Assembly (NCBI GenBank): GCA_900318995.1
Contig: ONMR01000017.1
Span: 1-38,386, forward strand
From: an uncultured Prevotellaceae bacterium
GTDB lineage: Bacteria; Bacteroidota; Bacteroidia; Bacteroidales; Bacteroidaceae
Reading direction: 5' to 3'
Length of the DNA stretch: 38,386 bases
Below, piece by piece: positions 1-38,386 of the stretch. The translations under genes and the position numbers were made by a program. The number at the start of each line of letters is the position of its first letter. Position 1 is the stretch's first letter. A model generated the notes under the pieces. That model was not told the DNA's origin. It saw only the letters and a list, made by a program, of their open reading frames with translations, and ran no database searches.

Positions 1-1
1 G

Positions 2-136
2 GCTTACTGGTCCGGTTCGTTAGATGTCGGCCCCGATGGCGGTGCTGCCAGTCTTTGGTTTGATTTTATGGGCAATATTAAAACAGGCTACTGCTACCGT
101 AACTGGGAACTGCCTGTACGCCCCGTCTGCAAGTAA
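2..136 (+). CDS. C-terminal fragment of a surface/extracellular protein (FISUMP/DUF1566-like end)
   Basis: An open frame runs from the window edge to a TAA at 134-136 and gives 44 residues of a protein whose start lies outside the window. The fragment begins AYWSGSLDVGPDGG and ends ELPVRPVCK. The pattern Y-W-S-(x)n-W-F-D-F, then an aromatic-rich stretch and a closing L-P-V-R-P-V, resembles the end of the Fibrobacter succinogenes major paralogous domain and DUF1566-like domains found at the C-termini of many Bacteroidota surface proteins. The rest of the domain is not visible, so the family is a suggestion. It is followed after 14 nt by a strong hairpin and converges with the minus-strand kinase gene. 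Confidence 0.5.
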   Translation, partial: AYWSGSLDVGPDGGAASLWFDFMGNIKTGYCYRNWELPVRPVCK

Positions 137-150
137 TGACACAAAATGAT

Positions 151-175
151 ACAAAAGGGGTCTGTCCCCTTTTGT
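151..175. repeat. GGGG-TCTGT-CCCC hairpin, likely bidirectional terminator
   Basis: A perfect 10-bp inverted repeat (ACAAAAGGGG / CCCCTTTTGT) surrounds a TCTGT loop. It lies between the plus-strand fragment ending at 136 and the minus-strand kinase ending at 177, where a shared terminator would sit. The core resembles hairpins at 1061-1085 and 10281-10299, so it may be an interspersed repeat reused as a terminator. Confidence 0.65.
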
Positions 176-176
176 A

Positions 177-1037
177 CTATAGATAGAAAGACTTTATAAG
201 GCGTCTTATATATACGCCAAAGAACATCTTCTCAGGGAGACTGCATTTCTGGAATTCATATCTCAGTATCATGTCCAGACAGGCAAACCTGCCGGCTTGA
301 GTGTCAAACTCAGTATGGTCATCCTGGCCGGTGTATGCTTTTGCAAAAGCATCCCAGAACAGATGTAGCTGCTGCTCTGTCATGTGGAAAATATCCTGAA
401 CTTGTTTCATGGGCGCATACACATTGCAGATCTGGTATAGATGGCCGATATCAAACATCGGGTCACCATAACCGAATCGGTCCAGGTCTATCCATATCGG
501 CTTATCACCTGACAGTACAAGATTTCCCATATTGAAATCACCGTGACTGCAGGTCTTTATGTCCTGTATGGTCCGGGCAAAGTCTTTGAGTATGCGGCGG
601 TTCTTGCGGCTTACGAACTGTACCTTGTCCAGGGCTCTCATGAGTTGCTCCTTGCGGCTGGGAAAGAAATCCGTGTCACACTGGGTGCTGAAAAGTATCT
701 TGCCGTTGCTGCACATGATCTGTGCCATCTCTTCTATGCGCTGAGGCTCATCGTGACAGATACGTGAAAGAGATTTCTTGTCCTTTATGCGGTCCGATAT
801 GGTTGCGTACAGATTACCCACCCGAACCATCTCATGCATCTTGGGAGTGGGTAACCCCAATCTCTCCACAGCCCTGGAAACTTCAAACTCATGCTTGACA
901 AACTCCAGGGTGTTAATCTGCTTTCTATCTACTTTCAGAATCAAACCCGGATGAGACGGATTCTCATATGTGATTCCGTTGCCACCTTGTCCAACTTGGG
1001 TCCAAGCGCTCAAATCAATGTCCTTATACTCACTCAT
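177..1037 (-). CDS. Aminoglycoside/choline phosphotransferase-family kinase (APH fold)
   Basis: This 286-residue protein has the kinase-like APH fold. Visible motifs are a glycine-rich N-terminal loop (VGQGGNGITYE, about residues 15-25), a candidate ATP-binding lysine in LILKVD, the Brenner motif HGDFNMGNL at 165-173 with catalytic Asp167 and Asn172, and the metal-binding WIDLDRFGYGDP at 182-193. The family phosphorylates small hydroxylated molecules; the substrate cannot be read from sequence. It resembles the Bacteroidota/Fibrobacter phosphotransferase families rather than known resistance enzymes. It begins with ATG and lies 49 nt downstream of mutS on the same strand, but a hairpin at 1061-1085 may partly separate them. 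The stop is TAG. Confidence 0.75.
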   Translation of the reverse strand: MSEYKDIDLSAWTQVGQGGNGITYENPSHPGLILKVDRKQINTLEFVKHEFEVSRAVERLGLPTPKMHEMVRVGNLYATISDRIKDKKSLSRICHDEPQRIEEMAQIMCSNGKILFSTQCDTDFFPSRKEQLMRALDKVQFVSRKNRRILKDFARTIQDIKTCSHGDFNMGNLVLSGDKPIWIDLDRFGYGDPMFDIGHLYQICNVYAPMKQVQDIFHMTEQQLHLFWDAFAKAYTGQDDHTEFDTQAGRFACLDMILRYEFQKCSLPEKMFFGVYIRRLIKSFYL

Positions 1038-1060
1038 AGTCCGTTTTATAATAAAATAGT

Positions 1061-1085
1061 ACCAATGGGGCCTGACCCCTTTGGT
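1061..1085. repeat. GGGG-CCTGA-CCCC hairpin between mutS and the kinase gene
   Basis: ACCAATGGGG and CCCCTTTGGT pair over 9 of 10 positions around a CCTGA loop. It starts 1 nt after the mutS stop and lies in the 49-nt gap before the kinase start (both on the minus strand), so it could attenuate or end mutS transcription or serve as a processing hairpin. It belongs with the hairpins at 151-175 and 10281-10299. Confidence 0.6.
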
Positions 1086-1086
1086 A

Positions 1087-3708
1087 TCATTTTCCTTTCA
1101 GGATCTTCTTGATGTCATTGAGTTTGTTCAGGGCCTCGATGGGGGTGAGGTTGTTGACATCGATTGAGAGCAGCTGGTCGCGGATCTGGCAGAGCACGGG
1201 GTCGTCCAGCTGGAAGAAACTCATCTGCAGGCCTTCGCGGTGCTGACCGGTCTCTACGCTGGGACGGGAGATGCTCTTGTCGCTTCCGCTCTCCTCCATC
1301 TCCTTGAGTATGGTGCCGGCGCGCTTTACTATGCTGCGGGGCATTCCGGCCATCTCGGCCACATGGATACCGAACGAGTGCTCCGAGCCTCCGGGCACCA
1401 GTTTGCGCAGGAAAAGCACCTTTCCATCAGTCTCTTTTACTGATACGTTATAGTTGCGGATGCGCGGGAACGACTGCGCCATCTCGTTGAGTTCGTGATA
1501 ATGGGTGGCAAACAGCGTGCGGGCGTGGGCCGATGGGTGCTCGTGGATGTATTCAACGATTGCCCAGGCTATGGATATGCCATCGTACGTGGAGGTGCCG
1601 CGTCCCAGTTCGTCAAAGAGCACCAGGCTGCGGGCGGTCAGATTGTTCAGGATGCTGGCGGCCTCGGTCATCTCGACCATGAAGGTGGATTCACCGGCCG
1701 ATATGTTATCGCTGGCTCCCACGCGGGTGAATATTCGGTCCACAAGGCCGATGCGGGCGCTGTCGGCCGGGACGTAGCAGCCCATCTGGGCAAGCAGGGT
1801 AATCAATGCGGTCTGACGCAAAAGGGCCGATTTACCCGCCATATTTGGACCGGTTATGATAAGTATCTGCTCCTTGTCGCTGTCAATATAAACGTTGTTG
1901 GAGATGTAACTCTCACCCGGTGCCATCTGGGTCTCTATTACCGGATGACGGCCCTCTTTGATGTCTATTATCTGGCTCTCGTCAACCACCGGACGCACGT
2001 AACGGTGCTCGCGTGCCACGCGGGCAAAAGAGAGCAGGCAGTCTATGCGGCTCACCTGTGCGGCGTTTACCTGAATGGCAGGCACATACTCCAGTATAGA
2101 TTGGGCCAGACTGGCAAAAATCTGCGATTCCAGCGCAAGAATCTTGTCTTCTGCCCCAAGGATTTTCTCCTCATACTCCTTGAGTTCCGGAGTGATGTAA
2201 CGCTCGGCATTTACCAGCGTCTGCTTGCGTATCCAATCAGCCGGCACCTTGTCCTTGAATGTGTTGCGCACCTCCAGGTAGTAGCCGAACACGTTGTTGT
2301 ATGCAATCTTAAGGCTGGAGATGCCGGTCTGCTCGGCCTCACGCTGCTGGATCTGCATCAGGTAGTCCTTGCCGCTGTAGGCAATACTGCGCAGCTCGTC
2401 CAGCTGTGCATCGATTCCATCGGCTATTACACCGCCTTTGCTTATCAGCAGCGGGGTATCGGGACGGATGGTACGGATGATATTGTCGCGCAGGGTCTCG
2501 CAGAGGTCTATCTTCTGGCCCACCTCACGCAGCTGCGGGTTCTCGGAGGCATCGCATATCAGTTTGATGGGCTCCAGCTGCTTGAGTGCCATACCGAGTG
2601 AGAGCACCTCACGCGGGTTGATTCGGCCCACGGCAGCCTTAGATACCAGGCGCTCCAGGTCTCCCATGCGCTGCAGGGCATCGGTCAGGGCATCGGCCGT
2701 ATCGGGATAGCGGAACAGATGGTCCACCACATCCAGACGGTTGTTGATGGCGGCGGTATCCTTGAGCGGGAAGAGCATCCAGCGGCGCAGCAGGCGCGCT
2801 CCCATGGGCGATGACGTATGGTCAATAACCTGGAGCAGCGATGTGCCGTCCTCATTGTTTGACGATATAAGCTCCAGGTTGCGTACCGTGAACTTGTCCA
2901 GACGCACGTAACGCTCCTCATCAATCAGGCGTATGGATGATATGTGGCCGATGTTGTTGTGCAGGGTCTCTGCCAGGTATTCCAGAATGGCTCCGGCGGC
3001 CACCTTGCCGTTCTGCAGATGATCTACGCCGAACCCCTTGAGGTTGCGTACATGGAAGTGGCGGTTGAGTTTCTCGCGGGCAAAATCCTGTGTAAAGACC
3101 CAGTCATCAAGTTCACGCAGGCAGTAACGGGGGCCGAATGACTGCTCAAACTGCTGCCGGCGACCGCGCTCAATGAGCGTCTCCTTGGGTGCAAAGTTGG
3201 AAAGCAGCTTGTCTATATGGTCGGCCGGACCTTCGGCTATAAGGTATTCACCGGTGGATATGTCCAGAAACGATATGCCCCACGCTCCCTTGCCAAAGTG
3301 TACGGCAGCAAGGAAGTTGTTCTCCTTGTTCTGCAGCACATTGTCGCTCATGGCAACACCGGGCGTAACCAGTTCGGTAATGCCGCGTTTGACGAGAGTC
3401 TTGGTAAGCTTGGGGTCCTCCAGCTGGTCACAGATAGCCACACGGCGGCCCGCACGTATCAGTTTGGGCAGATAGACATCGAGAGCATGATGAGGGAAAC
3501 CGGCCATCTCAAGAGCGGCGGCTCCGTTCTTGCCGTTGTTGCGACGGGTCAGGGTTATGCCCAGAATCTCACTGGCCTGGACGGCATCCTGTGCGTATGT
3601 CTCATAAAAATCTCCGCATCGGAACAGCAGTACGGCATCGGGATGTTTCTCCTTGAGGCTGTAGAACTGCCGCATCATGGGCGTTTCATCGGGATTGCTC
3701 TGTGACAT
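1087..3708 (-). CDS. mutS: DNA mismatch repair protein MutS
   Basis: MutS recognises base mismatches and small loops and starts mismatch repair with MutL in the cytoplasm. At 873 residues it matches MutS1. The mismatch-reading Phe-x-Glu motif is present (GDFYETY, Phe34 and Glu36). The core and clamp domains follow, then the C-terminal ATPase with Walker A GPNMAGKS near residue 620, Walker [17 protein letters not shown] and the FATHYHEL switch histidines. The ATG at 3706-3708 directly abuts the TAA of the upstream symporter gene (TAAATG on the minus strand), which suggests translational coupling. The operon promoter is probably at 5148-5179. Nothing is missing from the catalytic set. Confidence 0.97.
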
Positions 3709-5127
3709 TTATTTCTTGCGTTTACGGAAAAGGAACAGGGTTGCTACAATAAATAGCGTACTCAAAACACCCAGCGTAATGAGTGTGGCATTCATACCCT
3801 TGGGTGCAAACCCCATCAGGAGCAGCACCGGGAATCCCATTATCATGGCGGGGATGTTCTGCAGCACCAGGTTGTTGGCGGCTGGAGTCTGATAGCGCGG
3901 ATCTATCTCACGCAGCAGTATCATACCGTTGCTGGCGGTTCCGGTCAGCATGCCGAACATTGAGAAGAATCCTTCATATTTGTAATCGGGATATATGCGG
4001 AACGATACCCATCTCACATACACAAATGTTGCTATGGCGCCGAATATGCAGACCAGCGTAAGCGGCAGCCAGATGGACTTGAGGTTCTCAAAGCTGATGG
4101 CGGCGGTTCCGGCCACAATCATGACATCAAATGAGAATCCGCTTACGCGGTTCAAGAGGAACTCGTTCAGGTACTCGCGGGTCATCCAGCCACGCTTGCG
4201 CAGACCGCGGATAACGATCTTGACCAGCGATCCGAACAGGATGCCCCAGAAGAAGTTGAATCCGTAAACCAACGGCTTGAGAGTCTTCTCGCCAAAGCTA
4301 CCCAGATCCAGACTACCTATCAGTGACATCAGCAGCCAGACCAGGAAATAGGTAAGCAGCACTATACTCACCACGATGGTCAGTTTATCCACGGACTCTG
4401 AATGCGGCAGGTCATTCTCCTGCTCATAGTCCTTAAGGGTATGACGGCTCTCTGAAACATTCTCATGTATCGTAAGTCTCTTTTTGCGGTTAAGGATGTT
4501 CATATATATCACGCCCACAACGCTGCCAACCAGGAATCCGATAGCCGCGATGGAAAGGCCGAAATCTATACCGTGGAACGTGATATCCTGATCGGCTGCG
4601 GCCATCTGATATATGGTACCGAAATTCAGCGCCTGACCGGGACCCTGTCCGTAACCCATAGGCAGCAGCAAACCACCGGAGTAGAATATGTCATGCCCGG
4701 CCGACGGGTTGCGCCACCAAAGGAACATAGGGATGGTGATAAGCAGACCTATTATGCCCTGGATTATGTATGTGGCGATGGTCAGCGTACCGGTATCTAT
4801 GACCGTACGGGTATTGGCTCTGTCGGTCTCCTTTGACGGACGCAATGACATTGAGATGAATCCTATAGCCAGTGCATGATAGGTTACGGTCTCCATGAAA
4901 CGCTTGTCGATAATGCCGTTGAAATCGGCCCAAATCTTAAACAGCAGTATTATAAGACCGCCCAGCAGGGCCGATGGAATGAGGCTGCGGCGCAGCACCT
5001 TTACTTTACGGCGGAGTATGTTTCCGGCCAGTACGGCCAGGGCAATGATGAACACCTGAATGAGTGTATCCCACACCTCAGGCGCAGCGAACGATGTCAC
5101 TGCTATTCCGTTTGCTGATAGAATCAT
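3709..5127 (-). CDS. GltS-family (ESS) sodium/glutamate-type symporter
   Basis: This is a 472-residue multi-helix membrane protein. Hydrophobic segments are seen near residues 15-35, 48-66, 85-97, 118-140, 193-215, 250-272, 285-310, 330-350, 358-375 and 420-468. The glycine-rich GYGQGPGQALNFG near residue 160 is the hallmark reentrant-loop region of the glutamate:Na+ symporter family. The likely role is sodium-coupled uptake of glutamate or a related dicarboxylic amino acid across the inner membrane; the exact substrate is inferred from the family. A charged cytoplasmic loop (about residues 215-250) divides two similar halves, as expected for an inverted-repeat transporter. The gene abuts mutS without a gap and heads the minus-strand operon. 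Confidence 0.8.
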   Translation of the reverse strand: MILSANGIAVTSFAAPEVWDTLIQVFIIALAVLAGNILRRKVKVLRRSLIPSALLGGLIILLFKIWADFNGIIDKRFMETVTYHALAIGFISMSLRPSKETDRANTRTVIDTGTLTIATYIIQGIIGLLITIPMFLWWRNPSAGHDIFYSGGLLLPMGYGQGPGQALNFGTIYQMAAADQDITFHGIDFGLSIAAIGFLVGSVVGVIYMNILNRKKRLTIHENVSESRHTLKDYEQENDLPHSESVDKLTIVVSIVLLTYFLVWLLMSLIGSLDLGSFGEKTLKPLVYGFNFFWGILFGSLVKIVIRGLRKRGWMTREYLNEFLLNRVSGFSFDVMIVAGTAAISFENLKSIWLPLTLVCIFGAIATFVYVRWVSFRIYPDYKYEGFFSMFGMLTGTASNGMILLREIDPRYQTPAANNLVLQNIPAMIMGFPVLLLMGFAPKGMNATLITLGVLSTLFIVATLFLFRKRKK

Positions 5128-5147
5128 AACGATATCTTTTGGAAACT

Positions 5148-5179
5148 CAAAGATAATGGATTTTTTATCCCGATGCCAA
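5148..5179 (-). promoter_or_regulatory. Predicted Bacteroidota promoter for the symporter-mutS operon
   Basis: On the minus strand a perfect -7 box TATCTTTG (5155-5148) is preceded at a 21-nt distance by a TTG (5179-5177). This fits the Bacteroidota housekeeping consensus TTTG/TAnnTTTG. Transcription would start about 5-8 nt further on, leaving a short leader before the ATG at 5127. Confidence 0.6.
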
Positions 5180-5200
5180 TCCTGTCAGCAGTTTTATGCC

Positions 5201-6007
5201 TTAAGACTTGACTGAAACTGCGTTCTGAATAACCAATCCTGCCAGCATAAAGCCGAAAATCGCGGTGATATGGGCTATAGTACCGTTAATCTGGGCTTTA
5301 GAAGAGCACCACTCATGATTGAGCAGCGACGGGTCACCGGGACCGGCCTGGGCCTTGGGACATACGCACTGACCGGTTCCGCATGTAGCATTACAACCCT
5401 TGTTTGTCAGGAGTTCATCACTATACACGCACTGGAACTTGCGCTTGGGATACTCTCCCATCTGCTTGAACTTTTTACGGAGAGCACGTGCCAGAGGATC
5501 GCCCTGTACCTTCCAGAACTCTGCAGTCCTGATACGAGTAGGATCAAGCTTGAGCGCGGCACCCATTGATGAGAACAGCCTGGCCTTGGTCCGGGTGGCC
5601 ATAAGTATGAGAAGGGCCTTGTCCTTAAGGGAGTCTATGGCATCTATTATGTAGTCATAGCCGGAAATATCGAATTCATCGGCTGTTTCGCGGGTGAAAA
5701 TTTTCTGTAACGCCGTGATTTCGGCATTCGGGTTGATGCTGAGCAGGCGCTCCTTGAGCACATCCACCTTAACCTGCCCAACAGTCTTTGTGGTAGCCAT
5801 AAGCTGGCGGTTTATATTGGTGATGCAGACACGGTCACTGTCAACTATCGTGAGTTGCCTTATGCCGCTGCGCACCAGGCTCTCGGCACACCAGGAGCCC
5901 ACGCCGCCCACGCCGAATATGATTACGCGTTTACGGCTTATGCATTCCATAGACTCTGCGCCCAGAAGCAGCTCCGAACGGCGCAGGATTGCATCATCAA
6001 TCGCCAT
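5201..6007 (-). CDS. tcdA: tRNA threonylcarbamoyladenosine dehydratase TcdA (CsdL, ThiF/E1 family)
   Basis: TcdA uses ATP to cyclise t6A37 of ANN-decoding tRNAs to ct6A. The 268-residue protein has the E1-like Rossmann motif IFGVGGVGSWCAESL near residues 30-44, followed by TIVDSDRVCITNINRQ, which contains the conserved aspartate and the N-x-N-R-Q signature of the ThiF/MoeB superfamily. A cysteine-rich stretch follows near residues 193-215 (SDELLTNKGCNATCGTGQ), where the family often carries an ordered insertion. The C-terminus is a hydrophobic helix that typically anchors TcdA to the membrane. It lies 22 nt after the threonine aldolase gene on the same strand, so the two are likely cotranscribed. 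Confidence 0.9.
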   Translation of the reverse strand: MAIDDAILRRSELLLGAESMECISRKRVIIFGVGGVGSWCAESLVRSGIRQLTIVDSDRVCITNINRQLMATTKTVGQVKVDVLKERLLSINPNAEITALQKIFTRETADEFDISGYDYIIDAIDSLKDKALLILMATRTKARLFSSMGAALKLDPTRIRTAEFWKVQGDPLARALRKKFKQMGEYPKRKFQCVYSDELLTNKGCNATCGTGQCVCPKAQAGPGDPSLLNHEWCSSKAQINGTIAHITAIFGFMLAGLVIQNAVSVKS

Positions 6008-6029
6008 ATGTCAGGTTTTGATTCAGAAC

Positions 6030-7061
6030 TTACAGCTTGCTGATGAATTCGTCTATATCGGCTGCCGATGTATTCCAGCTTGTTACAAAGCGCACCACAC
6101 TCTGCTGCGGACCGCAGGGAGCCCAGATCTCGAACGATGCAAACTTGCTTATACGCTCTATCTCGGACTTGGGCAGGCAGAAGAACTGCTGGTTGGTAGG
6201 TGAATCCACGTATGGCGAGAAGCCTTTCTTGATCATGGCCTTCTTAAGGCGCAGGGCCTGGTTGACGGCGTTCTGGGATATCTCCAGGTAAAGGTTATCG
6301 GTAAACAGGGTACTGAACTGAACGCCCAACAGACGGCCCTTGGCCAGCATTGCTCCGTGCTGCTTTACAAAGGTAAAGAAACGGGGCAGAAGATCCGGAT
6401 GGGCGGTAACCACAGCCTCTCCGAACATGGCGCCAACCTTGGTTCCGCCAATGTAGAACACATCGCACAGGCGGGCTATATCCTTGAGCGTAACATCCTT
6501 TGATGCCGCCAGGCCGTAACCCAGACGGGCGCCGTCCATATAGAGAGGGATATTGTACTTACGGCAGACGCGGCTCAAAGCCTCCAGCTCACCCAGTGAA
6601 TAGAGTGTACCCCATTCTGTAGGAAATGAAAGATACAATGCGCCGGGCGAAACCATATGCTGATGGTTCTCATTGTCATAAAACTCCGTAAGATAACGCT
6701 CCACATCATAGGCTGCCACTTTTCCCTGATGGTTGGGCACAATCAGTATCTTATGGCCCGATGACTCCACAGCGCCTGCCTCCAGATTGTTGATATGGGC
6801 AGTCTCGGCCGCCATGATTCCCTCATACTGATGAAGCAGTCCGTCAATGATTGTGGCATTGGCCTGGGTTCCGCCCACCAGGAAACGTACCAGCGCATCG
6901 GGACAGCCGCAAGCCTCACGTATCAGGTCTGCCGCCCGACGGGTATATTCATCCTCACCGTAACCTACGGTCTGTTCAAGATTGGTCTCAACAAGACGCT
7001 GCATCACTGTGGGATGCGCACCCTCCATATAATCGGAATCAAAATGCAACATATCTGTCAT
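6030..7061 (-). CDS. Low-specificity L-threonine aldolase (PLP-dependent)
   Basis: This enzyme cleaves L-threonine or allo-threonine to glycine and acetaldehyde with pyridoxal phosphate. Family features include GGTQANATI, which contacts the cofactor phosphate, the aspartate in LYMDGARLGYGL, and the Schiff-base lysine in YIGGTKVGAMFG (about residue 208). The frame stays open to a TTG at 7079, but a -7 promoter box occupies 7084-7077 and overlaps that codon. I therefore take the ATG at 7059-7061 (MTDMLHFDSDY), giving 343 residues; the ATG three codons later is also possible. TcdA follows in the same operon. The family also includes the related aromatic beta-eliminating lyases, so the exact substrate is inferred. 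Confidence 0.85.
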   Translation of the reverse strand: MTDMLHFDSDYMEGAHPTVMQRLVETNLEQTVGYGEDEYTRRAADLIREACGCPDALVRFLVGGTQANATIIDGLLHQYEGIMAAETAHINNLEAGAVESSGHKILIVPNHQGKVAAYDVERYLTEFYDNENHQHMVSPGALYLSFPTEWGTLYSLGELEALSRVCRKYNIPLYMDGARLGYGLAASKDVTLKDIARLCDVFYIGGTKVGAMFGEAVVTAHPDLLPRFFTFVKQHGAMLAKGRLLGVQFSTLFTDNLYLEISQNAVNQALRLKKAMIKKGFSPYVDSPTNQQFFCLPKSEIERISKFASFEIWAPCGPQQSVVRFVTSWNTSAADIDEFISKL

Positions 7062-7076
7062 ATAATAATTTGGATG

Positions 7077-7084
7077 CAAAAGTA
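7077..7084 (-). promoter_or_regulatory. -7 promoter box for the threonine aldolase-tcdA operon
   Basis: TACTTTTG on the minus strand (7084-7077) matches TAnnTTTG exactly. The ATG at 7061 lies only 15 nt further on, so the leader would be very short. The box overlaps the TTG that would otherwise extend the coding frame and so decides the start. Confidence 0.55.
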
Positions 7085-7122
7085 ATAATTATCCGACATC
7101 GGAACATTTGCTGTCTCCATAT

Positions 7123-7154
7123 TTTGACCTTTTGAGAGTTTATTCGTATTATTG
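7123..7154 (+). promoter_or_regulatory. Possible promoter for the ECF sigma factor operon
   Basis: TTTG at 7123-7126 is followed after 20 nt by TATTATTG at 7147-7154, which differs from TAnnTTTG at one position. The spacing suits a Bacteroidota promoter, and transcription would begin almost at the ATG at 7162. An ECF factor may instead be autoregulated from a different motif. Confidence 0.35.
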
Positions 7155-7161
7155 ACAGACG

Positions 7162-7713
7162 ATGATTCAGATTGACAGCAAAATAATCGAACTATGCCGG
7201 CGGGGGGACACTGCCTCATTCCGCGCGGTCGTTCAGGCGTACCAGCCTATGGTATATTCGCTTTCAATCAAGATGCTGGCCGATGCCGAGGAAGCCAAGG
7301 ACATTGTACAGGACACTTTCATCAAGGTTTGGCAGTCCATAGGCAGTTATGATAACAGATACAGTTTCTCAACCTGGGTCTACACCATCTGCTCAAGGCT
7401 CTGCCTGGACAGGATTAAGAAACTCCGATGGCAGGCACCCATGGCCGATGATATAGGTGTGCTGGAGAACTACGTATCGGACTCCAATCCCGAGCGTCAG
7501 CTGGAGGGCAGCGAGTGGGTATCGGTAGTTAAGGTTCTGGTACAAGGGTTGAGCAACAAGCAGAGGCTGGTATTTACCTTAAGCCAACTGGAAGGTCTGA
7601 GCACAGAAGAGATAACTGAGATAACGGGTATGGATGCCACCCAGATCAAGAGCAACCTTTCACTGGCACGCAAGAGCGTCCGCGAACAACTTAAAAAACT
7701 GGGATATGAATAA
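7162..7713 (+). CDS. ECF-type RNA polymerase sigma factor (sigma-70 family)
   Basis: The 183-residue protein has the two-domain layout of extracytoplasmic-function sigma factors. Region 2 includes YSLSIKMLADAEEAKDIVQD and TFIKVWQSI, followed by the aromatic -10 recognition helix with FSTWVYTICSRLCLDRIKK. Region 4 is near residues 125-180 with LSTEEITEITGMDATQIKSN as the -35 recognition helix-turn-helix. It redirects RNA polymerase to a small regulon in response to a signal that cannot be read here. The stop overlaps the next gene by 8 nt. The downstream membrane protein and lipoprotein are probably cotranscribed and may sense or transmit the signal. Confidence 0.93.
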   Translation: MIQIDSKIIELCRRGDTASFRAVVQAYQPMVYSLSIKMLADAEEAKDIVQDTFIKVWQSIGSYDNRYSFSTWVYTICSRLCLDRIKKLRWQAPMADDIGVLENYVSDSNPERQLEGSEWVSVVKVLVQGLSNKQRLVFTLSQLEGLSTEEITEITGMDATQIKSNLSLARKSVREQLKKLGYE

Positions 7714-8092
7714 GATAGACGATATACTTGAACGCCTGCAAGGGCAAGTGCCGCAGGTCCCCGAACCGGACCGGCTGACATACAGCATAATGGAGGCCAT
7801 CTCCAAAACAGGACATAAGGTTGCAGCAATACCTCTGTGGATAAGAGTTGTGAGATATGCCTCAAGTGCCGCTGCGATAATACTCATTGCATTATTCATA
7901 GGCCTTAACAACCAGAAAAAGACTGAACCAGACGGGGAGAATGTGCAGATAATCATGAAATCCATAAAGACCGAACAGCCCGTCTATTTGGATATAAAAG
8001 CAACCATTAAACGGAATTATTACAGGGCCGAAAAGAGAAAATCAAGACAATTACGCGAAACCCAAATAAAGAATCTCTATGCAAACTTCTAA
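7706..8092 (+). CDS. Small single-pass membrane protein, possible anti-sigma-like partner
   Basis: This 128-residue protein starts at the ATG at 7706-7708, within the last codons of the sigma gene; a longer upstream extension in the same frame would lie inside the sigma coding region and is rejected. The first 45 residues are soluble, followed by one hydrophobic helix (YASSAAAIILIALFIGLN, about residues 48-65) and a basic tail of about 60 residues. The position and shape (short cytoplasmic N-terminus, one membrane span) resemble a reduced anti-sigma factor, but no zinc-binding H-x3-C-x2-C motif is present. The function is therefore an inference from context. It overlaps the next gene by 14 nt. 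Confidence 0.75.
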   Translation: MNKIDDILERLQGQVPQVPEPDRLTYSIMEAISKTGHKVAAIPLWIRVVRYASSAAAIILIALFIGLNNQKKTEPDGENVQIIMKSIKTEQPVYLDIKATIKRNYYRAEKRKSRQLRETQIKNLYANF

Positions 8093-9095
8093 AATAAGCA
8101 TCCTGGCTGCGATAGCGGCTCTGATAATCACTTCATGTGATCAACAGGTACAGATGGTCACCGAGATAAATCGTGACGGAACCTGCACAAGACAGATATC
8201 CACCAAGGATGAAGAGTGGTGTACCCTGCCGTACGACCGGTGGGAAGAAATTGCCCCTCAAGACACCTCTGACCATGCAACGCGTATTATACGCCATTCT
8301 TTCAGCAGTGTCGGGGAGATGGCTGCTGATCCTGTTCTCTATGCATATGACAAACAGATAAAGTCTGACGCTTCTTTTACCAAACGTTTCAAATGGTTCT
8401 ATACAGACTACACTTTCACTGAGACTTTCCTTAGCTGGGAGGACAATATCGATATACCCATATCAGATTATCTGAGTAAGGATGAAGCCTGTTTCATGTG
8501 GACGGGATATCCCAACCTTACCGATGGAATGACAGGAATTGAAATGGTCGAATATCTTGATAAGCTACAGGAAAAGCTTGACCATTGGGAATATACAGTT
8601 CTTCTCAACTGTGACATGAAACTGATTGCTAACCATTATCAGGATATTGCCAACCCTCCTGTAAGCAGATCCGAATTCCTCTCCTTGAGAGATACTCTCG
8701 TGCATTTCGGCCGCGAGAACTGGTATGATGAATTTGAGGGCGAGCAGGACCTTTTCAGAGACTATTTCAAATCCGATGCCTATGACATATTCTATAAATC
8801 GACAACCGAATATAGTCAGAAATACAAGGCCGAGGGAGACAGTCTGCTCAGGTCAACTGTAGCAATAGCATTCATTAAAGCCCCTTACAGCCTTAAGATG
8901 CCCGGTCACGTTACCGACGCCGGCCGCGGAACAGTAACTGACGGAGTCATAAACTACCGCTTTGAAGGAGGATTCCTACTCTCCGGCGATTACACCATCA
9001 CCGCCACATCACGTACTGCAAACATTTGGGCATTCATACTGTCATTCATCATCATCCTTATTGCCTGCCTGAGTCTGCTTTACCGAAAAAAATGA
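8079..9095 (+). CDS. Predicted lipoprotein with C-terminal membrane helix, unknown function
   Basis: The 338-residue protein begins with a lipoprotein signal (ISILAAIAALIITSC, lipidated Cys20). It has a large hydrophilic domain rich in Asp, Glu and aromatic residues and ends with a membrane helix (ANIWAFILSFIIILIACL, about residues 314-331) followed by RKK. A lipid-anchored N-terminus plus a C-terminal span suggests that the domain faces the periplasm and is held at the inner membrane. No domain family was recognised. Translation overlaps the preceding small membrane protein by 14 nt, so all three genes form one unit. This could be the sensory or effector protein of the sigma system. Confidence 0.8.
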   Translation: MQTSKISILAAIAALIITSCDQQVQMVTEINRDGTCTRQISTKDEEWCTLPYDRWEEIAPQDTSDHATRIIRHSFSSVGEMAADPVLYAYDKQIKSDASFTKRFKWFYTDYTFTETFLSWEDNIDIPISDYLSKDEACFMWTGYPNLTDGMTGIEMVEYLDKLQEKLDHWEYTVLLNCDMKLIANHYQDIANPPVSRSEFLSLRDTLVHFGRENWYDEFEGEQDLFRDYFKSDAYDIFYKSTTEYSQKYKAEGDSLLRSTVAIAFIKAPYSLKMPGHVTDAGRGTVTDGVINYRFEGGFLLSGDYTITATSRTANIWAFILSFIIILIACLSLLYRKK

Positions 9096-9105
9096 CATTA
9101 AAGCG

Positions 9106-9135
9106 TAAGTTACTATTCTTTCATTTTGTAACTTA
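9106..9135. repeat. Inverted repeat after the sigma operon
   Basis: TAAGTTAC at 9106-9113 pairs perfectly with GTAACTTA at 9128-9135 around a 14-nt T-rich loop. It lies between the lipoprotein stop and the DUF362 start. It could be a weak terminator or an operator; no U-tract follows. Confidence 0.35.
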
Positions 9136-9159
9136 GCTGCAAATTAATGTTTAACTATC

Positions 9160-10275
9160 ATGGCATCGAAAGTTTATTATACTGACCTCAGGACAAATCC
9201 TGACCATCATTTGCTGTACAAACTTGAAAAACTTGTACGCAAAGCGGGCATCGGAAACATTGATTTCAACGGCAAATTCACCGCAATCAAAATACACTTT
9301 GGCGAGATAGGAAACATGGCTTATCTAAGGCCCGATTATGCCGCAGTGATTGTAAAGATTATCAAGGAGTTGGGAGGCAAACCGTTCCTGACCGACTGCA
9401 ACACCCTGTACAAAGGATAGCGCTCAAATGCCATAGACCATCAGGACACCGCCATGAAGCATGGCTACACCCCCTTTGCCATAGGTACGCAGGTAGTCAT
9501 TGCCGATGGCCTGAAAGGTCTGGATTATGTGGAGATACCCATTGACGGTGAGTATTGCAAGGCGCCCAAAATCGGTGCTGCCATTGCTGAGGCCGATATC
9601 ATAGTATCAATCAACCACGTAAAGGGTCATGAGATGACCGGACTGGGAGGCGCAATGAAAAACCTTGGAATGGGTTGCGGCAGTGTGGCCGGTAAAAAGG
9701 AGATGCACAGCGCCTCAAAGCCCCGCATTGACACCGAATCCTGTCGCGGATGCTCTCTCTGTGTAAAGAACTGCGCCAGCCACGCCATATCACTGGTGGA
9801 CCGCAAGGCCGTCATAGACTATAACAAATGTGTAGGTTGCGGACAGTGCGTGGCCACCTGCCAGTTTGAAGGCGCCATAGCCGATAATGACGAGCAGCTG
9901 GACATTCTGAACTATAAGATTGCCGAGTACGCCAAAGCCACCCTGCTGGGCAAGCCCAACTTCCACATTAACCTGATAATGGATGTGTCGCCCGAGTGCG
10001 ATTGCTGGTGTTACAACGATACTCCTGTAGTTCCCAATATCGGAATGCTGGCATCATTCGACCCCGTCGCTCTGGATTGCGCCAGCGCCGACCTGGTCAA
10101 CAAGGCACCCGTTATCCCATCGGAAAATGTGCTCTCACACAACATAGAGCACCACAATCACGATCACGGTGACCACTGGCACATGATCCATCCCGATACC
10201 AACTGGCGCTCATGCGTTGAGCACGCCCAGAAGATCGGTCTGGGATCAATGGACTATGAGCTCATTACCGTCTGA
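9160..10275 (+). pseudogene. DUF362 domain protein with two 4Fe-4S clusters, interrupted by one in-frame TAG
   Basis: A single reading frame of 371 codons is split only by a TAG at 9418-9420. The upstream 86 residues end LTDCNTLYKG and the downstream part resumes RSNAIDHQDTAMKHGY, just as expected for intact DUF362 proteins, where a serine or similar residue follows the glycine. The downstream part contains ISINHVKGHEMTGLGGAMKN and two ferredoxin-type clusters, CRGCSLCVKNC (about residues 192-202) and CVGCGQCVATC (about 224-234). DUF362 proteins are predicted iron-sulfur redox or maturation proteins of unresolved function. Several neighbouring genes use TAG as a normal stop, so readthrough is not expected. 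The interruption may be a true nonsense mutation or a sequencing/assembly error; a TCG-to-TAG change would suffice. Confidence 0.8.
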
Positions 10276-10280
10276 ACACG

Positions 10281-10299
10281 TTAGGGGGTCTGACCCTAA
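10281..10299. terminator. GGGTCTGACCC-type hairpin between convergent genes
   Basis: TTAGGG and CCCTAA surround a GGTCTGA loop. The hairpin overlaps the TAG stop of the minus-strand gene (10296-10298) and follows the plus-strand stop (10275) by 5 nt, so it probably terminates both. Its core matches the hairpins at 151-175 and 1061-1085. Confidence 0.55.
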
Positions 10300-10817
10300 A
10301 GTTTTCCCTTGAGTATCCGGCTGCGGACACAGTTCACAGCCGGTTTATAGTACTCAGTCTCCATAGACTCCAGAGTCACTTTGAACTCATCCATAAGTTC
10401 CGGGTAGAACTTGCACATACGGTATGCAAGTTTCATGCTTATGGACTGGATACCCGGCAGCTCGTCCACATCGGCCATATGCTCCAGACAGAAATCCAGG
10501 AAATCGGTACGCAGGTCATCCTCTTCCATCTTGAGCCGCTCAATGATATTGAGTGAAAGCCTTCGTACAGCCGAGTGTCCGGTCTTGAGAGCCAGGTCTA
10601 TCAGCTCATGGAGCATACCCTGCAACTGCGAGAGCTCCTGGTCTGTAGCCTTGGTAAGCACCCAGAACGCATTACGCGCCACACGTCCGTCATCGCTATG
10701 CATGAAACGGCACGCAAAGCCCGCAAAATCACCCTTCTGCCTTACCTCCCGATAAACGGCTTGCGCATCAAGCTCGCCTTTCACGGCCCTCAACATTTCA
10801 TCAGTCAACGCCGCCAT
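10296..10817 (-). CDS. HEAT/ARM-like alpha-helical protein, unknown function
   Basis: This 173-residue all-helical protein has paired helices with patterns such as ARNAFWVLTKATDQELSQL, HSAVRRLSLNIIERL and KPAVNCVRSRILKG, which resemble HEAT or ARM repeats. No catalytic residues stand out. Proteins of this size and layout occur widely in Bacteroidales as hypothetical proteins, and a protein-binding scaffold is the most one can say. The ATG at 10815-10817 lies within the last codons of the GNAT-zinc ribbon gene (13-nt overlap), so the two are translated as a pair. The terminator hairpin overlaps its stop codon. Confidence 0.8.
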   Translation of the reverse strand: MAALTDEMLRAVKGELDAQAVYREVRQKGDFAGFACRFMHSDDGRVARNAFWVLTKATDQELSQLQGMLHELIDLALKTGHSAVRRLSLNIIERLKMEEDDLRTDFLDFCLEHMADVDELPGIQSISMKLAYRMCKFYPELMDEFKVTLESMETEYYKPAVNCVRSRILKGKL

Positions 10818-11686
10818 CTTCTAAGCATCGGGAAGAAACCATACATCATCTGCTTGTACTCATCCTTAGTCATTGGCTTGGGCATGTTCTTACTTACCTC
10901 ATCCACAAACTGGGCACATTGCTCTATCATCTGGTCCATTGTCATGTCCTGAAGAAAACGCCCATCCTTATAGCAATACTTGCAGTAGTCAAAGTTTGTG
11001 CTGCCGTCTGCATTGGTGCCGCAATCCTCCACACGGGTAAGCGGCATTCCGCAACTCTGACAGAACTGCGGCAGCTGTCCCTCACGGAAAGCCTTTTCCT
11101 TCTTGGGGAACGTTGCATCGTATGCCTCAAACGCATCGGGATTAGCATCGGCCACAAAATAACCCTGCGGAGGGCAATAAGTTGCCTCAATGCCGCCAAG
11201 CCAGCCCGGAATCAGTTCCTGAGCCAGGAAGTAAGGAACCTCAGCATCCTTGGGCTCGGAATGATAATGGATGCCAAGCCTGCTGGCCAGTCCGAATCCC
11301 GCATGCCTGTAGAACTCAATGTTTCCCTCCATGCAGATAAAGCCAACACCCATATCACGTGCCTTGCCAAGAGCATAATTCAGCAGCTTGAGCCCATACC
11401 CCTTACGCTTATATTCCGGATGAATGCTGATAGGTCCGAAAGTCCAGGAAGGCTTGTGTGTGCCATCGGCCAACACCAACTCCGCCTTTGAGAACATAAC
11501 ATGGCCGATAATCAGCCCGTCCTCCTCCATCACAAAATCCAACTCCGGAATAAAGTCAGGATTGTTCCTGTACTGATTAAGTACATAGTGCTCCAAACAT
11601 CCCGGCTTATATACATTCCAAAACGCCTCACGGGTAAGTTCCTCCACCACCCTATAGTCCTCCGGCCGCTCAAGTCTAATATTCAT
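10805..11686 (-). CDS. GNAT N-acetyltransferase fused to a C-terminal zinc-ribbon domain
   Basis: Residues 1 to about 160 form a GNAT domain with the acetyl-CoA loop IHPEYKRKGYGLKLLNYAL (about 93-111) and the late strand NIEFYRHAGFGLA. The C-terminal part contains FCQSCGMPL, a DCGTNADGS turn and YCKYCYKDGRF (about residues 205-245). Their paired cysteines match the putative zinc-ribbon family PF12674, which often occurs alone in Bacteroidales and Firmicutes. The fusion suggests an acetyltransferase whose zinc domain positions a partner or substrate; the substrate is unknown. It overlaps the HEAT-like gene downstream. A promoter-like box lies at 11713-11706. Confidence 0.85.
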   Translation of the reverse strand: MNIRLERPEDYRVVEELTREAFWNVYKPGCLEHYVLNQYRNNPDFIPELDFVMEEDGLIIGHVMFSKAELVLADGTHKPSWTFGPISIHPEYKRKGYGLKLLNYALGKARDMGVGFICMEGNIEFYRHAGFGLASRLGIHYHSEPKDAEVPYFLAQELIPGWLGGIEATYCPPQGYFVADANPDAFEAYDATFPKKEKAFREGQLPQFCQSCGMPLTRVEDCGTNADGSTNFDYCKYCYKDGRFLQDMTMDQMIEQCAQFVDEVSKNMPKPMTKDEYKQMMYGFFPMLRRWRR

Positions 11687-11705
11687 AACTGTCTATATTT
11701 ATCCA

Positions 11706-11713
11706 CAAAAATA
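11706..11713 (-). promoter_or_regulatory. -7 promoter box for the GNAT-zinc ribbon gene
   Basis: TATTTTTG on the minus strand (11713-11706) matches TAnnTTTG, 19 nt before the ATG at 11686. No convincing -33 element is seen. The hairpin array at 11746-11876 lies directly upstream. Confidence 0.4.
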
Positions 11714-11745
11714 CATAAAATCCGCTGTTTTTCTCCTCTCCCCCA

Positions 11746-11876
11746 CACCTTAGGGAACTGTAACGCACGTAGAGCCATTTCCTTCCCTAAGGTGAATCGG
11801 AAATACGCCAGAACCTGCGTTACCCCACACCTTAGGGAAGCAAAACGCAGGTACGGCCTATTCTCTCCCTAAGGTG
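11746..11876. repeat. Hairpin repeat array A (two CACCTTAGGGA units)
   Basis: Two 49-nt units at 11746-11794 and 11828-11876 each begin CACCTTAGGGA and end with its exact complement TCCCTAAGGTG, enclosing 27 nt. The linker is 33 nt, so the period is 82. The linker contains ACCTGCGTT and the second unit contains AACGCAGGT, which can pair in an alternative hairpin. The array matches the first two units of the array at 13914-14128 with only a few differences. It fills most of the 236-nt gap between the GNAT and DUF3795 genes. Confidence 0.85.
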
Positions 11877-11885
11877 AGTTGAAAC

Positions 11886-11914
11886 GACGCAAAACTAAAC
11901 AACCCCTTTGCGTC
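11886..11914 (-). terminator. Inverted repeat after the DUF3795 gene
   Basis: GACGCAAA (11886-11893) pairs with TTTGCGTC (11907-11914) around 13 nt. On the minus strand it begins 9 nt after the DUF3795 stop. There is no clear U-tract, so its terminator role is uncertain. Confidence 0.4.
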
Positions 11915-11922
11915 ACGTCACC

Positions 11923-12255
11923 TTACATTTTGAGATTTGATAACGCTTCCTTATTGTTTGATGTAATCATAGCAAGCTTGGAACATTTTTCCATATCGCT
12001 GCAGTCACCGCAGGTCTCATAACCTTTAGCCCGGGCGCACTTGCGTATAGGACAGATCGAGTCACAGAACGGAGTCTTGGAACCTTCAATCCTGCATCCG
12101 GTACAATTGATCATATCGGGAGTAATTTCCACCTTGTTAAGTTCCGACCATTCCAGAGCCACTTTCCTGCGCAGTTCATCGTCATCATTAACAGTAGCCA
12201 ACCGGGCCTGACACCCCTCACAATCCAATCCGCAAAAAGCAATAAACTGTTTCAT
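11923..12255 (-). CDS. DUF3795 cysteine-rich protein
   Basis: This small protein (110 residues from the ATG at 12253-12255) has ten cysteines in pairs: FCGLDCEGC at the start, NCTGCRIEG, FCDSICPIRKCA and ETCGDCSDMEKC. This arrangement matches DUF3795, a widespread family in anaerobes that probably binds zinc or an iron-sulfur cluster; no activity is established. A GTG two codons upstream would extend the frame, but the ATG gives the usual family start MKxFIAxCGLDC. Its promoter may be the imperfect box TATCTTCG on the minus strand near 12288-12281. The downstream gap holds hairpin array A. Confidence 0.85.
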   Translation of the reverse strand: MKQFIAFCGLDCEGCQARLATVNDDDELRRKVALEWSELNKVEITPDMINCTGCRIEGSKTPFCDSICPIRKCARAKGYETCGDCSDMEKCSKLAMITSNNKEALSNLKM

Positions 12256-12340
12256 AAGCACATTTTTCTGTAAGCGAAGATAGTGCTTTTATAAGTCAAT
12301 AACGTTGGAATGTTACGTTTTTGCTACGGTTTGATACAGG

Positions 12341-12368
12341 TTTGCTACTGATATAACGCGTATCTTTG
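12341..12368 (+). promoter_or_regulatory. Promoter for the HTH-DUF805 gene
   Basis: TTTG at 12341-12344 is followed after 16 nt by a perfect -7 box TATCTTTG at 12361-12368. The ATG at 12387 lies 18 nt further on. The region upstream carries the repeated word TTTGCTAC (about 12320 and 12341), a possible binding site. Confidence 0.5.
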
Positions 12369-12386
12369 CGTCAAACAACACTGATT

Positions 12387-13484
12387 ATGGATTCAAGAAT
12401 TGAGAAACTGCAATCCTGCCTGGCACAATTCCGCCAGATGCCCGAGGCCAGCATGCTGATAGAATACCGCAGCCGCCAGAACCGCCTGACCTTTGATGAC
12501 AGAATGGCCGTAACGCGCTGTATAGAAAAGACTTTTGCCCCGGTATTTCTGGACATGAGAGCCGAGTCACCATCCCTTTCAGAGTCAGACCTTATATTCT
12601 GCGCGCTTGCTGCAGCAGGCTTTAAACCGGAAGTTATCTCTGACTGTATATCCATATCGAAAGAAAGCCTTAGAATGAGGAGAAAACGTATCAAGGAAAA
12701 ACTAACTCCATTCTGGGCCGATCTGGTATTTCCGGATATAGAAACCGTAACAAAAACCGTAACACAGAAATGTTACGATAATGGTACGCAACATATTTCA
12801 GGGGCCGATGACACCGACCTACTTTTGCGTCAGAACCAATCAAACGCAAAAGTTATGAAAACAAAAAAGATCACATTCGGTGAAGCCATCAGATCAGGCT
12901 TCAGAAACATGTTCAAGTTCATAGGACGCACATCAAGAACTGAATTCTGGTATTTTATATTGTTTTATACCTTAGTATTCTATCCTCTGATATGCGCAAT
13001 CTGCTTTCTTCTTCCCTTCTTTATGTTCAAGATACAGCATCCCATAACGCCTCTTAATGCTTTGACAATAGTGAGCATACTGTTCTTTACATTCATAACA
13101 CCACTGATAGGAATAACCGTCCGCAGGCTTCATGACACGGAACGCAAAGGAGTGTGGGTATTGACATATATTCTGCCATTGGCTATGACCGTGATTACAA
13201 TAATCTTCTCCTTTTTACACATGTCTATTGGAGAAAGGACTGAGACTGAAACAAGTTTCAATCCGGCGGAACACTATAACAGGTTTACGGATGCAGAGGG
13301 AGATACCATCAAAGTCTATCCTCACTACATGGATTATGTACGTAGCGGTAAGAGAATAGTTTACTACAAAGAAAACGGCGATCCAATAATGATTGAACCC
13401 GACGTCTGGGAACCACTCCTGCAGGCAGACCCCACTATTAACAATAAAGAAAACGTGACCAGAAACTCTACTACGGTACAGTAG
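12387..13484 (+). CDS. HTH domain fused to a DUF805 membrane domain
   Basis: I choose the ATG at 12387 because the upstream in-frame TTG at 12366 lies inside the -7 box. The 365-residue product has an N-terminal soluble part with a LuxR/sigma-region-4-like helix-turn-helix near residues 65-107 (SESDLIFCALAAAGF, then VISDCISISKESLRMRRKRI). A DUF805 membrane domain follows from about residue 163 (GRTSRTEFWYFILFYTL, then ITVRRLHDTERKGVWVL) with about three spans and a long polar segment after them. DUF805 normally ends with a further helix and G-T-x-G-P-N-x-Y-G-P; this is absent here but encoded by the next small frame, so a frameshift near 13475 is possible. The role is unknown; a membrane-bound transcription regulator is an inference. 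Confidence 0.8.
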   Translation: MDSRIEKLQSCLAQFRQMPEASMLIEYRSRQNRLTFDDRMAVTRCIEKTFAPVFLDMRAESPSLSESDLIFCALAAAGFKPEVISDCISISKESLRMRRKRIKEKLTPFWADLVFPDIETVTKTVTQKCYDNGTQHISGADDTDLLLRQNQSNAKVMKTKKITFGEAIRSGFRNMFKFIGRTSRTEFWYFILFYTLVFYPLICAICFLLPFFMFKIQHPITPLNALTIVSILFFTFITPLIGITVRRLHDTERKGVWVLTYILPLAMTVITIIFSFLHMSIGERTETETSFNPAEHYNRFTDAEGDTIKVYPHYMDYVRSGKRIVYYKENGDPIMIEPDVWEPLLQADPTINNKENVTRNSTTVQ

Positions 13485-13498
13485 GCGTAGTTATATTC

Positions 13499-13627
13499 AT
13501 GGAGATAATAAAGTTTATAGGGTTCATTCTACTGATAATCTTCTGTGCTCTGCCGGGCACTGAGGGACCAAACAGATACGGCCCCGATCCCAACGTCATT
13601 ACCCAACCCGCACAAGATTCAATTTAA
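13499..13627 (+). CDS. Small ORF encoding the typical DUF805 C-terminus (separate peptide or frameshifted end)
   Basis: This 42-codon frame begins ATG 14 nt after the previous stop and encodes one hydrophobic helix (IIKFIGFILLIIFCALPG) followed by GTEGPNRYGPDPN. That ending is the usual closing motif of DUF805 proteins, which the preceding gene lacks. The frame is open upstream to 13448 and overlaps the end of that gene in the -1 frame. One inserted base, or a one-base sequencing error, near 13470-13484 would restore a full-length DUF805 protein. No slippery heptamer for programmed frameshifting is visible. It could also be an independent small membrane peptide. Confidence 0.55.
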   Translation: MEIIKFIGFILLIIFCALPGTEGPNRYGPDPNVITQPAQDSI

Positions 13628-13646
13628 ATAATTTCAAACCAAATGA

Positions 13647-13677
13647 AACCGCACGGCATCTGCTGCGCGGTTTTTTT
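13647..13677 (+). terminator. Intrinsic terminator after the DUF805 gene
   Basis: AACCGC...GCGGTT forms a long GC-rich hairpin (about 11 of 12 possible pairs, counting one G-T) and is followed directly by seven T residues at 13671-13677. This is a classical rho-independent terminator for the plus-strand gene. Confidence 0.85.
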
Positions 13678-13703
13678 GTGCACCAAAGTGTCCATTTGCA
13701 GGA

Positions 13704-13896
13704 GCAGGACTATAGGGGTTGGGGACCATCAGCGGAGGGCGTAAGCGGAGAGCCCACGGAAGATCCCGTTAAGAACGCCGCTTGTTTGAGGAACGTTCGG
13801 CCCCGAAGGGGACGATGAGGACGAGTTCGGCGTTTAGGGTCTGGAGGGGCTCGTAGTAGCCCGGAGCTGTTGTGTCCCCAACCCCTATAGTCCTGC
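13704..13896 (+). ncRNA. Structured 193-nt element, copy 1 (unnamed; candidate RNA)
   Basis: Perfect 23-bp terminal arms at 13704-13726 and 13874-13896 close a GC-rich core. The core holds ACGCCG (13775-13780) pairing with CGGCGT (13828-13833), AGA/CCC (13761-13767) pairing with GGGTCT (13837-13842), CCCC-GAA-GGGG (13801-13811) and GGGCT/AGCCC (13847-13862). The inverted copy at 30671-30863 has the same length and core, and it differs by paired substitutions that preserve each helix. No reading frame is conserved. The plus strand is preferred as the sense strand because the conserved internal mismatch reads G-A on it. The element lies after a terminator and upstream of leuS. Whether it is transcribed is unknown; a palindromic repeat element active as single-stranded DNA is the alternative. 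Confidence 0.55.
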
Positions 13897-13913
13897 GGAG
13901 CATCCTACCCCCA

Positions 13914-14128
13914 CACCTTAGGGAACTGTAACGCACGTAGAGCCATTTCCTTCCCTAAGGTGAATCGGAAATTCGCCATAACCTGCGTTACCCCCACACC
14001 TTAGGGAAGCAGAACGCAGGTACGGCCTATTCTCTCCCTAAGGTGAGCAGGAAAAACGCCAGAACCTGCGTTACCCCCTCACCTTAGGGAAGCAGAACGC
14101 AGGTACGGCCTATTTTCTCCCTAAGGTG
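13914..14128. repeat. Hairpin repeat array B (three CACCTTAGGGA units)
   Basis: Three 49-nt units start at 13914, 13997 and 14080, an exact 83-nt period with 34-nt linkers. Each unit starts CACCTTAGGGA and ends TCCCTAAGGTG (11-bp perfect inverted repeat). Units 2 and 3 are nearly identical, while unit 1 has a different 27-nt interior that it shares with the first unit of array A at 11746. Linkers carry ACCTGCGTTACCCCC, whose start can pair with AACGCAGGT in the following unit. The array begins 17 nt after the structured element and ends shortly before the leuS promoter. Confidence 0.85.
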
Positions 14129-14140
14129 AGCAGGAATGAG

Positions 14141-14156
14141 AAACACTATAGTGTTT
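14141..14156. promoter_or_regulatory. 16-bp perfect palindrome upstream of leuS
   Basis: AAACACTATAGTGTTT is fully self-complementary and lies 15 nt upstream of the leuS -7 box, about where the -33 region would be. A dimeric repressor or activator could bind it. No family can be assigned. Confidence 0.45.
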
Positions 14157-14171
14157 TTGCCTGAAAATATG

Positions 14172-14179
14172 TAATTTTG
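14172..14179 (+). promoter_or_regulatory. -7 promoter box for leuS
   Basis: TAATTTTG matches TAnnTTTG and lies 29 nt upstream of the leuS ATG. The palindrome at 14141-14156 overlaps the expected upstream promoter region. The leader is too short to hold a T-box-like element. Confidence 0.5.
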
Positions 14180-14208
14180 CGCGTCAAAACGAAACATTCT
14201 ACGCAATA

Positions 14209-17043
14209 ATGGAATACGATTTCAGAGCAATTGAAAAGAAATGGCAGGAAAAGTGGGCCAAGGAGGGAACTTACAAGGTAACAGAGGACGCCTCCAGACC
14301 CAAGTATTACGTACTCAACATGTTCCCCTACCCCTCAGGCGCCGGCCTCCACGTAGGACACCCCTTAGGCTACATAGCATCGGACATCTACGCCCGATTC
14401 AAGCGTCAGCAGGGATTCAACGTCCTGAACCCCATGGGTTACGATGCATACGGCCTGCCCGCCGAGCAGTACGCCATACAGACCGGCCAGCACCCCGCAA
14501 TTACAACTGAAAAGAACATAAACCGCTACCGCGAGCAGCTGGACAAGATAGGATTCTCATTTGATTGGGACCGCGAGGTCCGCACTTGCGAGCCCGGCTA
14601 CTACCACTGGACCCAGTGGGCATTCCAGAAGATGTTCGGCTCATTCTACTGCAACAAGTGCCAGAGTGCCCAGCCCATTGAGAAGCTGATAGAGCACTTT
14701 GAGAAAGAGGGCTCTGCAAATCTGGACGTAGCCCAGAGCGAGGAGCTCAGCTTTACCGCCGCCGAGTGGAAAGCCATGGATGAGAAGCAGAAATCGGACA
14801 TCCTGATGAACTACCGCATAGCCTACCTGGGCGAAACAATGGTAAACTGGTGCGCCGGACTGGGCACCGTACTTGCCAACGACGAGGTGGTAGAGGGCGT
14901 ATCGGTACGCGGCGGATTCCCCGTAGAGCAGAAGAAGATGCGCCAGTGGTGTCTGCGTGTATCGGCCTACGCACAGCGCCTGCTTGACGGCCTGGACAAG
15001 ATAGACTGGTCCGATTCCATCAAGGAGACCCAGCGCAACTGGATAGGCCGCTCCGAGGGTACCGAGATGCAGTTCCACGTAAAGGACTCTGATATAGAAT
15101 TCACCATATTCACCACCCGTGCCGATACCATATTCGGCGTGACATTCATGGTGCTGGCTCCCGAGAGCGAGCTGGTGGCACAGCTCACCACACCCGCTCA
15201 GAAAAAAGAGGTGGATGCCTACATAGCAGCCGTAAAGAAGCGTACCGAGCGCGAGCGCATAGCCGACCGCCGTGTAACTGGCGTGTTCAGCGGCTCATAC
15301 GCCATCAACCCCCTGACAGGCGAGGATGTACCCGTATGGATAAGTGACTACGTGCTGGCCGGCTACGGTACAGGTGCCATCATGGCCGTTCCCGCACATG
15401 ACAGCCGTGACTACGCATTCGCCAAGCATTTCGGACTTGAAATAAGACCGCTTATTGAGGGTTGCGATGTATCCGAGGAGAGCTTTGACGCCAAGGAGGG
15501 AGTGATGATGAACTCACCCCGTCCCGACCAGATCCGTGAGGGCGGACTCAACCTGAACGGCCTGACCGTCAAGGAGGCCATCGCCGCAACCAAGAAATAC
15601 GTACAAGACAACAAACTGGGCAAGGTAAAGGTTAACTACCGTCTGCGTGACGCCATATTCAGCCGTCAGCGCTACTGGGGCGAGCCCTTCCCCGTATATT
15701 ACAAGAACGGAATACCCACAATGGTACCCGAGCAGTGCCTGCCGCTGGAACTCCCCGAAATCAGAGAGTACAAGCCCACTGAGACAGGCGAGCCTCCTCT
15801 GGGCCACGCCAAGGTCTGGGCCTTTGATGAGAAAAACTGCAAGGTTGTTGACAAGTCACTCATAGATAACAAGACCGTATTCCCGCTGGAGCTCAACACC
15901 ATGCCCGGATTTGCAGGCTCATCGGCCTACTATTTGCGTTACATGGATCCGCACAATAATAAGGCACTCGTCAGCAAGGAGGCCGATAACTATTGGAAGT
16001 GCGTGGACCTCTATCTGGGAGGATCGGAGCACGCAACCGGTCACCTTATATACTCAAGGTTCTGGAACAAATTCCTCAAGGACCTTGGCGTAAGCGAGGT
16101 TGAGGAGCCGTTCAGCAAGCTCATCAACCAGGGTATGATCCAGGGCCGCAGTAACTTTGTATATCGTATCAAGGACACCAACAAGTTTGTATCACTGGGC
16201 CTTAAGGACCAGTATGACACAACCCCCATACACGTTGATGTAAACATTGTAAGTGCCGATGTACTGGACGTTGAAGCATTCAAGGCCTGGAGGCCCGAGT
16301 ACAACAACGCCGAGTTCATACTGGAGAACGGCAAGTACATCTGCGGCTGGGCTGTTGAGAAGATGAGTAAGTCCATGTTCAACGTAGTCAACCCCGATGA
16401 CATAATCGAGAAATACGGAGCCGATACGCTGCGTATGTACGAGATGTTCTTAGGGCCCCTTGAGCAGTCAAAGCCCTGGGATACCAACGGCATTGACGGC
16501 TGCCACCGCTTTATCCGCAAGATGTGGGCCCTCTACTTTGACCGTGACGGCAAGCTGGCTGTAAGCGATGACGCTCCCACCAAGGATGAGCTCAAGTCAA
16601 TCCACAAGCTCATAAAGAAGGTTACTGAGGATATTGAGAACTTCTCATTCAACACATCGGTTGCCGCATTCATGATATGCGTAAACGAGCTGTCAGGACT
16701 CAAGTGCAACAAGCGCGCCGTGCTGACAGACCTGGCCAAGGTTATCGCTCCGTTTGCTCCCCACACCGCTGAGGAACTCTGGCAGGCACTTGGCAACCAA
16801 ACCACAGTTTGCGATGCCGCATGGCCGAAGTTTAACGAGGATTACCTCAAGGAGGACAGCATAACCTACTCCATCTCATTCAACGGCAAGACCCGCTTTA
16901 CAATGGACTTTCCGGCCGATGCCACCCAGCAGCAGATTCAGGATGCCGTTCTGGCCAATGAGAAGGCTTTAGGGTACATAAACGGCCAGACCATCCGCAA
17001 GGTGATTGTGGTACCGCGCAAGATTGTGAACATAGTTCTCTAA
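14209..17043 (+). CDS. leuS: Leucyl-tRNA synthetase
   Basis: LeuRS attaches leucine to tRNA-Leu in the cytoplasm. The 944-residue protein has the class I signature in [12 protein letters not shown] (HIGH-like, about residues 43-54), the CP1 editing domain with the threonine-rich [14 protein letters not shown] near residues 300-315 and the [19 protein letters not shown] segment around 390-408, and the KMSKS loop ([15 protein letters not shown], about residue 718). A zinc-like CNKCQS stretch is seen near residue 148. An insertion between the catalytic halves (about residues 645-700) is common in Bacteroidota LeuRS. Codon use is strongly biased to C-ending codons, as for a highly expressed gene. 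rdgB follows after 5 nt. Confidence 0.97.
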
Positions 17044-17048
17044 GCAGC

Positions 17049-17624
17049 ATGAGACTGGTTTTTGCCACCAATAACGCCCACAAGCTTGAAGAGGTGCGCC
17101 AGATACTTGGCGATCGCTTTGAGGTGCTGTCACTCAGTGACATAAACTGCCACGACGATATCCCCGAGACCGGTGACACCTTCCAGGACAACGCCCTTCA
17201 GAAAGCCCGTTACGTCAAGGAGCATTACGGCTATGACTGTTTTGCCGATGACACCGGACTGGAAGTGAAAGCACTGAACGGAGCACCGGGAGTTCATTCG
17301 GCCCGCTACGCAGGAGACCATGACTCGGAGGCCAATATGACCAAACTGCTGCAGGAACTTGAAAAAAAACCGGACCGCAGTGCACAATTTAGGACAGTTG
17401 TTGCGTTATTACTTAACGGACAGGAAGTTCTGTTTGAAGGAATAGTGACAGGAAGGATAGCAACCGAGCGTCATTACGGAGAGTCAGGATTCGGATATGA
17501 TCCACTGTTCATACCGGACGGCTTTACCGAGACATTCTCACAGATGAGTCCTGAAAACAAGAATCAGGTGAGTCACCGTGGACGAGCCGTAAGGAAACTG
17601 GCAGATTATCTTAAAACGTTATGA
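17049..17624 (+). CDS. rdgB: XTP/dITP diphosphatase (RdgB/HAM1)
   Basis: This enzyme hydrolyses non-canonical purine nucleotides (ITP, dITP, XTP) to monophosphates so that they are not built into nucleic acids. The 191-residue protein carries the family motifs [12 protein letters not shown] at the N-terminus, [20 protein letters not shown] near residues 68-87, [12 protein letters not shown] near 148-159 and SHRGRA near 176. It lies 5 nt after leuS and its TGA overlaps the ATG of the next gene (ATGA), so leuS, rdgB and porZ appear to form one operon. Confidence 0.95.
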
Positions 17625-19942
17625 TAAAGAAACTGACAAGAGGAGCCATTATCGCAATCGCTGCGGTAATGCTCCTTTTGCCTTTTAATATGGCATATGC
17701 CGGTATTCCGGTAGGAACCTGGAGAGCGCATCCGGCTTATAATAATGCTACTCATGCAGTAAAGGCTTTCGGAAACATTTTTGTATTGAGCGAAGGTGCT
17801 TTATATTTCTATGATCCTTCGGACAATGCTCTCTATACAATAGATAAGGTAGGAGGATTAAGTGATACCGATATTGCCGAAATGGGATACTGCCAGACTG
17901 AAGATGCCGTTATTCTGGTCTACTCAAACGGTAACATTGACATACTCTACAGCGATGAAACCATATATAACTGTACTGACCTTAAGAACAGTGTTATAGG
18001 AGTAAGCATCAACGAACTCAGGATAGATGGAAATTCCGCTTACATTTCAACAAGTGCCGGACTTGTGATCTTTAATATTAACCGTAGGGAGATAACTACG
18101 ACATACCGTTTTGAATCGGCTGTCAATACATCTGTTTCTTTCGGTGATTCTCTCTTTTGCAGTACCGATAACGGCATTTATATAGGACTTAAAAAAGACA
18201 ATCTACTGGACAAGGCTAATTGGAAACTTTTCATGAACTTAAAGTTCAGACATCTGTTTGTGTTTGACGGGAAACTATCAGGACTATCATTCGATAACCA
18301 TGTATGGACAATAAATCATACAAACGCATCACTTACGGATGTCAGGGATAATGTAAACGCAGTCTCATTTATAGAGAACAATAGTCTGGCCATAATTCAG
18401 GATAGTGTTATTTCAGTTTATGAAACGTATTCCGACTATAAAGAATATACTTTTAAATCTCATATAAATGATGTATTGACCGACGGTAACGATTGGTGGT
18501 TGAGTCAGGGTTATGACGGACTTATCCATTATCAGATAACTGATGACGCTATCATTTGCAAATCCCTACCTATTAAACCTAACAGTCCAAGACGTAATTG
18601 GTTCCATTCCGTATCGTGGCCTGAAAATGGCAGATTGCTTGTTGTCGGAGGTTGTCACAACTATTCCGGCATAGATTATCCCGGTACAATCATGATTTAC
18701 GAGAATGACAGATGGATTTCGCTTGATGAAGATATAGAATCAGAGACAGGAGTCAAATACCTTAATCTCACAGAAGCTGTTCAGGATCCTAATGACCGGA
18801 ATCATATCTTTGTCGGTTCTATGGGACAAGGTCTTTATGAATTCAGAGACAACGACTTTATAAAATTACATACCTGGAATAACAGCGGACTGGAAAGTAT
18901 CCTGAAAAATACAGAATATGAAAGAAATAATTACGTCCGCGTAAGTGCGCTCCAATATGATACAAAAGGTAATCTATGGATGGCAAACAATGAGATAGAT
19001 ACAATAATAAAAGTGCTTCAGCCAGACGGAAAATGGTTTGGATTGTATTATAGTGAAATAGCAGGATTACCAACATTCAAACAACTCAGATTTGATCATA
19101 ACGGAAAACTTTGGATTAATTCATCAAGATATTTTGCAGGACTTGTCTGTATAGATCTGAACGGTACAATACAAGATAATACAGATGACAAGATAAGGTT
19201 TTCAGGTCCTTATTTCAGAAATCAGGACGGTATTACCGATGAGATTTCATATATATACTTTTATGAAGTTGACCTTGACGGTAAGATGTGGATAGGAACT
19301 GATAAGGGTATATATATTCTTAAACAGCCTGATGATTTCATAGATAATCCTAATCCTATATTTGAGAGAATCAAAATATCACGTAATGATGATTCAAATC
19401 TTGCAGATTATCTGTTCAACGGCGTATATACAACAGCTATCTATATAGATCAGGGAAACCGTAAATGGATAGGTACACTTGATGACGGAGTTTTTCTTCT
19501 AAGTGCCGACGGTAAGCAGACATTGGAACATTTTACCACACAAAACAGTCCGCTTCCTTCAAACAATATACTAAGCATAACAGAAAATGGTCAGAATGGC
19601 TCTTTATTCTTTGGTACAAACCTTGGAATGGTCGAATATGGAGGTCAGGCCAGGGACGCTGAAGAAAACCTCTCAGAATCAAATATCACTGTTTATCCAA
19701 ATCCTGTAAAACCCGATTTTGACGGATATGTAACCATAACCGGTCTTACATCCGAAACTACAGTACGGATATTATCCAATTCAGGAAGACTTGTACATCA
19801 AGGTATTTCCAACGGAGGATCATACAGCTGGAACCTGACTGATATTAATGGCAGACCTGTTCCATCAGGAGTTTATCACGCTGTAGTAACAGACGTTGAC
19901 AATAAAAAGAGTGAAAGCGTATCCATAACTGTAATCAGATAA
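17621..19942 (+). CDS. porZ: PorZ-like beta-propeller protein with type IX secretion C-terminal domain
   Basis: The 773-residue protein has a signal peptide ([19 protein letters not shown], cleavage near residue 27). Two propeller regions with two-component-regulator-like blades follow, with signatures such as [49 protein letters not shown] and GLYEF. The C-terminus from about residue 687 ([18 protein letters not shown], then SGVYHAVVT) is a type A sorting domain for the type IX secretion system. PorZ in Porphyromonas gingivalis is a surface component that delivers anionic LPS to the sortase complex. The start ATG overlaps the rdgB stop. Base composition is clearly more AT-rich than leuS and rdgB. 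It could instead be a related propeller protein. Confidence 0.8.
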
Positions 19943-20379
19943 TATGATTACTTATGTTTCTTATTTTATTTAAAATCTAATTGTTCTTATTTGTTGTTGA
20001 AACTGTTGATATTTTCCTTCTTTTTAAAGGACTTTTTTTTATTAACATCAACTTAATTGTTATCAACAGCTTTAATATTTATTAATTAATTAGAAATCAA
20101 TTATTTATACAATTTTAAACAGAGTGTTTAGAACTATCTGTAATTAATTACCGGTCATTTTTGAATTCATAACATGTTGATATCCGGTTTGAAATTACGA
20201 ATAAAAAAGTGGGTTATCTACACACTCTTCTCCATTTTTTTTCAATACGTGAATAGAATCTAATGTTCCAAAAGAGATACGCCTTTTTTTTTATTTCTTT
20301 TATCAACATATTTTTATGTTGTTATAAACAGGTAAAACCATAAAATGAACTACTTTTACACAGTAAACAAAGGTCATTT
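19943..20379. other. AT-rich intergenic region with DnaA-box-like nonamers; candidate oriC
   Basis: This 437-nt gap has no gene and is very AT-rich, with an unstable stretch near 20071-20120. DnaA-box-like nonamers on the plus strand are TTATCAACA at 20060-20068 and 20300-20308, TTATCTACA at 20214-20222 and TTATAAACA at 20322-20330; on the minus strand ATATCAACA occurs at 20012-20004 and 20183-20175. TTTTACACA at 20354 is a weaker match. A cluster of near-consensus boxes in AT-rich noncoding DNA is typical of bacterial origins, and a parS-like site lies at 28693. dnaA is not in the window, which is common in Bacteroidota. The trmH promoter (TACTTTTA, 20351) lies at the right end. Confidence 0.5.
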
Positions 20380-20922
20380 ATGAGAAAACTGAATGTTTCA
20401 GAATTAGGTCGGATGGATGCTGAAATGTACAAGGACAGTAATAAACTTCCTGTCACTGTAATATTGGATAATGTCCGTAGCCTTTACAACGTAGGTTCAG
20501 TATTCCGCACATCCGATGCATTCAGGGTAGAACGTATAATTCTTTGTGGTATAACCGCCACTCCTGACAACAATCTTGTTGAGATACATAAAACAGCTCT
20601 GGGAGCCGAGCAAAGTGTTGATTGGGTTTATTCTGATAATTGTGCAGATGTTGTCAAAGAACTGAATACAAAAGGTTATGTGACAATAGCAGTCGAACAG
20701 GTTGAAGATAGCATCAAACTTGACAATTTTATAGTTGACAAGAATAAAAGATATGCACTAGTTTTAGGTAATGAGGTAAAAGGTGTTCAGCAGACTGTAG
20801 TTGATTTTTGTAAAATGTCTCTTGAAATACCTCAATACGGAACAAAGCACTCGCTGAACGTATCAGTGAGTGCCGGATTGGTTATATGGGAATTTGCCCG
20901 TCAGATGAAAGATATTTTCTAG
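20380..20922 (+). CDS. TrmH/SpoU-family RNA 2'-O-ribose methyltransferase
   Basis: This is a 180-residue SPOUT enzyme with a trefoil-knot SAM site. Motif 1 is NVRSLYNVGSVFRTSDAF (about residues 31-48, with the catalytic Arg and Asn), motif 2 is ALVLGNEVKGV (about 128-138) and motif 3 is IPQYGTKHSLNVSVSAGLV (about 150-168). It methylates a ribose 2'-OH in tRNA or rRNA; the target cannot be told from sequence. It has no separate substrate-binding N-terminal domain, as in short tRNA-type members. Its TAG stop at 20920-20922 overlaps the polA stop on the other strand. Confidence 0.9.
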   Translation: MRKLNVSELGRMDAEMYKDSNKLPVTVILDNVRSLYNVGSVFRTSDAFRVERIILCGITATPDNNLVEIHKTALGAEQSVDWVYSDNCADVVKELNTKGYVTIAVEQVEDSIKLDNFIVDKNKRYALVLGNEVKGVQQTVVDFCKMSLEIPQYGTKHSLNVSVSAGLVIWEFARQMKDIF

Positions 20923-23753
20923 TGAGCTTCAAGCCAGTTGGCGCCCCAACCGCAATCAGCAATAAGCGGTACTGACATCGGCCAGGCTTTCTGCATCTCT
21001 TCTATTACAATAGTTTCAACCTTCTGTTCTTCGCCTGGAACTACATTGAAATTTAGTTCATCATGAACCTGCAGTATCATTGTTGATTTTATGTTCTCCT
21101 GGCGGAATCTCCTGTAAATGGCAATCATGGCAATCTTTATGATATCGGCTGCACTTCCCTGAATAGGAGCGTTTATTGCGTTACGTTCAGCAAAACCGCG
21201 GACTGTAGCATTATGTGAATTTATATCGGGCAGATAACGCTTACGTTTAAGAACAGTTTCTATATAACCTTTGGTACGGGCCTCCTCTATTGAATGGTCC
21301 ATATAGTTCTTTATTCCGCTGTATGTCTTGAAATAGTTTTCAATGAGTTCCTTGGCCTCAGTGCGGCTCACTCCCATCCGTTGTGCCAGACCAAAGGCTG
21401 AAATACCGTATATAATGCCGAAATTGGCTGTTTTGGCTTTGCTTCGTTCAGTTTTGGTTACCTGATCGATAGGTTTATGGAAAACCTTGGCTGCAGTTGC
21501 AGCATGTATATCATGTCCCAACCTGAAATCTTCAATCATATTCTGGTCCTTACTGAGGTGAGCCATGATCCTGAGTTCAATCTGTGAATAGTCGGCACTG
21601 AAGAACCTGCAACCAGGTTCCGGAATAAATGCCTTGCGCACCTCCTTGCCGTCTTCATCACGTACCGGAATGTTCTGAAGGTTAGGGTTACTGGAACTTA
21701 ACCTGCCTGTTGCCGTAACTGTCTGGTTGTATGATGTATGAATCTTACCTGTGCCGGGATTTACCAGCCCGGGCAATGCATCGACATAGGTACCCAGCAG
21801 TTTCTTCAGTCCACGATACTGTAGGATAAGATCCACTATCTTATGTTCTGCTCTCAATGATTCCAAAACATCTTCGGATGTTACATACTGTCCGGTCTTG
21901 GTTTTCTTGGGTTTATCTACAATCTTCATCCTGTCAAACAGAATATCGCCAACCTGCTTTGGTGAGAGAATGTTGAATTGTGCTCCCCCAGCCTCTTGAT
22001 ATATCTGTTTTTCAAGAACCTCCATCCTTTCTGTAAAGTTCCTTGAAGTTTCGGCAAGTGCTACAGGATCTATCATGGCACCGTTGCGTTCCATATAGGC
22101 CAGTACCTGTACAAGAGGCATCTCGACATCACGGAAAAGAGGTGTTGTTCCGTCTCTATCCAACTCTTTCTCCAGTATGTTCTTAAGTTGGAGAGTGACA
22201 TCGGCGTCTTCGCATGCATATTCGTATACAGCAGCGGGACTGAGGTCAGCCATATTCTTTTGGTTACGGCCTTTCTCTCCTATCAGTTCCTCAATACGGA
22301 TTGTCCTGTAGTTAAGGTAAATCTCTGCCAGGTAATCCATATTGTGACGGAGTTCGGGCTGAAGCAGGTAATGTGCAATCATGGTGTCAAACAGAGTTCC
22401 CTCAACCCTTATGCCATAGTTACCCAGAATCAGTATGTCATATTTTATGTTCTGACCTATCTTAAGTGTTGACGGATTTTCAAATATCGGACGGAAAATT
22501 TCAAGCATTCGCTGCTTTCCCTCCTTATCCGATGGCATAGCAACATACCATGCCTCATGTTCCCTTAATGCTATGCTTAATCCTACAATTTGTGCCTGAA
22601 TGGCATCGGTTCCGGTGGTTTCGGTGTCAAAACAGAAAAAATCATGTGCAGCCATTTTATGGGCTAACGTTTCAGCATCTTTTTCAGTCTCAATCAGATA
22701 GTAGTTATGCTGAGTGTTTTTTATGTCCTTGAGATTTGAAAATTCCTGAGCAGGCTGTGCATCCGGCTGGAATAAGTCAAAGAGATCGCCGTGAAATCCG
22801 TCATTTCTGGACTGTTTAGGCTGAACTGTCTGATCTTTCTCACCGTCCTCATTACGGGTGGGTGAAAGTGACGATACGGCAACCTGTTTGTTTTTTACCT
22901 TATTCATCAGAGTCCGAAACTCCAGGTCCTCAAAAATCGGGTAGAGTTTCTGTTCATCGGGTCCTTGATATTTGAGTGACTCCATATCAAGTTCAATAGG
23001 AACATCTGTCCTTATTGTTGCCAGCAGACGGCTGAATTTTATCTGGTCTGTGTTATTTTCAACTTTTTCCTTGAGTGCTCCTTTCAGTTTGTCCGTGTTG
23101 GCCAGAAGACCGTCTATTCCTCCAAATTCCGAGATCAGTCTGACAGCTGTTTTTTCGCCGATGCCGGGACAGCCTGGAATGTTGTCCGAACTGTCGCCCA
23201 TCAGTCCCAGCATATCAATGACCTGACTGGTATTCTGCAGTCCGTATTTCTGTTTTACCTCCTCAGGGCCCATTATCTCATAACCGTTGTTGCCGTATCG
23301 TGGGCGGAATATCAGAGCCTTCTCAGTCACCAATTGGCAATAGTCCTTGTCTGGAGTCATCATATAGGTGGTTATGCCCTTCTCATCGGCCTTTTTGGAC
23401 AATGTCCCTATAACGTCATCAGCCTCAAAACCGGCCACTTCAAGTATAGGAATCCGGTATGCCTCCAGTATCTGTTTGATGATAGGAACTGATTCCCGTA
23501 TCACTTCCGGAGTCTCCTCGCGCTGGGCCTTGTACTCTTTGTACAGTTCATGTCTGAAGGTTCCTCCCTTGGGATCGAAAGCAACACCTATATGCGTGGG
23601 TTTCTCGTTGTTGAGTATATCTTCCAGAGTATTCACAAAGCCCAGTACAGCCGATGTGTTGAACCCTTTCGAATTGATTCTGGGGGCTTTCAGGAAAGCA
23701 TAATATGCCCTGTATATCAACGCATAAGCATCAAGCAGAAACAGTTTGTCCAT
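20919..23753 (-). CDS. polA: DNA polymerase I
   Basis: Pol I removes RNA primers and fills gaps in replication and repair. The start is set at the ATG at 23751-23753 (MDKLFLLDAYALIYRAYYAF); an open extension of about 80 residues upstream is out of line with the family and overlaps the next gene's promoter. The 944-residue protein has the 5' nuclease domain (FDPKGGTFRHELYKEYKAQR, DSSDNIPGCPGIGEKTA), a 3'-5' exonuclease domain whose acidic residues look intact (FDTETTG, NIKYDILILG, YACEDAD), and the polymerase domain (FFSADYSQIELRIMAHLS, TANFGIIYGISAFGLAQ, LQVHDELNF). It converges with trmH, the two stop codons sharing CTAG. Confidence 0.97.
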   Translation of the reverse strand: MDKLFLLDAYALIYRAYYAFLKAPRINSKGFNTSAVLGFVNTLEDILNNEKPTHIGVAFDPKGGTFRHELYKEYKAQREETPEVIRESVPIIKQILEAYRIPILEVAGFEADDVIGTLSKKADEKGITTYMMTPDKDYCQLVTEKALIFRPRYGNNGYEIMGPEEVKQKYGLQNTSQVIDMLGLMGDSSDNIPGCPGIGEKTAVRLISEFGGIDGLLANTDKLKGALKEKVENNTDQIKFSRLLATIRTDVPIELDMESLKYQGPDEQKLYPIFEDLEFRTLMNKVKNKQVAVSSLSPTRNEDGEKDQTVQPKQSRNDGFHGDLFDLFQPDAQPAQEFSNLKDIKNTQHNYYLIETEKDAETLAHKMAAHDFFCFDTETTGTDAIQAQIVGLSIALREHEAWYVAMPSDKEGKQRMLEIFRPIFENPSTLKIGQNIKYDILILGNYGIRVEGTLFDTMIAHYLLQPELRHNMDYLAEIYLNYRTIRIEELIGEKGRNQKNMADLSPAAVYEYACEDADVTLQLKNILEKELDRDGTTPLFRDVEMPLVQVLAYMERNGAMIDPVALAETSRNFTERMEVLEKQIYQEAGGAQFNILSPKQVGDILFDRMKIVDKPKKTKTGQYVTSEDVLESLRAEHKIVDLILQYRGLKKLLGTYVDALPGLVNPGTGKIHTSYNQTVTATGRLSSSNPNLQNIPVRDEDGKEVRKAFIPEPGCRFFSADYSQIELRIMAHLSKDQNMIEDFRLGHDIHAATAAKVFHKPIDQVTKTERSKAKTANFGIIYGISAFGLAQRMGVSRTEAKELIENYFKTYSGIKNYMDHSIEEARTKGYIETVLKRKRYLPDINSHNATVRGFAERNAINAPIQGSAADIIKIAMIAIYRRFRQENIKSTMILQVHDELNFNVVPGEEQKVETIVIEEMQKAWPMSVPLIADCGWGANWLEAH

Positions 23754-23790
23754 AAGCAAAATATTGATACGTAAAATTACAATTTTTTCC

Positions 23791-23818
23791 TTGAAACGGA
23801 CATTTATTGTTAATTTTG
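23791..23818 (+). promoter_or_regulatory. Promoter for the polyprenyl synthase gene
   Basis: TTG at 23791-23793 is followed after 17 nt by TAATTTTG at 23811-23818, a perfect -7 box. The ATG at 23827 is 8 nt beyond the box, so the transcript would be almost leaderless. This argues for that start over the upstream TTG at 23746. Confidence 0.55.
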
Positions 23819-23826
23819 CGGCAGAT

Positions 23827-24801
23827 ATGGATAACAGAAAGCAGATAATGTTGCCTATTGAGGCTGAGTTCGGTGAATTCAAATCCAAGTATTCATCGCT
23901 GTTTTCAAGTCCCAATCCTGCCGTTGACCTTCTGCTCAAGTTCCTTCTTAAGCGCAACGGCAAGATGATGCGTCCTGTGCTGGTATTGCTTGTAGCCAAA
24001 TGTCTTAATAAGAATATTCCAGCCAGTGTTTACCATCTGGCCTCTGCTGTTGAGTTGGTTCATCAGGGAAGTCTTATACACGATGATGTTGTTGATGAGA
24101 GTGAGACCCGTCGCGGTCAAACCTCTGCCAACGCGGCTTTTGACAATCGTCTGGCCGTACTTCTGGGAGATTATATAGTGTCTAAATCACTTCAGGAAGT
24201 AGTTGCAACCCGGAATCTTGAGTGTGTCAATGCTATCTCGGCGCTTATAGGGACCTTGTCCGAAGGGGAGATAACCCAACTGGATGTTCTGAACAGTGAT
24301 ATTCTGTCTGAGGAAGCTTATTTTGATATAATAACCGGTAAGACGGCAAGTCTTTTTGCTGCCTGCACGACACTATCAGCCATTTTGAGCGGTGCTTCAG
24401 CTGATCAGGTTGAAGCGTTCCATACCTACGGCACCATTGCAGGTCTATGTTTCCAGATAATGGACGATATCCTGGATTATCATAACAGCCAGGAGACCGG
24501 AAAGCCTTCAGGAAATGATCTCAAGGAAGGTAAATTCACTCTTCCGGCCATCTACGCCCTTAATCACAGCGACCGCGACTGGACGGCGCATATTAAAGCC
24601 ATCCGTTCCCTCACTGCCACTCCGCAGCAGATCCGTGAAGTAACCGAATACACCCTTTCCAACGGAGGAATAGACTACGCCATCCAAAAGATGCAAGACT
24701 TAAAAACCAAAGCTCTGAACGCCCTCCCCACCCAAATGGAGGAACCCCTCCGAGCTGCCTTCACCGCCTATCTGGAGCTAATCATCAACCGCTCCAAATA
24801 A
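23827..24801 (+). CDS. Polyprenyl diphosphate synthase (trans-isoprenyl, IspB-like)
   Basis: This 324-residue enzyme extends isoprenoid diphosphates by condensation with isopentenyl diphosphate, most likely to make the side chain of menaquinone. Family features are NGKMMRPVLVLL, the first aspartate-rich motif IHDDVVDESETRRG (about residues 82-95) and the second, IMDDILDYHNS (about 212-222). The residues before the first motif are compatible with a long-chain product; chain length is not certain. Menaquinone would serve the Sdh complex encoded later in the window. The gene is divergent from polA. Confidence 0.88.
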   Translation: MDNRKQIMLPIEAEFGEFKSKYSSLFSSPNPAVDLLLKFLLKRNGKMMRPVLVLLVAKCLNKNIPASVYHLASAVELVHQGSLIHDDVVDESETRRGQTSANAAFDNRLAVLLGDYIVSKSLQEVVATRNLECVNAISALIGTLSEGEITQLDVLNSDILSEEAYFDIITGKTASLFAACTTLSAILSGASADQVEAFHTYGTIAGLCFQIMDDILDYHNSQETGKPSGNDLKEGKFTLPAIYALNHSDRDWTAHIKAIRSLTATPQQIREVTEYTLSNGGIDYAIQKMQDLKTKALNALPTQMEEPLRAAFTAYLELIINRSK

Positions 24802-24824
24802 CACTGAAGATCCCCTTTGCACTA

Positions 24825-24956
24825 GTAAAAATTGAGTATATAGTCTCAAGAACCGTCGCCACCCTCGGCGCGTCAGAGGGAGGGGCCCGCCACGTAGTGG
24901 TGGGAGGGATAGGCCCGAAGGGCCGTAGTTCTGGAGACTATATACTCAATTTTTAC
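24825..24956. ncRNA. Long-arm structured element of a second type (unnamed; possible bidirectional terminator or RNA)
   Basis: Perfect 23-bp arms at 24825-24847 and 24934-24956 enclose an 86-nt GC-rich core. The stem continues past an A-G mismatch with AGAAC/GTTCT (24849-24853 and 24928-24932). Inside are GGCCC-GAA-GGGCC (24912-24924) and an 8-bp hairpin CCCGCCAC-GTA-GTGGTGGG (24886-24904). The design resembles the 193-nt elements (long perfect arms, a C-GAA-G hairpin), but the core sequence is different. It lies between the convergent ends of the polyprenyl synthase and deoC genes and stops 5 nt from the deoC stop, so it may terminate both. The arms are AT-rich and contrast with the core. 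Confidence 0.5.
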
Positions 24957-24961
24957 GGTTC

Positions 24962-25870
24962 TTATTTAGTGATTTCGTTCAGTAGCGTGTCAGCCAGGCG
25001 GCTGGCGCCTATGCGGAAGCGGGTGTTGTTGAGCCAGTCTTTGCCCAGCACTAACTTGGCGATGGTCCAGTAAAGCAGAGCATCATCCACAGTGCTTATA
25101 CCTCCGGCGGCTTTTACACCCACATTGCGTCCGGTTTCATCGGCATATTCGCGCACAGTCTTGCACATAACGCAGAATGATTCAGGATCTGCCCCTGGAA
25201 CCTCCTTGCCGGTTGAAGTCTTGATGAAATCAGCACCGGAATACATTGCTATAAGAGCAGCTTTCTTTACGTTGTCAAGTGTTCCCAGGGCTCCTGTTTC
25301 AAGGATTACCTTAAGGGTCTTGTCTGCGCATACGGCTTTCAGTTCGTCTGTCTCCTCGGCCAGTGTTTCATAGTCCTCATTAAGGATACGGCCTGCATTC
25401 TGTACAATATCTATCTCATCGGCTCCGTCATGTATTGCCAGTGATGTCTCGGCAACCTTGACCTCAAAGAAAGTCTGTGCCGACGGGAAACCTCCTGATA
25501 CACAGCAAGTCCTGACACTCTCAACCTCAAGTGAACGGCTTACTAACTGAGCAAAGCAGGGATATACGCATATGGATGCAACCGATGGAATGTCAGGGTA
25601 CTTGTCTTCCATTTTATTTACTTTCTCAACAAATGCAAGAACAGTATCTTCATTATCTGTAGGCTTGAGTGTGGTCAGGTCTATGCAACTGAATATCTTT
25701 TTCAGGGTCTCCTTGTCTCCGCCTGAAAGAATCTCTTTTTTGGCCTTTTCAATGACAGATTTTACCCATGCCGAGTCTACATTCATGTTGTACTTGCTGA
25801 AAGCCTGGCTAAACTTGTCCGTTGTAGGTTCATTTACCTGGTTTTGTTCCAAATCATCGTAATACTCCAT
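24962..25870 (-). CDS. deoC: Deoxyribose-phosphate aldolase
   Basis: DeoC reversibly cleaves 2-deoxyribose 5-phosphate to glyceraldehyde 3-phosphate and acetaldehyde, in deoxynucleoside catabolism. The 302-residue protein has the family core CIDLTTLKPTDNED, SICVYPCFAQ, GADEIDIVQNAG, the Schiff-base lysine in GADFIKTSTGK (about residue 219) and a second active-site lysine in VGVKAAGGIST (about 253). Like other Bacteroidota members it has an N-terminal extension of about 50 residues. It is the last gene of the mnmG-apt-uvrC-dtd-deoC series; the dtd stop lies 1 nt upstream. Confidence 0.95.
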   Translation of the reverse strand: MEYYDDLEQNQVNEPTTDKFSQAFSKYNMNVDSAWVKSVIEKAKKEILSGGDKETLKKIFSCIDLTTLKPTDNEDTVLAFVEKVNKMEDKYPDIPSVASICVYPCFAQLVSRSLEVESVRTCCVSGGFPSAQTFFEVKVAETSLAIHDGADEIDIVQNAGRILNEDYETLAEETDELKAVCADKTLKVILETGALGTLDNVKKAALIAMYSGADFIKTSTGKEVPGADPESFCVMCKTVREYADETGRNVGVKAAGGISTVDDALLYWTIAKLVLGKDWLNNTRFRIGASRLADTLLNEITK

Positions 25871-25871
25871 A

Positions 25872-26324
25872 TTATTCCTTGTTTTTTGTATCCATAATAA
25901 TTGTTACCGGACCGTCATTCAAGAGTGATACCTTCATATCCGCACCAAATATACCCTTTTCTGTTTTCTTTCCTGATTCCTGTTCAAGTGCCAGACAGAA
26001 TTTTTCATACATAGGCTGGGCAAAATCACCTTTTGATGCCCGTATGTACGATGGTCGGTTTCCTTTCTTGGTACTGGCCATGAGTGTAAACTGGCTCACA
26101 GCCAGGATACTGCCTCCTATGTCCATGACCGATAGGTTCATAACTCCGTTTTCATCGTCAAAAATCCTCAGCCCGACTATCTTTTTGGTGAGCCAGTCTA
26201 TATCCTCTTGAGTATCAGCATCCTCTATTCCGACAAGTATAAGCAGACCTTTTCCTATAGACCCCGTGACCCTTCCATCAACCTTGACGCAGGCCTCTGA
26301 AACTCTCTGTATTACCGCTCTCAT
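25872..26324 (-). CDS. dtd: D-aminoacyl-tRNA deacylase
   Basis: Dtd hydrolyses D-aminoacyl-tRNAs and mischarged glycyl-tRNA-Ala, protecting translation. The 150-residue protein begins MRAVIQRVSEACVKVDG and carries LAVSQFTLMASTKKGNRPSY (with the SQFTL motif, about residues 76-95) and the Gly-cisPro-type loop NDGPVTIIMDT near the C-terminus. The start ATG overlaps the uvrC TGA (ATGA). It is one of several tRNA-quality genes in this operon. Confidence 0.95.
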   Translation of the reverse strand: MRAVIQRVSEACVKVDGRVTGSIGKGLLILVGIEDADTQEDIDWLTKKIVGLRIFDDENGVMNLSVMDIGGSILAVSQFTLMASTKKGNRPSYIRASKGDFAQPMYEKFCLALEQESGKKTEKGIFGADMKVSLLNDGPVTIIMDTKNKE

Positions 26325-28135
26325 TTGTGATACCAGTTATAGATTGTTTCTGCCTTGGATTTACCGATTTCGGATGTCAGTTCTTCAAGACTGGCCTCTC
26401 TTATCCTCTTCACGCTTTTGAACCTCTTGATCAGTGCAGTGGCAGTATTCTCTCCAATTCCCTTAATATCTGTAAGTTCGGAGTGAGTCTGACGCTTGCT
26501 GCGTTTCTTCTTGTGGAACGATATGGCCACCCGGTGAACCTCTTCCTGCATCTGCTCCAAGAGTCTGAACAGTTCACTGTCCGGTTTTACTCCAACCTCC
26601 AGTTGAGGGAATCCGTAAAGCAGTCCGGATGTCTTGTGTCTGTCATTCTTGACCAGACCTGCTATATTAATGCTAATCTGCAGGTTATCAACGACTTCCT
26701 TTGCTACTGATATCTGTCCTTTACCACCGTCTACTATAACGAGGTCAGGCATAGGATTGCCTTCATCCAAAGCGCGCATCCATCGGCGCATCATTACTTC
26801 ATACATGGAGCCATAGTCATCCCCTCCTGCTCCGCTCTTGATATTGTACAGCCTGTAATCCTTTCTGCAGGGTTTGCCGTTTTGGTAGACTACACATGCT
26901 GCTACCGCATCGGTTCCCGAAATGTGTGAGTTGTCAAAGCACTCTATCCTGAAAGGTGTCTTGTCCATTCCCAGCAAGTTTCCAAGCTCTTTCATAAGCC
27001 TGGTGTGTTTCTGTTCGGGATTGAGTTTGTCGCTGCGTTTAAGTCGGTCGGCCCTGTACTGTTTAACGTTAAGTGCCGATAGCTCCAGAAGTTTTTTCTT
27101 TTCACCCTTTTGTGGTACTGTCCAGGTCACTCCTTTGTATTCTGTCTCGGGCATGAACGGAACTATTATCTCACGGGCGGTGCTGTGATATCTGCCCCTC
27201 ATCTCAACTATGGCCAGCATAAGCATCTCCTCAAGAGTCTCGTCCATCTTGCGCTTGTACTCAAAAGTAAACGCCTGGTTTATGCATCCTCCCGATACGT
27301 GCAGATAATTAACAAATACCACATCCTCGTCCTGATCAATGCTATAGACATCCACATTGTCCAGCCCAGTATCAACTACCCGACTCCGCTCGCGGAACTC
27401 CATTATGGTGTCATACTTTACTTTGATAGCCTGAGCTTCTTCAAAACGCATATCCGATGCCAGAGATTTCATATCCTGCATCATCCGACGTGTAAGTTCC
27501 TGGCTCCGGCCCTTCAGAATTTCCCTTATTTCGGCAATCTGAGCGTTATAGTCCTCTTTGGAAATGCTGCCCAGACATGGTGCAGGGCATTTTTTTATGT
27601 GATATTCCAGACACTCCCTGAATTTTCCGGCCTTTATTGCATCTGCTGTAAGCGGTAACCGGCAGGTTCTTATCCTGTATGCCTCGGATATTATCTGAAG
27701 CAATCCGTTAAGTGTTCCTACGTGACTGTAAGGGCCATAGTACTCCGATCCGTTGCGAATTATCTTTCGGGTCTTGAAAACTCTTGGAAACTCTTCTTTA
27801 GTAATACAGATTGACGGATATGTCTTATCGTCCTTAAGGAGTATGTTGTAACGTGGTTTATAACGTTTTATCAGATTGTTTTCCAGTAGGAAGGCATCCC
27901 ACTCCGTCTCTACGACAATATATTTCAGGTCCGATATCCTGCTTACAAGCATACGGGTCTTGTCTGTCTGGTTCTCCTTGATAAAGTATGATGAGACCCT
28001 GCGTTTAAGGTTTTTGGCCTTACCTACGTATATGACAGTACCCTGCTCGTCCAGATACTGGTAGCAACCCGGTTTCTCAGGTAGGTTCTGGACAATCAGT
28101 TTAAGATGTTTCTCGTATGCTTCCCTGCCTTTCAA
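26321..28135 (-). CDS. uvrC: Excinuclease ABC subunit C
   Basis: UvrC makes both incisions in nucleotide excision repair with UvrAB. The 604-residue protein has the GIY-YIG nuclease domain (GCYQYLDEQGTVIYVGKAKN, about residues 22-41), a UVR motif (ASDMRFEEAQAIKVKYD, about 208-224), the RNase H-like nuclease domain (IECFDNSHISGTDAVAACVV, then VDGGKGQISVA) and a C-terminal helix-hairpin-helix (LTDIKGIGENTATALIKRF). The only plausible start is the TTG at 28133-28135, which directly follows the apt TAA in the same frame; no in-frame ATG precedes the GIY-YIG domain. Translation therefore probably depends on reinitiation after apt. Confidence 0.95.
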   Translation of the reverse strand: MKGREAYEKHLKLIVQNLPEKPGCYQYLDEQGTVIYVGKAKNLKRRVSSYFIKENQTDKTRMLVSRISDLKYIVVETEWDAFLLENNLIKRYKPRYNILLKDDKTYPSICITKEEFPRVFKTRKIIRNGSEYYGPYSHVGTLNGLLQIISEAYRIRTCRLPLTADAIKAGKFRECLEYHIKKCPAPCLGSISKEDYNAQIAEIREILKGRSQELTRRMMQDMKSLASDMRFEEAQAIKVKYDTIMEFRERSRVVDTGLDNVDVYSIDQDEDVVFVNYLHVSGGCINQAFTFEYKRKMDETLEEMLMLAIVEMRGRYHSTAREIIVPFMPETEYKGVTWTVPQKGEKKKLLELSALNVKQYRADRLKRSDKLNPEQKHTRLMKELGNLLGMDKTPFRIECFDNSHISGTDAVAACVVYQNGKPCRKDYRLYNIKSGAGGDDYGSMYEVMMRRWMRALDEGNPMPDLVIVDGGKGQISVAKEVVDNLQISINIAGLVKNDRHKTSGLLYGFPQLEVGVKPDSELFRLLEQMQEEVHRVAISFHKKKRSKRQTHSELTDIKGIGENTATALIKRFKSVKRIREASLEELTSEIGKSKAETIYNWYHK

Positions 28136-28681
28136 TTACTGTATTCCGTCAAATTCGTCAATAGCAATAAAACTGTCTATGGTACACTCCTTAGGGAATT
28201 TTTCCTTAGAGTGGAAGTTGGTCAGCTCTATAATGGTGTTGATAAACACCTTTTTGGGGTTGAACTTCTTTACCAGCTCGTATGATGCCGTGAGTGTACC
28301 TCCCGTAGCCAGCAGATCGTCATGTATAAGTACCACGTCATCGCTATTTATTGAGTCCTTATGCATCTCAACGCGGTCAAAACCATACTCTTTCTTGTAT
28401 TCTATACTTACTTTCTCGTATGGAAGCTTACCTGGTTTACGTATTGGAATAAAGCCGGCATTCAGTTTATAAGCCAGTGCAGCACCTATTATGAATCCTC
28501 TTGATTCTATGCCGCACACCTTCGTAATGCCTTTATCCTTGTACATCTCATAGAGTGAATCCACAATCTCTTTCATGTCATCGGGATTCATTAACCATGA
28601 TGTTACATCCTTGAACTGTACACCCTCCATGGGGTAATCTGGAATGTTGCGCAAGTGGCTGATCAGTGTCTCTTTACTCAT
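28136..28681 (-). CDS. apt: Adenine phosphoribosyltransferase
   Basis: Apt salvages adenine to AMP using PRPP. The 181-residue protein shows the family start LISHLRNIPDYPMEGVQFKD, GIESRGFIIGAALAYKL and the PRPP-binding VVLIHDDLLATGGTLTASYE (about residues 115-134). Its TAA stop directly abuts the uvrC TTG start in the same frame. A parS-like site lies in the 36-nt gap between mnmG and apt. Confidence 0.95.
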   Translation of the reverse strand: MSKETLISHLRNIPDYPMEGVQFKDVTSWLMNPDDMKEIVDSLYEMYKDKGITKVCGIESRGFIIGAALAYKLNAGFIPIRKPGKLPYEKVSIEYKKEYGFDRVEMHKDSINSDDVVLIHDDLLATGGTLTASYELVKKFNPKKVFINTIIELTNFHSKEKFPKECTIDSFIAIDEFDGIQ

Positions 28682-28692
28682 ATCATTAAAAT

Positions 28693-28708
28693 TGTTTCAC
28701 GTGGAACA
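28693..28708. other. parS-like centromere site
   Basis: TGTTTCACGTGGAACA fits the 16-bp parS consensus TGTTNCACGTGNAACA bound by ParB-type chromosome partition proteins. It is palindromic except for one T/G pair of positions. It lies in the short gap between mnmG and apt. mnmG (gidA) is near the origin and parAB in many bacteria. The candidate origin at 19943-20379 is about 8.3 kb away. Confidence 0.65.
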
Positions 28709-28717
28709 TTTTTGTTG

Positions 28718-30592
28718 TTATCTGTTGAGTAACACCAACAAAACGTTGATGTCGCTGGGCGATACGCCTGGTATGCGGCTTGCTTCGGCCAGTGTTTCGG
28801 GGTTGTGTTTAATCAGTTTCTGTCTGCACTCGGTAGACAGAGACTGTAGCGTGTTATAATCAAAGCGTCCTTTGATACGTATATCCTCAAGCCGTTTCAT
28901 CTTGTCTGCAATAAGGCGCTCCCGGCTGATATAGCCGCTGTATTTCATCAGGATCTCGGATGCCTCTACAATCTCCTCCCTGCGCTCCGGCTCGGTCTTG
29001 TCAAGCTCAGTTTTAAGAGCCTTGATATGTTTTGACAGGTTGTTGAGAGTAAGTTGCGGCCTTTCAATAAGGTCGGCCAGCTTGCACCCCTCACGCAACG
29101 GTGTGGTGCCAAGTTGTTCAAGGGCGTCATTAATCAGAGCCGGTTTTACAGAGAATCCCTTGGCAAAATCCACTATGCGGTTTGTCTCGTTGCATTTGGT
29201 GCACATCTTGTCATAGCGCTCCCTGGTGGCCAGGCCTATGTCGTAAGCCCGCCCGGTCAGGCGCAGGTCGGCATCGTCCTGCCGTAGAAGAATCCTGAAT
29301 TCGGCCCTTGATGTAAACATACGGTAAGGCTCATCAACACCTTTGGTTATAAGGTCATCCACCAGCACGCCTATGTAAGCCTCATCGCGGGCTAGTGTAA
29401 ACGGAGCCCCGCCATGGCAGCTTATGTGGGCGTTTATACCGGCCAGAATGCCCTGTCCGCCGGCTTCCTCATAACCGGTGGTACCATTTACCTGTCCGGC
29501 CATAAAAAGACCCGATACCACCTTGGATTCAAGTGTATGCTTAAGCTGGGTGGGATCAAAATAATCATATTCTATAGCGTAACCGGGACGGTAAATCACC
29601 AGGTCGCGGAACGCCGGAATCTCCTTGAGCGCGCGGATCTGGACATCCATGGGCATGGATGATGAGAATCCGTTCAGGTACATCTCGTTGGTATCCTCGC
29701 CCTCCGGCTCCAGGAACAGCTGATGCTGGTCCTTATCTGGGAACGTTACAAGCTTGGTCTCTATGCTGGGGCAGTATCTGGGGCCGATGCTCTTTATCTG
29801 TCCGTTAAACAGGGGGGAGTCGGCCAGTCCGGACTTGAGTACCTCATGGACTTTTTCATTTGTATATGTGGTCCAGCAGCACATCTGTTTGAGATGACGC
29901 TCAGATCCCATGAATGAGAAACGGTGGAAATCATTCTCGCCGTCCTGGCGTTCCATATCCTCAAAGTGGACGCTGCGCTTGTCTATACGCACGGGTGTGC
30001 CGGTTTTCATGCGGCCGGTACGTATTCCGTGACGGGTTATGGACTCTGTAAGCAGGTATGATGCGGGTTCCGATATGCGTCCGCCTGGCATGGTTACGCG
30101 GCCTATGTGCATCAGTCCGTTCAGGAATGTTCCGGCGGTAAGGACTACGCATTTACAAGAGAATTCGGCACCCTCAAGTGTCTTTAAACCAATTACTTGG
30201 CCGTCTTTTACCAGCAATTCGGTCACTGTGTCCTGCCAGATGTTCAGGTTGGGTTGGTTCTCCAGGACACTGCGCCAGGCCCAGATGAATTTGGCTCGGT
30301 CGCACTGTGCTCGGGGGCTCCACATGGCGGGGCCTTTGGAGCGGTTCAGTATGCGGAACTGTATGGCTGTGCGGTCAGTGACAAGTCCCATATGGCCTCC
30401 AAGTGCATCTATCTCTCTGACAATCTGACCTTTAGCTATTCCGCCAACGGCTGGATTACAGCTCATTTGGGCAATCTTGTTCATGTCCATGGTTATCAGA
30501 CAGGTCTTGGAACCCATCTGGGCGGCAGCGGCGGCGGCTTCACAACCTGCATGCCCCGCGCCTATAACTATCACATCATACCTAAAGTCCAT
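28718..30592 (-). CDS. mnmG: tRNA uridine-5-carboxymethylaminomethyl modification enzyme MnmG (GidA)
   Basis: MnmG acts with MnmE to install the cmnm5 group at the wobble uridine of certain tRNAs, using FAD. The 624-residue protein has the N-terminal dinucleotide motif VIVIGAGHAGCEAAAAAAQM (about residues 8-27), SCNPAVGGIAKGQIVREID, GTFLNGLMHIGRVTMPGG, the conserved PRYCPSIETK, and QVNGTTGYEEAGGQGILAGI near 370-389. The C-terminal helical domain ends near a YSGYISRE motif. It is the first gene of the minus-strand series and has a -7 box at 30608-30601. A structured element lies upstream of that promoter. Confidence 0.97.
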   Translation of the reverse strand: MDFRYDVIVIGAGHAGCEAAAAAAQMGSKTCLITMDMNKIAQMSCNPAVGGIAKGQIVREIDALGGHMGLVTDRTAIQFRILNRSKGPAMWSPRAQCDRAKFIWAWRSVLENQPNLNIWQDTVTELLVKDGQVIGLKTLEGAEFSCKCVVLTAGTFLNGLMHIGRVTMPGGRISEPASYLLTESITRHGIRTGRMKTGTPVRIDKRSVHFEDMERQDGENDFHRFSFMGSERHLKQMCCWTTYTNEKVHEVLKSGLADSPLFNGQIKSIGPRYCPSIETKLVTFPDKDQHQLFLEPEGEDTNEMYLNGFSSSMPMDVQIRALKEIPAFRDLVIYRPGYAIEYDYFDPTQLKHTLESKVVSGLFMAGQVNGTTGYEEAGGQGILAGINAHISCHGGAPFTLARDEAYIGVLVDDLITKGVDEPYRMFTSRAEFRILLRQDDADLRLTGRAYDIGLATRERYDKMCTKCNETNRIVDFAKGFSVKPALINDALEQLGTTPLREGCKLADLIERPQLTLNNLSKHIKALKTELDKTEPERREEIVEASEILMKYSGYISRERLIADKMKRLEDIRIKGRFDYNTLQSLSTECRQKLIKHNPETLAEASRIPGVSPSDINVLLVLLNR

Positions 30593-30600
30593 ACAAACTC

Positions 30601-30608
30601 CAAAGTTA
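30601..30608 (-). promoter_or_regulatory. -7 promoter box for mnmG
   Basis: TAACTTTG on the minus strand (30608-30601) matches TAnnTTTG and leaves only 8 nt before the ATG at 30592. This promoter probably drives mnmG and the genes after it. The nested palindrome at 30626-30912 begins 17 nt upstream. Confidence 0.5.
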
Positions 30609-30625
30609 CTGCAAATTCTTGGAAT

Positions 30626-30912
30626 GGATGATAATAGGAATGCTTCTCTTTGTTTTGTTTTGAAAGCACCGCCGGACTCAGGTTTTGGGGACGCAACGTT
30701 CCGAGGCTACTTCGCCTCCCCTCCGGACCCTAAACGGCGAACTCGTCCTTTTAGTCCCCTATGGGGCCTAACGTTCCTCGAACAAACGCCGTTCTTAACG
30801 GGATCCTCCGGGGGGGCTACGCTTACGCCTCTGCACTGATGGTCCCCAAAACCTGAGTCCGGCTTCTGCAACTGGGAAGTTGCTGCAAAGAGAACCATCC
30901 CTATTATCATCC
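30626..30912. repeat. Outer inverted repeat framing structured element copy 2
   Basis: The 27-nt segment at 30626-30652 and the complement of 30886-30912 match at 25 of 27 positions. They enclose the inner 193-nt element with spacers of 18 and 22 nt; the right spacer holds a small hairpin GCAACT-GGGA-AGTTGC (30868-30883). The outer arms have no counterpart around copy 1 and may be a palindromic site into which the element came, or an extended stem. The whole block fills the divergent promoter region between mnmG and the GNAT gene. Confidence 0.75.
30671..30863 (-). ncRNA. Structured 193-nt element, copy 2 (inverted; candidate RNA)
   Basis: Perfect 22-bp arms at 30671-30692 and 30842-30863 close a core homologous to that of 13704-13896, read on the minus strand. 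Paired differences keep the helices. The helix ACGCCG/CGGCGT in copy 1 is ACGGCG/CGCCGT here (30733-30739 with 30787-30793). GGGCT/AGCCC becomes GAGGC/GCCTC (30703-30707 and 30714-30718). The CCCC hairpin (30751-30771) has A-T where copy 1 has C-G, and AGA/TCT becomes GGA/TCC. Its sense strand points towards mnmG, as copy 1 points towards leuS. No protein is encoded. Confidence 0.55.
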
Positions 30913-30928
30913 TTTGGTGCTTTTATAG

Positions 30929-30936
30929 TACTTTTG
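30929..30936 (+). promoter_or_regulatory. -7 promoter box for the GNAT-exporter pair
   Basis: TACTTTTG matches TAnnTTTG and lies 17 nt before the ATG at 30954. The outer inverted repeat ends at 30912, where the upstream promoter element would be expected. Confidence 0.5.
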
Positions 30937-30953
30937 CCGAAAACTGTCAATAT

Positions 30954-31472
30954 ATGGATATTGTTATCAGACGCGCCGGCCAGGATGACCTTCAAACCAT
31001 TCATGAGATGGCGGAGGTGGTTTTCAGGGAGACTTACAAGAATATTCTTTCTGCTGATCAGATGGATTATATGATGGATTGGATGTATTCCATTCCTAAT
31101 CTTGAGAAACAGGTGGCTCTGGGACATACTTATTACATTGCCTGGTTGGGCAATGAGCCTCAAGGATATGTGTCGGTGCGTAAAGACTCTGTGGATGCGG
31201 ATGGTACGGAGGTTTGGCATCTGGAAAAGATTTATGTCATGCCGTCGGCACAAGGTACAGGATTGGGTCACATGCTTTTAGAGACTGCCAAGCAGCATGT
31301 ACGTGACTGCAAGTGGTCTGCAAATGCCAGAATTGAGTTGAATGTGAACCGCAACAATCCTGCTGTCGGATTTTACCGCAATCAGGGACTATCTATACTA
31401 AGACAGGGTGATTTTCCAATTGGAAACGGATTTTACATGAATGACTACATAATGGGTACAGATATCAGATGA
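30954..31472 (+). CDS. GNAT family N-acetyltransferase
   Basis: This 172-residue single-domain protein has the GNAT fold: an N-terminal strand DIVIRRAGQDDLQTI, a central EVWHLEKIYVMPSAQGTGLG with the acetyl-CoA pyrophosphate loop Q-G-T-G-L-G (about residues 95-100), and the late strand with ELNVNRNNPAVGFYRNQGL (about 123-141). The substrate is unknown; the last motif is typical of RimI-like and small-molecule acetyltransferases. It overlaps the next gene by 4 nt (ATGA) and is divergent from mnmG. Confidence 0.9.
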   Translation: MDIVIRRAGQDDLQTIHEMAEVVFRETYKNILSADQMDYMMDWMYSIPNLEKQVALGHTYYIAWLGNEPQGYVSVRKDSVDADGTEVWHLEKIYVMPSAQGTGLGHMLLETAKQHVRDCKWSANARIELNVNRNNPAVGFYRNQGLSILRQGDFPIGNGFYMNDYIMGTDIR

Positions 31473-32197
31473 CAGATTATCTTCTCATAGCGTTGCTTGC
31501 TGTAGGAGCCAGTTTCGTGGAACGTACCACAGGATTCGGGTTCGGAATATTCATCATGACGGTCCTGCCGTTCCTGATGCCGTCATACGGCGAGGCAACA
31601 ACACTGTCCGGATTGTTGGCACTTACTACAACTCTGATCATATGCAGCAGGATGTGGAAACTGATTATCTGGAGGCATCTGTGGCCCATTCTGATAACAT
31701 TCATCGTGGTTTCAGCGGGAGCGGTCTACATGCTGTCCCGCATGCAGTTGCGGTCACTTACCATGTCGCTTGGCATCATCCTTATCCTGATAAGCATCTA
31801 TTTCCTCTCTCTTGGAGGCAAGATTCGCGTAAAACCTACGGTGAAAGCGCAGATAGTCACCGGCAGTCTGAGCGGACTCATGGGAGGTTTCTTTGGCATG
31901 CAGGGACCGCCGGCCGTGCTCTATTTCATATCATCTGAGAAGGATAAGGACCATTACATGGCCATAATCTCCATGTATTTCTGCCTGGGCAATCTGGCTA
32001 TGACATTTTTCCGCGCAGGCAGCGGATTCCTAACCATGTCCGTTTGCAAGGCTTACGTAGCCGGTATTGCGGGAGTCTTTCTGGGAACATATATCGGAAC
32101 CAAGGTCTTTGAACGTATTCCCGCTCAGGTATTCCGTTACGTGGTCTATGCCTATATTGGAATCTGCGGCATTATTATCCTTTCAACTCTCAAGTAG
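31469..32197 (+). CDS. TauE/SafE (TSUP) family membrane transporter
   Basis: This 242-residue inner-membrane protein has about eight hydrophobic segments in two halves. The halves carry the family repeat features TTGFGFGIFIM (about residues 20-30) and SGLMGGFFGMQGPPAVLYF (about 134-152). TSUP proteins move sulfite, sulfonates or other small organosulfur anions, usually outward; the substrate here is not known. It overlaps the GNAT gene and is probably cotranscribed with it. It converges with the PAP2 gene with a gap of 14 nt and no evident terminator hairpin. Confidence 0.85.
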   Translation: MTDYLLIALLAVGASFVERTTGFGFGIFIMTVLPFLMPSYGEATTLSGLLALTTTLIICSRMWKLIIWRHLWPILITFIVVSAGAVYMLSRMQLRSLTMSLGIILILISIYFLSLGGKIRVKPTVKAQIVTGSLSGLMGGFFGMQGPPAVLYFISSEKDKDHYMAIISMYFCLGNLAMTFFRAGSGFLTMSVCKAYVAGIAGVFLGTYIGTKVFERIPAQVFRYVVYAYIGICGIIILSTLK

Positions 32198-32211
32198 CTC
32201 GAAACAAAATA

Positions 32212-33612
32212 TTATTTCTTTTTCTTCTTGCCTTTGGCAGGAGGATTAAGCTCATCCTTGGCGGCCTGCAGGAGTTTCTGGAACTCGGGCATGGTATGCA
32301 GGTGAGCCAGTGTGGCCGATGCCCACAGGCGGGCGGTCTGGACATCACTGGGGTAGTTGTAGCCGGCAATGACGCGGCTGCGGCCGTACTCGAATCCGCG
32401 GTTCAGTATATCGTTGGCTGCCTCACGCGGACCTATTTCTACAAGCAGCAGGGCAAGTCCCCATCCAATCTCTGAATGTATGGAAGGATAGCTGGTTGTT
32501 GCTTTCAAGGAATCCTCAAACTCACTGATCAGAGTCTTGTTCCTCCTGGGGTTGAGCTTTACATATGGGCGCTCGCGGAATGTGGTACCGCCCAATTCAT
32601 CGGCGGTTTTGATAAGGTTATCCCTTGTATAATCCATAAGGGCTGCAATGGCGGGATTGGACTCGCGGCTTATCTCAAATGCGGGAGTGCTGAAAGTCTT
32701 CATCATGGCGTCCACACTGTTGTCGGCATCGGCCTTGGCCAGCTCTCCACGCTCAGTATCGCGCTCGGGCAGGGTCTCGTAGTACTTTATCACGTCTCCG
32801 TAGAAACGGTGGCTGTCTTCCGTCACAGGACCGTCAAAAACCCTGGTTCCATCGGGAAATCCTTCGGTTTGGCTTACAGTCTTGATACCCTTTATCTTGC
32901 AGTATTCCTTCCTGGCTGCCTCCAGGTCTTTCTGGAAATACTCGCTTGCGTGCATTACAGCTACTGCGGTACTTCCGCAAAGATAACCGGCATCTACATC
33001 GCTCTGATAGTGGGCTCCTACAATCACGCGACTCTCGCCATACTGGAAGCCCGTGCGCAAGAGTGTATCCTGCAACTCCGGGACCATCTCTGAGAGTACC
33101 AGTGCAGTGCTCCATCCAAGGGCCGTATGTCCCGATGGATACGAGCCGTTGAAGCGCAGTTCACGCTCATTGTCAAAACGGCCCCAGGTGTGCTCGTTGT
33201 ACTGTGCAAACGGGCGGGTACGCATATACTTACGCTTGGCGTTATGGGTGCTCTGGTTCTCGGTCCAAAGCACATTGTACAGCAGTTTGTAGATGGCGGG
33301 GGTCTTTTCCTTGCTGATCTCAAAACCCAGAGTACCCTGATGAATCCTTATCATTCCGTTTATGCCCCACTGTGAATCATCGTTGGCCTGTTGGCCGCGC
33401 TGAGTCGGTCTTACGGCCTTGCCCCACTGCCACTGCGCAAAGTCATCGGCATATTGCGGGCTCAGCATATCGGGTGGTGGCGGCAGGTAGATGCCGGCAT
33501 CGGGCATATCCTTAAGAAATACGTAAACGGTATCTTTCTCGGTCTGGGCAAATGTTATGCCGGTAAATAAGGCTACGCTTAGCGTAACGCAGATTCTTTT
33601 GAATTGCATCAT
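32212..33612 (-). CDS. Tandem PAP2 acid phosphatase with a degenerate second domain
   Basis: The 466-residue protein has a signal peptide (about residues 1-22, cut near ITFAQ) and two PAP2/class A acid phosphatase domains. Domain 1 has the full signature: K126-x6-R133-P134, PSGH at 159-162, and SRVIVGAH (His201) with Asp205. Domain 2 repeats the layout: FEISRESNPAI mirrors FEISKEKTPAI of domain 1. It lacks the lysine, has PSIH at 376-379, and has Asn419 where the nucleophilic histidine should be, so it is probably inactive. The likely role is periplasmic phosphatase acting on phosphomonoesters or lipid phosphates. It lies 18 nt after the rhodanese lipoprotein gene on the same strand. The C-terminus ends in a lysine run. 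Confidence 0.88.
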   Translation of the reverse strand: MMQFKRICVTLSVALFTGITFAQTEKDTVYVFLKDMPDAGIYLPPPPDMLSPQYADDFAQWQWGKAVRPTQRGQQANDDSQWGINGMIRIHQGTLGFEISKEKTPAIYKLLYNVLWTENQSTHNAKRKYMRTRPFAQYNEHTWGRFDNERELRFNGSYPSGHTALGWSTALVLSEMVPELQDTLLRTGFQYGESRVIVGAHYQSDVDAGYLCGSTAVAVMHASEYFQKDLEAARKEYCKIKGIKTVSQTEGFPDGTRVFDGPVTEDSHRFYGDVIKYYETLPERDTERGELAKADADNSVDAMMKTFSTPAFEISRESNPAIAALMDYTRDNLIKTADELGGTTFRERPYVKLNPRRNKTLISEFEDSLKATTSYPSIHSEIGWGLALLLVEIGPREAANDILNRGFEYGRSRVIAGYNYPSDVQTARLWASATLAHLHTMPEFQKLLQAAKDELNPPAKGKKKKK

Positions 33613-33630
33613 ATGCTGAACGGTATTTGT

Positions 33631-34680
33631 TTATTGCATGTTGCGGAGTCTCACATCAATTCCGGGCAGGAGTGAAGGAAGCTCCTTGAGGTCTGTCTGG
33701 CTGAAATGGTATGGAATCAGCACTTTTGGCTTGATGACATTAGCTGCCTTTACACACTGTTCGACAGTCATTGTGTATGGTTGGTTCACAGGCAGGAACG
33801 CTACGTCAATATCCTTGATGTCTGACATCTCCGGAACATCCTCGGTATCGCCGGCCACGTAAAGCCTGAATCCGCCGGGGAATGTAAGCACATAACCGTT
33901 GCCGTTGTTCTTTGGATGGAACTGCTCGCGTCCGGGAGTAGTGTTGTACGCCGGTACCACATCAAGTCTGATTCCCTGTGGCAGGTCTGCCTTCTCATAG
34001 TTGGCTATGCTCTTGCCCATTCCTATCTGTCCCTGTGATTTGGCGTTGAGCAGAAGGATGGTATTTTCCGATGAAAGCGAGGTAATTGCGTTCTTGTCCA
34101 GATGGTCGCCGTGCTCATGTGTAACCAGAATGGCATCGGCTTTGGGGAACTCTGTTGCATAGTCTGTGGCTTTGCCGTAGCCGGCTACCGGGTCAAAATG
34201 AATGTATGCTCCCTTGTAGAGAACCGCCAGCGTACCGTGTTTTATAAGTGTGATTATTACGGGTTCATTGCCGTCCATAAAACATTCAACCTCATAATTG
34301 CTAACAGGTTTGCCGGCGGCGGTCCAGCTCTGATAACCCTCCTTCAGGTTGATTACCTTGTATCCGGCGCCGGTCAGTGCGGCTGCAGCTTCAGCGCTAC
34401 GCCTTCCGCTGCGGCAATATACGGCAAGCGTCAGGTTTTTGTTGAATTTTCGGCCAATTTCATCGGTGAATCCGTCTTTTTGCCAGTCAATGTTGATGGC
34501 GTTGAGCAAGTGCCCCTGTTCATATTCCTGTGCAGTACGTACATCTATCAGGCAGGTACCCTGAGAGTAGGCAACCGTCTGGAATTCATCGGGACCGGCA
34601 TCTGTCCAACCGTCTTGACTGCATGAGAACAGCCCTAAAACCGACATAAGCATAAGTGAAAGGTTAGTCATAGTTTTCAT
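33631..34680 (-). CDS. Lipoprotein with rhodanese domain fused to a metallo-beta-lactamase-fold hydrolase
   Basis: The 349-residue protein starts with a lipoprotein signal (LMSVLGLFSC, lipidated Cys20). Residues of about 30-125 form a rhodanese domain with LIDVRTAQEYEQGHL and the active-site loop YCRSGRRSAEA (Cys89). Residues of about 135-345 are a UlaG/metallo-beta-lactamase-like domain with THEHGDHLD (metal ligands His188, His190, Asp192, His193), YVAGDTED and a C-terminal IPYHFSQ histidine. The pairing suggests sulfur transfer linked to hydrolysis of a thioester or persulfide, as in persulfide dioxygenase fusions; here it is tethered to a membrane outside the cytoplasm. The substrate is unknown. 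It is probably cotranscribed with the PAP2 gene; a near-consensus -7 box TATCTTTA lies at 34708-34701. Confidence 0.87.
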   Translation of the reverse strand: MKTMTNLSLMLMSVLGLFSCSQDGWTDAGPDEFQTVAYSQGTCLIDVRTAQEYEQGHLLNAINIDWQKDGFTDEIGRKFNKNLTLAVYCRSGRRSAEAAAALTGAGYKVINLKEGYQSWTAAGKPVSNYEVECFMDGNEPVIITLIKHGTLAVLYKGAYIHFDPVAGYGKATDYATEFPKADAILVTHEHGDHLDKNAITSLSSENTILLLNAKSQGQIGMGKSIANYEKADLPQGIRLDVVPAYNTTPGREQFHPKNNGNGYVLTFPGGFRLYVAGDTEDVPEMSDIKDIDVAFLPVNQPYTMTVEQCVKAANVIKPKVLIPYHFSQTDLKELPSLLPGIDVRLRNMQ

Positions 34681-34730
34681 TCGGAAATCATTTGTGGCCG
34701 TAAAGATAAGGATTAATACACACTTTTAAG

Positions 34731-34738
34731 TATATTTG
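34731..34738 (+). promoter_or_regulatory. -7 promoter box for the sdhCAB operon
   Basis: TATATTTG matches TAnnTTTG. The ATG of sdhC lies 58 nt downstream, giving a leader of about 50 nt rich in A. No clear -33 element is seen. Confidence 0.5.
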
Positions 34739-34796
34739 CAGACTGTTTACTGCGCGCACAAAACTAAAACATTCATAATCAAAAAACTAAACTTTT

Positions 34797-35477
34797 ATGT
34801 GGTTAATCGATTCATCAATCGGACGTAAGGTTGTGATGAGCGTCACCGGTGCCGCTCTGATCCTGTTCCTGACATTCCACATGGCAATGAACTGCGTGGC
34901 CCTCATATCGGGTGATGCATACAATGTCATCTGCGAATTCCTGGGAGCAAACTGGTATGCACAGGTAGGTACTTATGGTTTGGCCATACTCATGGCTCTC
35001 CATTTTGTCTATGCCTTTATTCTGACAATTCAGAACAGGAGGGCACGCGGCAGTGAGAGATATGCTGTTACAGAGAGGCCAAAATCCGTAGAGTGGGCTT
35101 CACAGAACATGCTGGTTCTGGGTATCATCGTGCTTGTGGGCCTATTGGTGCATTTAGCCAATTTCTGGTCAAAAATGCAGCTTCAGGAACTCATTCACGG
35201 CACTAATTTTGTTGCAGGACAGAACGGTCCTACCGATGGTGCTTTCCTTATCCAGTACACATTCTCACAGTGGTACTTTGTTCTTATCTACACCGTTTGG
35301 CTTGCAGCTATCTGGTTCCATCTTTCACACGGATTCTGGAGCATGTTCCAGACTGTCGGCTGGAGTGGCACCAAATGGCAGCGCCGCTGGCAGGTTATCG
35401 GTAACATCTACGTTACCCTGGTAATCCTGGGCTTCCTGAGCGTGGTTTATTTCTACTTTTTCAAGAGCCTTTGTTAA
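34797..35477 (+). CDS. sdhC: Succinate dehydrogenase/fumarate reductase cytochrome b subunit
   Basis: This 226-residue protein has five hydrophobic spans (about residues 15-35, 58-78, 103-122, 155-178 and 202-222). It matches the one-piece cytochrome b558 family of Bacteroidota and epsilonproteobacteria. Histidines in FHMAMN, ALHFVYAF, HLANFW and WFHLSHGFWSMFQ are candidate haem ligands. It anchors the complex to the inner membrane and exchanges electrons with menaquinone. In anaerobic Bacteroidales the complex mainly reduces fumarate to succinate. It is the first gene of sdhCAB. Confidence 0.93.
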   Translation: MWLIDSSIGRKVVMSVTGAALILFLTFHMAMNCVALISGDAYNVICEFLGANWYAQVGTYGLAILMALHFVYAFILTIQNRRARGSERYAVTERPKSVEWASQNMLVLGIIVLVGLLVHLANFWSKMQLQELIHGTNFVAGQNGPTDGAFLIQYTFSQWYFVLIYTVWLAAIWFHLSHGFWSMFQTVGWSGTKWQRRWQVIGNIYVTLVILGFLSVVYFYFFKSLC

Positions 35478-35496
35478 ACCGTAAAAGTATTTGAAT

Positions 35497-37455
35497 ATGG
35501 CTACTATAGATTCAAAAATTCCCGAAGGCCCGTTGGCTGAAAAATGGTCCAACTACAAGGCTCATCAGAAACTCGTCAACCCCGCCAATAAGCGTAAGCT
35601 TGACATCATCGTTGTAGGTTCAGGTCTGGCCGGCGCATCTGCAGCCGCCACACTTGGTGACCTCGGCTTCAAGGTAAAGTGCTTCTGCATCCAGGATTCA
35701 CCCCGCCGCGCCCACTCAATCGCTGCACAGGGTGGTATCAACGCTGCCAAGAACTATCAGAACGACGGTGACTCAGTATATCGTCTCTTCTACGATACCA
35801 TCAAGGGCGGTGACTACCGTTCACGTGAGGCCAACGTATATCGTCTGGCCGAGGTATCAAACAACATCATTGACCAGTGCGTTGCACAGGGTGTTCCCTT
35901 TGCCCGTGAGTACGGCGGCACTCTGGCCAACCGTTCATTCGGCGGTGCTCAGGTATCGCGTACATTCTACGCCCGCGGTCAAACCGGTCAGCAGCTGCTT
36001 TTGGGTGCCTACTCTGCACTGAGTTATCAGGTACATCAGGGTAACGTAGAGTTGTTTACCCGCTGCGAGATGCTTGATCTGGTTATGATCAAGGACGATG
36101 AGGGTAAGGAGCGTGCCCGCGGTATCATTTACCGTGATCTTGTTACCGGTGAGATCAAGCGCTGCTCAGCCCACGCCGTTGTTATCGGTACAGGCGGTTA
36201 CGGAAACACATACTTCCTCAGCACCAACGCTATGGGCAGTAACGGATCGGCCGCAATGCAGTGCTACCGCAAGGGTGCGTGGTTTGCCAACCCCGCATTT
36301 GCTCAGATCCACCCCACCTGTATTCCCGTACACGGTGACAAGCAGTCCAAGCTGACACTGATGTCAGAGTCTCTGCGTAACGACGGCCGTATCTGGGTTC
36401 CCAAGAAACTTGAGGATGCCAAGAAACTCCAGAAGGGTGAACTTAACCCCAACGACATACCCGATGAGGACCGCGACTTCTATCTGGAGCGCCGCTATCC
36501 CGCATTCGGTAACCTGGTACCGCGTGACGTTGCTTCACGTGCCGCCAAGGAGCGTTGCGACAAGGGCTACGGTGTAAACAACACCGGTCTGGCCGTATTC
36601 CTGGATTTCAAGTACGCTATCCAGCGTCTGGGCAAGCAGGCCGTTGCAGATAAGTACGGTAACCTGTTTGATATGTATGAGGAGATTACCGATGTCAATC
36701 CGTATGAGAACCCCATGATGATATTCCCCGCCATCCACTACACAATGGGCGGTATCTGGGTTGACTACGAGCTGCAGACCTCTATCCCCGGTCTGTTTGC
36801 CATCGGTGAGTGCAACTTCTCAGACCACGGAGCCAACCGTCTTGGAGCTTCTGCTCTTATGCAGGGTCTTGCCGACGGTTACTTTGTACTCCCCTACACC
36901 ATTCAGAACTATCTGGCCGACCAGATCCAGGTTCCGCGCTTCAGCACAGACCTGCCTGAGTTCGATGCCGCCGAGAAGGCTGTCAAGGAGAAGATTGCCA
37001 AGATCATGAGCATTAACGGCAAGCGCTCTGTTGATTCCATCCATAAGGAGCTTGGCCACATCATGTGGGAGTATGTTGGTATGGGACGTACCAAGGAGTC
37101 TCTTGAGACCGCTCTCAATAAACTGGACGAGGTGGAGAAGACCTTCTGGTCAGACCTGCGTGTTCCGGGTGATGCCCAGACACTGAATGTTGAACTTGAA
37201 AAAGCCCTGCGTCTGCTTGACTTTATCGAGATTGGTAAGCTGATGGCTTATGACGGTCTTAACCGTGAGGAGTCATGCGGCGGTCACTTCCGCGAGGAGC
37301 ACCAGACCCCTGAGGGCGAGGCTCTGCGTCATGATGACAAGTTCTCATACGTAGCCTGCTGGAACTATCAGGGTGAGGGCAAGGCACCTGAGCTGCTCAA
37401 GGAGCCTCTCAACTACGAGTACATCAAGGTTCAGACACGTAATTACAAGAACTGA
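35497..37455 (+). CDS. sdhA: Succinate dehydrogenase/fumarate reductase flavoprotein subunit
   Basis: This is the catalytic subunit that interconverts succinate and fumarate on covalently bound FAD. The start is the ATG at 35497 ([11 protein letters not shown]); a TTG two codons upstream is unlikely. The 652-residue protein has the dinucleotide motif [20 protein letters not shown] (about residues 37-56), the FAD-linking histidine in [17 protein letters not shown], the capping-domain residues [14 protein letters not shown] and the active-site [13 protein letters not shown]. It follows sdhC by 19 nt. Codon use is strongly biased, as for a highly expressed gene. Confidence 0.96.
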
Positions 37456-37469
37456 TAAAAAGCATCACT

Positions 37470-38225
37470 ATGGAAAAGAATATAAGCTTCAAACTGAAAG
37501 TATGGCGCCAGAGAGGTCCTAAGGAGAAGGGCCAGTTCAAGGTGTATGAAATGAAGGATATCCCCACCGATACCTCATTCCTTGAGATGCTTGACATTCT
37601 GAACGAGCAGCTCATCAATGCCGGTGAGGAACCCGTGGTATTTGACCACGACTGCCGCGAGGGTATCTGCGGTATGTGCTCACTCTACATAAACGGACAT
37701 CCGCACGGACCTGCCACAGGTGCTACCACCTGCCAGCTCTACATGCGCCGTTTCAAGGATGGTGAGACCATTACCGTTGAGCCTTGGCGTTCAGCCGGCT
37801 TCCCGGTAATCCGTGACCTTATGGTTGACCGCCGTGCATATGACAAGATCATGCAGGCCGGCGGTTACGTATCAATCAACACCGGCGGTGTGCCCGATGC
37901 CAATGCAATTCCTATCTCCAAGGAGAAGGCCGACCTGGCTATGGACGCTGCATCATGCATCGGTTGCGGTGCCTGCGTAGCAGCCTGCAAGAACGGTTCA
38001 GCTATGCTGTTTGTAAGTGCCAAGGTAAGCCAGCTTGCTCTGCTCCCGCAGGGTCAGGTAGAGGCTGCCCATCGCGCCAAGGCTATGCTCTCCAAGATGG
38101 ATGAGCTGGGATTCGGTAACTGCACCAACACCCGCGCCTGCGAGGCCGAGTGCCCCAAGTGCATCAGCATCAGCAATATCGCCCGCCTGAACCGCGAGTT
38201 CATCGCTGCCAAGCTGAGCGATTGA
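37470..38225 (+). CDS. sdhB: Succinate dehydrogenase/fumarate reductase iron-sulfur subunit
   Basis: SdhB passes electrons between the flavin and the quinone through three iron-sulfur clusters. The 251-residue protein has the 2Fe-2S ligands in [16 protein letters not shown] and the later TTCQ (about residues 65-90), and the C-terminal ferredoxin domain with [16 protein letters not shown] (about 163-178) and [14 protein letters not shown] (about 217-230). The extra spacing in the last group suits the 3Fe-4S/4Fe-4S pair of the family. It follows sdhA by 14 nt and ends the operon with a strong terminator. Confidence 0.96.
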
Positions 38226-38245
38226 TTCCATACGCTCTACAACTG

Positions 38246-38278
38246 AAGGCGGCCGGGAAAACCCGGCCGCCTTTTTTA
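38246..38278 (+). terminator. Intrinsic terminator of the sdhCAB operon
   Basis: A perfect 12-bp stem, AAGGCGGCCGGG paired with CCCGGCCGCCTT around an AAAA loop, is followed by a T-rich run (TTTTTA). This is a very strong rho-independent terminator. Confidence 0.95.
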
Positions 38279-38280
38279 TT

Positions 38281-38322
38281 TGTCTTACCCTAAAAAAAGT
38301 TGACTCGTAAAATCGAGTTAAC
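38281..38322 (+). mobile_element. Possible left end of an insertion sequence
   Basis: The segment beginning TGTCTTACCCTAAAAAAAG, directly after the sdhB terminator, looks like the 5'-TGT terminal repeat that opens many IS3-like elements. It is followed by an imperfect inverted repeat GTTGACTCG/CGAGTTAAC (38299-38307 and 38314-38322) just before a new ATG. The right end is outside the window, so this is only a suggestion; the inverted repeat might be a simple operator. Confidence 0.3.
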
Positions 38323-38323
38323 A

Positions 38324-38386
38324 ATGAAGAGTAATCGTACTGTTTTGAAAGATCAGTATTACCAAAAGGTTATTGATCTTTACACG
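38324..38386 (+). CDS. N-terminal fragment of an unknown protein, possibly a transposase HTH
   Basis: An ATG at 38324 opens a frame that runs to the window edge (21 codons, MKSNRTVLKDQYYQKVIDLY and one more residue). The basic, helix-forming start with K-D-Q-Y-Y-Q-K-V-I-D-L-Y resembles the first helix of transposase or regulator helix-turn-helix domains, but too little is visible to assign a family. It starts 2 nt after an imperfect inverted repeat. Confidence 0.4.
   Translation, partial: MKSNRTVLKDQYYQKVIDLYT

Follow-up and report, generated by a model that had tools for sequence, protein, structure and literature searches.

A dispersed intergenic hairpin element with a conserved fold in Bacteroidales

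Two copies in the window and their relatives in the genus

The window, by which we mean the whole stretch of 38,386 nucleotides analysed here, contains two copies of a structured element whose neighbours are confirmed as leuS and mnmG. A first-pass annotation had placed two 193-nt copies at 13704–13896 and, inverted, at 30671–30863, and reading the sequence bears this out together with the helix differences it had described: the arms differ between the copies, ACGCCG/CGGCGT in one stands against ACGGCG/CGCCGT in the other, and AGA/TCT against GGA/TCC. A repeat search of the window matched the copies to each other as a 112-nt pair of 86% complementarity, and folding against shuffles gave z of -8.2 and -8.7 for the two, with 0 of 200 shuffles folding as well. 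The covariance model R1 draws the unit slightly wider than 193 nt, at 13695–13901 for copy 1 (sense strand plus, 211 bits) and at 30666–30872 for copy 2 (sense strand minus, 227.5 bits).

One strand of the element folds back on itself as a long, irregular hairpin whose internal loops are conserved. In copy 1, the 5' arm (13704–13726, plus strand) and the 3' arm (13874–13896, plus) make a perfect inverted repeat of 23 bp (100% complementary). Between them lie the block GATCCCGTTAAGAACG (13762–13777, plus), which supplies the 5' strand of an internal loop and of its helices and is invariant or nearly so in 16 of 16 columns among the 17 copies of alignment A1; the block GTTTAGGGTC (13832–13841, plus), on the 3' side of the same internal-loop region and invariant in those 17 copies; and an apical domain, UUGUUUGAGGAACGUU..hairpin..GAGGACGAGUUC (13782–13829, plus), which by eye is the part best retained in distant relatives. 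Copy 2, read on the minus strand, has its 5' arm at 30842–30863 and its 3' arm at 30671–30692, which sequence and fold give as a perfect 22-bp pair. It is further enclosed by an outer palindrome (left arm 30623–30652, right arm 30886–30915, 90% complementary), which is present in congeners too. We considered and rejected the idea that such outer arms always belong to the element: an inverted 8-mer lies outside only 36 of 111 copies, against 11.5 for cross pairs.

The window holds other repeats. At 11740–11908 and 13908–14160 there are repeats of 82–83 nt spacing with CACCTTAGGG/CCCTAAGGTG hairpins, and such hairpin repeats also occupy the leuS site of two congeners, G006 and G012, in which the element studied here is absent from that site. 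Another family of structured repeats, GGGAGGGGCCCG..hairpin..GGGAGGGATAG, is represented at 24825–24956 inside 29-bp arms; its relatives occur at the studied element's sites in other species, sometimes within the same outer arms, and up to E 5 just two Rfam matches were returned for this repeat, neither of which reached gathering score.

The two 193-nt copies are confirmed as members of a dispersed family, which is represented about 20 times in their own genome (2.5 Mb), and the further homologs for which the first-pass annotation had called appeared in searches of both this genome and the genus. Within the own genome, blastn returned 24 matches, three of which are the query locus itself and its pair of arms, and R1 gave 23 at E<=1, 19 of these scoring above 100 bits. 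The model was built, as was the RNAalifold consensus, on A1, an alignment of 17 full copies in which 59 pairs are predicted and both sides are changed in 31. A first search of relatives with R1 found 28 positive genomes among 61, all of them in the own genus (28/37, against 0/24 genomes from other families). Copy number among congeners runs from 0 to at least 39, the maximum being that of G007, where 39 is the number of candidates scored and hence a lower bound. Among the best 80 of 107 loci found with a core pattern, records are titled Bacteroidales, Bacteroidaceae or Prevotellaceae, and the animal, where a title names one, is always a ruminant; it is from these titles that we take the order to be Bacteroidales.

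The genus copies were studied as two sets, 145 from 120 fetched stretches of relatives and 152 from 21 genomes including the mnmG and leuS sites. Some copies carry additional features. At L103, L106, L141 and L405 the element's 3' end (about 40 nt including the arm) is present as tandem copies, and at L405 the 5' end is tandemly copied as well; a similar insert with CTTTTGCGTAGCAAAATAAAA interrupts the copy near its 3' loop at L025, L027 and L353; and near-identical copies with near-identical printed flanks occur in the three species G015, G016 and G013 (L160, L161, L162), a likeness that reflects either gene transfer or cross-assembly.

Copies are intergenic, with ORFs as proxies for genes, although in 27 of 145 an accepted ORF overlaps the element; the family is dispersed, non-coding and multi-copy in the manner of a MITE. 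Its orientation to flanking ORFs is without preference (++ 41, +- 35, -- 32, -+ 25; p 0.26 against equal proportions, ORFs standing in for genes and 12 of the 145 copies having no ORF on one side). This bears on the link to translation genes that the first-pass annotation had noted, as perhaps due to chance, for the two window copies; each has its sense strand upstream of its gene, leuS or mnmG, as a cis-regulatory leader would. The element does stand upstream of mnmG at 10 of 30 loci in the genus, the own genome included. However, in three of these ten genomes (G008, G022, G025) it is inverted, so that no fixed orientation to the downstream gene exists, and elsewhere it is absent or a remnant, being core-deleted in G029, G012 and G015; moreover, ten neighbours of distant copies are genes of other kinds. 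Since the 145 copies show no preferred orientation, the association with translation genes is best put down to chance, and we regard a leader function as highly improbable.

Fold, strand polarity and the histories of arms and cores

Is it the fold of the element, rather than its sequence, that is retained? Covariation had been proposed from the two copies alone, and it proved significant in a larger alignment under a tree-based null. For this, 130 non-redundant copies were aligned with MAFFT without structure, a tree was made with FastTree and 20 substitution-shuffled nulls were drawn. At E<0.05, 22 of 20,301 column pairs covary, all of them on the nested diagonals of the hairpin. Twenty of the 22 are canonical, 43-167 extending an RNAalifold helix by one pair, and the two non-canonical ones lie between paired columns (93-129, G-A/A-C; 105-117, A-G/G-A). 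The null does not include the exchange of blocks between copies, which should lift pairs off the stem as well, and none of those passed. The fold is thus conserved while the sequence changes.

The core of the hairpin is polar to the sense strand (plus at 13704), as follows from G-U prevailing at core pairs and being commoner there than A-C. Among the 130 copies, G-U is found at 69-144 in 124, at 78-140 in 109 and at 92-130 in 90, and at the remaining core pairs G-U outnumbers A-C by about 84 to 30 when the overlapping 52-158, 53-157 and 62-151 are left aside (157 to 34 with overlapping candidate pairs counted). One further pair is G-U in 105 of 105 A3 copies, and this pair varies in distant copies (GU 19, AU 14, GC 7, UA 2). 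The arms gave no significant asymmetry on the sequence-only alignment (G-U 40 vs A-C 27, p 0.14; by site 17 vs 14). An arm strand signal of 58 vs 15 was discarded, because it came from alignments fitted to the covariance model, which are biased that way, and it was not significant on the sequence-only alignment. Because conserved G-U and non-canonical purine pairs that change together are features of the core, we lean towards RNA rather than single-stranded DNA as the form in which the strand would fold.

How do copies come to differ so strongly in their arms? Canonical arm pairing is 0.96 within a copy and 0.68 between copies, and the median arm identity between copies is 0.64–0.73; terminal inverted repeats common to all copies, as in a MITE, are therefore not found in the set, because the arms differ from copy to copy. 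When copies are grouped by the likeness of their flanks, 117 of the 152 are assigned to 29 site groups common to species (one shared flank sufficing for a group), from which it follows that recent movement within the genus has been modest. Core identity hardly depends on place, the medians being 0.80 for the same site, 0.78 for the same genome and 0.77 for neither. Eleven pairs at different sites combine a core identity of at least 0.93 with an arm identity below 0.72 (in the extreme, core 0.96 and arm 0.36), and nine pairs at the same site show the reverse, with arm at least 0.88 and core below 0.82, both counts being of non-independent pairs with members in common. At leuS, G000 and G022 have an arm identity of 1.00 and a core identity of 0.65, only the leuS side of the site being common to them. 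Judged by eye from the printed alignments, the switch points on the two sides of the hairpin are about equally deep.

Remnants from which the core is deleted retain their arms, and the sites themselves have varied contents. At the leuS site (30 loci, upstream sequence read in 28), the element is present in G000, G015, G022 and G007 and, with an insert, in G008; it is truncated in G026 and G016, and only arms are left in G020 and G021. At four further sites, compared in 20 stretches, relatives variously lack a hairpin, retain arms with the core deleted, carry the element or have palindromic repeats of other families at the same place, sometimes within the same outer arms.

Arms thus tend to stay with their site while cores are replaced inside them, and we infer that recombination between copies lies behind this replacement, the two sides of a helix changing together as a result of selection for pairing after such recombination. 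The original interpretation of the compensatory changes as selection on a fold holds in that covariation is significant; it needs amending in that arms are tied to their site while blocks of core pass between copies, so that part of the compensatory change is the replacement of hairpin blocks between copies. Alternatively, the palindromes might be maintained by template switching at the DNA level (quasipalindrome correction) with no selection on the fold at all. Arms that are near-perfect yet different between copies, the lack of significant strand asymmetry in them and the other palindromic repeats at the same sites in relatives would all suit such a process. It would not, however, be expected to conserve internal loops and specific G-U and non-canonical pairs in the core, to confine significant covariation to the hairpin diagonals or to keep the fold across families, and we consider it improbable as an account of the whole element.

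The element across the order

Applied to the order, R1 found the element in 9 of 393 genomes, with at least two copies in five of the eight other than the own. By eye, many distant copies retain the loops GGCGUUAAGCG/GGAGUAGCC and GUUAA(A/G)AA and the apical UGUYUGASG..GAGUU, while their helices are different. A widened model, R2, was built from 32 copies including distant ones; it matched 21 of 393 genomes, which represent 18 genera and 14 families, with at least two matches in 14 of the 21 (six being scored at most), and 12 of the 21 had contributed no sequence to it. In A7, an alignment of 46 distant copies that is fitted to the model and hence biased toward pairing, 87.7% of cells pair, against 53.6% when shuffled and at most 44% when slid, and 56 of 59 pairs show double changes. 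A class-wide search gave 8 positive genomes among 395, only three of them outside the order (E 7e-5 to 1.2e-4) and one of these three with overlapping hits on both strands; the matches outside the order are unproven.

Distant genomes also contain copies that are closely alike at different places. G141 has five that are 88–96% identical at different intergenic positions, and in G363, a single contig, two copies whose flanks differ are identical along 144 nt, which we read, from the sequences, as probable recent multiplication. In G321, four of five matches lie at contig starts. Of 58 distant copies, 39 end on the right in a terminal hairpin of at least 10 pairs; such a hairpin occurs in 1 of 53 stretches taken at a distance of 400 nt and in 1 of 58 shuffled sequences. 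At L425, L446, L459–L462 and L464 the loop of this end hairpin can pair with preceding sequence, for example TTGATC with GATCAA. Such pairing is visible in G141 and G325; over all 50 distant copies with a hairpin it is weak (mean run 5.6 vs 5.0).

Plasmid and phage records gave no match to the window copy or to two distant copies (for the second distant copy, plasmids only were searched), and the exact core pattern occurs 0 times in IMG/VR. The apical pattern was found on 12 viral contigs, five of which have R2 matches below E 1e-7. Four viral contigs (L480, L481, L482 and L489) have the apical CTGTTTGAGCGNAGCGAGTT motif with the strands of the internal loop in swapped order, and R2 does not match them. 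These four carry AAAGTGCGGT, which we take to be an uptake motif and which gives them a Haemophilus-like look. A similarity search with one of these contigs returned five records, three of them Salmonella, of which two are annotated at nrdG, and none was seen to hold the element. One contig, L489, has a match to sRNA-Xcc1 (RF02221, 70.1 bits) at 555–640, away from the motif.

Retention of the fold across the order, and sites common to many species at which the fold is kept though the arms change, would also be conceivable for a host multi-copy structured non-coding RNA that is kept for a function at each site. Such an RNA would hardly be expected to range from 0 to at least 39 copies among congeners, to suffer internal deletions or to occur as identical copies at different sites, and inspection of the left flanks by eye revealed no promoter-like motif, which speaks against a self-transcribed RNA. 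We therefore think this explanation quite unlikely. The left flanks do have a common TTTYCCA before TTTGCAG, with no spaced second box visible.

Relation to known elements and a possible mode of spread

The first-pass annotation had not recognised the element as a known RNA, and no Rfam family matches it. With Rfam 15, the window has no match at gathering score, and around copy 1 none of the 12 matches with E up to 10 attains its gathering score. Nor does a gathering-score match fall on the element at 20 loci from the genus or at 16 that are distant or viral. Bacteroidales-1, Bacteroides-1, Flavo-1 and 6S-flavo appear among the Rfam Bacteroidetes motifs in PMC2864571; they are likewise candidate structured RNAs from the same phylum, but none of them reaches gathering score in the window or in those 20 genus and 16 distant or viral loci. 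Our literature search, most subscription journals lying outside its coverage, found no name for such an element.

By description rather than by sequence, the element appears to work like the intergenic stem-loop repeats ERIC and YPAL. These are described as multi-copy intergenic stem-loops (ERIC 127 nt, YPAL about 168 nt), and it is reported that ERIC in Yersiniae acts on neighbouring genes via RNA hairpins (PMC2267715). The element too is a single long stem-loop, present in many copies of intergenic DNA, but its arms are specific to the site and not family-wide, its loops are retained in many families of an order and its cores are exchanged inside the arms. It also resembles REP/REPIN sequences associated with RAYT in being a hairpin dispersed between genes. 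REPs are about 20–40 nt, and we take the G(T/G)AG-like tetranucleotide before the stem of the element to be a feature in common with them; in contrast to that system, the presence of a Y1 transposase does not follow that of the element, although the own genome contains a single match. With MITEs it shares its shortness, lack of coding capacity, dispersal and inverted arms, but the arms vary by copy, there is no target duplication and no partner transposase was found. That the palindromes might belong to a known IS or MITE had been named as a point against a new family; the element is indeed a dispersed, MITE-like repeat, whereas its palindromes are not accounted for by shared ends, since the sequence of the arms varies from copy to copy.

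How might such an element move? Target-site duplications were not found among 111 copies, where direct repeats show no consistent excess (the best of about 5,900 offset tests was 8 vs 1.6 for a 3-mer). Among 37 genomes of the genus, Y1_Tnp occurs in 23 (one match in the own genome) and RVT_1 in seven (two matches in the own genome), so that a partner acting in trans is possible in the own genome. No reverse transcriptase gene lies beside the element as in a retron, the own-genome RVT_1 matches being over 70 kb from the nearest copies on the same contigs, and no transposase domain was found in the ten neighbour ORFs of distant copies. We considered, and provisionally set aside, an element driven by Y1 or reverse transcriptase: both families are present in the own genome, but they do not track the element through the genus, and G007, with its at least 39 copies and 97% completeness, has neither. 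Because most genus genomes are incomplete, the absence of a partner is weak evidence.

These observations bear on the alternative that the element acts as a hairpin of single-stranded DNA used by a recombinase, as IS200/IS605-type elements or integron attC sites are. The lack of target-site duplication and of arm conservation, orientation without preference, the absence of a visible promoter-like motif and the Y1_Tnp match in the own genome are all compatible with it, as are the terminal hairpins of distant copies (39/58, with 1/53 and 1/58 in the controls); the polarity of the core to one strand fits as well. However, the Y1 family does not follow the element through the genus, and the conserved G-U pairs, like the purine-purine pairs that covary, are more suggestive of RNA. 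We regard this alternative as rather unlikely.

Multi-copy dispersal, a conserved fold, a polar core, shared sites and separate histories of core and arm are, in our opinion, somewhat better explained than not by a dispersed, non-autonomous, MITE-like element of about 205 nt that is free of protein-coding sequence and is recognised via the fold of one strand. That it is mobile is suggested by alike copies at different sites. We envision a scenario whereby a trans-acting factor, from the host or from a mobile element, recognises the folded single strand and copies spread through this recognition, while resident copies would swap cores by homologous recombination and survive only where pairing is kept. 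A bolder version of this scenario, which we put forward as a doubtful speculation, is that the family represents an order-wide class of protein-free selfish RNAs, in which a host factor would move or copy a conserved three-dimensional RNA core into the tips of site-armed hairpins.

A fold that is found in 14 families of one order, often in multiple copies, and that has no Rfam entry provides a rich comparative data set, which bears on the putative function as RNA or single-stranded DNA. The separate histories of arms and cores amount to a natural experiment on the evolution of structured repeats, and they carry the warning that covariation in repeats can arise from block exchange. If cores were indeed placed into hairpin tips, then selection would act on a fold assembled from exchangeable concentric layers.
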